From: Trichocoleus desertorum NBK24
GTDB taxonomy: Bacteria; Cyanobacteriota; Cyanobacteriia; FACHB-46
Reading direction: 5' to 3'
DNA: 64,000 bases
Assembly: GCF_030409055.1 (NCBI RefSeq)
Contig: NZ_CP116619.1
Coordinates: 3,883,628-3,947,627 of the forward strand
The notes below the pieces were generated by a model that was not told where the DNA came from, did not search any database, and was given only the letters and a program-made list of their open reading frames with translations. Position numbers and translations under genes: made by a program. How positions within the stretch are numbered: the first letter of the stretch is position 1; every line of letters begins with the position of its first letter. Below, one piece after another: positions 1-64,000 of the stretch.

Positions 1-315
1 AATAACTTCGTCAAGCAACTACTTATGATTGGGATTGGTACAACCTCTCTAGTGGCGGAGAAGCTGCGGGAGGTGAGTGACGAGTGGGTAAGAACCGGCC
101 AGCTCAATCCCGAACAGGCGAAAAAGTTTGTGGATGACTTGATGACTCATCTCAAGTCCGAACAAGGCAACTTAGATGTTCAGATGCAACGTCAGCTCCG
201 CAATGTTCTCCAAGACTTGGGCGTGCCTAAGCAGTCTGAAATGGATGAGTTACGCGGTCGGCTCGATCGCCTAGAGCGGCAAGTCCGGGACTTGGAAAAT
301 AAACTGTGGCGTTAA
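1..315 (+). CDS. phasin-like coiled-coil protein, 5' end outside window
   Basis: Small helical protein of the cyanobacterial phasin/PhaI-like type. The frame is open from base 1 (N-N-F-V-K-Q-L-L before the first Met at 25), and relatives as I remember them begin a few residues before this point, so the gene probably starts just left of the window and the Met at 25 is internal. The C-terminal third (DELRGRLDRLERQVRDLENK) is a clear heptad coiled coil. Phasin-like proteins coat polyhydroxyalkanoate granules in some bacteria; whether this one does is not shown here, and no pha genes are nearby. A general scaffold role is possible. Confidence 0.75.
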   Translation, partial: NNFVKQLLMIGIGTTSLVAEKLREVSDEWVRTGQLNPEQAKKFVDDLMTHLKSEQGNLDVQMQRQLRNVLQDLGVPKQSEMDELRGRLDRLERQVRDLENKLWR

Positions 316-444
316 AGGGCATTTCAAGATAGGCGATCGCAGCATTCAACTCAGAGCTTAAACTGAAAAACATACGCTAACCTATAACAGCAACGTGCTG
401 ACCGCTAAGTTAGTAGTATTTTCGATGCTAGGAGGAACAGAATT

Positions 445-1008
445 TTGCGAGAAATTTTAGTGAGTTTGGGCGTGATGCTGGTTTGCTGCGTCCTATTACT
501 CGTGGCACAGATTGGTGGTCGCAGCCCTGCGATCGCTGGAGAACTTCAAAACTCGCCAGCCCAACCCGTGGCGGTAGAAACAATTAGTCAGAACTTGATT
601 GCTGAAAAGCCTGCATCTGCATCCGCAGAGGAATCCAAAAATACTGAGGTGGTAATGGATAGTAATGATGTCGTCACAACTCCTTCTGGTTTGCAGTACG
701 TGGATCTAGAGGAAGGCACAGGTGCTACGCCTCAGACTGGGAAAACGGTGGTGGTTCACTATACCGGAACCCTAGAAGACGGCAAGAAATTTGACAGCTC
801 GCGCGATCGCGGTCAACCCTTCAGCTTCAAAATTGGGGTCGGTCAGGTCATTAAGGGTTGGGATGAAGGCGTTGGTACCATGAAAGTAGGTGGTCGCCGC
901 AAGCTGATTATCCCTGCTGAGCTGGGTTATGGAGCTAGAGGTGCGGGTGGTGTGATTCCACCTAACGCCACCTTGCTGTTTGATGTCGAACTGCTAAAAG
1001 TTAGCTAG
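445..1008 (+). CDS. FKBP-type peptidyl-prolyl cis-trans isomerase, membrane-anchored or exported
   Basis: Catalyses proline cis-trans isomerisation during protein folding. An N-terminal hydrophobic stretch (about residues 5-22) ending near AIAG looks like a signal peptide or anchor, followed by an acidic, low-complexity linker and one FKBP domain from about residue 78 ([31 protein letters not shown], the VIKGWDEG core, [21 protein letters not shown]). Location is therefore likely periplasm or thylakoid lumen. The start is a TTG with a strong Shine-Dalgarno (GGAGG at 431-435, nine bases upstream); the in-frame GTG/ATG at 472/475 would cut the hydrophobic segment. It stands alone and converges on the glycosyltransferase downstream. 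Confidence 0.92.
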
Positions 1009-1045
1009 CAAGCCTGAAAATTACCTGAAAATTATGTTTGTCTCA

Positions 1046-1071
1046 GTAGGGCTCACACGGGTGGGCTCTAC
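1046..1071. terminator. hairpin between convergent genes
   Basis: An 11-bp RNA stem (GTAGGGCTCAC with GTGGGCTCTAC, two G-U pairs) closes an ACGG tetraloop. It lies in the 77-bp gap between the FKBP gene and the convergent glycosyltransferase, so it could end transcription from either side. There is no long T-run. Confidence 0.5.
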
Positions 1072-1085
1072 AAAAGCTTTGAGCA

Positions 1086-2288
1086 CTATTTCAGATTGGC
1101 AATGACATTGGACAGAGTAGTTGCCATTGAGTCAATGCTATAGTGCCTGATGCATCGCTCTCGGGCCTGAATACCTCGCTGATTGGCTTCCTCTAAGTTT
1201 TGAAACATCCAACTTATTTTTTCAGCGATCGCTTCAGGAGAGCTAGGTTCAACTAGATAGCCTGTCTCGCCTAAAATTTCAGGAATGTCGCCTACTTTAG
1301 TAGACAAAATAGGCTTTGCCATAGCCATCCCATCCGTCAGCTTGAGCGGAAATTGTGCCTGTGCTGCGGGCGTATCTCGCTGAGGAACCACAATAATGTG
1401 GGCTGCCGAAACGACTTCTGGCATTAATTGATGAGGCGTTTTTGGCAGTTGAATCATCCAGCGGCCCCACCGCTGGGTTAGTTGCGCATCATAGTCATCA
1501 TAGGGACTGCCACCTACAATGACGAGTCGCAAATCTGGTTGATTGAGGCGATCGAGCGCCATTAACACATCTTCAATGCCTTTATAAGGTCGTGGTGCAC
1601 CCGGAAACATGAGGATACGGTAGTTAGATAAGCCATATTTGGCTCGGCTTTCTACTGGGTCATGGTTTTGAGGATCGAATAGCGAAGTATCTTTGCCATT
1701 CGGGACGTAAATACCACCAAATCGTTTTTGCAAGAACTGGGTGTGGAGTGTGACTGCGTCAGCGTATCGCACTAACCGCTCCATGCCTGCCAAGTAAAGG
1801 GGGTGGTCTGGAGATCTAAGTGCTCCGTCAGGCTTGAGAATGTCCCGACCTAATTGTTTTGCCGTAGGGCGGTATCGCCACTGATCTCCGCCATGCCAAC
1901 TGAGTTCCCAGTCATCAATATCTAGAATGACAGGCCGACGATTTAGGAGTTTGTTAAACAGGGATAAGCCAAAACTACTAGCCTTGAGCTTAATGGCGTA
2001 AACGATATCGCCATCGACTTTTGTTAACAGTTGCTTGGCTGAGGTGAAAAATTTTGGATAAGTTCCGCCCACAATTTGGCGAATAGCAATGTCAGAGGTT
2101 GTAGCGATCGGATCGTTTGCCTCGGCCTCGGACACAAACCCCAAAATCTCTACGTCGTAATTTAGCTTTTTAAGCGCCTGGGACAGCAAGAAAGGGCGAA
2201 CTGCTCCTCCCCACCTGCCAGCTCCACTTTGGGACAAATCACCCACAATGAGTGAAATCTTTGTGGTTTTAGTTGCCGAAACAATCAC
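1086..2288 (-). CDS. glycosyltransferase, GT4-like (group 1)
   Basis: Transfers a sugar from an activated donor to an unknown acceptor, presumably a cell-surface glycan. The N-terminal Rossmann half begins with ISLIVGDLSQSGAGRWGGAV, and the C-terminal half has the GT4 nucleotide-sugar pattern: FPGAPRPYKGIEDVLMAL, then a PLKLTDGMAMAKPILSTKVG segment in place of the usual E-x7-E motif, followed by GDIPEILGETGYLVEP. Length 400 aa is normal for the family. The start is GTG at 2288 with no clear Shine-Dalgarno. No other glycan genes adjoin it; the exopolysaccharide cluster lies 48 kb away. The acceptor and linkage cannot be told. Confidence 0.82.
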   Translation of the reverse strand: MIVSATKTTKISLIVGDLSQSGAGRWGGAVRPFLLSQALKKLNYDVEILGFVSEAEANDPIATTSDIAIRQIVGGTYPKFFTSAKQLLTKVDGDIVYAIKLKASSFGLSLFNKLLNRRPVILDIDDWELSWHGGDQWRYRPTAKQLGRDILKPDGALRSPDHPLYLAGMERLVRYADAVTLHTQFLQKRFGGIYVPNGKDTSLFDPQNHDPVESRAKYGLSNYRILMFPGAPRPYKGIEDVLMALDRLNQPDLRLVIVGGSPYDDYDAQLTQRWGRWMIQLPKTPHQLMPEVVSAAHIIVVPQRDTPAAQAQFPLKLTDGMAMAKPILSTKVGDIPEILGETGYLVEPSSPEAIAEKISWMFQNLEEANQRGIQARERCIRHYSIDSMATTLSNVIANLK

Positions 2289-2415
2289 AAACTTTTACTA
2301 GTTAATAGTTCGTCTAGTTGATTTTAGACGCTTATTGCAGGATTCCAGGTTTAGCTCGTCGCAAGAGCTGTAATATTAGGAGCCTACTTACAGTTCCTTA
2401 AAGCGTAAGAACTAA

Positions 2416-2622
2416 TTAGTCGGCTAATTTTAAACGACCTGTTTGTAGATAGTCAAAAATTAAGTTAATCTGCCGACGGTCTTGGTTAGAGAGTTGAGAG
2501 TCGGAAAGAATTACAGATGTTAGCTGCAAATGCTCTTGGCGGCTGAGTTGCCCTGATTCAATAATTCGCTCTGTAATCGTTTTTATACTCAGGCTCGACT
2601 TGCTTTGTGCTGTCCAAACCAT
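2416..2622 (-). CDS. small conserved cyanobacterial protein, unknown function
   Basis: A 68-aa soluble, mostly helical protein (ITERIIESGQLSRQEHLQL, then SNQDRRQINLIFDYLQTGR). I recognise the sequence type as a short protein common in cyanobacteria, without a known function. It has no cysteines, signal peptide or membrane segment. It sits 130 bp upstream of the glycosyltransferase on the same strand but the gap suggests separate transcription. Confidence 0.65.
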   Translation of the reverse strand: MVWTAQSKSSLSIKTITERIIESGQLSRQEHLQLTSVILSDSQLSNQDRRQINLIFDYLQTGRLKLAD

Positions 2623-2906
2623 ACGAATAAATTGTCCTGATATAGCTTGTTGGGTTGCACTGAGGCACGCCTCATAAAGCTATTGTCTTTGCTCTAACTA
2701 CGGAATTTGACAAAGTTGCAATGAGAACAAGTAAAGACTTGGTGAATTTGCTAAGTTCTCTGGGTTCACTTTCTGTCCTGGCTTATAGCAATTCTAAGGA
2801 TGTAAAGACTCGATTAATTTGGGGAATTCGATCTTGATTCCAGGGTAGTGTTTTGTCAGTTCAAACAAACCAGACTAGGATGAGACAAGCCCAGGAATAG
2901 AGACTG

Positions 2907-3680
2907 ATGCAAGTTTATCGACTCCCAGCCCTCTCTGATAATTACATTTTTGTTCTGCATGCGCCGGAACAGCGGATCGCAGCGGTGGTAGATCCAGCGG
3001 AAGCTCAGCCAGTCTTGAAGTGCTTGGCTCAGCTTGATGCAGAACTGGTGGCAATTTTTAATACTCATCACCACAGCGACCACGTGGGTGGAAATGCGGA
3101 ACTACTGAATAGATTTCCCAGGCTAAGTGTATATGGGGGAGAGGGCGATCGCGGGCGTATTCCGGGACAACAAAAGTTTCTCCAAGAAGGTGATCGCGTT
3201 TTCTTTGCTAACCGAGAAGCAGAAGTGCTGTTCGTCCCAGGGCATACCCGTGCCCATATTGCCTACTACTTTCCACCTACCCAACCAGAAGAGGCGGGAG
3301 AACTATTTTGTGGGGATACGCTCTTTGCGGGTGGCTGCGGTCGCTTGTTTGAGGGGACTCCGGCGCAGATGGTACAGTCTTTAAGCAAGTTACGGGCTTT
3401 GCCAGACAACACGAGGGTTTGGTGCGCCCATGAATATACTCTGAAGAATTTACAGTTTGCCTTTAGTGTAGAAAGCAGCAACTTGGATTTGCAAACTCGC
3501 TTAGCTGAGGTAGAGGCGATGCGTCAGCGTTTGGAAGCGACTATACCCTCAAATTTGGGTTTGGAAAAACGCATCAATCCTTTCCTAAGATGGGATTTCC
3601 CTAGTGTCCAAAGAGCACTCAAGCTGGCTGAGCCAGTAGAAACTTTCGCTCGTTTACGGGAACTCAAGGAGCAGTTTTAG
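2907..3680 (+). CDS. gloB: hydroxyacylglutathione hydrolase (glyoxalase II)
   Basis: Hydrolyses S-lactoylglutathione to D-lactate and glutathione, the second step of methylglyoxal detoxification in the cytosol. It belongs to the metallo-beta-lactamase superfamily: the [10 protein letters not shown] motif supplies metal ligands His54, His56, Asp58 and His59; further ligands are His in [10 protein letters not shown], Asp in [17 protein letters not shown] and His in VWCAHEYT. The C-terminal substrate-binding extension ending near INPFLRWD distinguishes glyoxalase II from other members. Length 257 aa is typical. Single-gene unit. Confidence 0.93.
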
Positions 3681-3860
3681 GGAGTAGTGGCACCTCTGCA
3701 AGAGTTCGCTGACAAAATCTAATGTCAGGAGATCTAGAAGTCGGCAGAAATTGAGCAGTCGTTAAGCTTGCGATCGCCTCTCACATTTCGATACGATAAA
3801 GTGTTCTGATGACAGCGACAACACCTCCCAAGGTACGCACAGTTAATCACAGGAAAGATC

Positions 3861-4319
3861 ATGGCGAAACGTGTTCAGTTAGTTTTAAGTCGGGATGTTA
3901 GCAAGTTAGGGAGAACTGGTGATCTGGTAGAAGTCGCTCCCGGCTACGCTCGCAATTACTTAATTCCTCAAGGCTTTGCGGTTAAGACCAACCCTGGCAT
4001 TCTCAAGCAAGTAGAGCGCCGTAGAGAGAAAGAGCGTGTACTACTGCTTGAACAAAAGCAGCAAGCTGAAACGCAAAAAGCAGCTCTAGAAAAGGCAACG
4101 CGCTTCACCATCCAAAAGCAAGTAGGCGAAGGAGATGCCATCTTCGGTACCGTTACAGCTCGTGAAGTAGTGGAAGCAATTCAAGCAGCAACCGGAGAAG
4201 ATGTCGATCGCCGCGAAATTTCTCTACCCGATATCAATAAGGTGGGAGTTTATAGAGCTGAAATCAAGCTTCATCCCGATGTTTCTGCGGTAGTAGAAAT
4301 TGAGGTTGTCGCTAGCTAA
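3861..4319 (+). CDS. rplI: 50S ribosomal protein L9
   Basis: Component of the large ribosomal subunit that binds 23S rRNA. The N-terminal domain carries the family signature [20 protein letters not shown] around residues 16-35, followed by the long connecting helix (about 45-80, rich in K/E/Q) and the C-terminal globular domain ([26 protein letters not shown]). 152 aa is the expected length. dnaB follows 177 bp downstream on the same strand, the arrangement usual in bacteria where L9 and the replicative helicase are neighbours. Confidence 0.97.
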
Positions 4320-4331
4320 GTCTGGTTAGCT

Positions 4332-4360
4332 AATTCTTACCGCTTGGAGTCGGTAGAATT
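4332..4360 (+). terminator. hairpin downstream of rplI
   Basis: Ten-base-pair stem with one bulged T (AATTCTTACCG with CGGTAGAATT) around an 8-base loop, 12 bp after the rplI stop. It is not followed by a T-run, so it may be a partial terminator or a 3'-end stabilising stem before dnaB. Confidence 0.4.
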
Positions 4361-4496
4361 CTGATATACATAACAGGCTAGTATGTGAGGCCCCGTAGAG
4401 GCTGCAACTGACCAGTTTTGTTCTTCAGTGCAGGACGGGTGAGTCAGCCGCTCATCCGTCTCATTTGATCCAAACCTTTTTGCAGTTGTCCCTGTT

Positions 4497-5852
4497 ATGG
4501 TTCACGACTTAAGTTTTCAACCGCTGAGCGATCGCCTGCCGCCGCAAAATATTGACGCTGAAGAAGCCATCTTGGGCGGTATCTTGCTCGATCCAGAGGC
4601 CATCAACCGAGTCATTGATGTTCTGCGGCCTGAGGCGTTTTACATTAGTGCTCATCAAGAAATCTATCGAACAGCGGTCACGCTCCATAGCCAAGGTAAG
4701 CCGACCGACCTGATGAGCATCACCAGCTGGTTGCAAGATCACAGCCTGCTGGAAAAAGTTGGGGGGCAAAGCCGACTTGCTCAACTGGTGGATCGAACAA
4801 TCAGTGCTGTCAACATTGACCAGTATGCTTCGCTGGTCATGGATAAGTATTTGCGCCGCAAGTTGATTCAGGTTGGCACTGAGATCGCGCAGCTCGGCTA
4901 TGAAACCAATAGCGAACTAGTCAAGATCCTCGATCAATCCGAGCAAAAAGTTTTTAGCATCACTCAAGACCGCCCGCAACAAGGTCTAGTCCCGACTTCG
5001 GATATTCTCACCGACACTTTTTCCGACATTGAAAGCCGCTCCTTAGGCATGGTGATGCCAGGGATTGCGTGTGGTTTCTATGATCTGGATGCCATGACTC
5101 AAGGTTTCCAGCGATCGGACCTTGTGATTGTGGCGGGTCGTCCGTCAATGGGAAAAACCAGTTTCGTTTTGAATATTGCTCGGAATATTTCGGCATTCCA
5201 TAAGCTACCTGTAGCAGTTTTTAGCTTAGAGATGTCTAAGGAGCAGTTGGTTTACCGCTTACTTTCTAGTGAGTCTCGAATTGAGAGCGGTCGCTTACGC
5301 TCTGGGCGGATCAGCCAGACCGAATGGGAACCTTTGGGGCATGCCATCAGCACCTTATCGCAGCTGAATGTTTACATCGACGATACGCCGGACATCAGCG
5401 TCACAGAGATGCGCTCCAAAGCCCGTCGCTTGCAAGCAGAGAACGGCAAACCTTTGGGACTCGTATTGATTGATTACTTGCAGCTAATGGAGGGTAGTGG
5501 TTCAGAGAACCGAGTGCAAGAGTTGTCGAAAGTAACTCGCGGCTTGAAGAGTCTAGCGCGGGAACTAGGTGTTCCAGTAATTGCTCTGTCTCAGTTAAGC
5601 CGAGGGGTGGAATCTCGTACTAACAAGCGACCTATGATGTCCGACCTGAGGGAGTCGGGGTCGATCGAGCAGGACGCGGATTTAATTATGATGATTTATC
5701 GGGATGAGTATTATAACCCAGACACGCCTGATCGCGGGGTTGCTGAGGTGATTATTACTAAGCATCGTAATGGCCCGGTGGGAACAGTAAAACTGCTATT
5801 TGAGCCGCAATTTACCTGTTTTCGCAACTTAGCTTCACCGAACCGTCCTTAA
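4497..5852 (+). CDS. dnaB: replicative DNA helicase DnaB
   Basis: Hexameric helicase that unwinds DNA at the replication fork. The N-terminal domain (PPQNIDAEEAILGGILLDPEAI) binds primase. The RecA-like C-terminal domain has Walker A GRPSMGKTS near residue 215, VFSLEMSKEQL, the Walker B region LIDYLQLM and DLRESGSIEQDADLIMMIYR near the end. At 451 aa it is standard length and carries no intein, unlike the dnaB of several other cyanobacteria. The start is ATG at 4497. Confidence 0.97.
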   Translation: MVHDLSFQPLSDRLPPQNIDAEEAILGGILLDPEAINRVIDVLRPEAFYISAHQEIYRTAVTLHSQGKPTDLMSITSWLQDHSLLEKVGGQSRLAQLVDRTISAVNIDQYASLVMDKYLRRKLIQVGTEIAQLGYETNSELVKILDQSEQKVFSITQDRPQQGLVPTSDILTDTFSDIESRSLGMVMPGIACGFYDLDAMTQGFQRSDLVIVAGRPSMGKTSFVLNIARNISAFHKLPVAVFSLEMSKEQLVYRLLSSESRIESGRLRSGRISQTEWEPLGHAISTLSQLNVYIDDTPDISVTEMRSKARRLQAENGKPLGLVLIDYLQLMEGSGSENRVQELSKVTRGLKSLARELGVPVIALSQLSRGVESRTNKRPMMSDLRESGSIEQDADLIMMIYRDEYYNPDTPDRGVAEVIITKHRNGPVGTVKLLFEPQFTCFRNLASPNRP

Positions 5853-5881
5853 GGACAATTATTTAACTAGATTTAACCAAT

Positions 5882-6874
5882 TTAACTATGGACTCTACCG
5901 TCGGGCATTTTGGCTCCTTTCAGGTTGGCGTTCATTAAATTCGTGCTACTGAGTTCGGCTCGAACCAAGTTGGCGTCGGTCAAATTGGCGTAACTTAAAT
6001 CAGCTCTGGCTAAATAAGCATCAATTAAGTTGACATCAGTCAGATTGGCGTAACGAAGATTAGTGCGGCTCAAGTCAGCGCGGCTCAGCTTTGCGGCACT
6101 GAGATTGGCTTGCTCTAGTTGGGCCCGGCTCAGCTTCGTATCGGGCAAGATGGCGTTGTGCAGATTCGCTCCTGTCAAATCAACGTCACATAATATGGCT
6201 CGCTCCAGTTTGGCGTTAACCAGGTTTGCTCCTACTAATATCGCACCGCTAAGCTGGGCTTCTGTCAGGAAAGCGCCGTTAAGAATGGCCTCTGTGAGGT
6301 CTGCACCGCTCAGGTCAACTCCTCTTAACATAGCCTCGCTCAAGTTTGCGCCTCGGAGGTTGACTCTGGTTAAATCTGCACCCGTTAAGTTAACGCCCCT
6401 CAAGTCTGTTTTGGCTAAATTTGCGCCTCTTAAATTGGCTGTGTATTGACGATTTTCCTGGCGAAAATTTGCGCCTCGCAAGCAAGCCCCTGTGAGGTCA
6501 GCGCCGCTCAGGTTAGCGTTGCGTAAATCAGCGTCGATTAAGTTAGCGTCCAGTAAATTCGCTAAAGTAATGTCCGCACTGCGAAGATCAGCAGCTTGCA
6601 GGCTAGCGCCGTGGAGGTCGGTGTCCCTGAGGTTGGCTCGATGTAAATCTGCTTGGTTGAGGTTAGCACCACTTAACTTAGTGCCAATGAGATTGGCTCG
6701 GCTCAAATTGGCTCGGCTGAGATAAGCAAAAAGCAGTGAGGCTCCTTGTAAATCAGCTCTTGATAAGTTGATCCCAATTAAATCTGCACTGTTGAGATTG
6801 ATGCCAGCCAAACTTAATCCGTTAAATTCAGTTTCACCCGCTGCATAGCGATCGATTAGTTCGTCAGCATTCAT
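5882..6874 (-). CDS. pentapeptide-repeat protein
   Basis: Almost all of the 330 residues are A(D/N)LXX pentapeptides (for example LSRADLQGASLLFAYLSRA, NLIDADLRNANLSGADLTGA), which fold as a right-handed quadrilateral beta-helix. One break occurs near residues 135-142 (FRQENRQYT), probably a loop. The N-terminal 18 residues (MNADELIDRYAAGETEFN) are a common cap for this cyanobacterial group. No membrane segment, kinase or other catalytic domain is attached, so the biochemical role is unknown; some family members mimic DNA and protect gyrase, but nothing here shows that. Long open frames on the opposite strand are artefacts of the repeat. Confidence 0.93.
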   Translation of the reverse strand: MNADELIDRYAAGETEFNGLSLAGINLNSADLIGINLSRADLQGASLLFAYLSRANLSRANLIGTKLSGANLNQADLHRANLRDTDLHGASLQAADLRSADITLANLLDANLIDADLRNANLSGADLTGACLRGANFRQENRQYTANLRGANLAKTDLRGVNLTGADLTRVNLRGANLSEAMLRGVDLSGADLTEAILNGAFLTEAQLSGAILVGANLVNAKLERAILCDVDLTGANLHNAILPDTKLSRAQLEQANLSAAKLSRADLSRTNLRYANLTDVNLIDAYLARADLSYANLTDANLVRAELSSTNLMNANLKGAKMPDGRVHS

Positions 6875-6941
6875 AGAAGATATATAAGATTTGGTGGGGG
6901 TTGAATTCCAGTTTTGCTAAAGTTATTGCTCTTGAAAAGCT

Positions 6942-8645
6942 TTATTGAAAAGATGATGTTTGTGGTGGCAGGGTGGAGGACAATTCGCAAGTTTGCTCTA
7001 AATCATTAGGCGATCGCTCAACAGTATTCTTGGAAGAATTTGAAGTGGAGAAAAACTGACAAGTACGCTCATCATCTGCTTCAACCATAGTGTGACCAGT
7101 AGTTAGAAGCGTTTCTTCGAAGTTGAGTTTAATCTTGGTTTGCTCAGATGGAAGTTGACCTGAGTAAATGGGTGATGGGATGGATGTAGCTAAGCTCAGT
7201 TGTTGCTGTCGTTGTATAAGGGGGTAAAAGGGTTTAACGCACTGAATAATCGCCCCTGCTGCCTGGTTGTATTCGGAGGAATCTTCTAGGCAACTAGCAA
7301 TAATTTCTAGTCGGGATTCCAGAGTTGATAAAGTGTCGCACTGTTCTAGGAGTTGCTGCAATAAATCATCGAAGCCACAAGATTTGAGTGTAGACCAATC
7401 GGCAGTAGTAAAAGAAAACTTATGCTTAAGTACTGAAAAGAGTAAAATTTTGGCTCGAAGAGGATTGGTATATTTCATGATTTCGAGCCGCAACTCGAAG
7501 AGGTCATAAGCATTTTCTGCCTCTGTGGTTGTTTCTAGTGGTAGCTCCAGTGATAGTGATGAATGACAATCGGTTGGTTGCGTGAAGCTAACTTGACCTT
7601 GCTTATCTGAAGCTGCTGGAACTGAGTGAGTTGAGTAACAGTAGAGGGCTTCGAGAGCTTGGGTGAGAGTATCCGCAATTAAAAAATATTCTGCTTTTCG
7701 GTTTAAGGTATTAACAATATTGCTTAAAAGCAGTTTTAGATCTGCGATCGCAGGAGCCATTGCGTGCAACTCCTGAATTAAAACTTCTAGTGAAACTTGA
7801 TTGAGATTATTTGGATCATTCTCCCAATGATTTCTACAAGCACAGAAAACTAGCTTTTTAATCCGAATCTGCTCTGGCTGGGTTTCTAGAAATGATGCAA
7901 TTTGTATATAGGAAGTTAGTGCTGGAGAATTGGAGATTTCAGTTTGCTGAGGTTCATTAATTAAATTTGTTTGTTCAATTTGAGCAACTATCTGTGTACT
8001 ATAGTCATTTGTTGCTAACTGAGTTGAGTCTGCCTGTTTAAAATATAGATTGCCAATTTGACCCAAGATGGTGTTGGCGACAAGAGTATATTCTGCCTGC
8101 CGATTCAGTGTTTTGATAACACTGTTAAGCACTAGATTAAGGCTTTCAAGAGTAGGAGCAATTTGTAGTAGTTCTTCGAGTAACTCTTGCAGGTTATATT
8201 GACTGAGGCGATCGCCGTCATTTTCCCAAATATTTTTACAAATATAAACTAAGATTTTTTTTATTCTAATTGAGTTTTTGTCTCGAGAAAACCTGTCAAT
8301 AATTTGAGGGATTTGCTGCTGTTTTGAGGCGAGATTTGGCTTTGGTTGAGCCTCAGAATAAAGCTTCCTAATTTTCTGCAAAATAAGATTGGCAGTTAAG
8401 CTGTATTCAGCGGGTTTGCTCAAGCTACGGGCAACTTTATTAAGCTGAGAGTCTAGGTCAGGTAATTTAGGATAAAGCTGAATTAACTCTTGAATCAGAG
8501 TATTAAGCCTGTAAGACTTGAGTGTGTCTAAATCATTTTCCCAAGTGCGCTTGCAAATGTAAAAAATCAGCTTCCTAATTCGGGTGGAATTGGCGTGCTG
8601 TTCTAAGTCATGGGCGATCGCATGTATTAGTTCTGTATTTGCCAT
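6942..8645 (-). CDS. protein with four copies of an unrecognised alpha-helical module (WEND repeat)
   Basis: I do not recognise a named domain. From the ATG at 8645 the protein has 567 residues with four related modules of about 75 aa, near residues 22-96, 126-201, 260-336 and 390-470. Each of the first three reads I-R-x-K-K-L-x-x-x-x-C-[KR]-x-x-W-E-N-D followed about 12 residues later by a [LI][IL]xEL helix and ends with a NRxAEYxLxAxxI-type helix; the fourth has lost WEND but keeps the AKILLF...LLQQLLEQ and SSEYNQAAGAI parts. Linkers are Gln/Ser/Thr rich. No signal peptide or membrane segment is visible. The upstream TTG at 8681 would add 12 weakly convincing residues. It shares a strand with the pentapeptide-repeat gene, 67 bp upstream of it. 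Confidence 0.8.
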   Translation of the reverse strand: MANTELIHAIAHDLEQHANSTRIRKLIFYICKRTWENDLDTLKSYRLNTLIQELIQLYPKLPDLDSQLNKVARSLSKPAEYSLTANLILQKIRKLYSEAQPKPNLASKQQQIPQIIDRFSRDKNSIRIKKILVYICKNIWENDGDRLSQYNLQELLEELLQIAPTLESLNLVLNSVIKTLNRQAEYTLVANTILGQIGNLYFKQADSTQLATNDYSTQIVAQIEQTNLINEPQQTEISNSPALTSYIQIASFLETQPEQIRIKKLVFCACRNHWENDPNNLNQVSLEVLIQELHAMAPAIADLKLLLSNIVNTLNRKAEYFLIADTLTQALEALYCYSTHSVPAASDKQGQVSFTQPTDCHSSLSLELPLETTTEAENAYDLFELRLEIMKYTNPLRAKILLFSVLKHKFSFTTADWSTLKSCGFDDLLQQLLEQCDTLSTLESRLEIIASCLEDSSEYNQAAGAIIQCVKPFYPLIQRQQQLSLATSIPSPIYSGQLPSEQTKIKLNFEETLLTTGHTMVEADDERTCQFFSTSNSSKNTVERSPNDLEQTCELSSTLPPQTSSFQ

Positions 8646-9309
8646 GCTACTTGGTTGGGGAAATACATCTAGGTGAATCAAGGCAACTTAAGGAAAAGTT
8701 TCGTAGAATTCTTTACTTTAAGCATGCCCAGTTACTTAGATGAACTTGGTATATCACTAAGAGATTAATTCGGCTCAGTTTCTGCTCTGGACTCGGACGA
8801 GCTAGAAATCCCTCAGTTTGGGCTGAATGTTAGCGCTTGACCCCTGACTTCTTTATTCAATTTTCCGGGGCCGCAAACGATTTTGCCTCCCACAATAGTG
8901 GTGATCGGTCAGCCTGTTAACTCCCAACCTTTAAAGGGACTCCAGCTTGGGCATTTCTAAGAAAAAGTAGCGCCTCCTTGGGCACAGGCACAACTGGCAG
9001 TAAATAAATCTTCCTTGTGTTCCAACCCCGGTTCGCGGAAGTGGACCTGTAGGTCAATCACTCCCGGCAACAAAGTGAGTCCTTGAGCGTCTAATATTTC
9101 CTGGCTCCCAGAGCTATCCATTGTATCTGAGAGGTCGGGTTCAATCTGAACATGTCCAAATATCGATTTTTATGTCAGAGTTTTACAAGCTCTCCCTGGT
9201 TCAGCGCAGTGTCAAACCCATTTATAGGTTTGAATTGATAGGCTGGTAGTCTGAGTAACTCTTATAACTCTTAACTGATACCGCTCTTTTCCTTGGTAAC
9301 TAAACACCT
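8646..9309. other. 664-bp interval without an intact gene
   Basis: Apart from the pyrC remnant at 8813-9155 and about 150 bp of AT-rich sequence before lepB, nothing is recognisable. Both neighbours diverge from this interval, so the two promoters must lie in it. Confidence 0.6.
8813..9155 (-). pseudogene. pyrC: decayed dihydroorotase (pyrC) remnant
   Basis: The minus strand translates, from about 9151 downward, to QIEPDLS...[45 protein letters not shown], which is the N-terminal part of a cyanobacterial dihydroorotase. A shift is then needed to continue with FLEMP near 8955. After that the sequence jumps to a C-terminal dihydroorotase piece (GWELTG-stop-PITTIVGGKIV...VRGQALTF, about 8926 to 8813), with a TGA where Trp is expected. 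The roughly 300 residues between are gone. There is no start codon in frame for the first part. This is a dead gene with a large internal deletion, a frameshift and a nonsense change. Confidence 0.85.
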
Positions 9310-9912
9310 ATGACTCGTGTGCAGAATCAAGCGCCTGAAGAAAATACCCAACCACAAGTTGAAAATCCTTGGCTAGAGGGGTTCAAGACAATAGGGCTGA
9401 GTGTTGTTTTAGCTTTGGGAATTCGCACTTTCGTCGCTGAAGCACGCTATATCCCATCTGGGTCAATGCTGCCAACGCTACAAATCAACGATCGCCTCAT
9501 TGTAGATAAACTTAGCTACCATTTCCAGAGCTTAGATAGAGGTGATATTGTCGTGTTCTCACCGACTCAAACCCTAGAAGATCAGGGCTTTAAGGATGCT
9601 TTCATCAAACGCATCATTGGTCTGCCGGGTGAGAAGGTGGAAGTCAAGGGAGGGCGAGTCTTTATTAATGATCAACCTCTGCGAGAAGATTACATTGAGG
9701 AGCAACCAAGCTACCAATGGGGGCCTGTGCAGGTAGCTTCTGACTCATATTTAGTGTTGGGCGATAACCGCAATAACAGCTACGACAGCCACTATTGGGG
9801 GTTTGTCCCTCGCGATCGCATTATTGGTCGAGCTGTGGTGCGCTTCTGGCCTCCCAACCGAGTTGGAGAGCTAGGGCAAGATCCAGCTTATGAACTCAAG
9901 CCTGCTCAATAA
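9310..9912 (+). CDS. lepB: signal peptidase I
   Basis: Membrane-bound serine protease that removes signal peptides from exported proteins. One N-terminal membrane helix (about residues 26-44) is followed by the catalytic Ser52 in [10 protein letters not shown] and the general base Lys100 in [18 protein letters not shown]. The C-terminal box [25 protein letters not shown] is complete. At 200 aa it has the compact form usual in cyanobacteria. It ends four bases from the stop of the convergent dihydroorotase-like gene, so the two transcripts probably overlap. Confidence 0.96.
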
Positions 9913-9916
9913 CTCG

Positions 9917-11182
9917 TTAAGCACTAACGTACCAAGTTTGCACGATCTGCCCCAGCACCTCTTGACCGAGCCAAGGTGTATTAGTGGACAGGGATTTGAG
10001 AGACTGTCCGCTTACTACCCAAGGTTGGTTAGGGTTAAACAGAGTCAGTTCGGCAGGCTGACCGGATGCCACTGTCGCGATAGGCTGTTGCAAACACTTG
10101 GCTGGATTGCTACTGAGGGCTTGCCACAGTTCTAAAGCGCTCCATTCACCACTGGCGACAAAGCGTTGCCATAGCAGCGGCAGTGCCAGTTCTAAGCCGA
10201 TCGCGCCTGGAGGAGCCTCGGCAAAAGCCACTGTTTTTTCTTCGTAGGTATAAGGAGTGTGATCAATGGCGATCGCATCTAACACGCCTTGCCTGAAGCC
10301 CTCAATTAAAGCGGCTTGATCCGCTGGGTTGCCTAGGGGAGGCTCTAGCCGTAAGTTGGGGTCGTAGCTTTGAATTGCCTGACTATGGAGCAGCAAATGC
10401 ATCCAGGTGGTACTAGCTGTGATGGGTAAACCACGCTCTTTAGCCGCTTGAATTAACTCCACGCTCCGAGCTGTAGAAACTCGCATGATATGCACAGGGG
10501 TGCCGATCGCCGCAACGAGTTCTAAAAGCGCCGCGATCGCAGTGGTTTCGGCGATCGCAGGACTTCCAGGTAAGCCAAAGCGAATCGATTCTGGCCCCTC
10601 TCGCATCACCCCGTCACCCGCTAACTTCAGGTCGCAAGGCCAAAGTGCTACAGGCTTTTGTAGTGGTTTGAGATATTCCAAGAGTCGCCGCAGGAGTCCA
10701 TAACTAGATAAGGCTCGACCATCGGCAAAACCCACAACGCCCGCTGCTGCTAGTTCGGCTAGCTCGGTCATTTGTTGTCCTTGCACCCCTAGCGTCAAAG
10801 CGCCCCATGCCTGCACCTGGACTGGAAGCTGAAATTGCCGTTTGTCCTCCAACCAGGCGAGTCCAGCCGGATTATCCAGGGCGGGAGTCGTATCCGGCAG
10901 GATATTTAGGCGTGTAAAGCCACCTGCGATCGCTGCTTGCTGTAAAGAACGTAGGGTTTCCCTGTCCTCAAATCCGGGTTCGCCAGAGTGGCTGTATAAA
11001 TCGACTAACCCTGGCCCTAAGATCATGCCTCGGCTTTCTCGTACCTGAGTATTGGTGGGCCACTCAGAGATCGACTCTGCGATCGCCTCAATCTTGCCAT
11101 CGACAATCAAGACATCTGCCACGCGATCGGTCATCGCAGCAGGATCTAAGACCCGGACTTGTTGGAGCAGTTCATTAGTCAT
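9917..11182 (-). CDS. dihydroorotase-like protein with altered metal-binding residues
   Basis: Amidohydrolase of the dihydroorotase family by overall sequence (ILGPGLVDLY, AAIAGGFTRLNILPDTTPALDN, AIDHTPYTYEEK, APPGAIGLELALPLL, SSNPAKCLQQP). Several active-site positions differ from the classical enzyme: the HxH of the first strand is Y63-S-H65, the usual TPHH stretch reads TTWMH, the NPPLR substrate loop reads EPPLG, and DHAPH reads DHTPY. It may be a non-catalytic partner of aspartate transcarbamylase, as PyrC-prime is in Pseudomonas, or an enzyme with another substrate; automatic annotation would call it PyrC. The gene starts 13 bp after the stop of the tandem phosphatase and is probably cotranscribed with it. 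Confidence 0.85.
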   Translation of the reverse strand: MTNELLQQVRVLDPAAMTDRVADVLIVDGKIEAIAESISEWPTNTQVRESRGMILGPGLVDLYSHSGEPGFEDRETLRSLQQAAIAGGFTRLNILPDTTPALDNPAGLAWLEDKRQFQLPVQVQAWGALTLGVQGQQMTELAELAAAGVVGFADGRALSSYGLLRRLLEYLKPLQKPVALWPCDLKLAGDGVMREGPESIRFGLPGSPAIAETTAIAALLELVAAIGTPVHIMRVSTARSVELIQAAKERGLPITASTTWMHLLLHSQAIQSYDPNLRLEPPLGNPADQAALIEGFRQGVLDAIAIDHTPYTYEEKTVAFAEAPPGAIGLELALPLLWQRFVASGEWSALELWQALSSNPAKCLQQPIATVASGQPAELTLFNPNQPWVVSGQSLKSLSTNTPWLGQEVLGQIVQTWYVSA

Positions 11183-11195
11183 GATGCCTTCGTAC

Positions 11196-12569
11196 TTACA
11201 AAGCTCCTGCTGCCGTTTTGTCTAAAACTCCACCTGCTAGGTGAGACGTAATATTCATCGCTTGCAAGACAGGCTGACCTGCTGGGCCTTTGGGGTAGTC
11301 GATCACACTCACCGCACCATTCCCTTGCTTGAAGTTCCAGAAGTTTTCTGGCCCTAAGCCCACCACATGACACAAAATGGCCTTGTTGATGGCGTCATGA
11401 GCCACTACCAGTACAGTCTGAGGAGTAGGGGATGCAGCCGCTGTTTCGACAATGGCGTTCCAAGCTGCGATCGCCCGATCCCAAACCTGTTGCAGGTTCT
11501 CACCCTCAGGCATTTGCACGGCTTCTGGAGTAGCTTGCCAGCGTTGCAACTCACCCGGAAACTCTGCCTCAATCTCTGACTCTAGCTTGCCTTCCCACAA
11601 ACCATGACTGATTTCTTGCAAGGTATCGTCGAGCTTTAATTCAATAGCGGGGTGGTGTTGCAGAATAATCTCTGCTGTTTCTTTGGGCCGCTGCATTGAG
11701 CTACTCACTGCCGCATCGATGCTAATGGAGCGCAAAAACTCTGCCGCTTGTCCAGCTTGCTCACGCCCATTGTCGTTGAGTGGGACATCAATTTGACCTT
11801 GGAAGCGCTTCTGTCGATTCCATTCTGTCTCCCCGTGCCGCACTAGCAAAAGGCGGGGTCCCTTTTGTCCAGAGCGACGCTTTGGCAACGGTTCGCCAAA
11901 GTGAGCTGTCAAGTTCAAAGACTCTACCTGCACAGGCGCGTCTAAGCCACCTGCAAAATTCAAGACTGTAATGCCGCAGTTAGACTGCTGCAAAGATTGG
12001 TAGCGATCGCAATCTAGACCAATGGCGGTGCTGATCAAAGCTCGATTAATACCGCTGTGAGCGACGACCAGAATGGTTTGATCCCCATGCCGAGGTAAAA
12101 CTTCTTGCCAAAACTGTCGAGCTTGTTCGTAAAGCGCTGGAACTGGAAAGAAATCAACTGTACCGTTGGGGCCAGGGATTTCCATCCGCAGCTTGTGGGG
12201 TTGGTCTCGCCACAACTGGATGTCATCGGGGAATTTGGCTTCGACCTCATCAAACAATATGCCTTCCCAGAGCACCAGATTGATTTCCTTGAGGTTGTCG
12301 GTTAGCTGGATTTCGGGCGGATAGTGAGTAGCCGTCGGAAAGCAGGAAAGAGCTAGCTGAGCGGTTTCTTTGGCTCGTTTCAGCGGGCTGCTATATACCG
12401 CATCGAAGGTGAGGCCACTCAAAGCTGCCCCCACCTGTTGAGCCGCAGCACGACCTACTTCAGTTAAGGTTGATTGGTCACAGTGACCCTGAACACGGCG
12501 CTCAACGTTATAGCTACTCTCGCCGTGGCGCACAAGAATGACACGAGTACTCAGGGCTTTATCCTCCAA
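11196..12569 (-). CDS. tandem histidine phosphatase (phosphoglycerate-mutase fold), two domains
   Basis: Two histidine-phosphatase domains in one chain: the first begins VILVRHGESSYN (phospho-acceptor His15) and the second LLVRHGETEWN near residue 243. Each has its second catalytic His region (VVAHSGINRALI; VVAHDAINKAIL). Cyanobacterial proteins of this layout are commonly annotated phosphoglycerate mutase or 2-carboxyarabinitol-1-phosphate phosphatase; substrate is not decided by sequence. The start is unusual: the only conventional candidate, TTG at 12569, directly follows a TGA and contributes to the Shine-Dalgarno GGAGG itself, whereas a CTG at 12554 lies eight bases after GGAGG and would give MSTRVILVRHG, matching usual family N-termini. 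Confidence 0.88.
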   Translation of the reverse strand: MEDKALSTRVILVRHGESSYNVERRVQGHCDQSTLTEVGRAAAQQVGAALSGLTFDAVYSSPLKRAKETAQLALSCFPTATHYPPEIQLTDNLKEINLVLWEGILFDEVEAKFPDDIQLWRDQPHKLRMEIPGPNGTVDFFPVPALYEQARQFWQEVLPRHGDQTILVVAHSGINRALISTAIGLDCDRYQSLQQSNCGITVLNFAGGLDAPVQVESLNLTAHFGEPLPKRRSGQKGPRLLLVRHGETEWNRQKRFQGQIDVPLNDNGREQAGQAAEFLRSISIDAAVSSSMQRPKETAEIILQHHPAIELKLDDTLQEISHGLWEGKLESEIEAEFPGELQRWQATPEAVQMPEGENLQQVWDRAIAAWNAIVETAAASPTPQTVLVVAHDAINKAILCHVVGLGPENFWNFKQGNGAVSVIDYPKGPAGQPVLQAMNITSHLAGGVLDKTAAGAL

Positions 12570-12907
12570 TCAAATCAGGGCAGGGGTGTAAGAAATAGAG
12601 CGATCGCCAACGATGCAGACTCTTTAAAACAAGACCAGTAGAAAACAAGACCAGAAGAATTTTACCCCGTTGAGGAGACGCGCTGGATCATGAAAGATAC
12701 GGTCTAGCCCGCTGTTTGTACTAGCCGCGATCGCCTATCTCTCCTGAAAAGCTGATGGCTCTAACTGCTGATAGGCCACGGAGCAGGACTAGCAATGAGA
12801 TAATGCCTTTGAGGCTGATTAACATTGCACTCACATTAGATTGAGCTGAACGGGTTCATCACTCCAAATTGGGGGTGAAATCACTGCACTTGCTGCTGGG
12901 GAAGGGA
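12570..12907. other. 338-bp divergent intergenic region
   Basis: Separates the minus-strand phosphatase from the plus-strand CPBP protease. It holds a 16-bp tandem duplication (AAAACAAGACCAGTAG at 12626 and a copy with one mismatch at 12642) and HIP1 sites, but no gene that I can support. Confidence 0.5.
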
Positions 12908-14509
12908 ATGAGACTGAAGCAATTGATTTTAGGGATTCTGACGATTATTGCGATCGCTTTTATTGGTTTATCTTTAGCCCAAAGCTGGAGCCAGCCTCAA
13001 GTTCAGAGCCGTCTAGAACTCTATCAAACCAATCTGTTGCTGCACGCTTCCGAGTGGCAAGGCGATGCCAACAGCGATGTAGATCTCAAAGTGGCACGGG
13101 ATAAATTGATTGGGGATGAACCCGTCAAAGCTGCCTTAAAGCAGTACCAAGAGGCTCGCCAATCGGTAGCAGGCACTTTAAACAAGTTGCAAGCGCGATC
13201 GCAACCCACTTTAGATCGCCCATTGGATCGCACCTTAAAGCCAGAAACACAGCCTAAAGTGGCTCCAGCTACAGAAACACCTGCCCCCAAAACTCAAGCC
13301 CAACAAAGCCAAGAACCCATCACTCAGATGAATCGCCTCATTCGTGAGTTGGACTTGCGGTTAGGGGTTTTGCAGGCCCAGCAGGGAAAAACTGATGCAG
13401 CTTTAGCAACCTGGAACCAGTTGATTGACACCACTCAATCGAGTAGCCGATTTGGCAGCTTGGGCAATACAGCAACCGCTTTAGTCGGATTGTGGAGTTC
13501 TCCTCCCCGACTACTACCCGATGCCGAACTCCAAATCAAACAAGAATTAGATGGCTGGTTTCGCTACCAAGCTCTGACGCGATTGTACGCACTGCAACAG
13601 CGCCAAACTAGCCTCAGCGAATTGCAAACTACCGAACAAGACCTAGCTCAGCAAGCCGCTTTTAAGTTGTTAATTATTGCTGGGATTCCAGTCTTTGGCT
13701 TTTTGATTGGCATCGCCATTTTGATCTATTTAGTCGTGCAGTGGCTGCTGAAAGGAAAACAAGCCCTGTTAGTGCAAAATGAAACCTTGACTTGGCCAAC
13801 CTCTTGGGGTGGCGAAACTATTTGGCAAGTTTTAGTCCTGTTTTTCGTGGGGCAATTCTTTGTCGGCCAAATTGCCTTACCCGTAGGTCTTCAGATTTTA
13901 GGCATTAACCCCGCTAGCTTTGATAGTCGGACGCAAGCTATTTATATTCTGGCTGTGTATGCCTTGCTGGTGACTGTTGGGCTTCTGGTTCTCTACAGCT
14001 CTTTAAAGCCCTTCCTACCCTTACCTGAAGGCTGGTTTCAGATCAATGGCCGAGGCAGGTGGTTCTGGTGGGGGCTAGGCGGTTATTTCATGGCCCTCCC
14101 TCTAGTGATTTTGGTGTCGTTGATTAACCAACAGTTTTGGCAAGGGCAGGGAGGCAGCAATCCCATTTTGCCGATTGTGCTAGAGGGCCGAGATAATGTG
14201 GCCTTGGTAATCTTTTTCCTGACCGCCTCGATCGCGGCTCCTTTATTTGAGGAAGTAATGTTTCGAGGGTTTCTGCTACCCTCGCTAACCCGCTACGTGC
14301 CCGTTTGGGGAGCCATTACTATCAGTGCTTTTCTATTCGCCCTTGCTCACCTAAGCCTGTCAGAAATATTACCGCTGATGGTTTTGGGAATGGTGCTGGG
14401 GTTTGTCTACACGCGATCGCGCAATCTCCTTGCTCCCATGCTGATGCACAGTCTTTGGAATAGTGGCACCTTGCTGAGCCTCTTTATTCTGGGCAGTGGC
14501 TCGACTTAA
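12908..14509 (+). CDS. CPBP-family intramembrane protease-like protein (Abi/CAAX type)
   Basis: Integral membrane protein of the type II CAAX/bacteriocin-processing family. From the ATG at 12908, preceded by the purine-rich GGGGAAGGGA, an N-terminal membrane helix is followed by a long soluble region to about residue 250 with a Pro/Thr/Gln-rich stretch, then six or more membrane helices. The catalytic motifs are present: EEVMFRGFLLPSL (motif 1, EExxxR), FALAHLS (motif 2, FxxxH) and HSLWNSG (motif 3). It would cleave substrates in the membrane; the substrate is unknown. The frame opens earlier (TTG at 12869), but that start lacks a ribosome site. Members occur widely in cyanobacteria and need not be defence proteins. 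Confidence 0.88.
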   Translation: MRLKQLILGILTIIAIAFIGLSLAQSWSQPQVQSRLELYQTNLLLHASEWQGDANSDVDLKVARDKLIGDEPVKAALKQYQEARQSVAGTLNKLQARSQPTLDRPLDRTLKPETQPKVAPATETPAPKTQAQQSQEPITQMNRLIRELDLRLGVLQAQQGKTDAALATWNQLIDTTQSSSRFGSLGNTATALVGLWSSPPRLLPDAELQIKQELDGWFRYQALTRLYALQQRQTSLSELQTTEQDLAQQAAFKLLIIAGIPVFGFLIGIAILIYLVVQWLLKGKQALLVQNETLTWPTSWGGETIWQVLVLFFVGQFFVGQIALPVGLQILGINPASFDSRTQAIYILAVYALLVTVGLLVLYSSLKPFLPLPEGWFQINGRGRWFWWGLGGYFMALPLVILVSLINQQFWQGQGGSNPILPIVLEGRDNVALVIFFLTASIAAPLFEEVMFRGFLLPSLTRYVPVWGAITISAFLFALAHLSLSEILPLMVLGMVLGFVYTRSRNLLAPMLMHSLWNSGTLLSLFILGSGST

Positions 14510-14644
14510 GCTGAGGCATTTAGTTGAGATAAAAAATTCGAATCAGAGACGAGTAGGTTTCCGTTTCTCGTTAATTGCGTGGTGTAGTTGGGCATACTGA
14601 CTGCGGAATCAATTCATACCCGCTTTTCAAGGAGACCTACTTAA

Positions 14645-14902
14645 ATGACTAGCTCCAATCAAGCTGACAAGAAAACCGCTGCCGGCATTTGTGGCATTTT
14701 GCTGGGAGCCCTCGGTGTTCACAAATTCATTTTGGGCTACAACACCGAAGGCATTATTATGCTGCTCGCAACTCTGCTCACCTGTGGTATTGGCGGAGCC
14801 ATTATGGGAGTGATTGGTTTGGTAGAAGGAATTATCTACCTCACCAAGTCGGATGAAGAATTCGTCAGCACCTACATATTGACTAAGAAAGGTTGGTTCT
14901 AG
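14645..14902 (+). CDS. TM2-domain membrane protein
   Basis: 85-aa protein with two membrane helices joined by a short turn. The first helix region (AAGICGILLGALGVHKFILGY) matches the TM2 consensus, in which a G-x-H-K-F-x-L-G turn is typical, and the second is rich in Gly/Ile (TCGIGGAIMGVIGLVEGIIYL). AAGGAGA before the ATG is a good ribosome site. Function unknown. It begins a tight run of three small membrane-protein genes with the same orientation. Confidence 0.85.
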   Translation: MTSSNQADKKTAAGICGILLGALGVHKFILGYNTEGIIMLLATLLTCGIGGAIMGVIGLVEGIIYLTKSDEEFVSTYILTKKGWF

Positions 14903-14926
14903 AGAAACCTGGGCCTGGTTTCAACT

Positions 14927-15421
14927 ATGTTGGCATTCTCCAAACATGCTTTATCTCGCCAAGGACGGCTCATTCGTTGGGGAGTATTGGGCCTATGTGC
15001 TGCGCCCATTGCAGGAGCTTACTGGTATAGCCAAGGCTACCGCTTACCCTTTCTAGGCTGTCCCATCCGAAATTTAACAGGGATTCCTTGTCCTACCTGT
15101 GGCATGACCCGATCGTTTATGGCGATCGCTCATGGTGATTGGAATCAGGCTTTAGTTCATCACTTGTTTGGGCCTGTGCTTTTTGTAAGCTTGGCGATCG
15201 CAGCAGTACATCTATTGGCTGAACTTGTAGTAGGACGACGGATTACGACTGGCTATTCTGCCCTGATTAGTCAACGGCAAGTGCATTGTCTGGGGCTGGC
15301 AATGTTTTTGGGCTACCATGTTTGGCGACTTTACGGCTTGTCCCAATCAGGCGAACTAAGTCTGGTGTTTCTTCAATCCCCTCTAGGGCACCTGCTATTC
15401 GCTAGCCCAGGCATGGCTTAG
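14927..15421 (+). CDS. DUF2752 membrane protein
   Basis: 164-aa protein with about four membrane segments. The family signature CPTCGMTRSFMAIAHGD lies near residues 53-69, just after a further cysteine (LGCPIRN, residue 45 or so), so a metal- or redox-active Cys cluster is possible. It lies 24 bp after the TM2 gene and is probably in the same operon. No function is established for the family. Confidence 0.82.
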   Translation: MLAFSKHALSRQGRLIRWGVLGLCAAPIAGAYWYSQGYRLPFLGCPIRNLTGIPCPTCGMTRSFMAIAHGDWNQALVHHLFGPVLFVSLAIAAVHLLAELVVGRRITTGYSALISQRQVHCLGLAMFLGYHVWRLYGLSQSGELSLVFLQSPLGHLLFASPGMA

Positions 15422-15476
15422 ATTCTTTTCTCTTTAAGTCAAGTACAACTGAAGGTTTGTTATTAGGTAGGCTCCG

Positions 15477-15659
15477 ATGCTAGCGCTCAAACGTAAAAGG
15501 CTACTGTTCACTCTTTTGTTGGCACTGATTGGGGCAGGTTACTTTAGCGCCATGTCCACGATAGAAGTAGTGCCATTCTTAAAAAGCTCTATTGCTCTGC
15601 TACCGATTCAAGTTGGAGCTTTGATTTATCTGTTTATGTTTCGACGCGAAAGCAATTGA
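15477..15659 (+). CDS. small two-helix membrane protein, unknown
   Basis: 60-aa protein: basic start (MLALKRKRLLF), a hydrophobic helix to about residue 25, a short loop and a second hydrophobic segment ending in FMFRRESN. It follows the DUF2752 gene by 55 bp on the same strand. No family recognised. It could be a real accessory membrane peptide; the reading frame and composition look coding. Confidence 0.5.
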   Translation: MLALKRKRLLFTLLLALIGAGYFSAMSTIEVVPFLKSSIALLPIQVGALIYLFMFRRESN

Positions 15660-15786
15660 GATTCTAAATTTAGGCTTGGGAGTAAAAAACTCAGCATTTT
15701 TACGGCAATTTTTGGAGTCTTCGCCTACCCTCTAAAGAAGAGATGCCAATTTAGGTATCCCATGATGGCGGTAGATCGAGAAGCTT

Positions 15787-18270
15787 ATGCAACTGACTCC
15801 AGACCAAATTGTTGCAACTCCAACCTCCCCAGAAATTGTGACTTTAGAAGTTGCGGGGATGAAGTGTGCAGGCTGTGTCCGAACCGTAGAACAGCGGCTC
15901 AGTCAGCATCCGGGAGTGATTTCCGCCTCAGTCAACTTAGTAACTGAGGTCGCAACAGTTGAGTGTGAAGCAGGAATTGCTAATCCTGCTATTTTGGCTC
16001 AAGCAGTGACCGAAGCGGGCTTCCCGACACAAGCTAGATATGCAGCCACAGCCACTGATGCAACGGCTGGAGTTGGTTTTGCTCCAAGCTTTAGAGAACG
16101 GCATCAACTTGAAATTCAACAACAAACCCGTCAAACTGCGATCGCGGGTCTGCTCCTATTCCTGTCTGGGCTAGGCCATCTGGGGCAATGGGGATGGTTA
16201 ACTCTTCCGGGTCTCAGCAATATTTGGTTCCATTGGGGTCTAGCCACACTGGCACTTTTGGGGCCTGGACGTTTCATCTTAGTAGAAGGCTGGCGAGGGC
16301 TACGACGCAACGCCCCCAACATGAATACACTCGTCGGTTTAGGCACCTTCACCGCTTACACTGCCAGTTGTATTGCCCTGTTCTTTCCCAGATTGGGCTG
16401 GGAGTGTTTCTTTGATGAACCCGTGATGTTAGTGGGGTTTATCTTGTTAGGCCGTACCTTAGAGCAGCGAGCTAGGGGCCGAGCTGTTGCCGCTTTTGAA
16501 GCTTTGGTAGCGCTTCAACCTCGGGTTGCCCGACTGATCCCCCAACCCACAATTGACCCTAGCAATCAAACTGCGATCGCCTCGCAAACCTGTGTCGAAA
16601 TTCCGGTGGAGCGAGTCCGAGTGGGAGAGTGGCTCCAAGTGCTACCGGGAGAAAAGATGCCTGTAGACGGCAAATTGGTGACTGGGCAAACTACAGTCGA
16701 TGAGTCGATGCTGACTGGCGAATCGTTACCTGTGCTCAAGCAGCCTGGGGAGCTGGTCGCAGCAGGCACCCTGAACCAATCAGGAGCGATCGCTATCCAA
16801 GCCACCCGCACAGGCAAGGACACGACGCTGGCTCAAATCATTGCTCTAGTAGAAACGGCTCAAACTCGCAAAGCCCCGATTCAGCATTTGGCCGACATCG
16901 TGGCTGGGTACTTCACCTACACAGTCATGGCGATTGCGGCTGTTACCTTTGCTTTTTGGTACGGGATCGGCACCCATCTCTGGCCCGAAGTTTTGAGCCA
17001 CCACGCAACGATCGCTTCCCTCACGACTCATGCTCACCTGATGCAGCAGAGCCACTTAGCAGACTTGCCGACGCAGACCTCGCCATTATTGTTAAGCCTG
17101 AAATTGGCGATCGCTGTGTTGGTCGTTGCCTGTCCCTGTGCGTTAGGCTTGGCGACTCCGACCGCAATCTTGGTGGGTTCTAGTTTAGGGGCTGAACAGG
17201 GATTGTTGATTCGAGGGGGCGATGTCCTGGAGCAGGTGCATCACCTCGACACCATTGTGTTTGACAAAACTGGCACTCTGACAGCGGGTCAGCCGACGGT
17301 TACCGATTGTTTACCTCTAGTCACTGCTAGTGCCGATCTTGAACCACTCTCTCCCCAGGATTTATTACAGTTTGCTGCCACGGTTGAAAGTGGTGCCCGT
17401 CACCCCCTAGCCGCCGCAATCTTACAGCAAGCCCAAGCTCGGAATTTAGATCTTCTACCTGCCAAAGATTTCCACACAGAACCGGGGTTGGGAGTTTCGG
17501 CATTAGTCAGCGATCGCCCAGTGGTGCTCGGCAATGCTGATTGGCTGCGCCAGCAAGGCATTCCTGTGAGTGACCTAGCCCAGCATCAAGCAGAAATATT
17601 AGCAAAAGCTGGCAAAACGGTGGTCTATGTTGCGATCGCAGGGACACTAGCGGGGTTGATTGCTGCCGTTGATCCCCTGCGGCCTGATGCTTGTGCCACT
17701 GCCAAGCAGCTTCAGCAAATGGGCTTACGTGTTTATCTCTTAAGTGGCGATCGCTCCGAAGTCGCAGCCACCGTTGCTCAAGCGGTTGGAATTCCTCCGG
17801 AGAACGTGCAGTCTGAGATCCGCCCAGCCGGAAAAGCAGCCGCGATCGCTCAGCTACAAACCCAGGGGCATCGAGTCGCAATGATGGGGGATGGCATCAA
17901 TGATGCGCCTGCCCTAGCGCAAGCAGATATTGGTATTTCTCTGTATTCGGGTACCGATGTTGCTGTGGAAACCGCCGAGATTGTGCTGATGCGCGATCGC
18001 CTGATGGACGTTGTACGATCAATTCAACTGAGTCGCGCTACCTTTAACAAAATCCGTCAGAACTTATTCTGGGCCTTTGCTTACAATGTGCTGGGTATTC
18101 CCTTGGCTGCGGGTGCGCTTCTAGTAACCACAGGGTTTGCTCTAAGTCCAGCAGCAGCGGGCGCTATGATGGCTTTCAGTTCTGTCAGTGTAGTCACCAA
18201 TTCACTTTTACTTCGCTATACTCACGCTGCTAAAGGAGATGAAACGAACCCAACCTCCTTTCATGTCTAA
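15787..18270 (+). CDS. ctaA: copper-transporting P1B-type ATPase, CtaA-like
   Basis: Pumps Cu(I) across a membrane using ATP. The N-terminal metal-binding domain has GMKCAGC (Cys27, Cys30); eight membrane helices include the CPC ion site in VVACPCALGLATPT near residue 447. The cytosolic domains have the actuator TGES (MLTGESLPV), phosphorylation site DKTGTLT near 491, the HP motif (ARHPLA), and GDGINDAP near 700. The last helix contains MMAFSSVSVVTNS, as in Cu(I) pumps. The GMKCAGC form fits CtaA, which supplies copper toward the thylakoid PacS pump and plastocyanin, better than PacS. No copper chaperone or regulator gene adjoins it. Confidence 0.9.
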   Translation: MQLTPDQIVATPTSPEIVTLEVAGMKCAGCVRTVEQRLSQHPGVISASVNLVTEVATVECEAGIANPAILAQAVTEAGFPTQARYAATATDATAGVGFAPSFRERHQLEIQQQTRQTAIAGLLLFLSGLGHLGQWGWLTLPGLSNIWFHWGLATLALLGPGRFILVEGWRGLRRNAPNMNTLVGLGTFTAYTASCIALFFPRLGWECFFDEPVMLVGFILLGRTLEQRARGRAVAAFEALVALQPRVARLIPQPTIDPSNQTAIASQTCVEIPVERVRVGEWLQVLPGEKMPVDGKLVTGQTTVDESMLTGESLPVLKQPGELVAAGTLNQSGAIAIQATRTGKDTTLAQIIALVETAQTRKAPIQHLADIVAGYFTYTVMAIAAVTFAFWYGIGTHLWPEVLSHHATIASLTTHAHLMQQSHLADLPTQTSPLLLSLKLAIAVLVVACPCALGLATPTAILVGSSLGAEQGLLIRGGDVLEQVHHLDTIVFDKTGTLTAGQPTVTDCLPLVTASADLEPLSPQDLLQFAATVESGARHPLAAAILQQAQARNLDLLPAKDFHTEPGLGVSALVSDRPVVLGNADWLRQQGIPVSDLAQHQAEILAKAGKTVVYVAIAGTLAGLIAAVDPLRPDACATAKQLQQMGLRVYLLSGDRSEVAATVAQAVGIPPENVQSEIRPAGKAAAIAQLQTQGHRVAMMGDGINDAPALAQADIGISLYSGTDVAVETAEIVLMRDRLMDVVRSIQLSRATFNKIRQNLFWAFAYNVLGIPLAAGALLVTTGFALSPAAAGAMMAFSSVSVVTNSLLLRYTHAAKGDETNPTSFHV

Positions 18271-18310
18271 GATCATCTGCTAGCTCCAAAAAGTAACAGC
18301 GATCGCTAAA

Positions 18311-18346
18311 GCTTCAAATATTAGTTTTGCATGCTAGTTTTGAAGC
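18311..18346 (+). terminator. hairpin downstream of ctaA
   Basis: Perfect 8-bp inverted repeat GCTTCAAA/TTTGAAGC around a 20-base loop, 40 bp after the ctaA stop and about 140 bp before the first FHA gene. Confidence 0.35.
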
Positions 18347-18483
18347 ACTATTACGCTCAAAAGCCTGTTCGGATGGGTAACCTTAAGACATAGCTTATAT
18401 TAGTGGTTTCCAGGCACAAAATCTTCAGAATCTCGTCAGGCTCTACATTATAAGTTCTAACTATTTGAAATTCCCACGGCCTT

Positions 18484-18924
18484 ATGTCTTCAGCACTTAA
18501 GCAAAATCATCTTTTAATCATCGAAGATGACAAGGGGCAACGACACTTTACCCTTGACGGTTCGGTCTATACAATTGGCAGAGATTCTAAATGTAATATC
18601 TGTCTCGCCTCTCTGTTTGTTTCACGGCGGCATGCCACCTTAGTCAAACTGCCTAAGGAAAACGGCAGCTATTACTACCGCATCCAGGATGGGAGCCTGA
18701 AAGGTAAACCCAGTGTGAATGGGCTGCTGATTAATGGATACAAGCTGCAAGGCCATGACTTGCAAACCAAAGATGTAGTTGTATTTGGCCCTTCGGTGCG
18801 AATTATTTACTTTGTTTTAGAAGAAGATGAACTGGCCAACTTAGATCCTGATGAGCTTGATATCCCAGAATTTGATGTGACATTAATTGATCCTAAAATG
18901 GTAGGAGTTTCTTCCGAAGATTGA
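18484..18924 (+). CDS. FHA-domain protein, copy 1 of 3
   Basis: A 146-aa protein that is essentially one forkhead-associated domain, which binds phosphothreonine peptides. Seen: NHLLIIEDDKGQRHFTL, then the FHA core YTIGRDSKCNICL with the Gly-Arg pair, SRRHATLVK (Ser/Arg/His that contact the phosphate), and GLLINGYKLQGHDL (the NG loop). The acidic C-terminal tail (about 118-146: DEDELxxLDPDELDIPEF...DPKMVG) is shared with copy 2. It has no attached catalytic domain, so it should act as an adaptor for an unlinked Ser/Thr kinase. Confidence 0.92.
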   Translation: MSSALKQNHLLIIEDDKGQRHFTLDGSVYTIGRDSKCNICLASLFVSRRHATLVKLPKENGSYYYRIQDGSLKGKPSVNGLLINGYKLQGHDLQTKDVVVFGPSVRIIYFVLEEDELANLDPDELDIPEFDVTLIDPKMVGVSSED

Positions 18925-19032
18925 GGGTTGTCTTTATACCCTAATATTCTTGATGGCAATCTTACGTTACTGACCAGCTATACCCCAGCTAAATCATCAA
19001 ACTAGGTCGTCTGTTGTAATTCCTGTGCGGCA

Positions 19033-19464
19033 ATGGTACCAGAACCATCCCAAAACCACTTATTGATTATTGAAGACACCAAAGGTTGGCGCAAGTTGGT
19101 TCTTGGTAAACCCCGGTATTCAATTGGTAGAGACCGCAAGTGTGATATTCGCCTCTCTTCACTCTTTGTGGGTCGCCACCACGCCAACTTGGTACAACAA
19201 TTGCACGACGATGGTAGCTATTCCTATCGAATTGTAGACGGTGATCTAGAAGGTAAGCCTAGCGTAAATGGGCTTCTAGTCAATGGGCATAAACTCCAAG
19301 GTCATGATCTCAAGAACGAAGATATCGTTGTTTTTGGTCCCTGTGTGCGAATAACCTACTTTGTTTTGGAAAACGATACCCTTGATCTAGACACACTGGA
19401 TCTCCCTGAATTTGATATCACTTTGATTGATCCCAAAATGGTGGGAGCTGCTTGCGAAGATTGA
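19033..19464 (+). CDS. FHA-domain protein, copy 2 of 3
   Basis: Paralogue of the gene 108 bp upstream, 143 aa. FHA core YSIGRDRKCDIRL, then GRHHANLVQ where the conserved Ser-Arg-Arg of copies 1 and 3 has become Gly-Arg-His, and GLLVNGHKLQGHDL. The replaced serine is one of the usual phosphopeptide-contacting residues, so ligand binding may differ or be weak. The tail LDLPEFDITLIDPKMVGA matches copy 1. The ATG lies in the sequence GCAATGGTACCAGAACC, closely resembling the start of copy 3, which supports both start choices. Confidence 0.9.
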   Translation: MVPEPSQNHLLIIEDTKGWRKLVLGKPRYSIGRDRKCDIRLSSLFVGRHHANLVQQLHDDGSYSYRIVDGDLEGKPSVNGLLVNGHKLQGHDLKNEDIVVFGPCVRITYFVLENDTLDLDTLDLPEFDITLIDPKMVGAACED

Positions 19465-19602
19465 TTGGCGATCGCTACTACATTCGCTCAACTGGATTCG
19501 CTCGAGCTTTAGATAGGCTTTTATTACAGTCGAGGAACTACAAGGCAATTAAAGTAAAGCTGGGTCGATAATTAGAGAAAATAAGCTAGGATACAGGCAC
19601 CA

Positions 19603-19625
19603 AGCCTGACTGTTCTAGTTAGGCT
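19603..19625 (+). terminator. hairpin before the third FHA gene
   Basis: AGCCTGAC pairs with GTTAGGCT (one G-U) around a 7-base loop, followed a few bases later by TATTTTT. It lies 138 bp after copy 2 and 60 bp before copy 3, so it may be a terminator of copy 2 or an attenuator in the copy 3 leader. Confidence 0.45.
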
Positions 19626-19685
19626 ATCTATTTTTGAGCAATCCTAGCGATTAACTTGTTTGTCCACGGCACCACTTACTTGGCA

Positions 19686-20108
19686 ATGGCACCAGAACCG
19701 CCCCAAAATCATTTATTAATTATTGAGGATGACAAAGGCCGCCGCGAGTTTGTTCTTAATAATCCTATCTACTCGATCGGGAGAGATCCTAAATGTGATA
19801 TTCGTTTGATCTCCCAGTTTGTCTCTCGTCGTCATGCCACTTTAGTACAGCTCCCTCGTGAAGATGGCAGCTATTACTATCGAGTTGTAGATGGCAACCT
19901 CAAGGGCAAACCTAGTGCGAATGGCCTCTTAATTAATGGTCGTAAACTGCAAGCTCATGACTTGCAGAATGAAGACGAAATTATATTCGGACCGCAAGTG
20001 AAAGCCGTCTACTATTTGCTGAAGCAGGATGGGCTGTCAACCATACCACCAGATGAGTTCGATATTACATTAATTAGCCCCGGCATGATTGGTGATCCAG
20101 AAGATTAA
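19686..20108 (+). CDS. FHA-domain protein, copy 3 of 3
   Basis: Third tandem FHA paralogue, 140 aa from the ATG at 19686 (a TTG at 19656 would add ten residues not seen in the other copies). FHA core YSIGRDPKCDIRL, SRRHATLVQ and GLLINGRKLQAHDL are intact. The C-terminal tail is shorter and diverged (PPDEFDITLISPGMIG). Copies 1 and 3 share the intact phosphate-binding residues; copy 2 does not. No kinase or phosphatase gene is adjacent. Confidence 0.91.
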   Translation: MAPEPPQNHLLIIEDDKGRREFVLNNPIYSIGRDPKCDIRLISQFVSRRHATLVQLPREDGSYYYRVVDGNLKGKPSANGLLINGRKLQAHDLQNEDEIIFGPQVKAVYYLLKQDGLSTIPPDEFDITLISPGMIGDPED

Positions 20109-20138
20109 CCTGAATGCGAATATCTAATTGCGGACTAG

Positions 20139-20170
20139 CTAGTCAGATCTCTAAGATCTGGTCTAGCTTC
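20139..20170. terminator. strong hairpin between convergent genes
   Basis: Two stacked stems, AGCTAG/CTAGCT and CAGATCT/AGATCTG, close a three-base loop; on the plus strand it is followed by TCTTTT. It separates the third FHA gene from the minus-strand gene at 20182 and may serve both. Confidence 0.6.
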
Positions 20171-20181
20171 TTTTAAGATAG

Positions 20182-20529
20182 TTATCCTGCAACTGCTTCA
20201 ATGAGCTGCCAATGCCGATTTTCCGCTACAGCTCGGCTAACCAACTCATACATCTGATGGCAATGATTATCGAGATGAAGGGGTAGTTCTTCATTTTTAA
20301 TCACAAAATTCATCCGAATCTCGCGATCAGCGGCAACCGATTTATCAATCAGAACTTCTACCGTCACTAGTTTTGAAAAGGAAATATGACCCGGCACTTC
20401 ACGTGCCATCAGGTAATCACCCGTGTCATAAATGATGTCAAAATTACAGGATTCTAGAATCTCGATCAGCTGTTGCTGGAGATTGTTAACAGGTACTTCA
20501 ACGGTAAACAGACAAGTATAGCGAGCCAT
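20182..20529 (-). CDS. conserved cyanobacterial protein, unknown function
   Basis: 115-aa soluble alpha/beta protein beginning MARYTCLFTVEVPVNNLQQQ. I recognise it as a type conserved among cyanobacteria without a known role. The longer frame (from 20586) adds 19 residues without support; the ATG at 20529 gives the usual N-terminus. Alternating strands and helices (LVTVEVLIDKS, IRMNFVIKNEELPL) and a single LDNHCHQMYELV segment are the only landmarks. Confidence 0.75.
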   Translation of the reverse strand: MARYTCLFTVEVPVNNLQQQLIEILESCNFDIIYDTGDYLMAREVPGHISFSKLVTVEVLIDKSVAADREIRMNFVIKNEELPLHLDNHCHQMYELVSRAVAENRHWQLIEAVAG

Positions 20530-20960
20530 AGGCAACCCCAGGCGTGGCAGTTTTAAGACTTTCCTATCATAACGTCCGCTAAGCATGGCTAAGTCATACT
20601 TAGGTTACTAGCTATGATAAGACTCAAAGCATAAGGGCCAATCGTACCATTCAAAGTCTGGGTTGCATAAAAGCGAGAAGCTTTGCAATTAACCCCCGCA
20701 TGTTTGGCTTGGCCTTTACCAGCTTCTAGCATACCAGCCTCTGATCCGGACAGAATGCTTGCAATTGAGAAAGTCGCGGCTAGGGGAAATAACATAAATT
20801 ACTTATTTCTGATGACAATGAGCTTGGATGCACTGTCGGTACCCAATTTCTGCTAGAGTGCATCGGGGCCAAGGTCAACGAATTGATTCGTGGAGTGGCC
20901 TGCCAGTAGCACTTCGGGCAAAATCCGTGTGCGGGGTGAGGAGTCATTCAATAGCAGCTT
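20530..20960. other. 431-bp interval between a minus-strand gene and tmk
   Basis: Contains a 68-codon minus-strand frame (20589-20795) listed separately with low confidence; no other gene or structure is evident. Confidence 0.4.
20589..20795 (-). CDS. doubtful 68-aa ORF
   Basis: ATG-started frame with a hydrophobic beginning (MLFPLAATFSIASILSG) and an unremarkable polar middle. It lacks a Shine-Dalgarno, is near no known partner except the conserved gene just downstream, and I recognise no family. It could be a fragment of a pilin-like gene or chance. Listed only because it fills an otherwise empty interval. Confidence 0.2.
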   Translation of the reverse strand: MLFPLAATFSIASILSGSEAGMLEAGKGQAKHAGVNCKASRFYATQTLNGTIGPYALSLIIASNLSMT

Positions 20961-21644
20961 ATGCAAGGTCGGTTAATTGTTTTTGAAGGGGTGGAAGGCA
21001 GTGGGAAAACCACCCAAATGCTGCGATCGCAAGCATGGCTTTCTGAAAACCAGTGGTTCCAGTTACTCAAAGCTCAAGATCTAGCTCCAGCCATTTTGGT
21101 GACACGGGAGCCAGGAGGCACCGAGCTGGGATTAGAGCTACGTCAATTGTTGCTGGGCTATCAAGGGCAAGAAGCAATTCAAAATCGGGCTGAGTTGCTT
21201 CTCTATGCTGCCGATCGCGCGCAGCATGTAGATGGCTATTTAAGGCCGCAGCTGGCTCAGGGAGCTGTGATTTTGTGCGATCGCTATACCGACTCCACCA
21301 TTGCCTACCAAGGGTATGGGCGGGGCTTGGATCTAGCCTTGATTGACCAACTCAACCAAGCTGCTACAGGTGGCCTAGAGAGTGACTTGACCTTATGGTT
21401 GGATGTGGATGCCGAAGTGGGTTTGGCTCGGATGCGACAACGAGGCCAAGCTGACCGGATAGAGCAAGCTGATTTAGCCTTTCACCAGCGAGTGCAGCAG
21501 GGCTTTGAGTCATTACATCAGCAGTATCCAGAGCGGATAATTCGCATTGATGCAAGTCAAAGTGAACAGGACGTGACCCAACAGATTCAACAAGTTCTCA
21601 GTCAGTGCTTAACGCAATGGTATCAACCGTTTTTGCACCCCTAA
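20961..21644 (+). CDS. tmk: thymidylate kinase
   Basis: Phosphorylates dTMP to dTDP for DNA synthesis. P-loop GVEGSGKTT at residues 10-18, the DR(Y/H) base-binding motif in VILCDRYTDSTIAYQGYGRG, VTREPGGTELG, and the lid region RMRQRGQADRIE with its arginines. 227 aa is slightly longer than average. Its 3' end overlaps the holB start by 28 bp, so the two are translationally linked. Confidence 0.96.
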   Translation: MQGRLIVFEGVEGSGKTTQMLRSQAWLSENQWFQLLKAQDLAPAILVTREPGGTELGLELRQLLLGYQGQEAIQNRAELLLYAADRAQHVDGYLRPQLAQGAVILCDRYTDSTIAYQGYGRGLDLALIDQLNQAATGGLESDLTLWLDVDAEVGLARMRQRGQADRIEQADLAFHQRVQQGFESLHQQYPERIIRIDASQSEQDVTQQIQQVLSQCLTQWYQPFLHP

Positions 21645-22570
21645 TCGGACAATCGCAGGCTGTGGAATTGCTGCATCAAGCCGTACTTCAACAGCGAATT
21701 GCGCCTGCCTACTTGTTTGCAGGCCCATCCGGTGTAGGACGCAGTTTAGCGGCTCGGTGTTTTCTGGAACTGCTCTTTAAGAGAGATACGCTGTCTGCTA
21801 AACAACCAGGACTGCAACATCGACTGCAACAAGGCAACCATCCTGACTTGCTGTGGGTGGAACCGACCTACTTACACCAGGGCAAATTGTTGTCAACAAC
21901 GGAAGCTGTCGCTGCGGGGCTGAAACGGAAAGCGCCTCCTCAAATTCGTTTGGATCAAGTGCGGCAATTGGCACAGTTTCTTGGTCGTCCACCGATGGAA
22001 TCAACTCGCTCCGTTATTGTGATTGAGCAAGCAGAAACAATGGCAGAAGCCGCTGCAAATGGCTTGCTGAAAACGCTAGAAGAACCAGGGCCAGCAACGC
22101 TGATTTTGATTGCGCCGGGAGCCGAAGCCTTGTTGCCGACATTAGTATCTCGATGCCAGCGGATTCCCTTTCATCGCTTGAGTACAGAAGCGCTGGCTCA
22201 AGTGTTGAAGCAGGCAGGCCATGCCGAAATCTTGCAGCATCCAGAGTTGTTGGAGATTGCTCAAGGTAGCCCCGGAGAAGCGATCGCGAGTTGGCAGCAA
22301 TTGCAAGCGATTCCTCCAGATCTGCTAGCCACTTTGACTCAACCCCTGCGCTCACCCCATGAAGCTTTAGAGCTAGCTCGGCGTTTGGCCAAAGCCTTAG
22401 ATACAGAAGCCCAACTTTGGTTGGTGGACTATCTACAACATGCTCTTTGGCGATCGCGGCGGCAACCCAAACTATTGCAACCCTTAGAGAAAGCTCGCCA
22501 AGCTCTCCTTAGCTATGCCCAGCCTCGCTTGGTGTGGGAAGTGACTCTGATGGCGATCGCTCAATCTTAA
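21617..22570 (+). CDS. holB: DNA polymerase III delta-prime subunit
   Basis: Clamp-loader subunit that, with delta and gamma/tau, opens the sliding clamp. AAA+ fold: [19 protein letters not shown]-loop GPSGVGRS, a Walker B-like region and sensor 1 [14 protein letters not shown]. The ATG at 21617 ([12 protein letters not shown]) is chosen over a GTG at 21605. The Cys cluster of many delta-prime proteins is absent. It overlaps tmk upstream, the same pairing seen in many bacteria, and overlaps the convergent pyrD stop by four bases. Confidence 0.92.
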
Positions 22571-23721
22571 GCTCGCGTATTGATGCCAACTGCATCGGTT
22601 AAAGTGGCGAGTCCATGTTGCTCCAGCTTTTGCCCCAGCCCCGTCAAAATTCGCCGCACCATCCACGGGCCTTCATAAATCCAGCCTGTATACACTTGCA
22701 CCAAACTAGCTCCAGCAGTAATTTTCTCCCAAGCATCCTCTGCGGTAAAAATGCCACCCACGCCAATGATGGGTAACTGACCTTGAGTTTGCTGGTAGAT
22801 AAAGCGAATCACTTCTGTAGACCGTTGTCTGACTGGAGCGCCACTGATGCCACCTGCTTCGTCTTGGACTGATTTGCCCGTAGCTTCAATCACCTCTGTT
22901 TTGAGGCCATCCCGACGAATCGTGGTGTTGGTCGCAATGATCCCAGCTAGGTGATGTTTTTGGGCGAGGGCAATCACATCCGCGATCGCCTCCCATGCTA
23001 GATCGGGCGCAATCTTGACTAGCATCGGCTTTTGCTGCTGGTTTTCTTGCTGTAAGGCGGCCAAAATAGGTTCTAGTTGTTCAGTGGCTTGGAGCGATCG
23101 CAAGCCTGGGGTGTTGGGCGAGCTAACATTGACCACAAAATAATCACCCCAATCCTTGAGCAATCGGAAACTGCCTAAGTAATCTGCCGCTGCTTCTTCT
23201 AAGGGCGTAATTTTAGACTTGCCTAGATTAATCCCAATGGGAGTTTTGAGCTGGGAAGCATTGGGTGTCGCTTGCCGCTGTCTCCTGGCCTCAAACATTG
23301 CCGCCATCGCCGCTGCGCCTTGGTTGTTGAAACCCATCCGGTTTAGAGCTGCCTGATCCAGGGGTAAGCGAAACAGGCGAGGCTGTGGATTTCCGGGCTG
23401 AGCCTGAAACGTCACGGTGCCAACTTCGGTAAACCCAAAGCCCAAATTAGGCCAAACTCCAGTAGCCACACCATCTTTGTCGAAGCCAGCAGCCAACCCA
23501 ACAGGATTGGGGAAGCTTAGTCCCCACAGCGATCGCTCAAGGCGTGGATCTGCGAAGCAACAAGATTGCTGCAATCGAGCCTGTGCCCAACTCGCAGGTA
23601 GCTGATGACCAGTGCGGTCTAACCAACTGAGAAGTTGAAGCGCTTGTAGATGCAACTGTTCCGGATCTGCTTTCAATCCAGAGAAGAGAAGGGGACGTAA
23701 ACCGACTTGATAGATGTCCAA
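22567..23721 (-). CDS. pyrD: dihydroorotate dehydrogenase, class 2 (quinone)
   Basis: Oxidises dihydroorotate to orotate using membrane quinone, the fourth step of pyrimidine synthesis. FMN-barrel landmarks: [68 protein letters not shown] (with the catalytic Ser of class 2), [17 protein letters not shown] and [14 protein letters not shown]. The N-terminal extension before the barrel is also class 2. The start is a TTG: upstream codons in frame contain no ATG or GTG before a stop at 23737. This gene lies 11 kb from the dihydroorotase-like gene and the pyrC remnant. Confidence 0.95.
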
Positions 23722-24140
23722 TTTCTTGTGTAATTGTCAGGGATCGAACGGCAGAAATCAGCAGAGACAACTAGAATGCCAAGCTTAGGAGCAAACGCAA
23801 ACACTCATCAATTTTATGGGCATCCTAGTTATGGGCATTCTAGATATTACAAGCTCTTTTGCCTAACTGGTTGAGTAGATCTATGAGGAAAAGGGGCATC
23901 ACCAGATAGAATTTTGAGAGCTTGGGAAAATAATCCTGTTTGTGGTCTACCAACCTGCCTGCCATCAGCCGCTAATCTTACCAACCCTGTGGTGACTATC
24001 TGCTGCAACCCCAAAAGGGGTTAGAAATATTTTGATCCAGGCTGCAAGTACCCTTTCAGGTCTAAAGGTGCCTCGGATTTCTCTCTTCCAAATTCTTTGT
24101 GTAAAAAGCATAAGCTGCCCGGAACCGGAGTCCAAATAAC
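23722..24140. other. 419-bp divergent intergenic region
   Basis: Between pyrD (minus) and the GAF gene (plus). It contains a small hairpin AACCCC-AAAA-GGGGTT at 24007-24022, an imperfect direct repeat (TATGGGCATCCTAG and TATGGGCATTCTAG) at about 23815-23845, and no coding sequence I can support. Confidence 0.5.
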
Positions 24141-26966
24141 ATGGGTCAGCAGAAAGAGCCGACAACCTACGAAAAACAATTAGTTGCTTTAGGTCGTGCC
24201 CTCCAGACCCTGCGGGAAGAGGAAAACGTCGATGTTTTAATTGAAACGACACTCAGTTATCTACAGGATGAATTTGACTATAGCTTGATCTGGATTGGTC
24301 TCTACGATCGCTTGGAGCATCGCCTGTTTGGCAAAGGCGGCGTTATGCCCAATGGTGACAGCTCTTTTTTGCGGCAGCGCTTCACCCTGTCTCCAGGCGA
24401 TATTTTGGAGCAAGTAGTGATCCAGCAGCGTCCCGTAGGTGTGCCAGATTTACGAGAAGAAACACGGGCGGGTGAGTGGCGGAAAGCGGCCCAGAAATTT
24501 AATATTCAAGGCACGATGCTGTTTCCGATTCGCTACAAGGATCGCTGCTTTGGCGTGTCTCTATTGGGGTCAACGCTCTGGGGAGTTTCTCCCCGCTCGG
24601 ATGAAAAAGCGCGACTTTCGATGATTTTTGGTGGTTTAGCCGCAGCGCTCTACCAAATCGAAGAAGATTGGCAGCGACAACAAACTAAGCGGCCAGAGGA
24701 GCCGTTGTTAACGCTGTTGTCTAAGTTGCGGATGTTGCCGACCTTAGGGCAACGCTTAGAAGCAGTTGTGGAAGAAACGCACCATTTTATCGGGCCTTCG
24801 CGGACCAATATCTATTGGTTTGAGCGAGAACGGCGCTATTTTTGGCGGCGAGTGGGTAACCACCAGAAGACAGCCGGGTTTAGTGATGCAAATCAAGTGG
24901 CTTCTGGCATTACGGTGCAGGAAATTAGTGGTTTCTATCAAGCGCTAGCAGCCGATCAACTGGTGTCGATTGGGGAAGCTCACAGTTCGCTCAAGGCGGA
25001 TACGACCAGCCGATTGATGCAGCAGATCAAGGCGCGATCGCTCTTGGCCGCCCCGATTTTGTTTCAGAACGAGCTGATAGGGTTTTTGGCTGTAGAAGGT
25101 AGTGAAGCTCGGATTTGGGAAGAGGAAGAAAAAAGCTATGTCCGGGGTGCGGCTCAACTGATTGCATTGACAGCTCCCCTCGAAGAAATGGAGGAGATTA
25201 TTCAGCAAACGCGATTGGATCAATCGCTCACCGCCGAAGTCACTCATGCCATCTACAGCGACGAAGACTGGAAGAGTACGCTAAAAAATTGTGCAGATAA
25301 GCTCTGCCAACGCCTGCGGGCGGAACGCTTTCTGGTTTTGCTCTACGACAAAGACCAAGAGAAGTTTGACATTTGCTACCAAAGCCAACCCGCCAATCGT
25401 CGGCCCGCAACCACCCCGCTGAATATGCTAAACGATGTCGATTGGCAAATGCTGGAGCGCAGCACCGAAGCGGTGGGGGTAGAAAATTTAGATGAAGACT
25501 TAAAGCTGATGGCTTGGCAAGAGGTCTTCCTCGAAATTGGGGTGCGATCGCTGCTCATGTGTAGTACTTCCATTGGTCATCCTTTAGAAGGATTAGTCGT
25601 GATTTGTCATGAAGCCACTCGCACTTGGAGCCGTCCCGAACGAGAGATTCTCCGAGTGGTGAGTCAGCAAATTGGTTTGATTTTGCACCAATGGCAACTC
25701 CAGCGGCAAACCGAACAGCAGCAGAAAATCTCCCAAACCATTCAATGGGGTCTCACCACTATCCAGCAGACTTACCAGCCAGATCGTCTGGAGCGCTCGG
25801 CTTTGCAGCACATTGCCCAAATTCTGCAAGTTCCTTTCGCCATGATGGTGACGTGGCTCCCAGGACGGCGAGGTGGACGGATTGTGGCCCCAGTGATGGC
25901 GAACAGTCAGTTCATGATCAATACAGAAATAGTCGTGCCTGTGCAGACCGATACGCTGGTGCAGTGGGCCTTGCAAGCCGACGGGCTGTTGCCTTTGACC
26001 GCTGATGATCTGACTGTAGAAACGCGACAATGGCTTTCTGGGTCTGGAATCGGCCAAATTCTAGTCATAGCACTCCGCACCGCTCCAGAGCATGAACCGA
26101 CTGGAATCGTGATTGTTGCCGATGAGCGATCGCGGCATTGGCCAGAACGACATTTGAATGCTTTGGGTACTCTGGTAAGCCAACTTGCTTGGTCGCGTCG
26201 TAATTTGCTGCTGACCGACACCCTAAAAGCGCAGCGGGAAAGCTTGGAGCGATTGAACTGGTACAAACAGCGCCGCATTGAAGAAATGTATCGTTCGCTC
26301 AACGTGACGCTCAAACGCCTCAACGAGCTCTCGACTCAGAAAGATCCACTGGTGGGCACTCGCTTTCAGCAGAACCTCCGCCAATTCGGAGATGCCCTCA
26401 ATAGCGTGGGTCAACTGATTAAAGATGAACCGTGGCGGTTACGGGCCTACTACGAGACGGTGCCTCTGGCTACGCTGCTCAAGCGATCGCTTGAGCGGGT
26501 CGATCACTTAATCAAGCAACGCCAGTTGTGGTCGCAGGTACATAACAACGACGGCAACTTGTCGATCGCCGGGGACATCACCAAAATTGAGGCGATTTTG
26601 TATGAATTGCTGGTTACGGCTTGTCACCGTTGCCAACCGAGTGGTCGCATTGATATTTGGTGCCGCACTCTAGAGGAGCGTTGGCTAGAGCTTTCAATTA
26701 CAGACAATGGCGTGATTGAGCCGAGGTTAGTCGCTGAGTTACAGACCGGACGTTCTGTAGACCTGCTGGCTCCCTCTACTTTGGATCAACCCCCTGGCCT
26801 GCACCTACTAGTTTGCCAATCTTTGATCAAGCAAATGGGAGGCGAGTTCAACCTCTATAAGTTGGAGGATGGTCGCGTTTTGAGCCGCTTGGTGATTCCG
26901 CTTTCGGCAGGATCTCCTACAGATAAAACCTACGCCAACCGAGGCAACACCACTGGCTTTTTCTAG
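24141..26966 (+). CDS. multi-GAF protein with degenerate histidine-kinase-like C-terminus
   Basis: Large 941-aa signalling protein. About four GAF or GAF-like domains occupy residues 15-690 (for example TTLSYLQDEFDYSLIWIGLYD, FPIRYKDRCFGVSLLGS; EETHHFIGPSRTNIYWFERE; DKLCQRLRAERFLVLLYDKD; HIAQILQVPFAMMVTWLPG). The C-terminus from about 700 resembles a DHp helix plus an HATPase domain, but no H-box histidine with the usual H-E-[LI]-R-[TS]-P is present, the N-box Asn is missing (YELLVTACHRC), and only a DNG (G1-like) remains. Kinase activity is therefore unlikely; a ligand sensor or scaffold is more plausible. No Cys in the canonical bilin-attachment context was seen. No response regulator is adjacent. 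Confidence 0.85.
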   Translation: MGQQKEPTTYEKQLVALGRALQTLREEENVDVLIETTLSYLQDEFDYSLIWIGLYDRLEHRLFGKGGVMPNGDSSFLRQRFTLSPGDILEQVVIQQRPVGVPDLREETRAGEWRKAAQKFNIQGTMLFPIRYKDRCFGVSLLGSTLWGVSPRSDEKARLSMIFGGLAAALYQIEEDWQRQQTKRPEEPLLTLLSKLRMLPTLGQRLEAVVEETHHFIGPSRTNIYWFERERRYFWRRVGNHQKTAGFSDANQVASGITVQEISGFYQALAADQLVSIGEAHSSLKADTTSRLMQQIKARSLLAAPILFQNELIGFLAVEGSEARIWEEEEKSYVRGAAQLIALTAPLEEMEEIIQQTRLDQSLTAEVTHAIYSDEDWKSTLKNCADKLCQRLRAERFLVLLYDKDQEKFDICYQSQPANRRPATTPLNMLNDVDWQMLERSTEAVGVENLDEDLKLMAWQEVFLEIGVRSLLMCSTSIGHPLEGLVVICHEATRTWSRPEREILRVVSQQIGLILHQWQLQRQTEQQQKISQTIQWGLTTIQQTYQPDRLERSALQHIAQILQVPFAMMVTWLPGRRGGRIVAPVMANSQFMINTEIVVPVQTDTLVQWALQADGLLPLTADDLTVETRQWLSGSGIGQILVIALRTAPEHEPTGIVIVADERSRHWPERHLNALGTLVSQLAWSRRNLLLTDTLKAQRESLERLNWYKQRRIEEMYRSLNVTLKRLNELSTQKDPLVGTRFQQNLRQFGDALNSVGQLIKDEPWRLRAYYETVPLATLLKRSLERVDHLIKQRQLWSQVHNNDGNLSIAGDITKIEAILYELLVTACHRCQPSGRIDIWCRTLEERWLELSITDNGVIEPRLVAELQTGRSVDLLAPSTLDQPPGLHLLVCQSLIKQMGGEFNLYKLEDGRVLSRLVIPLSAGSPTDKTYANRGNTTGFF

Positions 26967-26990
26967 AAGTGAATTTCCTTAAAAAGCAAA

Positions 26991-27012
26991 GGACAGGCTG
27001 TTAAACCTGTCC
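26991..27012 (+). terminator. hairpin downstream of the GAF gene
   Basis: GGACAGG pairs perfectly with CCTGTCC around an 8-base loop, 24 bp after the stop, followed by CTATAAAA. Probable 3' end of the GAF gene. Confidence 0.5.
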
Positions 27013-27018
27013 CTATAA

Positions 27019-27081
27019 AACGACTTTAAGAATTAGGCCGCGAAGGCGGCCTTTGTTCCTGTAGCCGCGACTTTAGTCGTT
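27019..27081. repeat. nested palindromic intergenic element
   Basis: Outer arms AACGACT and AGTCGTT enclose a perfect 7-bp hairpin AGGCCGC-GAAG-GCGGCCT (27035-27052) followed by TTG, and a small CGACTTTAGTCG palindrome. This layout and wording (GCCGCGACTTTAGTCG next to GGCCGC...GCGGCC) resemble short palindromic elements scattered between genes in many cyanobacteria. It lies between convergent genes (GAF and secA) and can act as a bidirectional terminator. Confidence 0.6.
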
Positions 27082-27090
27082 AGGCATTTA

Positions 27091-29883
27091 CTAAACCATT
27101 TCCGTCGGAACCTCGACCGCAGGCTGAACTTGAGGCTGGAATTGGAATAGAGAGTAAACCACGTTACGGCGAATATCGGTCATCATTTCCAGGAAGAGTT
27201 CGTAGCCTTCGCTCTTGTACTCAATCAAGGGGTCTTTCTGACCATAACCGCGCAGTCCAACCGATTCCCGTAGCGCGTCCATTTGCTGGAGGTGCTCCCG
27301 CCATAGCGTATCGATTTGCTGCAAGATAAAGAAACGCTCTGCTTGCCGCATCAAACTGGGTTGAATTTGATCGACTTGGGCTTCTTTTAAGTCGTAGGCA
27401 ATACGAACCTGTTCATGCAAGAAAGTTTTGATTTCTCCGATCGATAAATCGATCAATTGATCAGGCTCTAGGTCAGACAGGAGGTTGACGAACTCCTTCA
27501 CCTTGCTCACCATGCTACCGAGATCCCACTCTTCTGAAGGTAGATCAGGGTTGACGTAAGCTTCCACAATGTCGTCCATTGTGCGCTCGGCGTACTTAAT
27601 CACCTGTTCTTTCAGGTCTTGTCCTTCTAGAACCCGGCGTCTTTCAGCATAGATGGCCCGACGTTGGTTGTTCATCACCTCGTCGTACTCAAAGACCTGC
27701 TTCCGGATGTCGTAGTAGTAGGTTTCAACTTTCTTCTGTGCCCCTTCTAGCGATCGCGTCAGGAGGCCAGATTCAATCGGCATATCTTCTTCGACTCGGA
27801 AGGCATTCATCAAGCCCGCGACGCGATCGCCACCAAAGATCCGCAGCAAGTTGTCTTGCAAGCTGAGGAAGAACTTGGTAGAACCAGGGTCACCTTGCCG
27901 ACCTGCTCGACCCCGCAACTGGTTGTCAATCCGGCGCGACTCATGGCGCTCGGTGCCGATTACATGCAGACCACCCAAGCGAATCACTTCTTCATGTTCG
28001 CGTTCAGTGAACTGTTCGTATTCTTTGCGGATCAAGTTGTAAACTTCCCGCAACCGCTGAATTGCTGGGTTGTCAGTCGGCGCTTTCTCGGAAGCTACTG
28101 CAACCAGATCTTCTGCTTCAAGTTCTGGCAGCGATCGCTCCCCATACTGCTGTACCGCAAAGTCAACCGCTGCTCTGAGCTTTTGCTCGGCTTCTTTCGA
28201 CAGTTGGGTCGGGAAAATTTGAGGAGAAGCTTTCCAGGTTTTGACTTTCTTCCCAGGGACAAAGCCTTGGCCACCGCCTCGGCTCTCGCTGGCTCCTGCG
28301 ACTCTGGTGACATCAAAAGTATCTTCATCCTCAGGTTGCACGATCCGGGGCATGAAGTACTCACGCACCTTCAATCGCGCCATATAGTCCGCGTTACCAC
28401 CCAAGATAATGTCTGTACCTCGACCCGCCATGTTGGTAGCAATGGTCAAGGCTCCCTTCCGACCCGCCTGCGCGACAATCTCTGATTCTCGCTCGACGTT
28501 TTCTGGCTTGGCGTTCAGTAGGTTGTGAGGAATACCTTGCTGATGCAACAAGTGAGATAGGACTTCTGATTTTTCTACGCTGGTTGTACCTACCAGGATC
28601 GGGCGACCCAACTGGTGGATTTCAGCACATTCAGCCGCAACCGCATTCCACTTAGCTTCTTCCGTTTTGTAAACCACGTCAGAGACATCAGCTCGACCCG
28701 TTTTACGGTTAGTCGGAACAATCGTGACTTCTAGTTTGTAGATTTTTTCAAATTCCACTTCTTCTGTCTTGGCCGTTCCGGTCATCCCTGCCAGCTTGGG
28801 ATAGAGCAAGAAGAAGTTTTGGTAGGTGATTGTTGCTAGGGTTTGGGTTTCCGGCTGGATTTCTACATGCTCTTTAGCTTCGATCGCCTGGTGCAAGCCG
28901 TCACTCCAGCGACGACCCATCATGATCCGTCCAGTAAACTCATCTACAATCACGATTTCGTCATCGCGGACGATGTAGTTTACATCTTTAATAAAGAGTT
29001 CTTTCGCTTTAATGGCATTGAAGATATAGTGCGCCCAAGGATCTTTGGGGTCAAACAAATCCTGAACCCCTAAGACTTTTTCTGCTTCAATAAAGCCTTC
29101 ATCGCTTAACAGGACGTTGCGAGCTTTTTCATCGACTTCGTAGTGAGTCTCTGATTGCAATCGCGCTGCTACCTCAGCGGCCCGAATATATTTTTCACTG
29201 GGTCGTTCTACCTGACCCGAAATGATCAGAGGGGTACGAGCTTCATCAACTAGCACCGAGTCCACTTCGTCAATCACGCAATATTGGAACGGTCGCTGCA
29301 CCACATCCACCATTGAGGTGGCCATGTTATCGCGCAGGTAATCGAAGCCCAACTCACTGTTGGTGGCGTAGGTGATGTCGCAGTCGTAGTTGCGTTTCCG
29401 CTCGTTGGGGGTCATGGTCTGCTGAATCAGACCCACGCTCAAGCCCAAGAAACGGTGCACCTGCCCCATCCATTCTGCGTCCCGACGAGCTAGGTAGTCG
29501 TTTACGGTGACCACGTGCACACCTCTGCCGAGGAGAGCGTTTAGGTAAGCTGGTAATGTAGAAACCAGGGTCTTACCTTCCCCAGTTTTCATTTCGGCAA
29601 TCTGGCCATCGTGGAGGATCATGCCGCCCAAAAGCTGGACATCGAAGTGGCGCATCCCCAGCACACGCTTGCCAGCCTCTCGAACGACGGCGAAGGCTTC
29701 TGGTAGCAGGTCGTCAAGGGATTCCCCTTTTTCAACCCGCTGTTTAAACTCTGCCGTTTTGCCGCGTAACTCTTGGTCAGAGAGTTCTTGGATTTCTTCT
29801 TCGAGCAGGTTGATCTCGGTAATAATGGGTTGATATTTTTTGAGCTTGCGTGTGTTGGGATCGCCCAGCAGATTCTTAAGCAT
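27091..29883 (-). CDS. secA: preprotein translocase ATPase SecA
   Basis: Motor that drives unfolded proteins through SecYEG, in cyanobacteria at both plasma and thylakoid membranes. Walker [11 protein letters not shown] near residue 98, [50 protein letters not shown], and [19 protein letters not shown]. 930 aa is the normal cyanobacterial length, which includes a 50-60 aa insertion around residues 520-580 (rich in G/S, then VKTWKASP). The C-terminus lacks the zinc-binding Cys motif, as is usual in this phylum. Lies convergent to the GAF gene. Confidence 0.97.
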
Positions 29884-30191
29884 GGCAGGAGGGAGAGATA
29901 TTTCCTTGGAAGCGCTTTGTTAACGAGTTAAAAGTCCAATGTAACAAAGCTAGGTCTGGGATTTTCAACCAACCTGTAAGTTGACGGCTGCATTGAGTTA
30001 AGTAGAAGCAAACTATGCAGCTAAGCAACCGATGGGCTTACAGACTCAGATTGCCGACCCAAATCATTATTTATCGTATCATTTCGGCCCTGTCTGGGAC
30101 GGCATGGCATGGCGCGATCGCCGCCCGATCCGGTGGTAATTTCAACCTGCTGGAGGTTCGTGAACATTTTGTACCTATCTTGCTCGCAGAG
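29884..30191. other. 308-bp interval between secA and a cytochrome gene
   Basis: Both neighbours are on the minus strand. It includes the secA promoter region; a plus-strand frame here (30015-30425) is not coding in appearance and overlaps the cytochrome gene antisense. Confidence 0.5.
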
Positions 30192-30824
30192 TTAGGGCGA
30201 GTTTTCCCATTCTGGCGTGAGGCGGCGGAAGTTGAACTGAGCAGCGGCAGGGTGACAACTAGCACAGCTTGCCATCGTCAGCGATCGCGGCAATTCGACT
30301 CTGGGGTGCAGTGCTTTGAAGTAGCGGGAGTCGGCGATGCGATAGGGCGTTTCTTCTTCTTGGTCTTGGACTCTAGAAAAGGTGCGGAGGTAGTCCCAAA
30401 CCAAGAGACGCGGTGGATCAACTAGCGGTTTGATTTGTTGGCCGTAGTGCTGGCGGTCTTGCAATATTTGCCGCCAAGTTTCTGTGGGCAAAATTGCGGG
30501 TGGTAAACCAATGTGACAAGTAGCGCAGTTTTCGAGATAAAGTTCTTGACCGAGTTGGTATTTGGGCGGTACTGGGTCTACGGTGCCCACAGGAGTTGCC
30601 GCAGGTGTGAGATTTTCTACGCTAGGGGTAAATTGAGCGAGCTGAGCGGCTTGGGGCGTTTCTGTTGCTTGAGCTAAGCCCCATCCCAGCGTCACACTCC
30701 ACCATAGAACTAACACCAGGAGAATCACGGGCGATCGCCTGCGGGGTCGTCGCTTGGAGTTCAGCTCACTCTGCGGGGTGGGATGAGATTCTGTGGCATC
30801 GGTTGGTTGGGAAGAGCGGGACAT
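30192..30824 (-). CDS. dihaem cytochrome c, exported
   Basis: A 210-aa electron carrier with a basic, Arg-rich N-terminus (SKRRPRRRSP), one membrane helix/signal (about residues 32-52, PVILLVLVLWWSVTLGWGLAQA), and two haem c sites: CATCH at 100-104 and CASCH at 187-191. Long spacing between the two sites and the segment YRIADSRYFKALHPRVELP suggest a cyanobacterial dihaem family rather than cytochrome c6. Partners and redox role are unknown, and no oxidase or dehydrogenase genes adjoin it. Confidence 0.85.
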   Translation of the reverse strand: MSRSSQPTDATESHPTPQSELNSKRRPRRRSPVILLVLVLWWSVTLGWGLAQATETPQAAQLAQFTPSVENLTPAATPVGTVDPVPPKYQLGQELYLENCATCHIGLPPAILPTETWRQILQDRQHYGQQIKPLVDPPRLLVWDYLRTFSRVQDQEEETPYRIADSRYFKALHPRVELPRSLTMASCASCHPAAAQFNFRRLTPEWENSP

Positions 30825-31332
30825 GCGTATGAACTCACTACCAAGAACTTCAGGATGTTAACAGTTGTCGTGACGTGATCGTTGATTCGTAGGTGCCTAG
30901 ATTGCCTACGCCTAGACCCTAAATCAGAGTAGTGTGACGGGCTAGAGAGGGAAATTATTCCTGCGATCGGTCTGACCACTAACCTACCAAAAGGGCCGTG
31001 GTGATTTCTACCGAGAGCGATAGATAGCTTAGGCAGAGCGATCGGTAAAATTAAATGCAAAACTTAACAAACGTAGCCATTAAATTAGGATCATTAGATT
31101 AGGAGATTCAGGCAAGCATGGCTAACTTGTCGGCATTTCTCCACTGAGTCAGGAATTGCCGCGTGCCAGATTGAGGAGATAGGCATTATCTTTGTTGATT
31201 AAGCATTCATGCTTAACTCAATCAGTTGCCTCCCCTTTTACCAGTCGTGCCTAGTTACGGAGGCCACTGCCGTTCTTGCAGGAGCTATTGAACCACTACT
31301 TATTTCCCTAAGGGAGAGGAAATCTAGTTGTG
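30825..31332. other. 508-bp gene-free region
   Basis: No convincing ORF. It contains a hairpin TTAAGCA-TTCA-TGCTTAA (31199-31216), flanked by GAGGAGATAGGC and GTTGCCTCCCC, which can extend the pairing (GGAG..GGC with GCC..TCC), and AT-rich sequence near 31040-31100 (TTAAATTAGGATCATTAGATTAGG). It may be the structured leader of the downstream acetyltransferase or a small RNA locus. Confidence 0.45.
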
Positions 31333-31797
31333 ATGGATTGTCGCCATATTCAGTTTTCCCATCAGCGGTCTCACATCGACCTGCATCAACTCCAAGCATT
31401 GTTTCAGGCAGCGGCTTTCTGGGCAAAAGACCGACGGGTTGAAGAGCTAGAGATCGCGATCGCCAACAGCGACCCTGTGATCAGCGTTTGGGATCAAGAC
31501 CAAATGATTGGCTTTGCTCGGGCTACCTCCGATGGAGTTTATCGCGCCACTATTTGGGATGTGGTGATTCATCCCGACTATCAGGGAGCAGGCTTGGGGC
31601 GGAAGCTAGTCGAAACTGTGTTAACCCATCCCAAGATGAATCGGGTGGAGCGGGTGTACTTGATGACCACCCATCAACAGCAGTTTTACGAGCGGATTGG
31701 GTTTCAGCTCAATGCCAGCACCACAATGGTTTTGTGCAATCAGCCAATGGAGCAACCCCCCGCTCCCGCAGTTGCAGAAATGCCTCAAACCTCGTAA
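31333..31797 (+). CDS. GNAT-family N-acetyltransferase (NSI/Ycf52-related), copy 1
   Basis: 154-aa single-domain acetyltransferase. The acetyl-CoA loop is VVIHPDYQGAGLGRKLVE (R/Q-x-x-G-x-G/A pattern), with [19 protein letters not shown] before it and QFYERIGFQLNAS at the end. The substrate is unknown; related plastid and bacterial GNATs act on protein N-termini, lysines or metabolites. It resembles the gene at 37339 in the core motif, so the two are probably paralogues. Start choice: ATG at 31333 rather than the overlapping GTG at 31330. Confidence 0.9.
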   Translation: MDCRHIQFSHQRSHIDLHQLQALFQAAAFWAKDRRVEELEIAIANSDPVISVWDQDQMIGFARATSDGVYRATIWDVVIHPDYQGAGLGRKLVETVLTHPKMNRVERVYLMTTHQQQFYERIGFQLNASTTMVLCNQPMEQPPAPAVAEMPQTS

Positions 31798-31813
31798 GCC
31801 TTTGGCCGAGAGA

Positions 31814-32656
31814 TTATTCTAAATCAGCCTCTGGCATCACTAGAGGGATCAGGCATTGAATGCGGGTGGACTCAGTAGTGTCTGTCGAATCTGCATCCGC
31901 ATCTTGCCCTTTGCTAGAAAGTGGCATGATTTCCAAGCGACCTTGCATCCGCTCCAGCACGCTTTGGTGCATTAGGAGAGAGAGTCCGGGGGATAAAGCC
32001 GCTGGTGTGTTTGGCGGCGTATTAGCCTTGATGGGTAAAGCCTGAGTGGATAAAAGCTGAGTGGGTTCGCTCCAGAGACTGGCAGAGTAAGGAGCCTCGA
32101 TCGCGATCGCTACCTGCTTGGTTTCTGGCTGGACTGTAGTAGATACCATAATGGTGCCTTCGGTAGTCAAACGCAGGGAGGTATCAACCAAACTCATCAG
32201 GATTTGCTGCAACCATTTTGGGTCAGCCTGCACGTACACATCTTCAGAAATGGGCAAGAGTTTGAGGCGAATATTGCGATCGCGTGCTTGCAGATGAGTC
32301 AGGTTGTAGACTTCTTGCAAGACTTGGGCCAGTTGCAAGGGTTGAGGTTGGATTTGCCGAGAGCCATGCTCTAACCTCGCTACATCCAAAATCAAATCCA
32401 GCAACTGCATCAGGTTTAGGGCCGACTGATGCGCTTGACCGAGAAAGTCTCTTTCTTCCGCTGGGTCATCGCAGAGGTCAGAGAGAATCAATTGGTGCAT
32501 ACCAATCAAGCCGTTGAGGGGCGATCGCAACTCATGGGAGACTCTAGCCAGAAATCCAGACTTGAACTGGTGCATCTCCACTGCCATTTGATAAGCCAGT
32601 CGCGTTTGCTCTAATTCTTGTTGCAATGCTGCGATTGTTTGGTTTTGGTTTACCAT
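31814..32656 (-). CDS. sensor-like histidine kinase with degenerate ATPase domain
   Basis: 280-aa protein with an N-terminal coiled coil, then an intact HisKA dimerisation helix (FLARVSHELRSPLNGLIGMHQ, phospho-acceptor His41). The following region looks like an HATPase domain (VQADPKWLQQILMSLVDTSLRLT; GLSLLMHQSVLERMQGRLEI), but the Asn of the N-box is replaced and no clear D-x-G-x-G G1 box can be seen. It lacks a sensor domain and membrane helices. It might be phosphorylated by another kinase or act as a phosphorelay/scaffold, not as a normal autokinase. No response regulator lies next to it. Confidence 0.82.
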   Translation of the reverse strand: MVNQNQTIAALQQELEQTRLAYQMAVEMHQFKSGFLARVSHELRSPLNGLIGMHQLILSDLCDDPAEERDFLGQAHQSALNLMQLLDLILDVARLEHGSRQIQPQPLQLAQVLQEVYNLTHLQARDRNIRLKLLPISEDVYVQADPKWLQQILMSLVDTSLRLTTEGTIMVSTTVQPETKQVAIAIEAPYSASLWSEPTQLLSTQALPIKANTPPNTPAALSPGLSLLMHQSVLERMQGRLEIMPLSSKGQDADADSTDTTESTRIQCLIPLVMPEADLE

Positions 32657-32678
32657 TGACGTGCCCTTGCTGCCCCAC

Positions 32679-33308
32679 TCAAATTTCTAGCTTAACCGCT
32701 CCAGCGCGAAGAACCTGCCAGGTTGAATGGCTCCACTTGATGACAGTGGAAGGGATACCAGAGGCTGATTCGCTCCTCTGGGTTGCGGCGGCATCCCTAG
32801 CGGGAGTCAGATGCGCTAATTCATTCGGTGAGAGCGTCAAAACTTCTGGAAACTGAGCGGCGATCGCGTCCATTGTTTCTAAAGGAGGCTGACCCGATAA
32901 GTTAGCGCTGGTAGTCGCCAAAGGGCCTGTTTGAGCCAAGATTGCTTGAGCGACTGGATGGCAAGGCACTCGTAGTCCAATGCTGGTGGGGTCATGGGGA
33001 TGGATGGCAGCGGGAACGCGATCGCTGGCTGGTAAAACGAGCGTCAAAGCCCCTGGCCAATATCGAGCCGCTACCTGCTGCCAAATTTGTTGCGCCTCTG
33101 CGTCACCCTGGACAAACGGCCATAAATCATTCGCCTCTGCCGCCATCAAAATCAGTGGCTTCTCTTGACTCCGCTGTTTCGCCACATAGATCAGCTTGGC
33201 ACGGTCAGGACGAACAGCTAAAGCTGGCACCGTGTCGGTGGGAAAGCTAATCACGCGATCGCCCGCTTTTGCCTGGGCCACTAAAGTAGTTAGAGAAACT
33301 TGAGGCAT
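32679..33308 (-). CDS. tsaC: threonylcarbamoyl-AMP synthase
   Basis: Makes threonylcarbamoyl-adenylate from threonine, bicarbonate and ATP for the t6A37 tRNA modification. YrdC-domain landmarks: VISFPTDTVPALAV, KQRSQEKPLILM, RYWPGALTLVLPA, SIGLRVPCHP and TTSANLSGQPPLET. At 209 aa it has the short TsaC form without the Sua5 C-terminal domain. tsaD, which acts in the same pathway, lies 7 kb away on the same strand. tsaC follows prmC closely (48 bp or less), a pairing also seen in Firmicutes. Confidence 0.94.
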   Translation of the reverse strand: MPQVSLTTLVAQAKAGDRVISFPTDTVPALAVRPDRAKLIYVAKQRSQEKPLILMAAEANDLWPFVQGDAEAQQIWQQVAARYWPGALTLVLPASDRVPAAIHPHDPTSIGLRVPCHPVAQAILAQTGPLATTSANLSGQPPLETMDAIAAQFPEVLTLSPNELAHLTPARDAAATQRSESASGIPSTVIKWSHSTWQVLRAGAVKLEI

Positions 33309-33355
33309 GTCGTGGAGTGCTGAGCTAAGAAGAACCCTGAACTAAATTAGCGCCA

Positions 33356-34291
33356 TTAGCGTCGATAAGCCAGGACAAAGCGATCGATGCCTGCCAAATC
33401 AGCATGAACTTGAACGCGATCGTAGTCGCCCTGCCGCTCCAATAATTCCACGACTTGCTCTGCCTGACCTGCCATCATTTCAATCAACCAGATGCCACCT
33501 GGCTTGAGATAAGTGGGCGCTGTTGCCACTAGATGGCGAATGCTATCTAAACCATCTACCCCTCCATCTAAAGCCAAATGAGGCTCATGCCAAGCAACTT
33601 CTGGTTGCAGGTCAGATACCATCGCAGTAGGGATATAGGGAGGGTTAGAAACCATCCCCCACAATTGGCCTTCTAGTCCAGCTAAAGGCTGAAACCAAGC
33701 ACCTTGGCGAAACTGAACGCGATCGCTTAAGCCTAAGTCAGTAACATTTTGCTGTGCTACGGCAAGGGCGTCAGGGCTGCAATCCACGGCATATACCGTT
33801 GCCTTTGGAAATGCGGTTGCTATACCAATGGCGATCGCGCCACTGCCTGTGCCTAAATCAACCCAAATCTCCGGTTCTTTACTGCTAACACTAGGACTAG
33901 AGGCGGCTGAAAGGGTGATAGCTTTGGTCGCAGTAAGGGCTAAGTCAATGATTAATTCTGTTTCTGGCCGTGGAATCAAGACCGCTGGAGACACCGTTAG
34001 GTTGAACTGTCGCCAAGGTGCCGTTCCAGCCAAATACTGGACTGGAACGCGAGCCTCAATCCGCTTCTGCCACAGCTCGGTCAGTTCCGGTAAGGATATC
34101 CGCAACTGTACTTGCGGCCAATGCTTGAAAGACTCTAGGCGTAGAGTTAAACGGTCTAAGCCACCTAACTCTTGCAATAGCCAGTCTACTTCGGCAGACG
34201 AAATTGCCGCAGCTAATGCTGCGGCACAAGCTTCATTCCGCCATTGCCAAAGCTCCTGTCCTGAGACTACCCATGTCTTAGGGGAGTGCAT
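33356..34291 (-). CDS. prmC: peptide chain release factor N5-glutamine methyltransferase
   Basis: Methylates the GGQ glutamine of release factors RF1/RF2, using S-adenosylmethionine. SAM-binding loop VDLGTGSGAIAIGIA, the amide-binding NPPY motif (MVSNPPYIP), RVPVQYLAGTAPWR and AVLIPRPETELIIDL in the typical order; an insertion with low complexity (AASSPSVSSKEP) precedes the SAM loop. Start: ATG at 34291 (a GTG three codons upstream is also possible). Transcribed before tsaC in the same direction. Confidence 0.94.
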   Translation of the reverse strand: MHSPKTWVVSGQELWQWRNEACAAALAAAISSAEVDWLLQELGGLDRLTLRLESFKHWPQVQLRISLPELTELWQKRIEARVPVQYLAGTAPWRQFNLTVSPAVLIPRPETELIIDLALTATKAITLSAASSPSVSSKEPEIWVDLGTGSGAIAIGIATAFPKATVYAVDCSPDALAVAQQNVTDLGLSDRVQFRQGAWFQPLAGLEGQLWGMVSNPPYIPTAMVSDLQPEVAWHEPHLALDGGVDGLDSIRHLVATAPTYLKPGGIWLIEMMAGQAEQVVELLERQGDYDRVQVHADLAGIDRFVLAYRR

Positions 34292-34327
34292 GTTTGTCAC
34301 TGAACAGTCATGCTGGAAGGCAGAAAG

Positions 34328-35107
34328 TTATTTCGCTGCGGGTCTAGCTTGACCTTGGGCAGGCTGAAGCGATCGCAGAAATTCAATTGACTCCTGCGGT
34401 GCCACAATGGCGACTTCTTCCAGTTCCTTGTTATTGCTATCTGTCAGGGTTTGGATCACACCTTCGAGGTTGACCACCTGGATATCCACACTAGCTGCTA
34501 AGTCGGGTTGCTGTTGATTCAGGCGCTGCACCATATTTTGCAACTCCTCTTTCTTCAGGAATAGAGGAATAATCTGCTGATTTCCCCGCTTCACAGTCAA
34601 ATATCCTTTGTTTTTGCCGCCTCTAGCAATAAAGAGAGGTACGCCATTAAAGCGCTCTACCTTTTGACCACTCTGCTTTAAGAGCGCAACTGCTGATGCG
34701 ACTTGCTGCTGAGTTGGCACAAAAGCAAAGGTCAGACCATCAGGTTTGTTTTTGTTGGCCAGACTCAATTCATAAACTTCTGCCAACGAGACAGGCATTA
34801 CCTTGACATTCTTAGCTAGATCAGGATTCTTAGTTTTCAAGTTGTTTAAAAACGCTTGAGCATCCTGCTGGCTGACAAAAACTCCTGCCACTGGAGTATT
34901 CTTTTGACCATTCGCGGCATTGGGTGCAGAAGCAACCAACGGTGCTCCTTGGGCATCTGCAATTGTGAACATCGGCACTGCACGCAGTTTTTGCAATACT
35001 TGCTCTTTAGGCAGGGCTAGAGCAGCCATATCGCCTGCGATAGAGGGGCCTAGTAATGCACCTCCAACTAAACCTAGAACTGCACTCCAACGGACAAAAG
35101 ATTTCAT
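34328..35107 (-). CDS. Tic22-family protein
   Basis: 259-aa exported protein with an N-terminal signal peptide (about residues 1-28, cleavable near GDMAALA). It has two repeated Tic22-like folds (VPMFTIADAQGAPLVA ... VAGVFVSQQDAQAFLNNLK; VPLFIARGGKNKGYLTV...IIPLFLKKEELQNMVQRL). Tic22 homologues in cyanobacteria are periplasmic/thylakoid-lumen chaperone-like proteins linked to outer-membrane biogenesis; their plastid relatives act in protein import. It stands upstream of prmC on the same strand with a 36-bp gap and might be cotranscribed. Confidence 0.88.
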   Translation of the reverse strand: MKSFVRWSAVLGLVGGALLGPSIAGDMAALALPKEQVLQKLRAVPMFTIADAQGAPLVASAPNAANGQKNTPVAGVFVSQQDAQAFLNNLKTKNPDLAKNVKVMPVSLAEVYELSLANKNKPDGLTFAFVPTQQQVASAVALLKQSGQKVERFNGVPLFIARGGKNKGYLTVKRGNQQIIPLFLKKEELQNMVQRLNQQQPDLAASVDIQVVNLEGVIQTLTDSNNKELEEVAIVAPQESIEFLRSLQPAQGQARPAAK

Positions 35108-35729
35108 TGTTGCTCCTAGAAAAAGATTGTAAAGGAGTTAATATTTACGCTTTTCACTAGCGTTTGCGAGTGAGAAATCAAGGTGTGGCTGATAGTTTGC
35201 TGAATTGCGAATTGCCATGAATTAGTTTGCTAGCTGTTTGCTAATTATGCAATTGCAAGTTCATCAAACATTGGGTATCTTTCATCACTGGTGCCGCCTA
35301 AATTTCAAGATAGAGATGTGGCAAAATATTGTTCTTACCCAGCTTCACACACTAGCTCTACACTAATTCACTCCATCGAAAGACATTGTTGAACAGGACG
35401 CATTAGTAAATGATCTACGTTGCTCTAATGTCATTTACAGGTGACTTGTCCCAGAAAAAATGGTTCCAGGCCCAGAAAAGAAGCGGGATAATCTGTATTA
35501 GCTAAGGGCTTTTCTTGGCAGGCACCAGTTGGCTTGTAGGATACTAACACAACTGAGTCAGTACTTGGGCTTGTTAAACGTCGTGCTCCTTTGGGGCACC
35601 GTGATATCTGCTCAGCTCGTGCCGATGAGATGCCTATTTTCTAACATTACTGTGTAGTTGAGATTGTAGCTGTGTTTAGCATTTGAGATTTTTACTGACA
35701 CTAACACTGCCATAACACGCGGACCTGAT
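35108..35729. other. 622-bp gene-free region
   Basis: Divergent region between the Tic22 gene and the amino-acid-binding lipoprotein. It contains an 8-bp inverted repeat GTAAATGA/TCATTTAC (35406-35438, 17-base loop), repeated GTTTGCTAATT-like words around 35190-35250 and an arm pair TTTCACTAGC/GCGAGTGAGAAA near 35152. No ORF is supportable. Long 5' regulatory leaders are plausible. Confidence 0.45.
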
Positions 35730-37067
35730 ATGAGTTTTAATCGATCGAGCGTTGAACGCTCTCATCTTAAGGAGTCTACATTTCACACTCTTTCTGACGG
35801 GTTACTTCACTGGCTGCCCAAAATCGCTGTTCGTAGTCCAGTTGCGATCGCATTGCTAGCTTTAGCGAGCTGCCAAACTCCCACTCCATCCAGTAACGGC
35901 CTGAAGCTAGGTACGTTGTTACCCATTACAGGGGACTTGGCTCAATATGGTTCACCCATGCAAGACAGTGCTCGTTTACTCGTCAAAACAGTCAACAACT
36001 GCGGGGGCGTCTTGGGCCAACCAGTAGAACTGATCTCAGAAGACGACCAAACAGAACCTGCTGCTGGTGCTTCAGCCATGACCAAATTGGCCGAGGTCGA
36101 TCGAGTCGCTGGAGTGGTAGGGGCCGCATCGAGTGCAGTTTCGAGCGCAGCAGTGGATATTGCAGTTCGTAATCAAGTGACGCAAATCTCGCCTGCGAGT
36201 ACCAGTCCTGTGTTCACAGAGAGAGCCCAAAAAGGTGAGTTCCAAGGGTTTTGGTTTCGCACGGCTCCACCTGATACCTTCCAGGGGCAAGCCCTGGCAA
36301 AATTGGCAAAAGATCAAGGGTTTCAAACAGTCGCAATTTTGGCCATCAATAATGACTACGGCAATGGCTTGGTGGCCTCCTTCATTCCAGCTTTTGAGGC
36401 GCTGGGCGGCAAAGTAGTGTCAGGCCAGCCCACGCGCTATCCACCTGATGCCGCTACATTCGAGTCGGAGGTGAGCGCTGCTTTTAGTAGCAATCCAGAT
36501 GCAGTCTTGTTAATTGCTTATCCAGAGACAGGCAGCCTCATTCTAAAATCCGCTTATCAACAAGGGCTATTGGATCAGAAAACGAAAGTGCTGGCGACCG
36601 ATGGCCTGAAAGATCCCGCGATCGCCAACCTAGTCGGCAAAAATCAGGCAGGAAAATTTATTGCTAGTGGATTGATTGGCACCGCAGCCAGTGCCGGAGG
36701 CCCCGCGATCGCAGCATTCCGGCAACTTTACAACGCTGAGTACAAGCGTCAGCCTAGTGTGTACGATCCCAATACCTGGGATGCCACAGCTTTAATGGTT
36801 TTAGCGGCGGAAGCTGCCAAAGCCACGACGGGGCCTGCTCTCAAAGACAAGATTCGCGAAGTCGCAAGCGCACCTGGGCAAGAAGTGACCGATGTTTGCC
36901 AAGCCTTAGAACTCGTGCGCCAAGGAAAAGATGTGAACTACCAAGGCGCTAGTGGCACGCTAGAACTAGACGCCCAAGGAGATGTTGTGGGCAGTTACGA
37001 TATCTGGGCTATTCAAGAAGACGGCGAGCTGGCGGTTAAAGGTCAGATCAGCGTCGGTGGCTCATAA
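35730..37067 (+). CDS. ABC-transporter amino-acid-binding lipoprotein (LivK type)
   Basis: Periplasmic binding protein of the branched-chain/neutral amino acid type, 445 aa. Lipobox LASC puts the lipidated Cys at residue 48 (ALLALASCQTP). Type I fold: LGTLLPITGDLAQYG, QDSARLLVKTVNNCGGVLGQPVEL, VAGVVGAASSAVSSA, QISPASTSPVFTER, and TVAILAINNDYGNGL. No permease or ATPase genes are adjacent, so any transporter partners are elsewhere. The long N-terminal extension before the lipobox starts at the ATG used here; a shorter start is possible but none is clearly better. Confidence 0.9.
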   Translation: MSFNRSSVERSHLKESTFHTLSDGLLHWLPKIAVRSPVAIALLALASCQTPTPSSNGLKLGTLLPITGDLAQYGSPMQDSARLLVKTVNNCGGVLGQPVELISEDDQTEPAAGASAMTKLAEVDRVAGVVGAASSAVSSAAVDIAVRNQVTQISPASTSPVFTERAQKGEFQGFWFRTAPPDTFQGQALAKLAKDQGFQTVAILAINNDYGNGLVASFIPAFEALGGKVVSGQPTRYPPDAATFESEVSAAFSSNPDAVLLIAYPETGSLILKSAYQQGLLDQKTKVLATDGLKDPAIANLVGKNQAGKFIASGLIGTAASAGGPAIAAFRQLYNAEYKRQPSVYDPNTWDATALMVLAAEAAKATTGPALKDKIREVASAPGQEVTDVCQALELVRQGKDVNYQGASGTLELDAQGDVVGSYDIWAIQEDGELAVKGQISVGGS

Positions 37068-37075
37068 AATGCCAA

Positions 37076-37103
37076 AAGCTCAGAGACTAGAAGTTCTGAG
37101 CTT
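37076..37103. terminator. bidirectional hairpin between livK-like gene and tRNA-Pro
   Basis: Perfect 9-bp stem AAGCTCAGA/TCTGAGCTT with a 10-base loop; on the minus strand it is followed by TTTTGGCATTTT. It can end both the binding-protein transcript and the tRNA transcript. Confidence 0.6.
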
Positions 37104-37122
37104 AAGCAAAATCTTGTCTAAA

Positions 37123-37196
37123 TCGGGATGACAGGATTCGAACCTGCGACATCCTGCTCCCAAAGCAGGCGCGCTACCAAGCTGCGCTACATCCCG
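37123..37196 (-). tRNA. tRNA-Pro (anticodon UGG)
   Basis: The minus strand gives a complete cloverleaf: acceptor stem CGGGATG/CATCCCG with discriminator A, D arm GCGC-AGCTTGGTA-GCGC, anticodon arm CCTGC-TTTGGGA-GCAGG with anticodon TGG, and T arm GCAGG-TTCGAAT-CCTGT. CCA is not encoded. It reads all proline codons with wobble or modification. It stands alone in the 270 bp between the binding-protein gene and the acetyltransferase. Confidence 0.97.
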
Positions 37197-37338
37197 TTAA
37201 CGTCACTTAGCTAGTATACCCTACTCTCAAGCATCCGTAAGCAAAAAATTAGCTTTGCGGCAACAAACCTACAAGTCAGGTAAGAGCAGCCAGAGAGATA
37301 GGGAATACTGTGAGAGACGGCGCAAGTTGAATTTGCGC

Positions 37339-37953
<615 letters not shown>

Positions 37954-38155
37954 CTAGCTAGTATATCTTCCGAACTTGATTCTCATCGTTGCACTTATTT
38001 AGAAGATTGATCGAGTTGTCGGAGAAAATCATCTGAGGAAATAAAAGTTGAACAATGAAAATTTGTGAGAAATTGACCTAATGTTGAGTTTTGCACCTTG
38101 GCGATCGCTCTCTCGTCCAGGCTTCTGTTGTAGCAAGTGAGTTGTACTCTCCGTT

Positions 38156-38881
38156 ATGGCCTCGGGTTTGAAATCGTCCACACTAGAACTGCTGAAGCGC
38201 TTCAACCGGGCGTTTCCCCAGTTTTATGAGCAATTTGTCAGTAGCGAAATTCAGTTACAAAACCTGAGGTTGGCTTACCAGCTTTATAAAACCAAGCAAG
38301 CGGTGATTGAACTGAAGCCGGAAGGTAGTAAGAGTGCGCTACATTTTGCCTACCGTAATCAGTCTTTTTTACTCAGCGATATTTTTGGAGTTTTGGCAGC
38401 TTACGGGCTAACTATTCATAGCCTCAGCTTATATGGGCAGATTTATCCACCCATGCTGGTCTTCATCAAGCTGGTTGTATCACGAGGCGGCAAGACTTTA
38501 ACCGAGAAGACTGCGGAGAACGTCTGTCGGGCAGTGCGAGAGGCCTTGGCAGGGCGGTTTGAAGTCGAAGAAATGCTGGCGGTAGAGTTTAATCTAGACG
38601 CTGGCTTAGAGCAGGTGGAAACGGAGTTCTATGTGGACCCGGTGTTTCACTTGCCAGCCTTGCTAATTGAGGCCGACAACCAACCAGGTCTGTTTTACAA
38701 AGTCATGTACGCCATTTGGCAAGAGGATTTGCTGGTAGTCAACGCCAATCTTTTGGTCTGGCGGGGCCGAACCCGTTTGATTTTGTACTTGTTGGGTCCC
38801 AACGAAAACTTAATTCCAGAGTACCTGGGCCAGAAAATTGCGGAAGGAGTTCGCCAACGGTTGCTAGGACGACGACACTAA
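38156..38881 (+). CDS. ACT-like domain protein, conserved in cyanobacteria
   Basis: 241 aa. An N-terminal helical part (LLKRFNRAFPQFYEQFVSSE) is followed by two ACT-like halves: the first around 60-105 (NQSFLLSDIFGVLAAYGLTIHSLSLYGQ, PMLVFIKLVVSRGG), the second around 165-235 (ALLIEADNQPGLFYKVMYAI, DLLVVNANLLVWRGRTRLILYLLG). ACT domains often sense amino acids or relate to GlnD-like regulation, but no enzyme domain is attached, so the role is unknown. Stand-alone gene. Confidence 0.75.
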   Translation: MASGLKSSTLELLKRFNRAFPQFYEQFVSSEIQLQNLRLAYQLYKTKQAVIELKPEGSKSALHFAYRNQSFLLSDIFGVLAAYGLTIHSLSLYGQIYPPMLVFIKLVVSRGGKTLTEKTAENVCRAVREALAGRFEVEEMLAVEFNLDAGLEQVETEFYVDPVFHLPALLIEADNQPGLFYKVMYAIWQEDLLVVNANLLVWRGRTRLILYLLGPNENLIPEYLGQKIAEGVRQRLLGRRH

Positions 38882-38992
38882 GCTCAGGGGGTAAGGTCGT
38901 TTGATGTCCAAGCCCTGTTGCTGCAATGTTGGCGGTAATGTCGGCTGAAGCCCCTAAGGTGTTTCAGTTGAACTTCGGGCTAGGATAAAAGT

Positions 38993-39925
38993 ATGACCAG
39001 CATTAACGTTCTAGGAGTTCCGCACGCCTACGATTTGACGGCGGCCACTGCATCTCCCTCTGTCCTTGTTTTTATTCACGGTTGGCTCCTGAGCCGTCAA
39101 TATTGGCAACCGTTAATTGAGCGGTTGTCACCGGATTATCAATGCTTGTCCTATGATTTGCGTGGGTTCGGCGAATCGCAATGCTCGATCTCCGATCACC
39201 AGCCCAGTTTGTCTACTGCGACTGCGGAGTTAATAGATGAAGCGATCGCCTCCCCTAAAGCTTCAAGATATACACCCGCTGCCTACGCTCAGGATCTAGC
39301 CGTTTTATTAAAACAGCTAAATATTTCTAATGCTTGGTTGGTCGGTCATTCCCTGGGTGGCAGTATTGCGCTCTGGGCAGGCCATCAGCTACCCGACGCT
39401 GTGAAGGGCGTGATTTGCTTGAATGCAGGGGGTGGCATTTATCTCAAAGAGGAATTTGAGCGTTTTCGTTCGGCAGGAGCCAAAATCTTAAAGTTTCGGC
39501 CTCGCTGGTTTTCGCAACTGCCGTTGATTGATTTACTGTTTAGTCGTGCCACTGTCGCTCGTCCGATTGAGCGGGTTTGGGGACGACAGCGAGTGATTGA
39601 TTTTGTCATGGCTAATCCTCAAGCCGCCTTGGGAGCGTTGCTGGATTCCACTACCGAAGAAGAGGTGCATCATCTCCCTCATGTGGTGTCCCGGTTGCTA
39701 CAGCCTGTTTATTTTATGGCGGGGTCACAAGATCCAATCATGGAGCCCAAGTACGTACGGCACTTAGCCAGTTTTCACCCAACTTTTCGAGCCTGTGGCG
39801 ATAACGTGATTGAGATTCCCAATTGTGGGCACATGGCGATGGTGGAGCAGCCTGATACCGTGGTAGCTCAACTGCGTGCGATTGTGGCTCGACACGAAGT
39901 TCAAGAGCAGGTAACGCCCCGATAA
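38993..39925 (+). CDS. alpha/beta hydrolase
   Basis: 310-aa hydrolase with the nucleophile elbow GHSLGG (in NAWLVGHSLGGSIALWAGHQL), oxyanion region FIHGWLLSRQYWQPL, acid likely in MAGSQDPIM and the catalytic His in PNCGHMAMVEQPD. An insertion near residues 75-90 (ELIDEAIASPKAS) separates the early strands. Substrate unknown; similar cyanobacterial hydrolases are annotated broadly. Its stop lies two bases from the convergent tsaD stop. Confidence 0.9.
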   Translation: MTSINVLGVPHAYDLTAATASPSVLVFIHGWLLSRQYWQPLIERLSPDYQCLSYDLRGFGESQCSISDHQPSLSTATAELIDEAIASPKASRYTPAAYAQDLAVLLKQLNISNAWLVGHSLGGSIALWAGHQLPDAVKGVICLNAGGGIYLKEEFERFRSAGAKILKFRPRWFSQLPLIDLLFSRATVARPIERVWGRQRVIDFVMANPQAALGALLDSTTEEEVHHLPHVVSRLLQPVYFMAGSQDPIMEPKYVRHLASFHPTFRACGDNVIEIPNCGHMAMVEQPDTVVAQLRAIVARHEVQEQVTPR

Positions 39926-39927
39926 AC

Positions 39928-40974
39928 CTAAGCCTGTTCATATAGCTGCATAACGTTAGCGATCGCCAGCCGTGACTGTGCTCCTAGCGTTAGGGACGAA
40001 GTATGACCGTGATTCAGGTGGTCAGCGGCAGCACACCCAATCATGGCCGCATTATCGGTGCAAAATTTGAGGGGTGGAAAAAGCACCCGGAAATCATGAG
40101 TTTGGGCAGCGGTTTGTAAGTGACGGCGTAGGCTGCTGTTGGCGGCAACTCCTCCCCCAATCGCGATTGTGGTGAGGCCATAATCGCGGGCGCAGGCGAT
40201 CGCTCGTCGAGTCAGCGATCGCGCCACAGTTTCTTGAAAGCTGGCAGCGAGATCGGCAACGGGTAGTTGGTTGCTTTCTTGTTGAAGTTTTTGGGTTAAG
40301 CGCAGCACCGCAGTTTTAAGACCGCTAAAGCTGGAGTCGTAGGGGTGATGACCCCCTTCAGACCGTGAGACATTGCCTTCGGGCAAAGGGAAAGCCTGAG
40401 GATTGCCTTGAGCCGCAAGGCGATCGATGGCTGGGCCACCGGGATAGCCCAAGTTGAGCAAACGAGCTACTTTGTCGAAGGCTTCTCCTGCTGCGTCGTC
40501 GCGAGTTTGGCCTAAGGTTTCGTAGTGACCGCAAGCTTTGACGTAAATCAGGCTGGTATGCCCACCCGAAACCAGCAAACAGAGAAAAGGCGGCTCTAGC
40601 GTGGGTTCAGTGAGGTAAGAAGCGTAAATATGGCCTTCTAGGTGGTGAATGCCAATAAAGGGCTTTTGATGAACTAGGGCCAAGGTTTTAGCAGCTGTGA
40701 GACCGACGAGCAAAGCCCCCACCAGCCCAGGGGCACAAGTGGCAGCAACGCCATCAATGGCAGACCAATCTAGGGATGCTTCCTGAAACGCTTGAGCGAT
40801 CGCTAAATTAATCATCTCTACATGTTGGCGAGACGCAACTTCTGGTACAACCCCGCCATATTGTTGATGAATATCAATCTGAGAAGAAACAATACTACTT
40901 AAAACTTGACGATTTTTAACAATCGCGACCGCTGTTTCATCACAACTTGTTTCAAGTGCTAAAACCGTTGCCAT
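39928..40974 (-). CDS. tsaD: tRNA N6-adenosine threonylcarbamoyltransferase
   Basis: Transfers threonylcarbamoyl to A37 of ANN-decoding tRNAs with TsaB and TsaE. ASKHA fold: [28 protein letters not shown], iron-binding [10 protein letters not shown] (His of HxxxH), [43 protein letters not shown] and [25 protein letters not shown]. 348 aa is full length. The ATG at 40974 is the only sensible start. Confidence 0.97.
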
Positions 40975-41076
40975 TCGCTGGTAATTTTTTGAATGAATGA
41001 GCTACTTCTAGTAACTTAAAACTTTACTGGGTCTACTCGGAAGAGTATGATTGCTTCCAAGTTCAGCAAACTTTCC

Positions 41077-41105
41077 TGTACAAATAGCGTAATCTTTTTG
41101 TACAA
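41077..41105 (+). promoter_or_regulatory. paired TGTACAA boxes upstream of psaF
   Basis: Two identical TGTACAA heptamers (41077 and 41099) are spaced 22 bp apart, about two helical turns, in the 160-bp region upstream of psaF. The core TGTACA is self-complementary. The arrangement suits a dimeric regulator of the psaFJ promoter, but I cannot name the factor. Confidence 0.35.
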
Positions 41106-41141
41106 CAAACTTTGAGTTTTGTAACAAAAGGAAATGATTCC

Positions 41142-41690
41142 ATGCAACGACTGTTTGCTTTAGTTCTCATTGTTTGCCTCTGGCTAGGCATGGCCCCCCC
41201 TGCCTCAGCAGATGTAGCTGGGTTAGTTCCCTGCGGTGAGACTCCTGCTTTTCAGCAACGTCTAAATAACAGTGTAAGAAGCCAAGAGGCTCGCTTACAA
41301 AAATATGATCCCAACAGCGATTCTGCTGCACTTATCAAAGGCAGAATTGATCGGGCTCGGGAACGGTTTGCACGCTATGAAGGGATGCTTTGCGGCCCTG
41401 AAGGTTTGCCCCGTTTGATCACCGATGGTCGTCCTAGCCACTGGGGTGATTTCCAATATCCTGGGTTGCTTTTCTTGTATCTGGCTGGTTGGTTAGGTTG
41501 GTCTGGCCGTAGCTATATCAGAACTGTCAAAAAGAGCGACTATCCAGAGTACAGCGAAATTCAAATCAACGTACCTTTGGCAATTCAATGCTTTATCGGC
41601 GGTTTGCTGTGGCCTTTGGCAGCAGTAAAAGAATTGCTCAGCGGAGAGCTGGTCGAAAAAGAGGAAAACATTCCTGTTTCTCCTCGCTAA
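41142..41690 (+). CDS. psaF: photosystem I subunit III (PsaF)
   Basis: Transmembrane PSI subunit on the lumenal side, near the plastocyanin/cytochrome c6 docking area and PsaJ. 182 aa from the ATG at 41142 (AAAGGAAA upstream); the frame opens earlier at 41112 without merit. A signal peptide (MQRLFALVLIVCLWLGMAPPASA) is followed by the mature start DVAGLVPCGETPAFQQRL, ARFERYEG-like helix (RARERFARYEGMLCGPEGLPRLI), and one membrane helix (FQYPGLLFLYLAGWLGWSGR). psaJ follows 95 bp downstream. Confidence 0.96.
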   Translation: MQRLFALVLIVCLWLGMAPPASADVAGLVPCGETPAFQQRLNNSVRSQEARLQKYDPNSDSAALIKGRIDRARERFARYEGMLCGPEGLPRLITDGRPSHWGDFQYPGLLFLYLAGWLGWSGRSYIRTVKKSDYPEYSEIQINVPLAIQCFIGGLLWPLAAVKELLSGELVEKEENIPVSPR

Positions 41691-41785
41691 CGAAGTTCTC
41701 TGAACTCTGTTGCAAGAGTTTAATTGATTTCCTTCTCGCTTCCATTTTCGTTATTTCTCCTTTAGCTTGTTCTTAGGAGTTTGGT

Positions 41786-41911
41786 ATGAATGATTTCGTC
41801 AAGTATCTGTCTAATGCTCCTGTATTAGCAGTGTTGTTTGTGAGTGGTGTGCTGACAGCGTTTATTCTGATCAATAAAACGTTTCCTGACGGCCTCTTTC
41901 TGTCTCCTTAG
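41786..41911 (+). CDS. psaJ: photosystem I subunit IX (PsaJ)
   Basis: A 41-aa single-helix PSI subunit: MNDFVKYLSNAPVLAVLFVS leads into VLTAFILINKTFPDGLF. It was found by translating the gap, as it is too short for ordinary ORF calling. TTAGGAG precedes the ATG by about 6 bases. It packs next to PsaF and is cotranscribed with it in other cyanobacteria. Confidence 0.95.
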   Translation: MNDFVKYLSNAPVLAVLFVSGVLTAFILINKTFPDGLFLSP

Positions 41912-41999
41912 ACTGCACTAAGAACTTCTTTTTCCTAGAATTCTTGCTTTGCTAAGTTAGCAAGCCTTGGTTCTAGAAAGATCAAGGTTTTTAACTTGA

Positions 42000-42035
42000 G
42001 AAACTCGCGATCGCCCTCTTGAAGTCGCGAGTTTC
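42000..42035 (+). terminator. hairpin downstream of psaJ
   Basis: Perfect 11-bp inverted repeat GAAACTCGCGA/TCGCGAGTTTC around a 14-base loop, 88 bp after the psaJ stop. There is no T-run. It likely marks the 3' end of the psaFJ transcript or lowers readthrough into psaL. Confidence 0.5.
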
Positions 42036-42098
42036 CTAGCCGAACCATTGCTGACCAAAGTGTAGAATTAATTTTCTTTAAGTGCACTTTGGTCTGGA

Positions 42099-42121
42099 AA
42101 GTGAGAATAAATTTCTCACTT
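42099..42121 (+). promoter_or_regulatory. hairpin 37 bases upstream of psaL
   Basis: Perfect 9-bp stem AAGTGAGAA/TTCTCACTT with a five-base loop, just before the psaL start. It could be part of the psaL 5' leader, an operator, or a second terminator for psaFJ. Confidence 0.4.
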
Positions 42122-42158
42122 AAAATAGGGCTACAACGTTATTAACTAAAAGAGCAAT

Positions 42159-42683
42159 ATGGTATCACCAGCAGAAACGATAGATAGATCAAAAGATCGT
42201 TTAGGCGATCCGAGAAACCGGGAAGTCGTCCGTCCAGCAGGGGGTGATCCTCAAACTGGTAATTTGGAAACCCCAATTAACGCTTCAGGTTTCACAGAAG
42301 CTTACATTAATAACCTGCCTGCCTATCGTCGTGGTCTTTCTCCACTGCGGCGCGGTTTGGAGATTGGCATGGCTCATGGTTACTGGCTGATTGGCCCCTT
42401 TGCTAAGCTGGGTCCCCTAAGAGACACCGACGTGGCAAACCTAGCTGGTTTGTTGTCTACGGTTGGCCTCATCGTGATTTTGACGATTGGCTTGTCTCTG
42501 TACGCTAACAGCTGCCCTCCTGACCCAACCAGAACCATCACCACTCCCAACCCTCCTGCTGCTTTGACAGCCCAAGAGGGTTGGAATGAGTTTGGTAGTG
42601 GATTCTTGATTGGTGGGATTGGTGGAGCAGGTTTTGCTTATGCTCTACTAGCCAACATTCAAATCCTGCAAAATCTCTTCTAG
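42159..42683 (+). CDS. psaL: photosystem I subunit XI (PsaL)
   Basis: PSI subunit that holds the oligomer together. 174 aa: a hydrophilic N-terminus (1-45, [20 protein letters not shown]), conserved [32 protein letters not shown], then helices around 92-116 and 143-170. The loop between the last two helices is proline-rich (P120, P121, P123, P130, P132, P133; [15 protein letters not shown]). Such a loop together with the psaFJ-psaL order is associated in published comparative work with tetrameric rather than trimeric PSI. No psaI follows. Confidence 0.96.
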
Positions 42684-42714
42684 TAATTCTTGACAAGAAT
42701 CTAGAGTTATTTCT

Positions 42715-42812
42715 AAGGCAGTCAGTCGTTCACTTTTAGTCTCTTAAAGTTGCCAGCTTGATCATTCTTCACTGGTAGCTTTAGTAAGAATGGAAGTGTG
42801 ATTGACTGCCTT
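42715..42812. ncRNA. nested inverted repeats between psaL and gmk
   Basis: Outer 10-bp perfect arms AAGGCAGTCA (42715-42724) and TGACTGCCTT (42803-42812), continuing inward with TCACTT/AAGTGTGA-type pairing, enclose an inner 7-bp stem CATTCTT/AAGAATG (42763-42792). The 98-base element sits between convergent genes. It could be the psaL 3' UTR and terminator, the gmk 3' UTR, or an independent small RNA. Confidence 0.4.
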
Positions 42813-42846
42813 AATTTATGGCTTTAATGTATGACTTGATTGCAAG

Positions 42847-43419
42847 CTAGACGCTATAGCAGTGAACAGGCGCAAACAAAGCCGCCTCAATCTCAGTTAA
42901 AGCTTTCTCAAAATCATCATTGATGATTTGAATATCGAACTCGCTGGCTGCGTCAATTTCGGCTTTTGCTCGCTGGAGTCGGCGGGCGATCGCGTCTTCC
43001 GAGTCTTGTCCACGATTACGAATGCGAAACTCTAGTTCGTTCAAAGAAGGTGGCAGGATAAAGATGCGAAAGGCCGTTGGAAAGGTTTGCCGAACTTGTC
43101 TAGCTCCTTCCAGCTCGATTTCTAGAATCACACATTTGCCTTGCTGAACTTGTTGCTCTACAGCTAGGCGCGGTGTGCCGTAGTAATTGCCCGCAAATTC
43201 TGCCCATTCTAAGAGTTCCCCACCAGCGACCATGCGCTCAAATTCGGTGCGACTCACAAAGTAGTAATGCTGCCCATCAACTTCGCCAGGGCGGGGAGCG
43301 CGAGTCGTGACTGAAATAGAAACATAGAGGTCTGGATGGCGTTGGAGAAGCGATCGCAGTAAGGTGCCTTTTCCAACTCCACTCGGCCCAGTCAATACAA
43401 CCAACTTGCCTGCTTGCAT
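42847..43419 (-). CDS. gmk: guanylate kinase
   Basis: Phosphorylates GMP to GDP. P-loop [91 protein letters not shown]. From the ATG at 43419 the protein has 190 aa, normal length; the open frame continues 24 codons further to a TTG, which I regard as non-coding. It is followed upstream (123 bp away) by the remA-like gene on the same strand. Confidence 0.95.
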
Positions 43420-43542
43420 GCTCCCACTACCCGTTCGAGTTACGTTGCTTAAACCTCTTAGGGTAGCACTATCTATAGGCAATCGATTCAACGGTTTGAG
43501 CGCCGCAGGGATTAGGATTGTATCGGCAGCTTGACACGATGG

Positions 43543-43809
43543 TTATTCATCGTTGCCCGCTCCGTCTTTACTGACAATGAAGCGGTTGGCGACGGTCTCA
43601 GGCTGAATTGCGGAAAGAATAATATGACCTGAATCGGTGATGATAACTGCTCTGGTGCGCCGCCCATAGGTTGCATCAATTAACTGCCCCCGGTCTCTCG
43701 CATCTGTAATGATTCGTTTGATGGGGGCGGACTCTGGGCTGACAATGGCAACCACTCGGTTGGCAGACACAATATTGCCAAAACCGATATTGATCAGCTT
43801 AATATCCAT
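43543..43809 (-). CDS. RemA-family (DUF370) small regulator
   Basis: 88-aa protein with [34 protein letters not shown], [21 protein letters not shown] ([17 protein letters not shown]) and [20 protein letters not shown]. In Bacillus subtilis RemA/YlzA is a ring-forming DNA-binding activator of matrix genes; the function in cyanobacteria is unknown to me. It is transcribed toward gmk, the same gene pairing as in Firmicutes. Confidence 0.9.
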
Positions 43810-44044
43810 ACTGAACGGCGGCTTGACCGCGTGAGGGGTTCATAAGTATTTAATTTCAATGGTATCTACAAAAATTTGGACTAACAAGGCTAAAATTCGC
43901 AGCATAACAGAGTTTTTTGGCTTGCTAGGGAGCTTTCTATCTTTGGGTATAGATCTGACTCACTAATCCCTCAGCTCGGTGATCGATCCGGTGCAATTAA
44001 CGTTAGACTGAGCAGCGATCCTGTGACTTGTACGATTTTTCACT

Positions 44045-45787
44045 TTGCAACCTGTTGACTTTACTACGCTAACTGCTGCCTGCTGTGAACTTCGAGCTGA
44101 TTGGCTGCCATCCCGACTGGAGCAGGTCTATCAGCGCGATCGCTTTACCCTTGCCATTGCCTTGCGAACTCTGAAGCACCGAGATTGGCTGACTATTTGT
44201 TGGCACCCGCAAGCAGCCCGTCTTTGCATTGGCGATCCGCCCCCTCGCACCCCAGACACCTTTACCTTTAGCCAACAACTGCAACATCAACTGGGAGGTT
44301 TGGCTCTAGTTGCCATTGAGGCGATCGCCCCTTGGGAACGGGCTTTGGATTTACAGTTTGCGCGACGGCCCGGAGATCCCCCGTTGTGGCACCTGTATGT
44401 CGAAATTATGGGCAAGTACAGCAATGTCATCCTGGCGAACCAGGAGAACTTGATTGTGACAGCGGCTCATCAAGTCAGTGCTCAGCAATCTAGTGTTCGC
44501 CCCATTCTTACTGGACAACCTTATGAACTACCGCCTGCACTCACCGATCCAGCCCCTAGCTTAAGTGAGCCGTATGACCGCTGGCGAGAACGGATTAGCC
44601 TTGTACCTGGGGCTTTACGCCGTACCTTAATCAAGAATTATCGTGGCTTAAGCTCAGCCTTAGTGTTGTCAATGTTGCAGGCCATCGAACTTGACCCAGA
44701 GCGATCGACAGAAGACCTAGATGAGTCAGAGTGGCAGCGGTTGTTTGCAGCTTGGCAAACTTGGTTGCGATCGCTAGAAAGTTGTGAACTGCATCCGGGC
44801 TGGACTCAGCAGGGATATACCGTTTTGGGTTGGGGCCAGACGCAAGCGGTAGAGAGCGTACAAACCTTGCTCAACCAGTACTACACCGCACAGCTCAATC
44901 GCCAGGAGTTCGTGCAACTCCACCATCAATTGACCCAAAAAGTAAACAATGTTTTGGCGAAAGTTCGCCTCAAAGCCGACTTGTTTCGGCAGCGCTTAGC
45001 CCAATCTGACCAAGCCGACCAGTACCGAGAGCAAGCAGACTTGTTGATGGCCCATTTGCAAGAATGGCAACCCGGAATGAAAGTCATGACGCTGGCGGAT
45101 TTCCATACTGAGCAACCCGTGGCGATCGCTCTCGATCCGGAGAAAAACGCCGTACAGAATGCTCAGTCTCTCTACAAAAAACACCAGAAACTCAAGCGAG
45201 CCCGTTTGGCAGTGGAGCCATTGCTAGCTGAGGTACAAGTAGAGGTGGACTATCTAGAGCAAGTAGAAGCGGCCCTATTGCAGATGGCTAGCTATCAAGT
45301 CCCCGCTGACCTAATCGCTGTAGAAGAAATTCGCGATGAATTGATTCAGCAGCAATATTTGGAGTCGCTAGAGTATCGCAGTCGCCCAGAGAGCAAAGTT
45401 AGTACAGAATTCTACCGCTTTCAAACGCCGAGTGGATTTGAGTTGCTCATTGGTCGTAATAATCGCCAAAATGATCAGTTAACCTTCCGGCTCGCTGGCG
45501 ATTATGACCTCTGGTTCCACACTCAAGAAATTCCTGGCAGTCATGTCCTCTTGCGGCTAGAACCAGGCAAAGTTCCTGAAGAAGCAGACCTACAATTTAC
45601 GGCTGACTTAGCCGCCTATTACAGTCGTGCCCGTCAAAGCGAGCAAGTTCCTGTGGTTTACACAGAGCCAAAATACGTCTACAAGCCCAAGGGGGCAAAA
45701 CCAGGGATGGCGATTTATAAGCAAGAGCAGGTGATTTGGGGCCAACCTCAGCGAGCCAATCTTTATTTAACCGTGCCAGAGAATTAA
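44045..45787 (+). CDS. NFACT-family protein, RqcH-like (FbpA domain)
   Basis: 580 aa, related to RqcH/Rqc2, which binds obstructed 50S subunits with peptidyl-tRNA and adds C-terminal alanine tails for degradation. NFACT-N domain (MQPVDFTTLTAACCELR; WHLYVEIMGKYSNVILAN with the usual GKYSN), central coiled coil (about 290-380), C-terminal NFACT-R domain YDLWFHTQEIPGSHVLLRLE and VYTEPKYVYKPKGAKPGM. It starts with TTG: an in-frame TGA lies at 44024 and there is no other start before the conserved N-terminus. Divergent from remA-gmk. Confidence 0.93.
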   Translation: MQPVDFTTLTAACCELRADWLPSRLEQVYQRDRFTLAIALRTLKHRDWLTICWHPQAARLCIGDPPPRTPDTFTFSQQLQHQLGGLALVAIEAIAPWERALDLQFARRPGDPPLWHLYVEIMGKYSNVILANQENLIVTAAHQVSAQQSSVRPILTGQPYELPPALTDPAPSLSEPYDRWRERISLVPGALRRTLIKNYRGLSSALVLSMLQAIELDPERSTEDLDESEWQRLFAAWQTWLRSLESCELHPGWTQQGYTVLGWGQTQAVESVQTLLNQYYTAQLNRQEFVQLHHQLTQKVNNVLAKVRLKADLFRQRLAQSDQADQYREQADLLMAHLQEWQPGMKVMTLADFHTEQPVAIALDPEKNAVQNAQSLYKKHQKLKRARLAVEPLLAEVQVEVDYLEQVEAALLQMASYQVPADLIAVEEIRDELIQQQYLESLEYRSRPESKVSTEFYRFQTPSGFELLIGRNNRQNDQLTFRLAGDYDLWFHTQEIPGSHVLLRLEPGKVPEEADLQFTADLAAYYSRARQSEQVPVVYTEPKYVYKPKGAKPGMAIYKQEQVIWGQPQRANLYLTVPEN

Positions 45788-45865
45788 AGCGGCAATGAAT
45801 GGTAGGATGTCATCTGGCTCCAGCTAAAGAGTGATGCAGCTTCTCAAAAATTGCTGTAAACATTC

Positions 45866-45896
45866 ATGACAAAAAGTTTGTGTATCTTGTTACAAT
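45866..45896 (+). promoter_or_regulatory. sigma-70-type promoter of the ncRNA
   Basis: ATGACA (-35, 45866-45871) and TACAAT (-10, 45891-45896) separated by 19 bp. Expected transcription start is about 45902-45904. Confidence 0.55.
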
Positions 45897-45901
45897 ACTT
45901 C

Positions 45902-46027
45902 TGGAGTCGGGAACAATAACCCTATACCTGCTGCAAGTGTGGGAACGCGCAGCTTAGGTTCCTCCAAATTGAGAAGACAACGTCATTAAAAATTAAAGTA
46001 GCCAGCTATGGGAGCTGGCTTTTTTTG
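45902..46027 (+). ncRNA. candidate small RNA, about 125 nt
   Basis: A good sigma-70-like promoter is followed by a stretch with no ORF and ends in the perfect terminator at 46000-46027. The 5' half can fold: GGA...GGAAC near the start faces GTTCC-TCC at 45956-45964, with an inner GCTGC/GCAGC stem. It matches neither SRP RNA nor tmRNA nor tRNA by eye. I could not assign it to 6S RNA or Yfr2-type RNA. It is positioned between rqcH and the MpaB-like gene. Confidence 0.55.
46000..46027 (+). terminator. Rho-independent terminator
   Basis: AGCCAGCT-ATGGG-AGCTGGCT, a perfect 8-bp stem with a 5-base loop, immediately followed by six T's. This is the strongest terminator in the window. No coding gene ends near it (rqcH stops 213 bp upstream), so it ends an untranslated transcript. 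Confidence 0.85.
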
Positions 46028-46126
46028 TACCTACTGTTTGTGTTAAGTGGTGGGGTAAAAAGTTGGATGATGAAACAAACTGTTTAAGCTATTGCTGGTA
46101 TAACTTTTTTGAGCCAGTTAGGGGTA

Positions 46127-47014
46127 ATGCAGGGGTGTATGAAACGTTACCAAAATCTGCATCAAATTCAGCAGTTAGATCCCATGCAGGATCATCAGGA
46201 GATTTGCCGCTTGATGGCAGGCCACGAATTTCCTTGGGATATTAATCGGGCTTTAGAAATTGCACTGTTTCGGACATTTTGTGTGCCGAGTATTTCAGTG
46301 CTACTTGATAAAACCGGAGAGTTTCATCAGCGCCCGCAAAAACGTTACGACGATACAGCCTTGATTGTGGCTGAGATTTTGAAGTGGGGATATGACAGCG
46401 ATCGCGGTCAAGAAGCGATTCGACGGATGAACCACATGCATGGGCGTTTTCAGATCAGCAACGCCGATTTTTTGTATGTGCTTTCTACATTTATCTATGA
46501 GCCTGTCCGTTGGATCGATCGCTTTGGCTGGCGACCGATGTCCCACAACGAACGCTTGGCTTCTTTCTATTTCTGGCAAGCAGTGGGTCAGCAAATGCAG
46601 ATTCAAAACATTCCTGACACCTACGAAGCATTTGAGCGCTACAACGTTGAATATGAGCAACAGCACTTCCGCTATGCCCAAACGAATCGCTTGGTGGGTG
46701 ACTCCACGCAAAACTTGATGCTGAGTTGGTTTCCAAGCTGGTTGCGCCCTCTAGTGAGACCGAGTGTCCACAGTTTCTTAGATGAGCGAATGCTAGAAGC
46801 TTATGGATTTACCGCTCCACCCGCTTTCCTGCGACAAGCGATCGCCTACAGCTTGAGATTGAGAAGCCGAGTTCTCCGCTGGCTGCCACCCCGGAAGCAG
46901 CCAAAGTTCTACACTGACGCTCACCATCGCAGCTATCCCAAGGGTTACCAGCTCACGCAGCTTGGCCCGCCGCAGATGCTAGAGTTCCTCAATCACGATA
47001 CGAAGCCTGAATAG
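46127..47014 (+). CDS. MpaB-family oxygenase-like protein (DUF2236)
   Basis: About 295 aa. The family's helical fold is recognisable from DINRALEIALFRTFCVPSISVLLDKTGEF, YDDTALIVAEILKWGYDSDRGQEAIRRMNHMHGRF with the metal/haem-linked MNxxHxxF motif, and FLYVLSTFIYEPVRWIDRFGWRPMSHNERLASFYFWQAVGQQ. Members are haem or di-metal oxygenases (latex-clearing protein, MpaB) or of unknown role. Start: ATG at 46127 with AGGGG close upstream; the ATG at 46139 (MKRYQNLHQ) is equally possible. Confidence 0.82.
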   Translation: MQGCMKRYQNLHQIQQLDPMQDHQEICRLMAGHEFPWDINRALEIALFRTFCVPSISVLLDKTGEFHQRPQKRYDDTALIVAEILKWGYDSDRGQEAIRRMNHMHGRFQISNADFLYVLSTFIYEPVRWIDRFGWRPMSHNERLASFYFWQAVGQQMQIQNIPDTYEAFERYNVEYEQQHFRYAQTNRLVGDSTQNLMLSWFPSWLRPLVRPSVHSFLDERMLEAYGFTAPPAFLRQAIAYSLRLRSRVLRWLPPRKQPKFYTDAHHRSYPKGYQLTQLGPPQMLEFLNHDTKPE

Positions 47015-47058
47015 GCTGGTTGGCATCAGTCCTGGTCAGCTAAGTTGAGCGATCGCCC

Positions 47059-48033
47059 TTAGCTTCCCGCAGGTTGAAAGACAGGAGCCGCTTGAATGAT
47101 GGGCGGAATTCCAGCTAAATCCAAAATTTGAGGAATCAGGTCTTCTCGTCGCACCGCCATCATATGTACGCCTTGGCAAAGTTCTCTGGCTAACTTGACT
47201 TGCTCTGCCGCGATCGCAATGCCTTCTTGCAAGGGATCAGCCGCTCGTTCTAGGCGTTGAATAATCTCGTCTGGAATGGAAACCCCTGGGACATTGCGGT
47301 TAATAAACTGGGCATTTTTGGCTGATTTAAGCAGAAAAATTCCTGCTAGAACTGGCTTATTGCTACCTGCCGCGATCTGAGTCATGAATTTTTCTAGCCG
47401 ATCAAAATCGCAAATTAACTGACTCTGGAAAAATTGGGCTCCAGCCGCTAATTTGCGTTCAAAGCGACTTTGTAAGCCTGACCAGCTATTGAGCTGAGGG
47501 TCAACCGCTGCACCCACTAGCAAATCGGTGGGGCCATCAGGCATTAGTTTGTCATTGGCGTCAAAGCCTTGATTTAGCTTGGAGATCAGTTGCAGCAACC
47601 GCACTGCTTCCAAATCAAATACGGCCCGTGCCTCTGGGTGATCGCCTGCTTTCACTGGATCTCCGGTTAGCGCCAAAATGTTGCGAACGCCAAGGGCATG
47701 GGCTCCCATCAAATCACCTTGTAAACCAATGCGGTTGCGATCGCGGCAAGCCACCTGACAAATCGGCTCAATGCCATGCTGAAGCAAAATGATTGACGCT
47801 GCCAGCGAACTCATGCGAAGCACTGCCCGACTGCCATCAGTGATGTTGACGGCATGAACTCGATTTTTGAGTAGCAGAGCCATTTGCAGCATGTGAGCCG
47901 CGTTGCCACCTTTGGGCGGAGCCACCTCAGCCGTGACTAAAAACTCACCAGACTGAAGCGCATTGCGGAAGCAAGAGGGAGATGGCAGTAGGGATGAATT
48001 AAGCATCGCGAGATTGTTTTGACCGTTATCCAT
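47059..48033 (-). CDS. metF: methylenetetrahydrofolate reductase
   Basis: Reduces 5,10-methylene-THF to 5-methyl-THF for methionine synthesis, FAD-dependent. TIM-barrel signatures: FLVTAEVAPPKGGNA, VNITDGSRAVLRMSSLAAS, ICQVACRDRNRIGLQGDLMGAHALGVRNILALTGDPVKAGDHPE (shortened here: ILALTGDPV), FFQSQLICDFDRLEKF, VLAGIFLLKSAKNAQFINRNVPGV. About 324 aa, short form without a regulatory domain. Follows trpS on the same strand with an 80-bp gap. Start taken at ATG 48033; GTG 48036 overlaps. Confidence 0.92.
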   Translation of the reverse strand: MDNGQNNLAMLNSSLLPSPSCFRNALQSGEFLVTAEVAPPKGGNAAHMLQMALLLKNRVHAVNITDGSRAVLRMSSLAASIILLQHGIEPICQVACRDRNRIGLQGDLMGAHALGVRNILALTGDPVKAGDHPEARAVFDLEAVRLLQLISKLNQGFDANDKLMPDGPTDLLVGAAVDPQLNSWSGLQSRFERKLAAGAQFFQSQLICDFDRLEKFMTQIAAGSNKPVLAGIFLLKSAKNAQFINRNVPGVSIPDEIIQRLERAADPLQEGIAIAAEQVKLARELCQGVHMMAVRREDLIPQILDLAGIPPIIQAAPVFQPAGS

Positions 48034-48112
48034 CACTTAATTGACCTCACCATCATCACTTCATCTTGCATTCCGTACTCCTGCTGAGCTAATGAGCTGT
48101 TGAGTATCCCAG

Positions 48113-49123
48113 TTATAAGGGCAAGGCATAGCCCAAGGCTGATTTTGCCTGGTTCAGGGTTTGGTTGGCGATCGCAGCAGCAGCTTCTTGGCCTTTGCGC
48201 AGCACTGATTCCAAATAGCCCTTATCCGCCATGATGTCGTTGTATTTGTCTTGGATGGGCTTGAGAGCGCTGATCGTAGTTTCAGTCAATAAAGGCTTGA
48301 ACTGGCCCCAACCCATATCCTGACACTCTGCCGTCACCTCAGCTTTAGTTTTGCCTGACATGAGCATATAGAGCGTCAACAAGTTGTTGCACTCAGGCCG
48401 TTCTAGGTTGTCAAACTCTAACCCTCTGACGGGGTCAGTTTTGCAGCGCTTAATCTTGTTTTGAATCTGCTCAGGCGCATCTAAAACGTTGATCCGACTC
48501 AAGTCTGAAGGATCAGATTTAGACATTTTGCGAGTGCCGTCGGTCAAGCTCATGACTCGCGCACCTGCCGCCCGAATCAGTGGCTCTGGCAGCTTAAAGG
48601 TCGGATATTTGTCTTTACAAAACTGATGATTAAACCGTGCGGCAATGTCACGAGTTAGCTCTAGGTGCTGCTTTTGGTCTTCTCCCACTGGGACTTTATC
48701 AGCTTGGTAAAGCAAAATATCGGCGGCCATCAGCACCGGATAGTCGAGCAGGCCCACATTGACATTCTCGCCTTGCCGCACCGCTTTTTCCTTGAACTGA
48801 ATCATGTCTTCCAGCCAGTTCAGCGGGGTAATGCAGTTCAGCAACCAGGTTAATTCGCTGTGGGCTGGGACGTGGGACTGCACAAAGATGTGGGCGTGCT
48901 GCAAGTCGATGCCACAAGCCAAGTAAATCGCTGCGATCGCGTAGGTGTCAGCTGCCAAGGTAGCTGGATTGTGGGGTGCAGTAATGGCATGGAGATCGAC
49001 GACACAGAAAAAATTTTCGTATTGGCTTTGGCCTTCCACCCAATTGCGAATGGCTCCTAAGTAGTTTCCTAAGTGGAGATTGCCCGTCGGTTGAATGCCA
49101 GAAAGAACCCGCTGCTTAGCCAT
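48113..49123 (-). CDS. trpS: tryptophanyl-tRNA synthetase
   Basis: Charges tRNA-Trp. Class I signatures: the HIGH-like TGNLHLGNYLGAI near the N-terminus and KMSKS in RKMSKSDPSDLSRINVLD, with DLHAITAPH and YQADKVPVGEDQKQHLELTRDIA between them. 336 aa from the ATG at 49123 (MAKQRVLSGIQPTG); the longer frame to 49147 is not needed. Confidence 0.97.
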   Translation of the reverse strand: MAKQRVLSGIQPTGNLHLGNYLGAIRNWVEGQSQYENFFCVVDLHAITAPHNPATLAADTYAIAAIYLACGIDLQHAHIFVQSHVPAHSELTWLLNCITPLNWLEDMIQFKEKAVRQGENVNVGLLDYPVLMAADILLYQADKVPVGEDQKQHLELTRDIAARFNHQFCKDKYPTFKLPEPLIRAAGARVMSLTDGTRKMSKSDPSDLSRINVLDAPEQIQNKIKRCKTDPVRGLEFDNLERPECNNLLTLYMLMSGKTKAEVTAECQDMGWGQFKPLLTETTISALKPIQDKYNDIMADKGYLESVLRKGQEAAAAIANQTLNQAKSALGYALPL

Positions 49124-49507
49124 AATTTTTAAATGATCACATGCCAAAGCTGTCCTAAGACCTAAGTGGGGCCAAGTTGCTGCCTTTACTCCAGTTGCCT
49201 GGGGCAGAAGCAGGGACAGTCCAAAATCCAGAGTAAAGCTTTACGATGCAAAAATTAACTTTTGTTTATGTAAAAGCAAAGACGATTACAAAGGCTAGTT
49301 GCTGGAATTATCGAATTTATTGATCTCTTATCGATGTTTAAAGTCTTTGCACTACTTCCCAATTATGCCCCAGTCTGCTCAAAATCCGGTTGACCCACTC
49401 AACACTCAAAGCTGCTGATCCCTTTCCTGTGAATTAATACCAGAACAGTAGCAGCAAGTTGTACAGTCTATTCATGCTTTTCAGCTCATGCTTTTCGGCT
49501 CCTTCTT
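49124..49507. other. 384-bp divergent intergenic region
   Basis: Upstream of trpS (minus) and the metal permease (plus). AT-rich around 49245-49330. I looked for a zinc-type palindrome (TGATAATNATTATCA-like) and saw none. Two copies of TCATGCTTTTC occur at about 49472 and 49487. Confidence 0.45.
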
Positions 49508-50389
49508 ATGCTTCTAGGCTGTCTTCCTTGGCTTCAGGTTGATCAGTGGCAGTTGGCTGTTATTGATCTCAATCAATTCATTGACCTCCTGCAATTTCCG
49601 TTCATGCAACGGGCGATCGCCGGAGGAATCTTGATGGGAGTGTTAGGTGGACTACTCGGTTGCTTTGTGACCCTGCGCCAGTTGTCATTTTTTAGTCATG
49701 CTGTGGGTCATGCAGCCTTAGTTGGAGTCGCTTTGGGCGTTTTGCTCCAGTTAAACCCCACTTGGATGCTGCTACCTTTCACCCTCCTGTTTGGTTTAGC
49801 GGTGCTTTACCTGATTGACCAAACCGACTTGTGGAGTGACAACATCCTCAGCATTGTCCTCTCAGGCGCTTTAGCGATCGGGGTGATCCTGACTAGCTTT
49901 ATTCAGGGCTATCGCGGGAACCTGATGGGAGTGTTGTTCGGCGATATCCTAGCCATCAACCGCACCGACTTGGTGCTGACTCTCCTGTTGTTGATCGTCA
50001 GTGCTATTTTTTTGCTATCGACGCTCCGACAACAAATCCTGCTGACGCTCAATCAAGCGGTCGCTCAAGTGCAAGGAATTTCAGTCCAACTGCACCGATA
50101 TTTGTTTGTGGTCCTGCTGTCTCTTGCCGTTGCCGTTTCTATCAAGGCGATCGGTATTTTGCTCGTGAATGCCTTTTTGGTTATTCCAGCCTCGACTGCC
50201 AAGTTGCTGAGCCAACGTTTTGCTCGTTTCTTGCTCCTATCAGTTGCGATCGGAGCGCTCAGTAGCATCATGGGCATGTTGGTATCTGGAGCACTGAATT
50301 TTGCTTCTGGCCCTAGTATTGTGTTAGTTCAATTTGTGCTTTTTTTGGTCGTTCTTAGTCTAACTAAGCTAAGAGCGTTACCAACCTAA
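49508..50389 (+). CDS. metal ABC transporter permease (ZnuB/MntB family), orphan
   Basis: Membrane component of a zinc/manganese/iron importer. 293 aa with 8-9 helices; family motifs AIAGGILMGVLGGLLGCFVTLRQLSFFSHAVGHAA (membrane-coupling region LSFFSHAVGHAALVGVALG), LWSDNILSIVLSGALAIGVI, and IKAIGILLVNAFLVIPASTAKLLSQ. No ATPase or binding-protein gene is beside it, so partners must be encoded elsewhere. The ATG at 49508 is usable; the ATG at 49604 would drop a weak N-terminal extension. Confidence 0.9.
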   Translation: MLLGCLPWLQVDQWQLAVIDLNQFIDLLQFPFMQRAIAGGILMGVLGGLLGCFVTLRQLSFFSHAVGHAALVGVALGVLLQLNPTWMLLPFTLLFGLAVLYLIDQTDLWSDNILSIVLSGALAIGVILTSFIQGYRGNLMGVLFGDILAINRTDLVLTLLLLIVSAIFLLSTLRQQILLTLNQAVAQVQGISVQLHRYLFVVLLSLAVAVSIKAIGILLVNAFLVIPASTAKLLSQRFARFLLLSVAIGALSSIMGMLVSGALNFASGPSIVLVQFVLFLVVLSLTKLRALPT

Positions 50390-50638
50390 GGCAGGATCTT
50401 CCTGACAAAGGCACACTATATCGTAAAGACTTAGTAGTTGAGATTTGGGGAGACCGAATTCTTGCCACCTTTAGGCTTGGTGAAACACTACCCACGTTTT
50501 ATACTCTCTACAGCTTGACCAAAGTGAGGTTGAGGCTGGTTAGCAACTTATATTTCCGTCACTCATCATCCTAGAGTGTGACAAACTCGGTGATAACGCC
50601 TTTAAGCAGCCCTAATCTCCCTAATTTCTAAACTGACT

Positions 50639-51817
50639 GTGCAATTAAAGTACGCGCTGGTTCATGAATGGTTAACGCCAAAAGCAACAGGGGGTTCGGA
50701 ACTAGTTGTGCAGGAGATCTTGCAGCATGTGGATGCTGACCTCTATGCATTAATTGATTTCGAATCTACAAATCCGGACAGCTATTTGTTTAAGCGTCAG
50801 ATCGGCGCGACTTTCTTGCAGCATTTTCCGGGTGCTCGCGAGGGTGTGCAGAAGTATTTGCCTCTATTGCCTCTGGCGATCGAACAACTGGATTTGCGTC
50901 CGTATGATGTGATTCTCTCTTCTTCCCACGCGGTGGCTAAAGGAGTCCTAACTGGCCCCCATCAGTTGCATATTTGTTATTGCCATACACCCATGCGCTA
51001 TGCCTGGGATCTAACCTTCGACTACTTGCGCAGCAGTGCTTTAGGGCGTGGAGTTCCAGGGTGGGCAACTCGCTGGCTACTGCACTATCTGCGGCAATGG
51101 GATGTCTTATCTGCGAATCGGGTGGATTATTTCATTGCCAACTCTTACAACACAGCTCGTCGGATTTGGCGCTACTATCGGCGTCCAGCTACAGTGATTT
51201 ATCCACCTGTGCATACGGAGCGATTTCCCTTCCAGGCTCAGAAACAGGACTTTTACCTTACCGTTTCTCGCTTGGTGAGCTACAAGAAAACCTCGCTGAT
51301 TGTGCGTGCTTTTAATCAGTTAGGGCGATCGCTGGTGGTGATTGGGAGTGGCCCAGAACTGCAAGAGCTACGCAAAATCGCCCAGCCGAATGTACAAGTG
51401 TTGGGTTGGCAGCCAGATGCAGTCGTGGAGAAATACATGGCCGAGGCGAAGGCTTTTGTTTATGCGGCTCATGAAGATTTTGGCATCGCTCCGGTTGAGG
51501 CTCAAGCCTGTGGTACCCCTGTGATTGCTTATGGGGCAGGAGGAGCCTTGGAAACGGTGCGAGATGTGCGGCAGTATCCTGATGCTGCGACAGGAGTTTT
51601 GTTCTCAACTCAATCGGAGGTGGCTTTAATTGAAGCGGTGGAGTATTTTGAAGCTCATGCCCAAGCATTTCAGCCTGAGGTGGTGCGATCGCATGCCCTA
51701 ACCTTTGACGCTAAGGCGTTTGTGCAACAATATCTCAGCTTTGTGGAACACTCCTGCCAAGAATTTCGGTCTAGCGATCCCAGTGGGGCATTGTCTTTTA
51801 GACCTAAATTACCGTAG
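50639..51817 (+). CDS. glycosyltransferase family 4 (WbaZ-like mannosyltransferase type)
   Basis: 392-aa glycosyltransferase, GTG start at 50639. N-terminal LVHEWLTPKATGGSELVVQEIL, SSSHAVAKGVLTGPHQLHICYCHTPMRYAWDL (typical of this WbaZ-like group); C-terminal GT4 motif AHEDFGIAPVEAQACGTPVIAYGAGGALETV with the E-x7-E catalytic pair. Mannosyl donors are frequent in this group. It leads an exopolysaccharide set: 64 bp before the priming sugar transferase, then gmd and fcl. Confidence 0.9.
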   Translation: MQLKYALVHEWLTPKATGGSELVVQEILQHVDADLYALIDFESTNPDSYLFKRQIGATFLQHFPGAREGVQKYLPLLPLAIEQLDLRPYDVILSSSHAVAKGVLTGPHQLHICYCHTPMRYAWDLTFDYLRSSALGRGVPGWATRWLLHYLRQWDVLSANRVDYFIANSYNTARRIWRYYRRPATVIYPPVHTERFPFQAQKQDFYLTVSRLVSYKKTSLIVRAFNQLGRSLVVIGSGPELQELRKIAQPNVQVLGWQPDAVVEKYMAEAKAFVYAAHEDFGIAPVEAQACGTPVIAYGAGGALETVRDVRQYPDAATGVLFSTQSEVALIEAVEYFEAHAQAFQPEVVRSHALTFDAKAFVQQYLSFVEHSCQEFRSSDPSGALSFRPKLP

Positions 51818-51881
51818 AAGGTGTTTCTGGCTTTATGATCAGGACTGTGTGTGGTGTGAGTTTGTGAGTTGAAGGAGTACA

Positions 51882-52586
51882 ATGACTGCCGAAAGTCAAC
51901 TTATCTCCGGCAAGACAATTCGGGCGATTTTTAAGCGGGGCTTGCCGCCAGTTACGTTAATTAGTCTAGACGGAGAGCTTCCCAAGCGGGTGTTTGATAT
52001 TGGGTTTTCGCTTGCGGTTTTGGTTTTGTTCTCTCCGGTTTATCTACTCCTGGCCCTGTTGATTGCCCTTAGCTCTCCAGGGCCGATTTTTTATGTCCAA
52101 GAACGAATTGGCAAGAATCGTCAACCGTTTGGTTGCATCAAATTCAGAACAATGGTGGCAAATGCTGACGAGGTGTTACTCCACCTGTTGGCAACTTCCC
52201 CAGAAGCCCGGCAAGAATTTGAAGCCAATTTCAAACTGAAATACGATCCTCGCATTACCTGGATCGGTCGATTTTTGCGGGTTACAAGCCTGGATGAGTT
52301 CCCGCAATTTTGGAATGTGTTGAAGGGTGATATGAGCGTCGTGGGTCCTCGGCCTCTGGTAGAGGAAGAGTTACCAAAATACGGCAGATACATGGATCGA
52401 ATTTTGACCATTCAACCTGGAATTACAGGACTCTGGCAAGTTTCAGGACGAAATGATATTCCTTATCATCGTCGTGTTCAAATGGATCTTTACTATGTCA
52501 ACGCTCGTAACCTTTGGATGGATCTCTGGTTAATCGTGAAGACAATTGGCGTAGTTATATTTCCGAGCAAAAATGGTGCTTACTGA
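51882..52586 (+). CDS. priming sugar transferase (undecaprenyl-phosphate hexose-1-P transferase)
   Basis: Transfers hexose-1-phosphate to undecaprenyl phosphate to begin repeat-unit synthesis of an exopolysaccharide or capsule. C-terminal WcaJ/EpsL-type catalytic domain only: one membrane helix (PKRVFDIGFSLAVLVLFSPVYLLLAL), FYVQERIGKNRQPFGCIKFRTM, then SLDEFPQFWNVLKGDMSVVGPRP and PGITGLWQVSGRND. 234 aa; the N-terminal multi-helix domain of long WbaP/WcaJ forms is absent. Follows the glycosyltransferase by 64 bp. Confidence 0.94.
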   Translation: MTAESQLISGKTIRAIFKRGLPPVTLISLDGELPKRVFDIGFSLAVLVLFSPVYLLLALLIALSSPGPIFYVQERIGKNRQPFGCIKFRTMVANADEVLLHLLATSPEARQEFEANFKLKYDPRITWIGRFLRVTSLDEFPQFWNVLKGDMSVVGPRPLVEEELPKYGRYMDRILTIQPGITGLWQVSGRNDIPYHRRVQMDLYYVNARNLWMDLWLIVKTIGVVIFPSKNGAY

Positions 52587-53073
52587 AGCTAATCCATCAC
52601 ATCTGTTAGGGCTGACTTCTCTATAGCCAGTGTCCAACTATACAGTATGAGCGCAAGAGATGAGTTGACTTATTTTTTCCTGGGAAAGCTGAATCTCAAT
52701 CTTTGGCAAAAATACACAGAGGCTCCTGATTCTTTGCAGACATTACATAGTTTTTTGATGTTTTGTTGAGAATTTCAAGTTAACGTATGGATTGATTCTC
52801 ACACCCGCAGTATCTATTTATTTGTGCAGCATGCTTATGGAAAAGCACCTTCAAAAGATGGCTTACCATTGACGACAGAGTCTTTTCCTGAGCGCTCCCC
52901 CACAAAAATGGGATGTATAAGGTGTAACGGCTAGGTGCAAGCTTTAAATAGCCTCTGTCCGCTTCCAGATTTCAAAAGAATTGCTTGGAGCTGTGACAAG
53001 CTCAGACAGCTACTTAAACAGCTAAAAGTTATGCTTCCCAGCCCCCATGTCAGCCACAGAAGGAACTTTGCAA
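52587..53073 (+). other. 487-bp gene-free interval in the polysaccharide cluster
   Basis: Between the sugar transferase and gmd, all on the plus strand. AT-rich, no ORF above about 60 codons with a start, and no strong hairpin. It may contain the promoter of gmd-fcl. Confidence 0.45.
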
Positions 53074-54147
53074 ATGACCCAACAGAAGCGAGCGCTAATC
53101 ACAGGTATTACAGGTCAAGATGGCTCTTACCTCAGTGAACTGCTGTTAGAAAAGGGTTATGAAGTTCATGGCATTATTCGACGAACTTCAACCTTCAATA
53201 CGGATCGGATTGACCATATATACGAAGACCCTCACAAAGAGGGAGCGCGTTTGTTTCTGCACTATGGTGACTTAACAGATGGGACAACGCTACGCCGTAT
53301 TTTAGAAGAAGTACAGCCGCAAGAAATTTACAACCTAGGGGCTCAGTCGCATGTGCGCGTCAGCTTTGACTCGCCAGAGTACACGGTTGATGCAGTGGGT
53401 ATGGGAACACTTCGCCTGCTGGAAGCGATCCGAGACTATCAGCACCGCACAGGCTTAGAAGTGCGGTTCTACCAAGCAGGCTCCTCAGAGATGTTTGGGA
53501 AGGTGCAGGAAGTACCCCAAACGGAAACTACGTCCTTCTACCCCCGTAGTCCTTATGCTTGTGCGAAAGTTTATGCTCACTGGCAAACTGTAAACTACCG
53601 CGAATCCTATGGCTTGTTTGCCGCTAATGGGATTTTGTTCAACCACGAATCTCCACGTCGGGGTGAAACTTTTGTCACCCGCAAAATTACCCGAGCGATC
53701 GCGCGAATTGTGGCAGGTAAGCAAAAGAAAATTTACTTGGGTAACTTAGATTCCAAGCGAGACTGGGGATACGCCAAAGATTATGTGCGCGCAATGTGGT
53801 TAATGCTGCAACAAGATGAGGCAGATGACTATGTAGTGGCGACGGGTGAAACGCACTCGATTAGTGAGTTCCTCGATTTGTCGTTCAAGTGCGTCAACCT
53901 TGACTGGCACGACTACGTTGAGTTTGATGAGCGTTACTTGCGTCCTGCAGAAGTCGATCTGCTGATTGGAGATCCCGCTAAAGCGAAACAAAAGCTGGGT
54001 TGGGAACCTTCTGTAACTTTTGAACAGCTTGTCGCCATCATGGTGGAAGCTGACTTGCAAGCTTTGGGACTTACTATGGAAAATGGTAGAGGTTCGTCTT
54101 TGGAACACGCTACCGTTCGTCACCAAGTCAGCAATGTAATGAGCTAA
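53074..54147 (+). CDS. gmd: GDP-mannose 4,6-dehydratase
   Basis: Converts GDP-mannose to GDP-4-keto-6-deoxymannose, first step to GDP-fucose. SDR fold: NAD(P) loop [19 protein letters not shown], catalytic YACAK (in [21 protein letters not shown]), [18 protein letters not shown] and [16 protein letters not shown]. The ATG at 53074 has AAGGA about ten bases upstream; the frame starts earlier (53047) without a ribosome site. fcl follows 43 bp after the stop. Confidence 0.96.
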
Positions 54148-54154
54148 TCTCTGA

Positions 54155-55132
<978 letters not shown>

Positions 55133-55270
55133 ACAGGCCATAAAACTGTTCAGCCAGCGTGCTGCATCTTATGATTTTGGATGCCTTTTCACTCAATACG
55201 CTGTTAAACGAGAACTAGCTACGGGCACTCTCTAAATTGAGAGGCAACGAGATAGCTTGAGGAAACAGTT

Positions 55271-55618
55271 GTGGATGATGCATTCAGAAAAGTTGCAGCC
55301 TTGGGGTTGCCTGGGGTAATGCTTGTGATTGCAATGGCTACTACAGGCTTTGCTGGAGCTGCTGCAATCACAACTGCCCTTGCGGTCCTAGGTGGCCCTT
55401 TTGGCATGCTTGGTGGCATAGGAATTCTAGGAATCACAGCCTTAGTGGCTGACTCTTTGGCAAAAGTTGGCATTGAAGGTTTCCTTAGAGGCATCTACTG
55501 TGAACGTAGAAAAGCTGAATCCCGCGAGCGACTTGTGCGGGAAATTCAGGGATTGCCAATTTCGGATGACCTGAAGAGATTGCTTAAAGATGTCGTGGGT
55601 TCTGGGTGTGGTTGCTAA
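55271..55618 (+). CDS. glycine-rich two-helix membrane protein, partner of a nuclease-like gene
   Basis: 115 aa, GTG start with GAGGAA six bases upstream. Residues 10-65 form one long hydrophobic region, dense in Gly/Ala (LPGVMLVIAMATTGFAGAAA, LGGPFGMLGGIGILG), likely two helices with a tight turn. Residues 76-112 are charged and helical (CERRKAESRERLVREIQGLP, DDLKRLLKDVV), ending in CGC. I recognise no named family. It lies 12 bp before the nuclease-like gene on the same strand, so they form a two-gene unit. Confidence 0.7.
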   Translation: MDDAFRKVAALGLPGVMLVIAMATTGFAGAAAITTALAVLGGPFGMLGGIGILGITALVADSLAKVGIEGFLRGIYCERRKAESRERLVREIQGLPISDDLKRLLKDVVGSGCGC

Positions 55619-55630
55619 CCCTCAAATATC

Positions 55631-56074
55631 ATGCGTAGAAAGAAAGCTAACCCCCTACAACGCCTACTCAAGAAGTCGGTCTCAGATTTTAACCAGAATT
55701 TAGAGAATTTTTTAGTTGATACGTTGATTGAGGTCACGCCAGAACCTCTAAAAGAATTTGTAGAGAGTTCTTTTGATAGGAGACAAACTGGGAGAGAAGC
55801 TGAGTACCGCGATAGGTTAGCTGCGAAACTAAAAGGCAAGATTGAGGTTCAAACTCCAGACGGTAGAATCGATGTTCTTACGAAAAAAGAAGTTATCGAA
55901 GTTAAGTGTGCGCCGGATTGGAAGCATGGGCTTGGACAAGTTTTAGCCTATAGCAAGTACTATCCCTCTCACCAAAAGCGGCTGCACTTATACGGAGAAG
56001 TGACTCCGCAAAAGTTGAGGCAAATCAAACAGCAATGCCAAAGCCATGAGGTAGCTGTGACTTGGGAAAAATAA
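55631..56074 (+). CDS. small PD-(D/E)XK nuclease-like protein
   Basis: 147 aa. After a basic helical N-terminus (RRKKANPLQRLLKKSVSDF), the C-terminal half fits a PD-(D/E)XK nuclease core of the RecB/Cas4 pattern: Glu58 in GREAEYRDRL, Asp81 in DGRIDVLTKKE, Glu90-Val-Lys92 (IEVK) and Gln103-x3-Tyr107 (GQVLAYSKYYP, motif QxxxY). It ends with a predicted helix (TPQKLRQIKQQCQSHEV). No helicase or SSB-binding part is attached. The family is not named here; whether it cuts DNA, RNA or nothing is unknown. Confidence 0.7.
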   Translation: MRRKKANPLQRLLKKSVSDFNQNLENFLVDTLIEVTPEPLKEFVESSFDRRQTGREAEYRDRLAAKLKGKIEVQTPDGRIDVLTKKEVIEVKCAPDWKHGLGQVLAYSKYYPSHQKRLHLYGEVTPQKLRQIKQQCQSHEVAVTWEK

Positions 56075-56103
56075 TTTTGCTTTATTGTGATTTTTCAAAG
56101 AGC

Positions 56104-56150
56104 TTAGCGATCGCCCTCTTCCTCTCAAATTAGGCAAGGGCGATCGCTAA
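56104..56150. terminator. HIP1-containing hairpin between convergent genes
   Basis: Perfect 14-bp inverted repeat TTAGCGATCGCCCT/AGGGCGATCGCTAA around a 19-base loop, between the nuclease-like gene and convergent gdhA. Each arm holds a full HIP1 octamer. Confidence 0.6.
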
Positions 56151-56182
56151 AACCCCAATCCTCTAAACAGGGGGATCGAGAA

Positions 56183-57472
56183 TTAAGGGTAAAGCCCGCG
56201 ATCGCTAACCGCTTGGGCTACTCGTCCCACAGCCAGAGTGTAGGCTGCTAAGCGGAGTGGAACTTGGCGGTTTTGGGATTGCTGCAAGACACGCTGGAAG
56301 GCAAGAACCATCAAGCTTTCCATTTCGCGGTTCACCCGTTCCTCGTCCCAGAAAACGTAAGATAGCCCTTGCACCCATTCCAGATAACTTACGACCACGC
56401 CGCCTGCGTTAGCGAGGATATCAGGAAAGACTGTAATGCCTCTTGCTTCCAAGGCTTGATCTGCAGCTAACGTCACGGGGCCATTGGCCGCTTCTACGAC
56501 GATCTGAGCCTTGACTTGATCGACATTAGCTTCAGTAATTTGGTTTTCTAAAGCCGCTGGAATCAGGACATCGCAAGGCAGGAGTAAGAGATCATCATTG
56601 CTAATCGCTGTGGAGCCTGGAAAGCCAACCAAGCTTTTATGATTTTCGGCGGTGTAAGCGAGTAAGGCAGGAATATCCAGACCAGCGTCAGCAAATAGAC
56701 CGTTGGTGCTGGTAGAGACGGCGAGAATCCTAGCGCCAGCTTCGTACAGTAACTGAGCGGCTGAGCGGCCAACATTGCCGAATCCTTGGATGACAATGTG
56801 GGCACCTGCCAACGACTTGCCTTGAGCCGCCAAAGCTTCCCGGACTGTGATCATAACGCCTCGGCCTGTAGCCATTTCTCGCCCACGAGAACCACCAATG
56901 GAAAGGGGTTTACCAGTCACTACGCCTGGGACAGCGTGGCCCACGTTCATAGAGTAGGTGTCCATCATCCAGGCCATCTCTCGTGCCGAAGTACCAACAT
57001 CGGGGGCGGGAATATCAACTGAGGGGCCAATATCTTTGATTAACTCGCTGGTGTAGCGGCGGGTAATGCGTTCTAGCTCACCGATGCTGTAATTACTAGG
57101 ATTAATCGCAATTCCCCCTTTTGCACCGCCATAGGGAATGCCTAAGAGGGCACACTTCCAGGTCATCAGCATGGCCAGAGCCGAAACTTCTCTTAAAGTC
57201 ACGGCGGGGTGATAGCGCGTACCGCCTTTGTAGGGGCCGAGGACGTCACAGTGCTGAACTCGGTGACCTGCCAGAACTTGTACAGTACCGTTATCCAGTT
57301 TGATGGGAATGGAAACGGTGACAACTTTACGAGGATGGCTCAAGATGGCCTGCAAACCAGCATCTAGTTGGAGTTCTCTAGCCGCTTCGTCTAGATAGCT
57401 ACAGGTTTGATCTAAGGGACAAATGTGGGCAGGTGAAGCAGGTTCTAAAGGCAGGACTGATGGTGAACCCAT
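56183..57472 (-). CDS. gdhA: glutamate dehydrogenase (Glu/Leu/Phe/Val family)
   Basis: Interconverts glutamate and 2-oxoglutarate with ammonia. Substrate-binding part HRVQHCDVLGPYKGGTRYHP and YGGAKGGIAINPSNYS (catalytic Lys region), SVDIPAPDVGTSAREMAWMMDTY; NAD(P) Rossmann part IVIQGFGNVGRSAAQLL; ILANAGGVVVSYLEWVQG. 429 aa fits hexameric enzymes. ATG at 57472 has GAGAGGA six bases upstream. Cofactor preference is not decided by eye. Confidence 0.94.
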   Translation of the reverse strand: MGSPSVLPLEPASPAHICPLDQTCSYLDEAARELQLDAGLQAILSHPRKVVTVSIPIKLDNGTVQVLAGHRVQHCDVLGPYKGGTRYHPAVTLREVSALAMLMTWKCALLGIPYGGAKGGIAINPSNYSIGELERITRRYTSELIKDIGPSVDIPAPDVGTSAREMAWMMDTYSMNVGHAVPGVVTGKPLSIGGSRGREMATGRGVMITVREALAAQGKSLAGAHIVIQGFGNVGRSAAQLLYEAGARILAVSTSTNGLFADAGLDIPALLAYTAENHKSLVGFPGSTAISNDDLLLLPCDVLIPAALENQITEANVDQVKAQIVVEAANGPVTLAADQALEARGITVFPDILANAGGVVVSYLEWVQGLSYVFWDEERVNREMESLMVLAFQRVLQQSQNRQVPLRLAAYTLAVGRVAQAVSDRGLYP

Positions 57473-57737
57473 AACATTCCTCTCACAATCGCAGTCTCTC
57501 TGCGAACTGGGTATCTATCCGTAGCCTAGCCTTCTCAACGGGGATCATTCTGGGTTTCGGTAAAATTCGTTACATTTTGTCTGGAGCAAAAATGCTGGAC
57601 AGGGTAGTTGCCAGATCATAAGTGGTAGCGATCGCTAGAATTTTCATTAGAGCTGGTACTGGCAAAATAGCGATCGCGACAAGAACTAGAGTTGCCCTAA
57701 CTCGCTCTGCATTTAAAGCAACCCTACAAGCAGCAAA

Positions 57738-58313
57738 ATGTCACGCATTGAGCAAATTTTGAATTTCTGGTTTGGTATCCCAGAATCTGCGAGTTATGGC
57801 AAAAGCCGCAAGATTTGGTTCTCCAAAGATCCAGAGTTTGATCGAGATGTGACCGATCGCTTTCTGCCCGATTACGAAGCGGCAGTCGCTGGTAACTACG
57901 ATGCTTGGAGAGCCTCGCGTGATGGTTGTTTGGCGTTGATTTTGCTGTTCGATCAGTTTTCGCGCCATATCTTTCGGGGCGATCGCCGCGCTTTTGCGAC
58001 GGATGCTCAAGCTTTAGCAACGGCTCAGCACGCGATCGCGCAAGATTTTGACCAAGCCTTATTGCCAGTGCAACGGATTTTTATTTACTTACCCTTTGAG
58101 CACAGCGAGAATTTAGAGCACCAGCGCTTATCGGTAGAACTGTTGCGGCAACTGAGTGATGTGGTTGAAATAGCAGATAGGTTTCCCTACGCGGTTCGTC
58201 ACAAAGAAATCATTGAACGATTTGGGCGTTTTCCCCACCGCAATCAAATTTTGGAGCGTACTACCACCCCTGAGGAAGCGGAGTTCTTGAAGCAACGCGG
58301 CTCATCGTTTTAG
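57738..58313 (+). CDS. DUF924 family protein
   Basis: 191-aa helical protein. The start SRIEQILNFWFGI, FLPDYEAAVAGNYDAWRAS, LALILLFDQFSRHIFRGDRRAFATDAQALATA and FIYLPFEHSENLEHQRLSV are the usual landmarks of this family, which has a TPR-like fold and no settled function. Divergent from gdhA and 50 bp upstream of the recD2-like gene on the same strand. Confidence 0.9.
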   Translation: MSRIEQILNFWFGIPESASYGKSRKIWFSKDPEFDRDVTDRFLPDYEAAVAGNYDAWRASRDGCLALILLFDQFSRHIFRGDRRAFATDAQALATAQHAIAQDFDQALLPVQRIFIYLPFEHSENLEHQRLSVELLRQLSDVVEIADRFPYAVRHKEIIERFGRFPHRNQILERTTTPEEAEFLKQRGSSF

Positions 58314-58363
58314 GTTTTTTAAGATCAGATTTTGGTAGCTGTTGACAGGGTTATCGAACTATT

Positions 58364-60601
58364 ATGTCCACTTCTTCACCATCCTATGGACAAGCAAATG
58401 CCGCCTCATCGGCTCAAACCGAGCAACTGCAAGGAGTGGTGGAGCGTCTGACTTTTCATTCGGAAGAGTCGGGCTATACGGTCGCTCGGTTAAAGGCTCC
58501 GCGAGCCAGGGACTTGGTGACCATTGTGGGCACCTTTCCTAATATTCAAGCGGGCCAAACGTTGCAGATGCAAGGGCTATGGCGAGATCATCCCAAGTTT
58601 GGTCCTCAGTTTGAGGTGACTTATTACCAGGAGACCAAGCCCGCCACCCTGACAGGAATTGAGAAATATCTAGGGAGTGGCCTGATTAAGGGGATTGGCC
58701 CTGTGACTGCTAAGCGAATTGTGGCGCACTTTGGCCTAGAAACTCTAGAGGTGATTGAAAATCAGTGCGATCGCCTGGGAGAAGTGCCGGGTATTGCTAA
58801 GAAGCGGGTCAAAATGATTCAGGCGGCTTGGGAAACGCAAAAGGCGATCAAAGAGGTGATGCTGTTTCTCCAAAGTCACGGCGTTTCTACCACCTATGCC
58901 GTCAAAATCTATAAGCAGTATGGGGCCGAATCGATCGTCACGGTTACTAATAACCCCTATCAGTTGGCAACTGATGTCTATGGCATTGGCTTTGTCACCG
59001 CAGACGCGATCGCCCGAAATCTCGGTATTGCCCCAGATTCAGAATTTCGCTACCGCAGCGGTCTGTTGCATGTTTTGTCAGAGGCCAGCGAGGAAGGGCA
59101 CTGCTTTTTACCGCAGCTAGAGTTGGTAGAGCGCACGGTGCAACGATTAGCCTTGAGCGATCATGAGCCAGATCCGGAGCAAATCTCGGCGATCGTGACC
59201 CAAATGGGTTTGGAAGATCAATTGGTAATGCAAGGTGGCTCTGGCGAGTTACAAGGTCAATTTATTTGCTATAAACCTGCCTTCTTCCAAGCCGAGACCA
59301 ATATGGCAGAGCGGTTGCGGCAATGGTTGCAGCGCCCAGTCACAGTGGATTTGCCCAGAGTCCAAGCGTGGATCGACCGCTTTACAGCCAAAACTGGATT
59401 GGCCCTTTCTGAGCAACAACGTCAAGCCGTAGAAATGGCAGCAAGCCAGCGGGTGTTGATTTTGACTGGAGGCCCAGGTTGTGGCAAAACTTTTACCACA
59501 CGAACGATTGTGGCGCTCTGGAAAGCGATGGGTAAGGCGATCTCATTGGCTGCCCCCACCGGACGGGCCGCCCAACGGCTGAGTGAAATGACCGGACAGG
59601 AAGCCAAAACGCTACATCGTTTGTTGGAGTTTGATCCGAAAACTTTTGGCTTTAAGCGTGGTTACGACAATCCTCTAGAAACTCAGGCGGTGATTGTAGA
59701 CGAATCCTCGATGTTAGATTTGTTTCTCGCCAATTCCTTGATCAAAGCTGTGCCACTGGATGCCCAAATGCTGCTTGTAGGTGACATCGATCAGCTACCC
59801 AGTGTGGGTCCAGGCAATGTGTTGCGGGACTTGATTCGATCGAAACAGGTGCCAGTCATTCGGCTCACAGAGGTGTTTCGGCAAGCTCAAGCGAGTCACA
59901 TTGTTCAAAACGCCCACCGGATTAATCAAGGACAGGTGCCGCAACTGGAACCCGTTTCTGCCGCTCCACAAACTGACTGCCTTTGGTTAGGGGCACCGCA
60001 GCCAGCAGACGGTGTTCAGGCGATTCATGACCTGATTAACGACTTGATTCCTCAATTGGGGTTTGTCCCCGCCCAGGATGTGCAGGTTTTGTGCCCCATG
60101 ACGCGCGGCGAAGTAGGAACTCGGAATCTGAATACGGTATTGCAACAGCTGATTAACCCGCCCTATAGCGGCAAAACTGAGACTACTAGAGGCGGCATGA
60201 TCCTACGAGTCGGCGATCGCGTGATTCAACAAGTGAATGACTACGATCGGGAAGTGTTTAACGGAGACTTAGGAATAATTGCTGCGATCGATCCTGAAGA
60301 TCAAGAAGTAACGGTGCGGTTTGGCGATCGCCTCATTAACTACGATCGCGCCGACTTAAATGAAATCACCTTGGCGTGGGCTGTTACAACACATAAAGCC
60401 CAGGGCAGTGAGTATCCGGTTGTGATCTTGCCCTTATATTTGCAGCACTACATGATGCTGAGTCGCAACTTACTCTATACTGCGCTCACTCGTGCTAAGC
60501 AATTAGCCATTTTGGTCGGGCCGAAGAAGGCGATCGCGATCGCGGTGAATCAAGTTAAGGATCAACAGCGTTACACAGCCCTGGCTCGTCGCTTGAGGTA
60601 G
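58364..60601 (+). CDS. recD2: RecD2-type SF1 DNA helicase
   Basis: 745-aa 5'-to-3' helicase of the RecD/TraA family. N-terminal OB/HhH region (LQGVVERLTFHSEESGYTVARLK, GIGPVTAKRIVAHFG, VPGIAKKRVKMIQ) then SF1 core: Walker A LTGGPGCGKTFTTRTIV near residue 367, AAPTGRAAQRLSEMTG, VDESSMLDL, VGDIDQLPSVGPGNVLRDL, and VTTHKAQGSEYPVVILP near the end. No RecB/RecC genes nearby, consistent with stand-alone RecD2 acting in genome stability. Confidence 0.95.
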   Translation: MSTSSPSYGQANAASSAQTEQLQGVVERLTFHSEESGYTVARLKAPRARDLVTIVGTFPNIQAGQTLQMQGLWRDHPKFGPQFEVTYYQETKPATLTGIEKYLGSGLIKGIGPVTAKRIVAHFGLETLEVIENQCDRLGEVPGIAKKRVKMIQAAWETQKAIKEVMLFLQSHGVSTTYAVKIYKQYGAESIVTVTNNPYQLATDVYGIGFVTADAIARNLGIAPDSEFRYRSGLLHVLSEASEEGHCFLPQLELVERTVQRLALSDHEPDPEQISAIVTQMGLEDQLVMQGGSGELQGQFICYKPAFFQAETNMAERLRQWLQRPVTVDLPRVQAWIDRFTAKTGLALSEQQRQAVEMAASQRVLILTGGPGCGKTFTTRTIVALWKAMGKAISLAAPTGRAAQRLSEMTGQEAKTLHRLLEFDPKTFGFKRGYDNPLETQAVIVDESSMLDLFLANSLIKAVPLDAQMLLVGDIDQLPSVGPGNVLRDLIRSKQVPVIRLTEVFRQAQASHIVQNAHRINQGQVPQLEPVSAAPQTDCLWLGAPQPADGVQAIHDLINDLIPQLGFVPAQDVQVLCPMTRGEVGTRNLNTVLQQLINPPYSGKTETTRGGMILRVGDRVIQQVNDYDREVFNGDLGIIAAIDPEDQEVTVRFGDRLINYDRADLNEITLAWAVTTHKAQGSEYPVVILPLYLQHYMMLSRNLLYTALTRAKQLAILVGPKKAIAIAVNQVKDQQRYTALARRLR

Positions 60602-60814
60602 TAGCAAACTCAAGACGCTAAACTGCTTTTCCCTAAGCTCTTGGAGACTAAACCTCAGCAAAAACTTTCGGTCTTGAGAAGATTTCTTGGAAAAATTATT
60701 TAGGGATAGAGTTAGAAACATGTCAGTCTGATTACAACCCCTGGCTGCAAATCTTTTAAACTAGATAACAAACCTTGAGAGCTGTTAGGTTTCAGTGCAG
60801 GCTAAATAGTCATT

Positions 60815-61411
60815 ATGATTGAGATTCTAGCCGCGCTCTCCGCTTCTTCGGCAGCAGGTTTGAGAGTTGCTTTGCCGCTATTGATCATTGGGTTGCTGCA
60901 AGGCGAAAATTTGTGGTCTCGCGTGCCAGTCTTGTCTCATGTTCCACCCCCTGTAGTGATTGGGGTGTTAGTGAGTTGGTCCTTAGTAGAAGTCTCAATC
61001 TCGAAGCGGCGGTTAGGGCAGCGGGCTTTACAGATCGTTCAAGTTATCTTTAGCCCCATTGTCGGCGCTTTGATGGGGATGGCGATCGCTCGCGTCGCTG
61101 AGATGCCAACGTGGTTGGTAGGGCTGATCGGTGTCACTGGGGGGCTACTAGCATTAGTCTTACAACTCGTGCAAATTGGATGGTTTTACCGCTTACGCAA
61201 GCTACCGCTTTGGATGGTTTTTGCTCAAGATAGCCTGTGTGTCATCTTAGTCCTCTTTGCTTTCGATGCCCCCCGCCAAGGTGGACTCATTGCCTTATTG
61301 CTGCTGTGGCTGGCTATTCGGAGTTCTAAAGAGTGGCGGCGCTGGTATGTCGAGCAAGCTCATCCTAGCGATCGCAAGCGGCCTCGGCGACACAAGCGAG
61401 AACCAGATTAG
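60815..61411 (+). CDS. DUF4126 membrane protein
   Basis: 198 aa, about four to five membrane helices (ILAALSASSAAGLRVALPLLIIGLLQ; IFSPIVGALMGMAIARVAE; LVGLIGVTGGLLALVLQLVQIG; CVILVLFAFDAPRQGGLIALLLLWLA) and a basic tail (KRPRRHKREPD). The DUF4126 signature AAGLRVALPLL lies near the start. Function unknown. Confidence 0.87.
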   Translation: MIEILAALSASSAAGLRVALPLLIIGLLQGENLWSRVPVLSHVPPPVVIGVLVSWSLVEVSISKRRLGQRALQIVQVIFSPIVGALMGMAIARVAEMPTWLVGLIGVTGGLLALVLQLVQIGWFYRLRKLPLWMVFAQDSLCVILVLFAFDAPRQGGLIALLLLWLAIRSSKEWRRWYVEQAHPSDRKRPRRHKREPD

Positions 61412-61431
61412 CCAAGGTTATCTGGCCCGAT

Positions 61432-61463
61432 GCGAGAGTCCAGTGGTTTAGGTTGCCTCTCGC
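61432..61463. terminator. hairpin between convergent genes
   Basis: GCGAGAG/CTCTCGC (7 bp) with an 18-base loop, between the DUF4126 gene and convergent hemH. Confidence 0.4.
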
Positions 61464-61488
61464 TTTCACAATCCTTGTAATGATCAAA

Positions 61489-62661
61489 TTAAAGCAACCC
61501 CACAAAGTGCAGAGGGCCATGACCACTGATCAGTTCGATCATCAGCGCAATGAAGCCCAGCATGGCAAGTCGGCCATTCCAAACTTCTGCCGCAGTCGTC
61601 ATACCCCACTCCCAGCGCTCTTGGGGGTACATCCTCACCATCTTTTTCATTTGGGTGACTTGAGACAAGGCAATGGGGGGAGCATCCAACGCCTCGACGA
61701 CGAGATTTGCTAAGTCTTCAATAAAGCCAGGATGGGTATCGAGAGCAGGAACCCGCTGGAAATGATGAATCCCCGATTCTTCTGCTAACTCTCGGTACTC
61801 AATATCGATTTCCTGCAAGGTCTCAATATGCTCTGAAACGAAGCTAATGGGAACAACAGCCAAATCTTGAATGCCTTGGGCTCCTAGTTCCGCGATCGCA
61901 TCTTCGGTGTAAGGCTTCAGCCACTCTACTGGACCCACTCGGCTTTGGTAGGCTAGGGTGTGGGCATTGGGTCGATTGAGGGTTTGCATAATCAGCGCTG
62001 TGCATTCCTCGATCTCCTTCTGGTAAGGATCGCCCGCTTCTTCCACATAACTGACGGGAACACCATGAGCGCTGAAGAAGATATGCACCTGCTCTGGGTT
62101 AGGAAATTTATCTAGTTCCTGAGCAATCAACTGGGCCATTGCCTGAAGATAACCAGGACGGCTGTACCAAGACGCTACCGTTGTGTATTCAATTTGGTTG
62201 AGAGCAGGGTCTTCTTGCCAAAGTTTCTCTAGTAAGCGGAAGCTAGAGCCACTAGTGCTGATGGAAAACTGAGGGTATAAGGGCAGAATGACTAGCTTTT
62301 CAATTTGATCCCGCTTGATGCGAGCGATCGCCTCCTCGGTGAAAGGATGCCAGTAGCGCATCCCAATATAGACTGAGGCGTTGTGTCCTTTCTGTCGCAA
62401 TGAGTCTTGGATCGCTTGAGCCTGAGCTTCTGTAATGCGCCGTAGAGGGGAACCGCCGCCAATCTGACTATAGTTTTCCTGGGACTTCTTGGCCCGACTC
62501 GTGGCGATAAACCAGGCTAGAGGCTTCTGCAACCAGGGGAAGGGCAGTCGAATAATCTCTGGATCGGAGAATAGGTTGAACAGGAAGGGACGGACATCCT
62601 CCAGTTGATCAGGCCCACCTAAATTGAGTAATAGAACGCCAGTACGACCCATTGTGGTCAC
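61489..62661 (-). CDS. hemH: ferrochelatase with C-terminal chlorophyll-binding-like helix
   Basis: Inserts Fe(II) into protoporphyrin IX, the last haem step. Core: [77 protein letters not shown] (catalytic His), [19 protein letters not shown], and [21 protein letters not shown]. The C-terminal extension ends in [20 protein letters not shown] and one helix: an LHC/HLIP-type helix (ExxNxRxxM) as in other cyanobacterial and plastid type 2 ferrochelatases. 390 aa. Confidence 0.96.
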
Positions 62662-62981
62662 GATCCCCCTACCCTCTCATGTTTGTTACTGATTTTAACA
62701 ATTAATTCCCTAAGCCCGTTTGAAATCACGGTTCTGAATTTCTGAATTTCTGACTTTAATAACTAAAGTATGTATATTTCAAGTTTTTAGAAGATTTACA
62801 ATTCCTGCCAACTATTAGTTTGCCATGACTAATGCCAATCAATCGCTTGATGCGAAAATTCTTCAAGGTAGAGAGAAACTTTTTGCAGGACGCGATCGCA
62901 AATTTTGGCTTGAATTTCCCGCTCAGTCGCACAGTCCACTTGGCAATCAAAACGTTTAAGCAGACTCAGTAGATCGCAAAT
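62662..62981 (-). other. 320-bp interval between hemH and transposase
   Basis: AT-rich near hemH. A 51-codon open frame on the minus strand (62829-62981: ICDLLSLLKRFDCQVDCATE then REIQAKICDRVLQKVSLYLE, ending EFSHQAIDWH) lies directly downstream of the transposase stop in the same frame. It looks more like coding sequence than noise and may be the 3' remnant of a gene broken by the transposon, but I do not recognise the family. Confidence 0.35.
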
Positions 62982-64000
62982 TCATTCCAGAGCGGGTAAG
63001 TAGATGGCTGTGATGACTGGAAAATGCCGCTCCACTGCCTGGGACAGGAATTCCAGCATTGTCTTGAGTGCAAACACTTCTCGGTAAACCACTCGTCCTC
63101 CTCGTTGCGCCCAACTGATGAAGAACCACAGCAAATACACCCAAAGATTGACCAGGACAAACGCTAGAGCAACAAACAAAAAGCGCGTTACAGGATTTTT
63201 ACTCGTGGTGCGGATGCGACACTGGTTCTTGATCCTGTAGCTGGTTTCAATGCCAAAACGATCTCTGTAATGTCGATGGGTCTGGTGTAGGGCAATCTTC
63301 ACCCGGTGCAGTACATAGACAGTGTATTGAATCCCATGCTTGCCCTTGAGCCCTTTGTAATAGTTACAAATGACCCGCATCTGACAGTTGACCGAACCAT
63401 ACTGGGGGCTGTTGAGGGTGTAGCGGGTCTGGTAGCTGCGCCGTCCCCTTAGCAGTTGACGGGTTCCTCCAGTTTTGCCCCGAATCACCGCAGGCATCAG
63501 GAAGGGAATCTGTAATGCCTTCAGCCAACGGATGACAGGGACACTATAAAACCCTCGGTCCAGGTAAAGCCGTTTGACCCGGACTCGCAGCGGACTCAAC
63601 CTTGCTAGCAGATAAGTTAGGGTCGCCACTAAGGTTTCCTGCCGATGCACTGCATGAATCCCCAGGGTCACACGTTTGTGACGACAGACGACATAGACGG
63701 TGGCATAGGCGAAGAATGAGGTAGTTCCAGCTTTAGCTTGAGAGCGGTAGATGTAGGGAGCCTCCACCTCACTCGGGTTGCCGTAGTAGGGAATCAAGTG
63801 TAAGTCGATAGCAAGGCGATGCTTTTTTCTGCGAATCTTGGGTGGAATTCGGCTTTGCAGCGCCGCATTAAGTTGGCTCTCGAAGGTCGCCATCTCATCT
63901 AATTTGTCCAAGTGATAGCGGATACCATTACCACTAGGCACGCCTTGTAAGCGTTGAGCCGTGTGTTCGATGCTATCCCCTCGACTGGCAGCGCGTAGCA
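62982..64000 (-). mobile_element. IS4-like DDE transposase, 5' end outside window
   Basis: DDE transposase with DLHLIPYYG (first Asp), RLYLDRGFYS (second Asp) and YRDRFGIETSYRIKNQ (a Y-x2-R-x3-E signature like IS4-superfamily enzymes). The minus-strand frame is open past the GTG at 63941 to the window edge (L-R-A-A-S-R-G-D-S-I-E-H-T-A-Q-R-L-Q-G), so the real start is to the right; the shorter start is not credible. No terminal inverted repeat was identified; one end lies outside the window. C-terminal helices (FLFVALAFVLVNLWVYLLWF) are intact, so the element may be recent. Confidence 0.85.

Follow-up and report, generated by a model that had tools for sequence, protein, structure and literature searches.

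The window, a 64,000-nt stretch of the complete 5.46-Mb chromosome of the cyanobacterium Trichocoleus desertorum NBK24, carries two small genes, A and B, which lie on one strand, separated by a 12-nt spacer, between a GDP-fucose-synthase-like gene and a glutamate-dehydrogenase-like gene (flanking names assigned by eye). Both genes sit where the original prediction placed them (Table 1), and no terminator-like site was found between them on their strand. Searches of Pfam, NCBIfam, PHROGs and the PADLOC defence-system models returned nothing significant for either protein, and the A and B profiles had no meaningful match among the sequences of solved structures. The two are nevertheless not chance open reading frames, since A-family and B-domain homologues each occur in 49 of 388 genomes of the class. 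Protein A has the Gly/Ala-dense hydrophobic half and charged helical tail originally described for it (Gly plus Ala fraction, 0.29; best 19-residue Kyte-Doolittle mean, 1.89). Its AlphaFold2 model is all-helical and of low confidence, with a mean pLDDT of 72.5 and values of 53-61 over residues 21-50.

Table 1. Features of the A-B locus, in window coordinates
Feature	Position	Strand	Description
ORF A	55271..55618	+	GTG start, 115 aa; small protein, hydrophobic and rich in Gly and Ala, ending in a charged helical tail; candidate membrane partner
ORF B	55631..56074	+	ATG start, 147 aa; N-terminal basic amphipathic helix and PD-(D/E)XK nuclease domain
N-terminal helix module of B, residues 1-32	55631..55726	+	NPLQ type; also on HNH nucleases in three other genomes
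PD-(D/E)XK core of B, residues 51-147	55781..56071	+	Order a-b-b-b-a-b-a-b; E56, D81, E90, K92, Q103, Y107
Segment with A and B	55129..56105		~977 bp; sister species carry ~127 bp of unrelated intergenic DNA here

Two congeneric genomes, ~84-94% identical in DNA sequence around the site, both lack A and B. As both sister species lack the segment at the same position, the simplest account is that A and B were gained together in one insertion of ~1 kb; loss of the pair in both sisters is possible and less economical. The same comparison makes the adjoining surface-polysaccharide cluster, which had been read as a usual place for accessory genes, incidental, because both sisters carry the cluster yet lack the pair. 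At positions 55118-55164 lies a 19-nt inverted repeat (89% complementary) that is not seen in the sisters; the fucose-synthase-like gene ends in its left arm, and its right arm lies at the left edge of the segment. Elsewhere in the genome of a sister species (locus L016, G001:C52), an A-family copy has decayed and contains two stops.

Fold, active site and relatives of B

Alignment of its homologues delimits the B domain to ~95 residues, among which E56, E72, G78, D81, E90, W97 and Y107 are invariant or nearly so. D81, E90, K92, Q103 and Y107 are present in B and largely conserved; the K92 position is occupied by lysine in most homologues, by glutamate in one and by arginine in another. The RecB/Cas4-type pattern of the original prediction is thus borne out for D81, E90-V-K92 and Q103-x3-Y107. 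A conserved upstream glutamate also exists as predicted, but it is E56 and not E58.

The predicted structure points in the same direction. An AlphaFold2 model built from eight sequences has a pLDDT of ~95-98 over residues 61-147, and structure prediction, proposed at the outset as a check on the 147-aa protein, finds a PD-(D/E)XK core with high confidence, including the a-b-b-b-a-b arrangement that defines the superfamily. Foldseek alone gave weak PDB matches (best E 0.13), and VIA-align was needed as a second look; it placed NucS (2vld, Z 10.2) and EndoMS (5gke, Z 10.1) nearest to B, with 87-89 residues superimposed at 2.2-2.5 Å, followed by AF1548, CdiA-CT DNase toxins and Can2/Card1. The NucS residue set E127, D160, E174, K176, Q187 and Y191 (PMC7343888) has its counterparts in the upstream glutamate, D81, E90-x-K92 and Q103-x3-Y107 of B. 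Given this NucS-like residue pattern and fold, B is a RecB/NucS-type PD-(D/E)XK protein whose active site is predicted to be intact. With NucS/EndoMS and other RecB/Cas4-type nucleases it has in common the fold and the pattern E..D..ExK..QxxxY; however, sequence similarity to solved NucS is undetectable, and the N-terminal DNA-binding domain of NucS is absent, a short amphipathic helix being found instead. A relative of B from another genome gave a weak Cas4b match in PADLOC (E 7.6e-4).

The B domain is patchily distributed, since 16 of 50 genomes in the family of genome G230 contain a match. Phages and plasmids encode it too, on proteins whose N-termini are of KilA-N, Rha-like or winged-helix type (domain names assigned by eye). 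The nuclease domain of these cyanophage and plasmid proteins is homologous to that of B, but they have other N-termini and no Gly-rich partner. On two viral contigs (L119 and L121), a B-domain gene immediately precedes a RecT/Bet-like recombinase gene (identified by eye). Genome sampling outside the cyanobacterial class covered B only.

The N-terminal helix module and its Gly-rich partners

The N-terminal ~30 residues of B make up a basic amphipathic helix with the consensus NPLQKLVRxAIRD; the 18-residue helical moment of this module is 0.50-0.68. Its carriers are either PD-(D/E)XK nucleases or, in three genomes, HNH nucleases. The closest stand-alone homologues of B, which belong to family f31, each lie directly after a gene for another Gly/Ala-rich hydrophobic protein, C, at a distance of 2-49 nt or overlapping it. 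A search with C revealed, beside three C genes, small proteins that have a B-type N-terminus but an HNH domain. This domain was confirmed (E 3e-16 to 2e-14), and in PADLOC these proteins match generic HNH parts only. In an hmmsearch, the module profile recovered two HNH proteins that had been left out of its construction (E 1.7e-9 and 9e-8).

All 12 non-redundant module nucleases (nine PD-(D/E)XK and three HNH, the window pair included) lie immediately downstream of a small hydrophobic ORF rich in Gly and Ala, as against 0/40 control B-domain proteins without the module; the Fisher P of 2e-8 is only a guide because related sequences are not independent events. The same Gly-rich pairing criteria are satisfied by 12 of 1033 background ORFs. 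An automatic recount of the PD-(D/E)XK set returned eight pairs out of nine, the one miss stemming from how the start codon was called in L260. Of the 12 pairs, three were retrieved via C and are therefore not independent evidence for a C-nuclease linkage, and two of these three were found again without C, by a search with the module only. When the 31-residue module alone was run against 199 genomes, C not being used, it gave three strong matches, all of them in Gly-rich pairs. The originally proposed unit of a Gly-rich, membrane-like protein and a nuclease does recur, then, but the exact combination of A with B does not.

For protein C, comparison with known family libraries gave nothing above cut-off; one C protein weakly resembles the TcdA/TcdB pore domain family, at an E of 0.005 that does not reach the Pfam cut-off. 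No C gene was found on viral contigs or plasmids, where an HNH search of the plasmids returned generic HNH proteins. The window's own genome encodes a C-like Gly-rich domain within a 383-aa protein that has a PspA-like coiled region (by eye; L249:1399-2550, G000:C1:2192501).

A relationship between A and C was considered and rejected by profile comparison (hhalign probability 1.6). The usual partner C not being homologous to A, protein A looks like a substitute for it. A third small Gly-rich protein, D, neighbours A in two genomes and C in two, and this common neighbour hints at an equivalent role for A and C. At one locus (L002:658-1839), A is followed in the same gene run by D and next by an LRAT-like protein, whose Pfam match (E 2e-4) falls slightly short of the cut-off.

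The A family comprises cyanobacterial proteins of ~110 aa at no fewer than 79 named GTDB loci. At none of 79 such loci does a B domain occur within flanks of up to 8 kb; A is therefore not a general partner of B, and conserved A-B pairing as such, expected from the original prediction, must be rejected. No A-family gene was found on viral contigs. Twelve loci place the gene inside peptide natural-product clusters (among them L070, L077, L080, L081, L127, L129, L157 and L185): in microviridin-type clusters it lies between ATP-grasp, GNAT and ABC-transporter genes, and in anabaenopeptin-type clusters between hphB/hphCD-like genes and an NRPS gene (cluster types assigned by eye). Fusions also occur, of an A-like domain to an endonuclease/exonuclease/phosphatase-like domain (by eye; L065:1238-2530 and L066:1958-2857) and to a C-terminal domain rich in conserved W, H and R (L067:2143-2778, L068:2138-2743 and L073:2392-3045). 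At L065, L078, L079, L155, L013 and L149, A-family genes adjoin dynamin-like or other GTPases and TerB-like proteins (by eye), neighbourhoods of a kind known from conflict systems.

A putative membrane-docked nuclease and its alternatives

We propose, at a confidence that stops just short of even, that A and B represent one cassette of a cyanobacterial two-gene unit with swappable parts, in which the gene for a small Gly/Ala-rich membrane protein directly precedes that for a small DNase, and that the nuclease, docked at the membrane, cuts DNA passing through it, likely on its way in. The small Gly/Ala-rich protein (A or C) would sit in the membrane, as its hydrophobicity suggests, and the basic N-terminal helix of B would dock the nuclease either on the membrane or on A. 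This docking step we consider rather probable; we infer the anchoring from the hydrophobicity of A and the amphipathic helix of B. Docking would keep the nuclease away from the nucleoid, and the docked enzyme would cut DNA crossing the membrane, most likely that of an incoming phage or plasmid, an anti-invader role that we put forward tentatively. The nuclease domain behind the NPLQ module is exchangeable, being of the PD-(D/E)XK type here and of the HNH type in three other genomes. More speculatively still, the units may constitute an undescribed modular family, in which Gly-zipper-like membrane proteins of two unrelated families, A and C, guide a helix-docked PD-(D/E)XK or HNH nuclease to membrane-crossing DNA as a form of innate immunity. 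No description of this gene pairing was found among open-licence papers and family libraries.

A precedent exists in SNIPE, a nuclease at the inner membrane whose anchor prevents cutting of host DNA and which cuts phage DNA during injection (PMC13190303). The A-B type of unit would resemble it in having a membrane-held nuclease and a variable membrane-targeting part. However, SNIPE is one protein with transmembrane, DUF4041 and GIY-YIG parts, whereas the present unit is split over two genes and uses a PD-(D/E)XK or HNH nuclease; Pfam finds neither DUF4041 nor GIY-YIG, the domains that mark SNIPE, in A or B. The combination of a constant N-terminal part with exchangeable nuclease domains also recalls polymorphic toxin and effector systems such as CdiA-CT (PMC3482391). 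Those systems possess a large secreted carrier and an immunity gene, but the module nucleases have no such carrier, and across the pairs no conserved gene, and hence no conserved immunity gene, follows the nuclease.

Selection on the pair bears on the defence reading. Within one genus, pairwise comparison gives 0 nonsynonymous against 5-20 synonymous changes for C, which has no amino-acid change in eight species, and 0-4 against 5-12 for B; protein-level constraint thus acts on both. Among the species of one genus, the C-B pair also stays together while the gene upstream of it changes from species to species. An arms race does not usually leave such strong purifying selection behind, and this counts against defence. 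The C-nuclease pairs have mostly housekeeping genes as neighbours, and the defence-gene neighbourhood that the original prediction had proposed as a test was not seen in the flanks examined. Given this selection and these neighbours, the unit may instead serve DNA maintenance or uptake. The competence and pore ideas of the original prediction are not supported by direct evidence. A conserved housekeeping or DNA-handling function at the membrane (contact between nucleoid and membrane, for example, DNA repair close to the membrane, or the processing of DNA that has been taken up) would accommodate the constraint on C and B, the ordinary neighbours and the mismatch/repair nuclease that is the nearest fold of B. 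We nevertheless regard it as unlikely, if still a serious competitor: housekeeping genes are rarely as patchy as this one is within a single family, the window pair is missing from both sister species, and the nuclease type is swapped between units.

The pair might instead act against its own host, the Gly-rich protein disturbing the membrane or forming pores in it and the nuclease destroying host DNA, with abortive infection or suicide as the outcome. The weak TcdA/TcdB resemblance of one C protein, the exchange of effector-like nuclease domains, the CdiA-CT toxins among the fold matches of B and the dynamin-like and TerB-like neighbours of A homologues would all fit such an effector. However, the pore match lies below threshold, the pair is not accompanied by a conserved sensor, regulator or immunity gene and no trigger component was identified, so that we think this explanation improbable. 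Also against our preferred reading are the many other contexts in which A homologues sit and the fact that A adjoins B in the window genome only. These would be expected if a stand-alone A-family gene, of a kind usually found alone or with other genes, had merely landed beside a mobile B nuclease gene, whose domain travels among phages and plasmids. Yet B carries the N-terminal module that otherwise always follows a Gly-rich hydrophobic gene, A and B appear to lie inside one inserted segment, and they are 12 nt apart on the same strand; chance adjacency thus seems to us an outside prospect.

The cutting of incoming DNA by nucleases held at the membrane has recently been recognised as a means of discriminating self from non-self without sequence marks. 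If the membrane-docked reading of A and B is true, they would represent a second, unrelated design of membrane nuclease, split over two genes and built from exchangeable parts, and the strategy would have evolved more than once. It would also offer proteins that are small and simple to test, from cyanobacteria, a group in which defence systems have been little studied.
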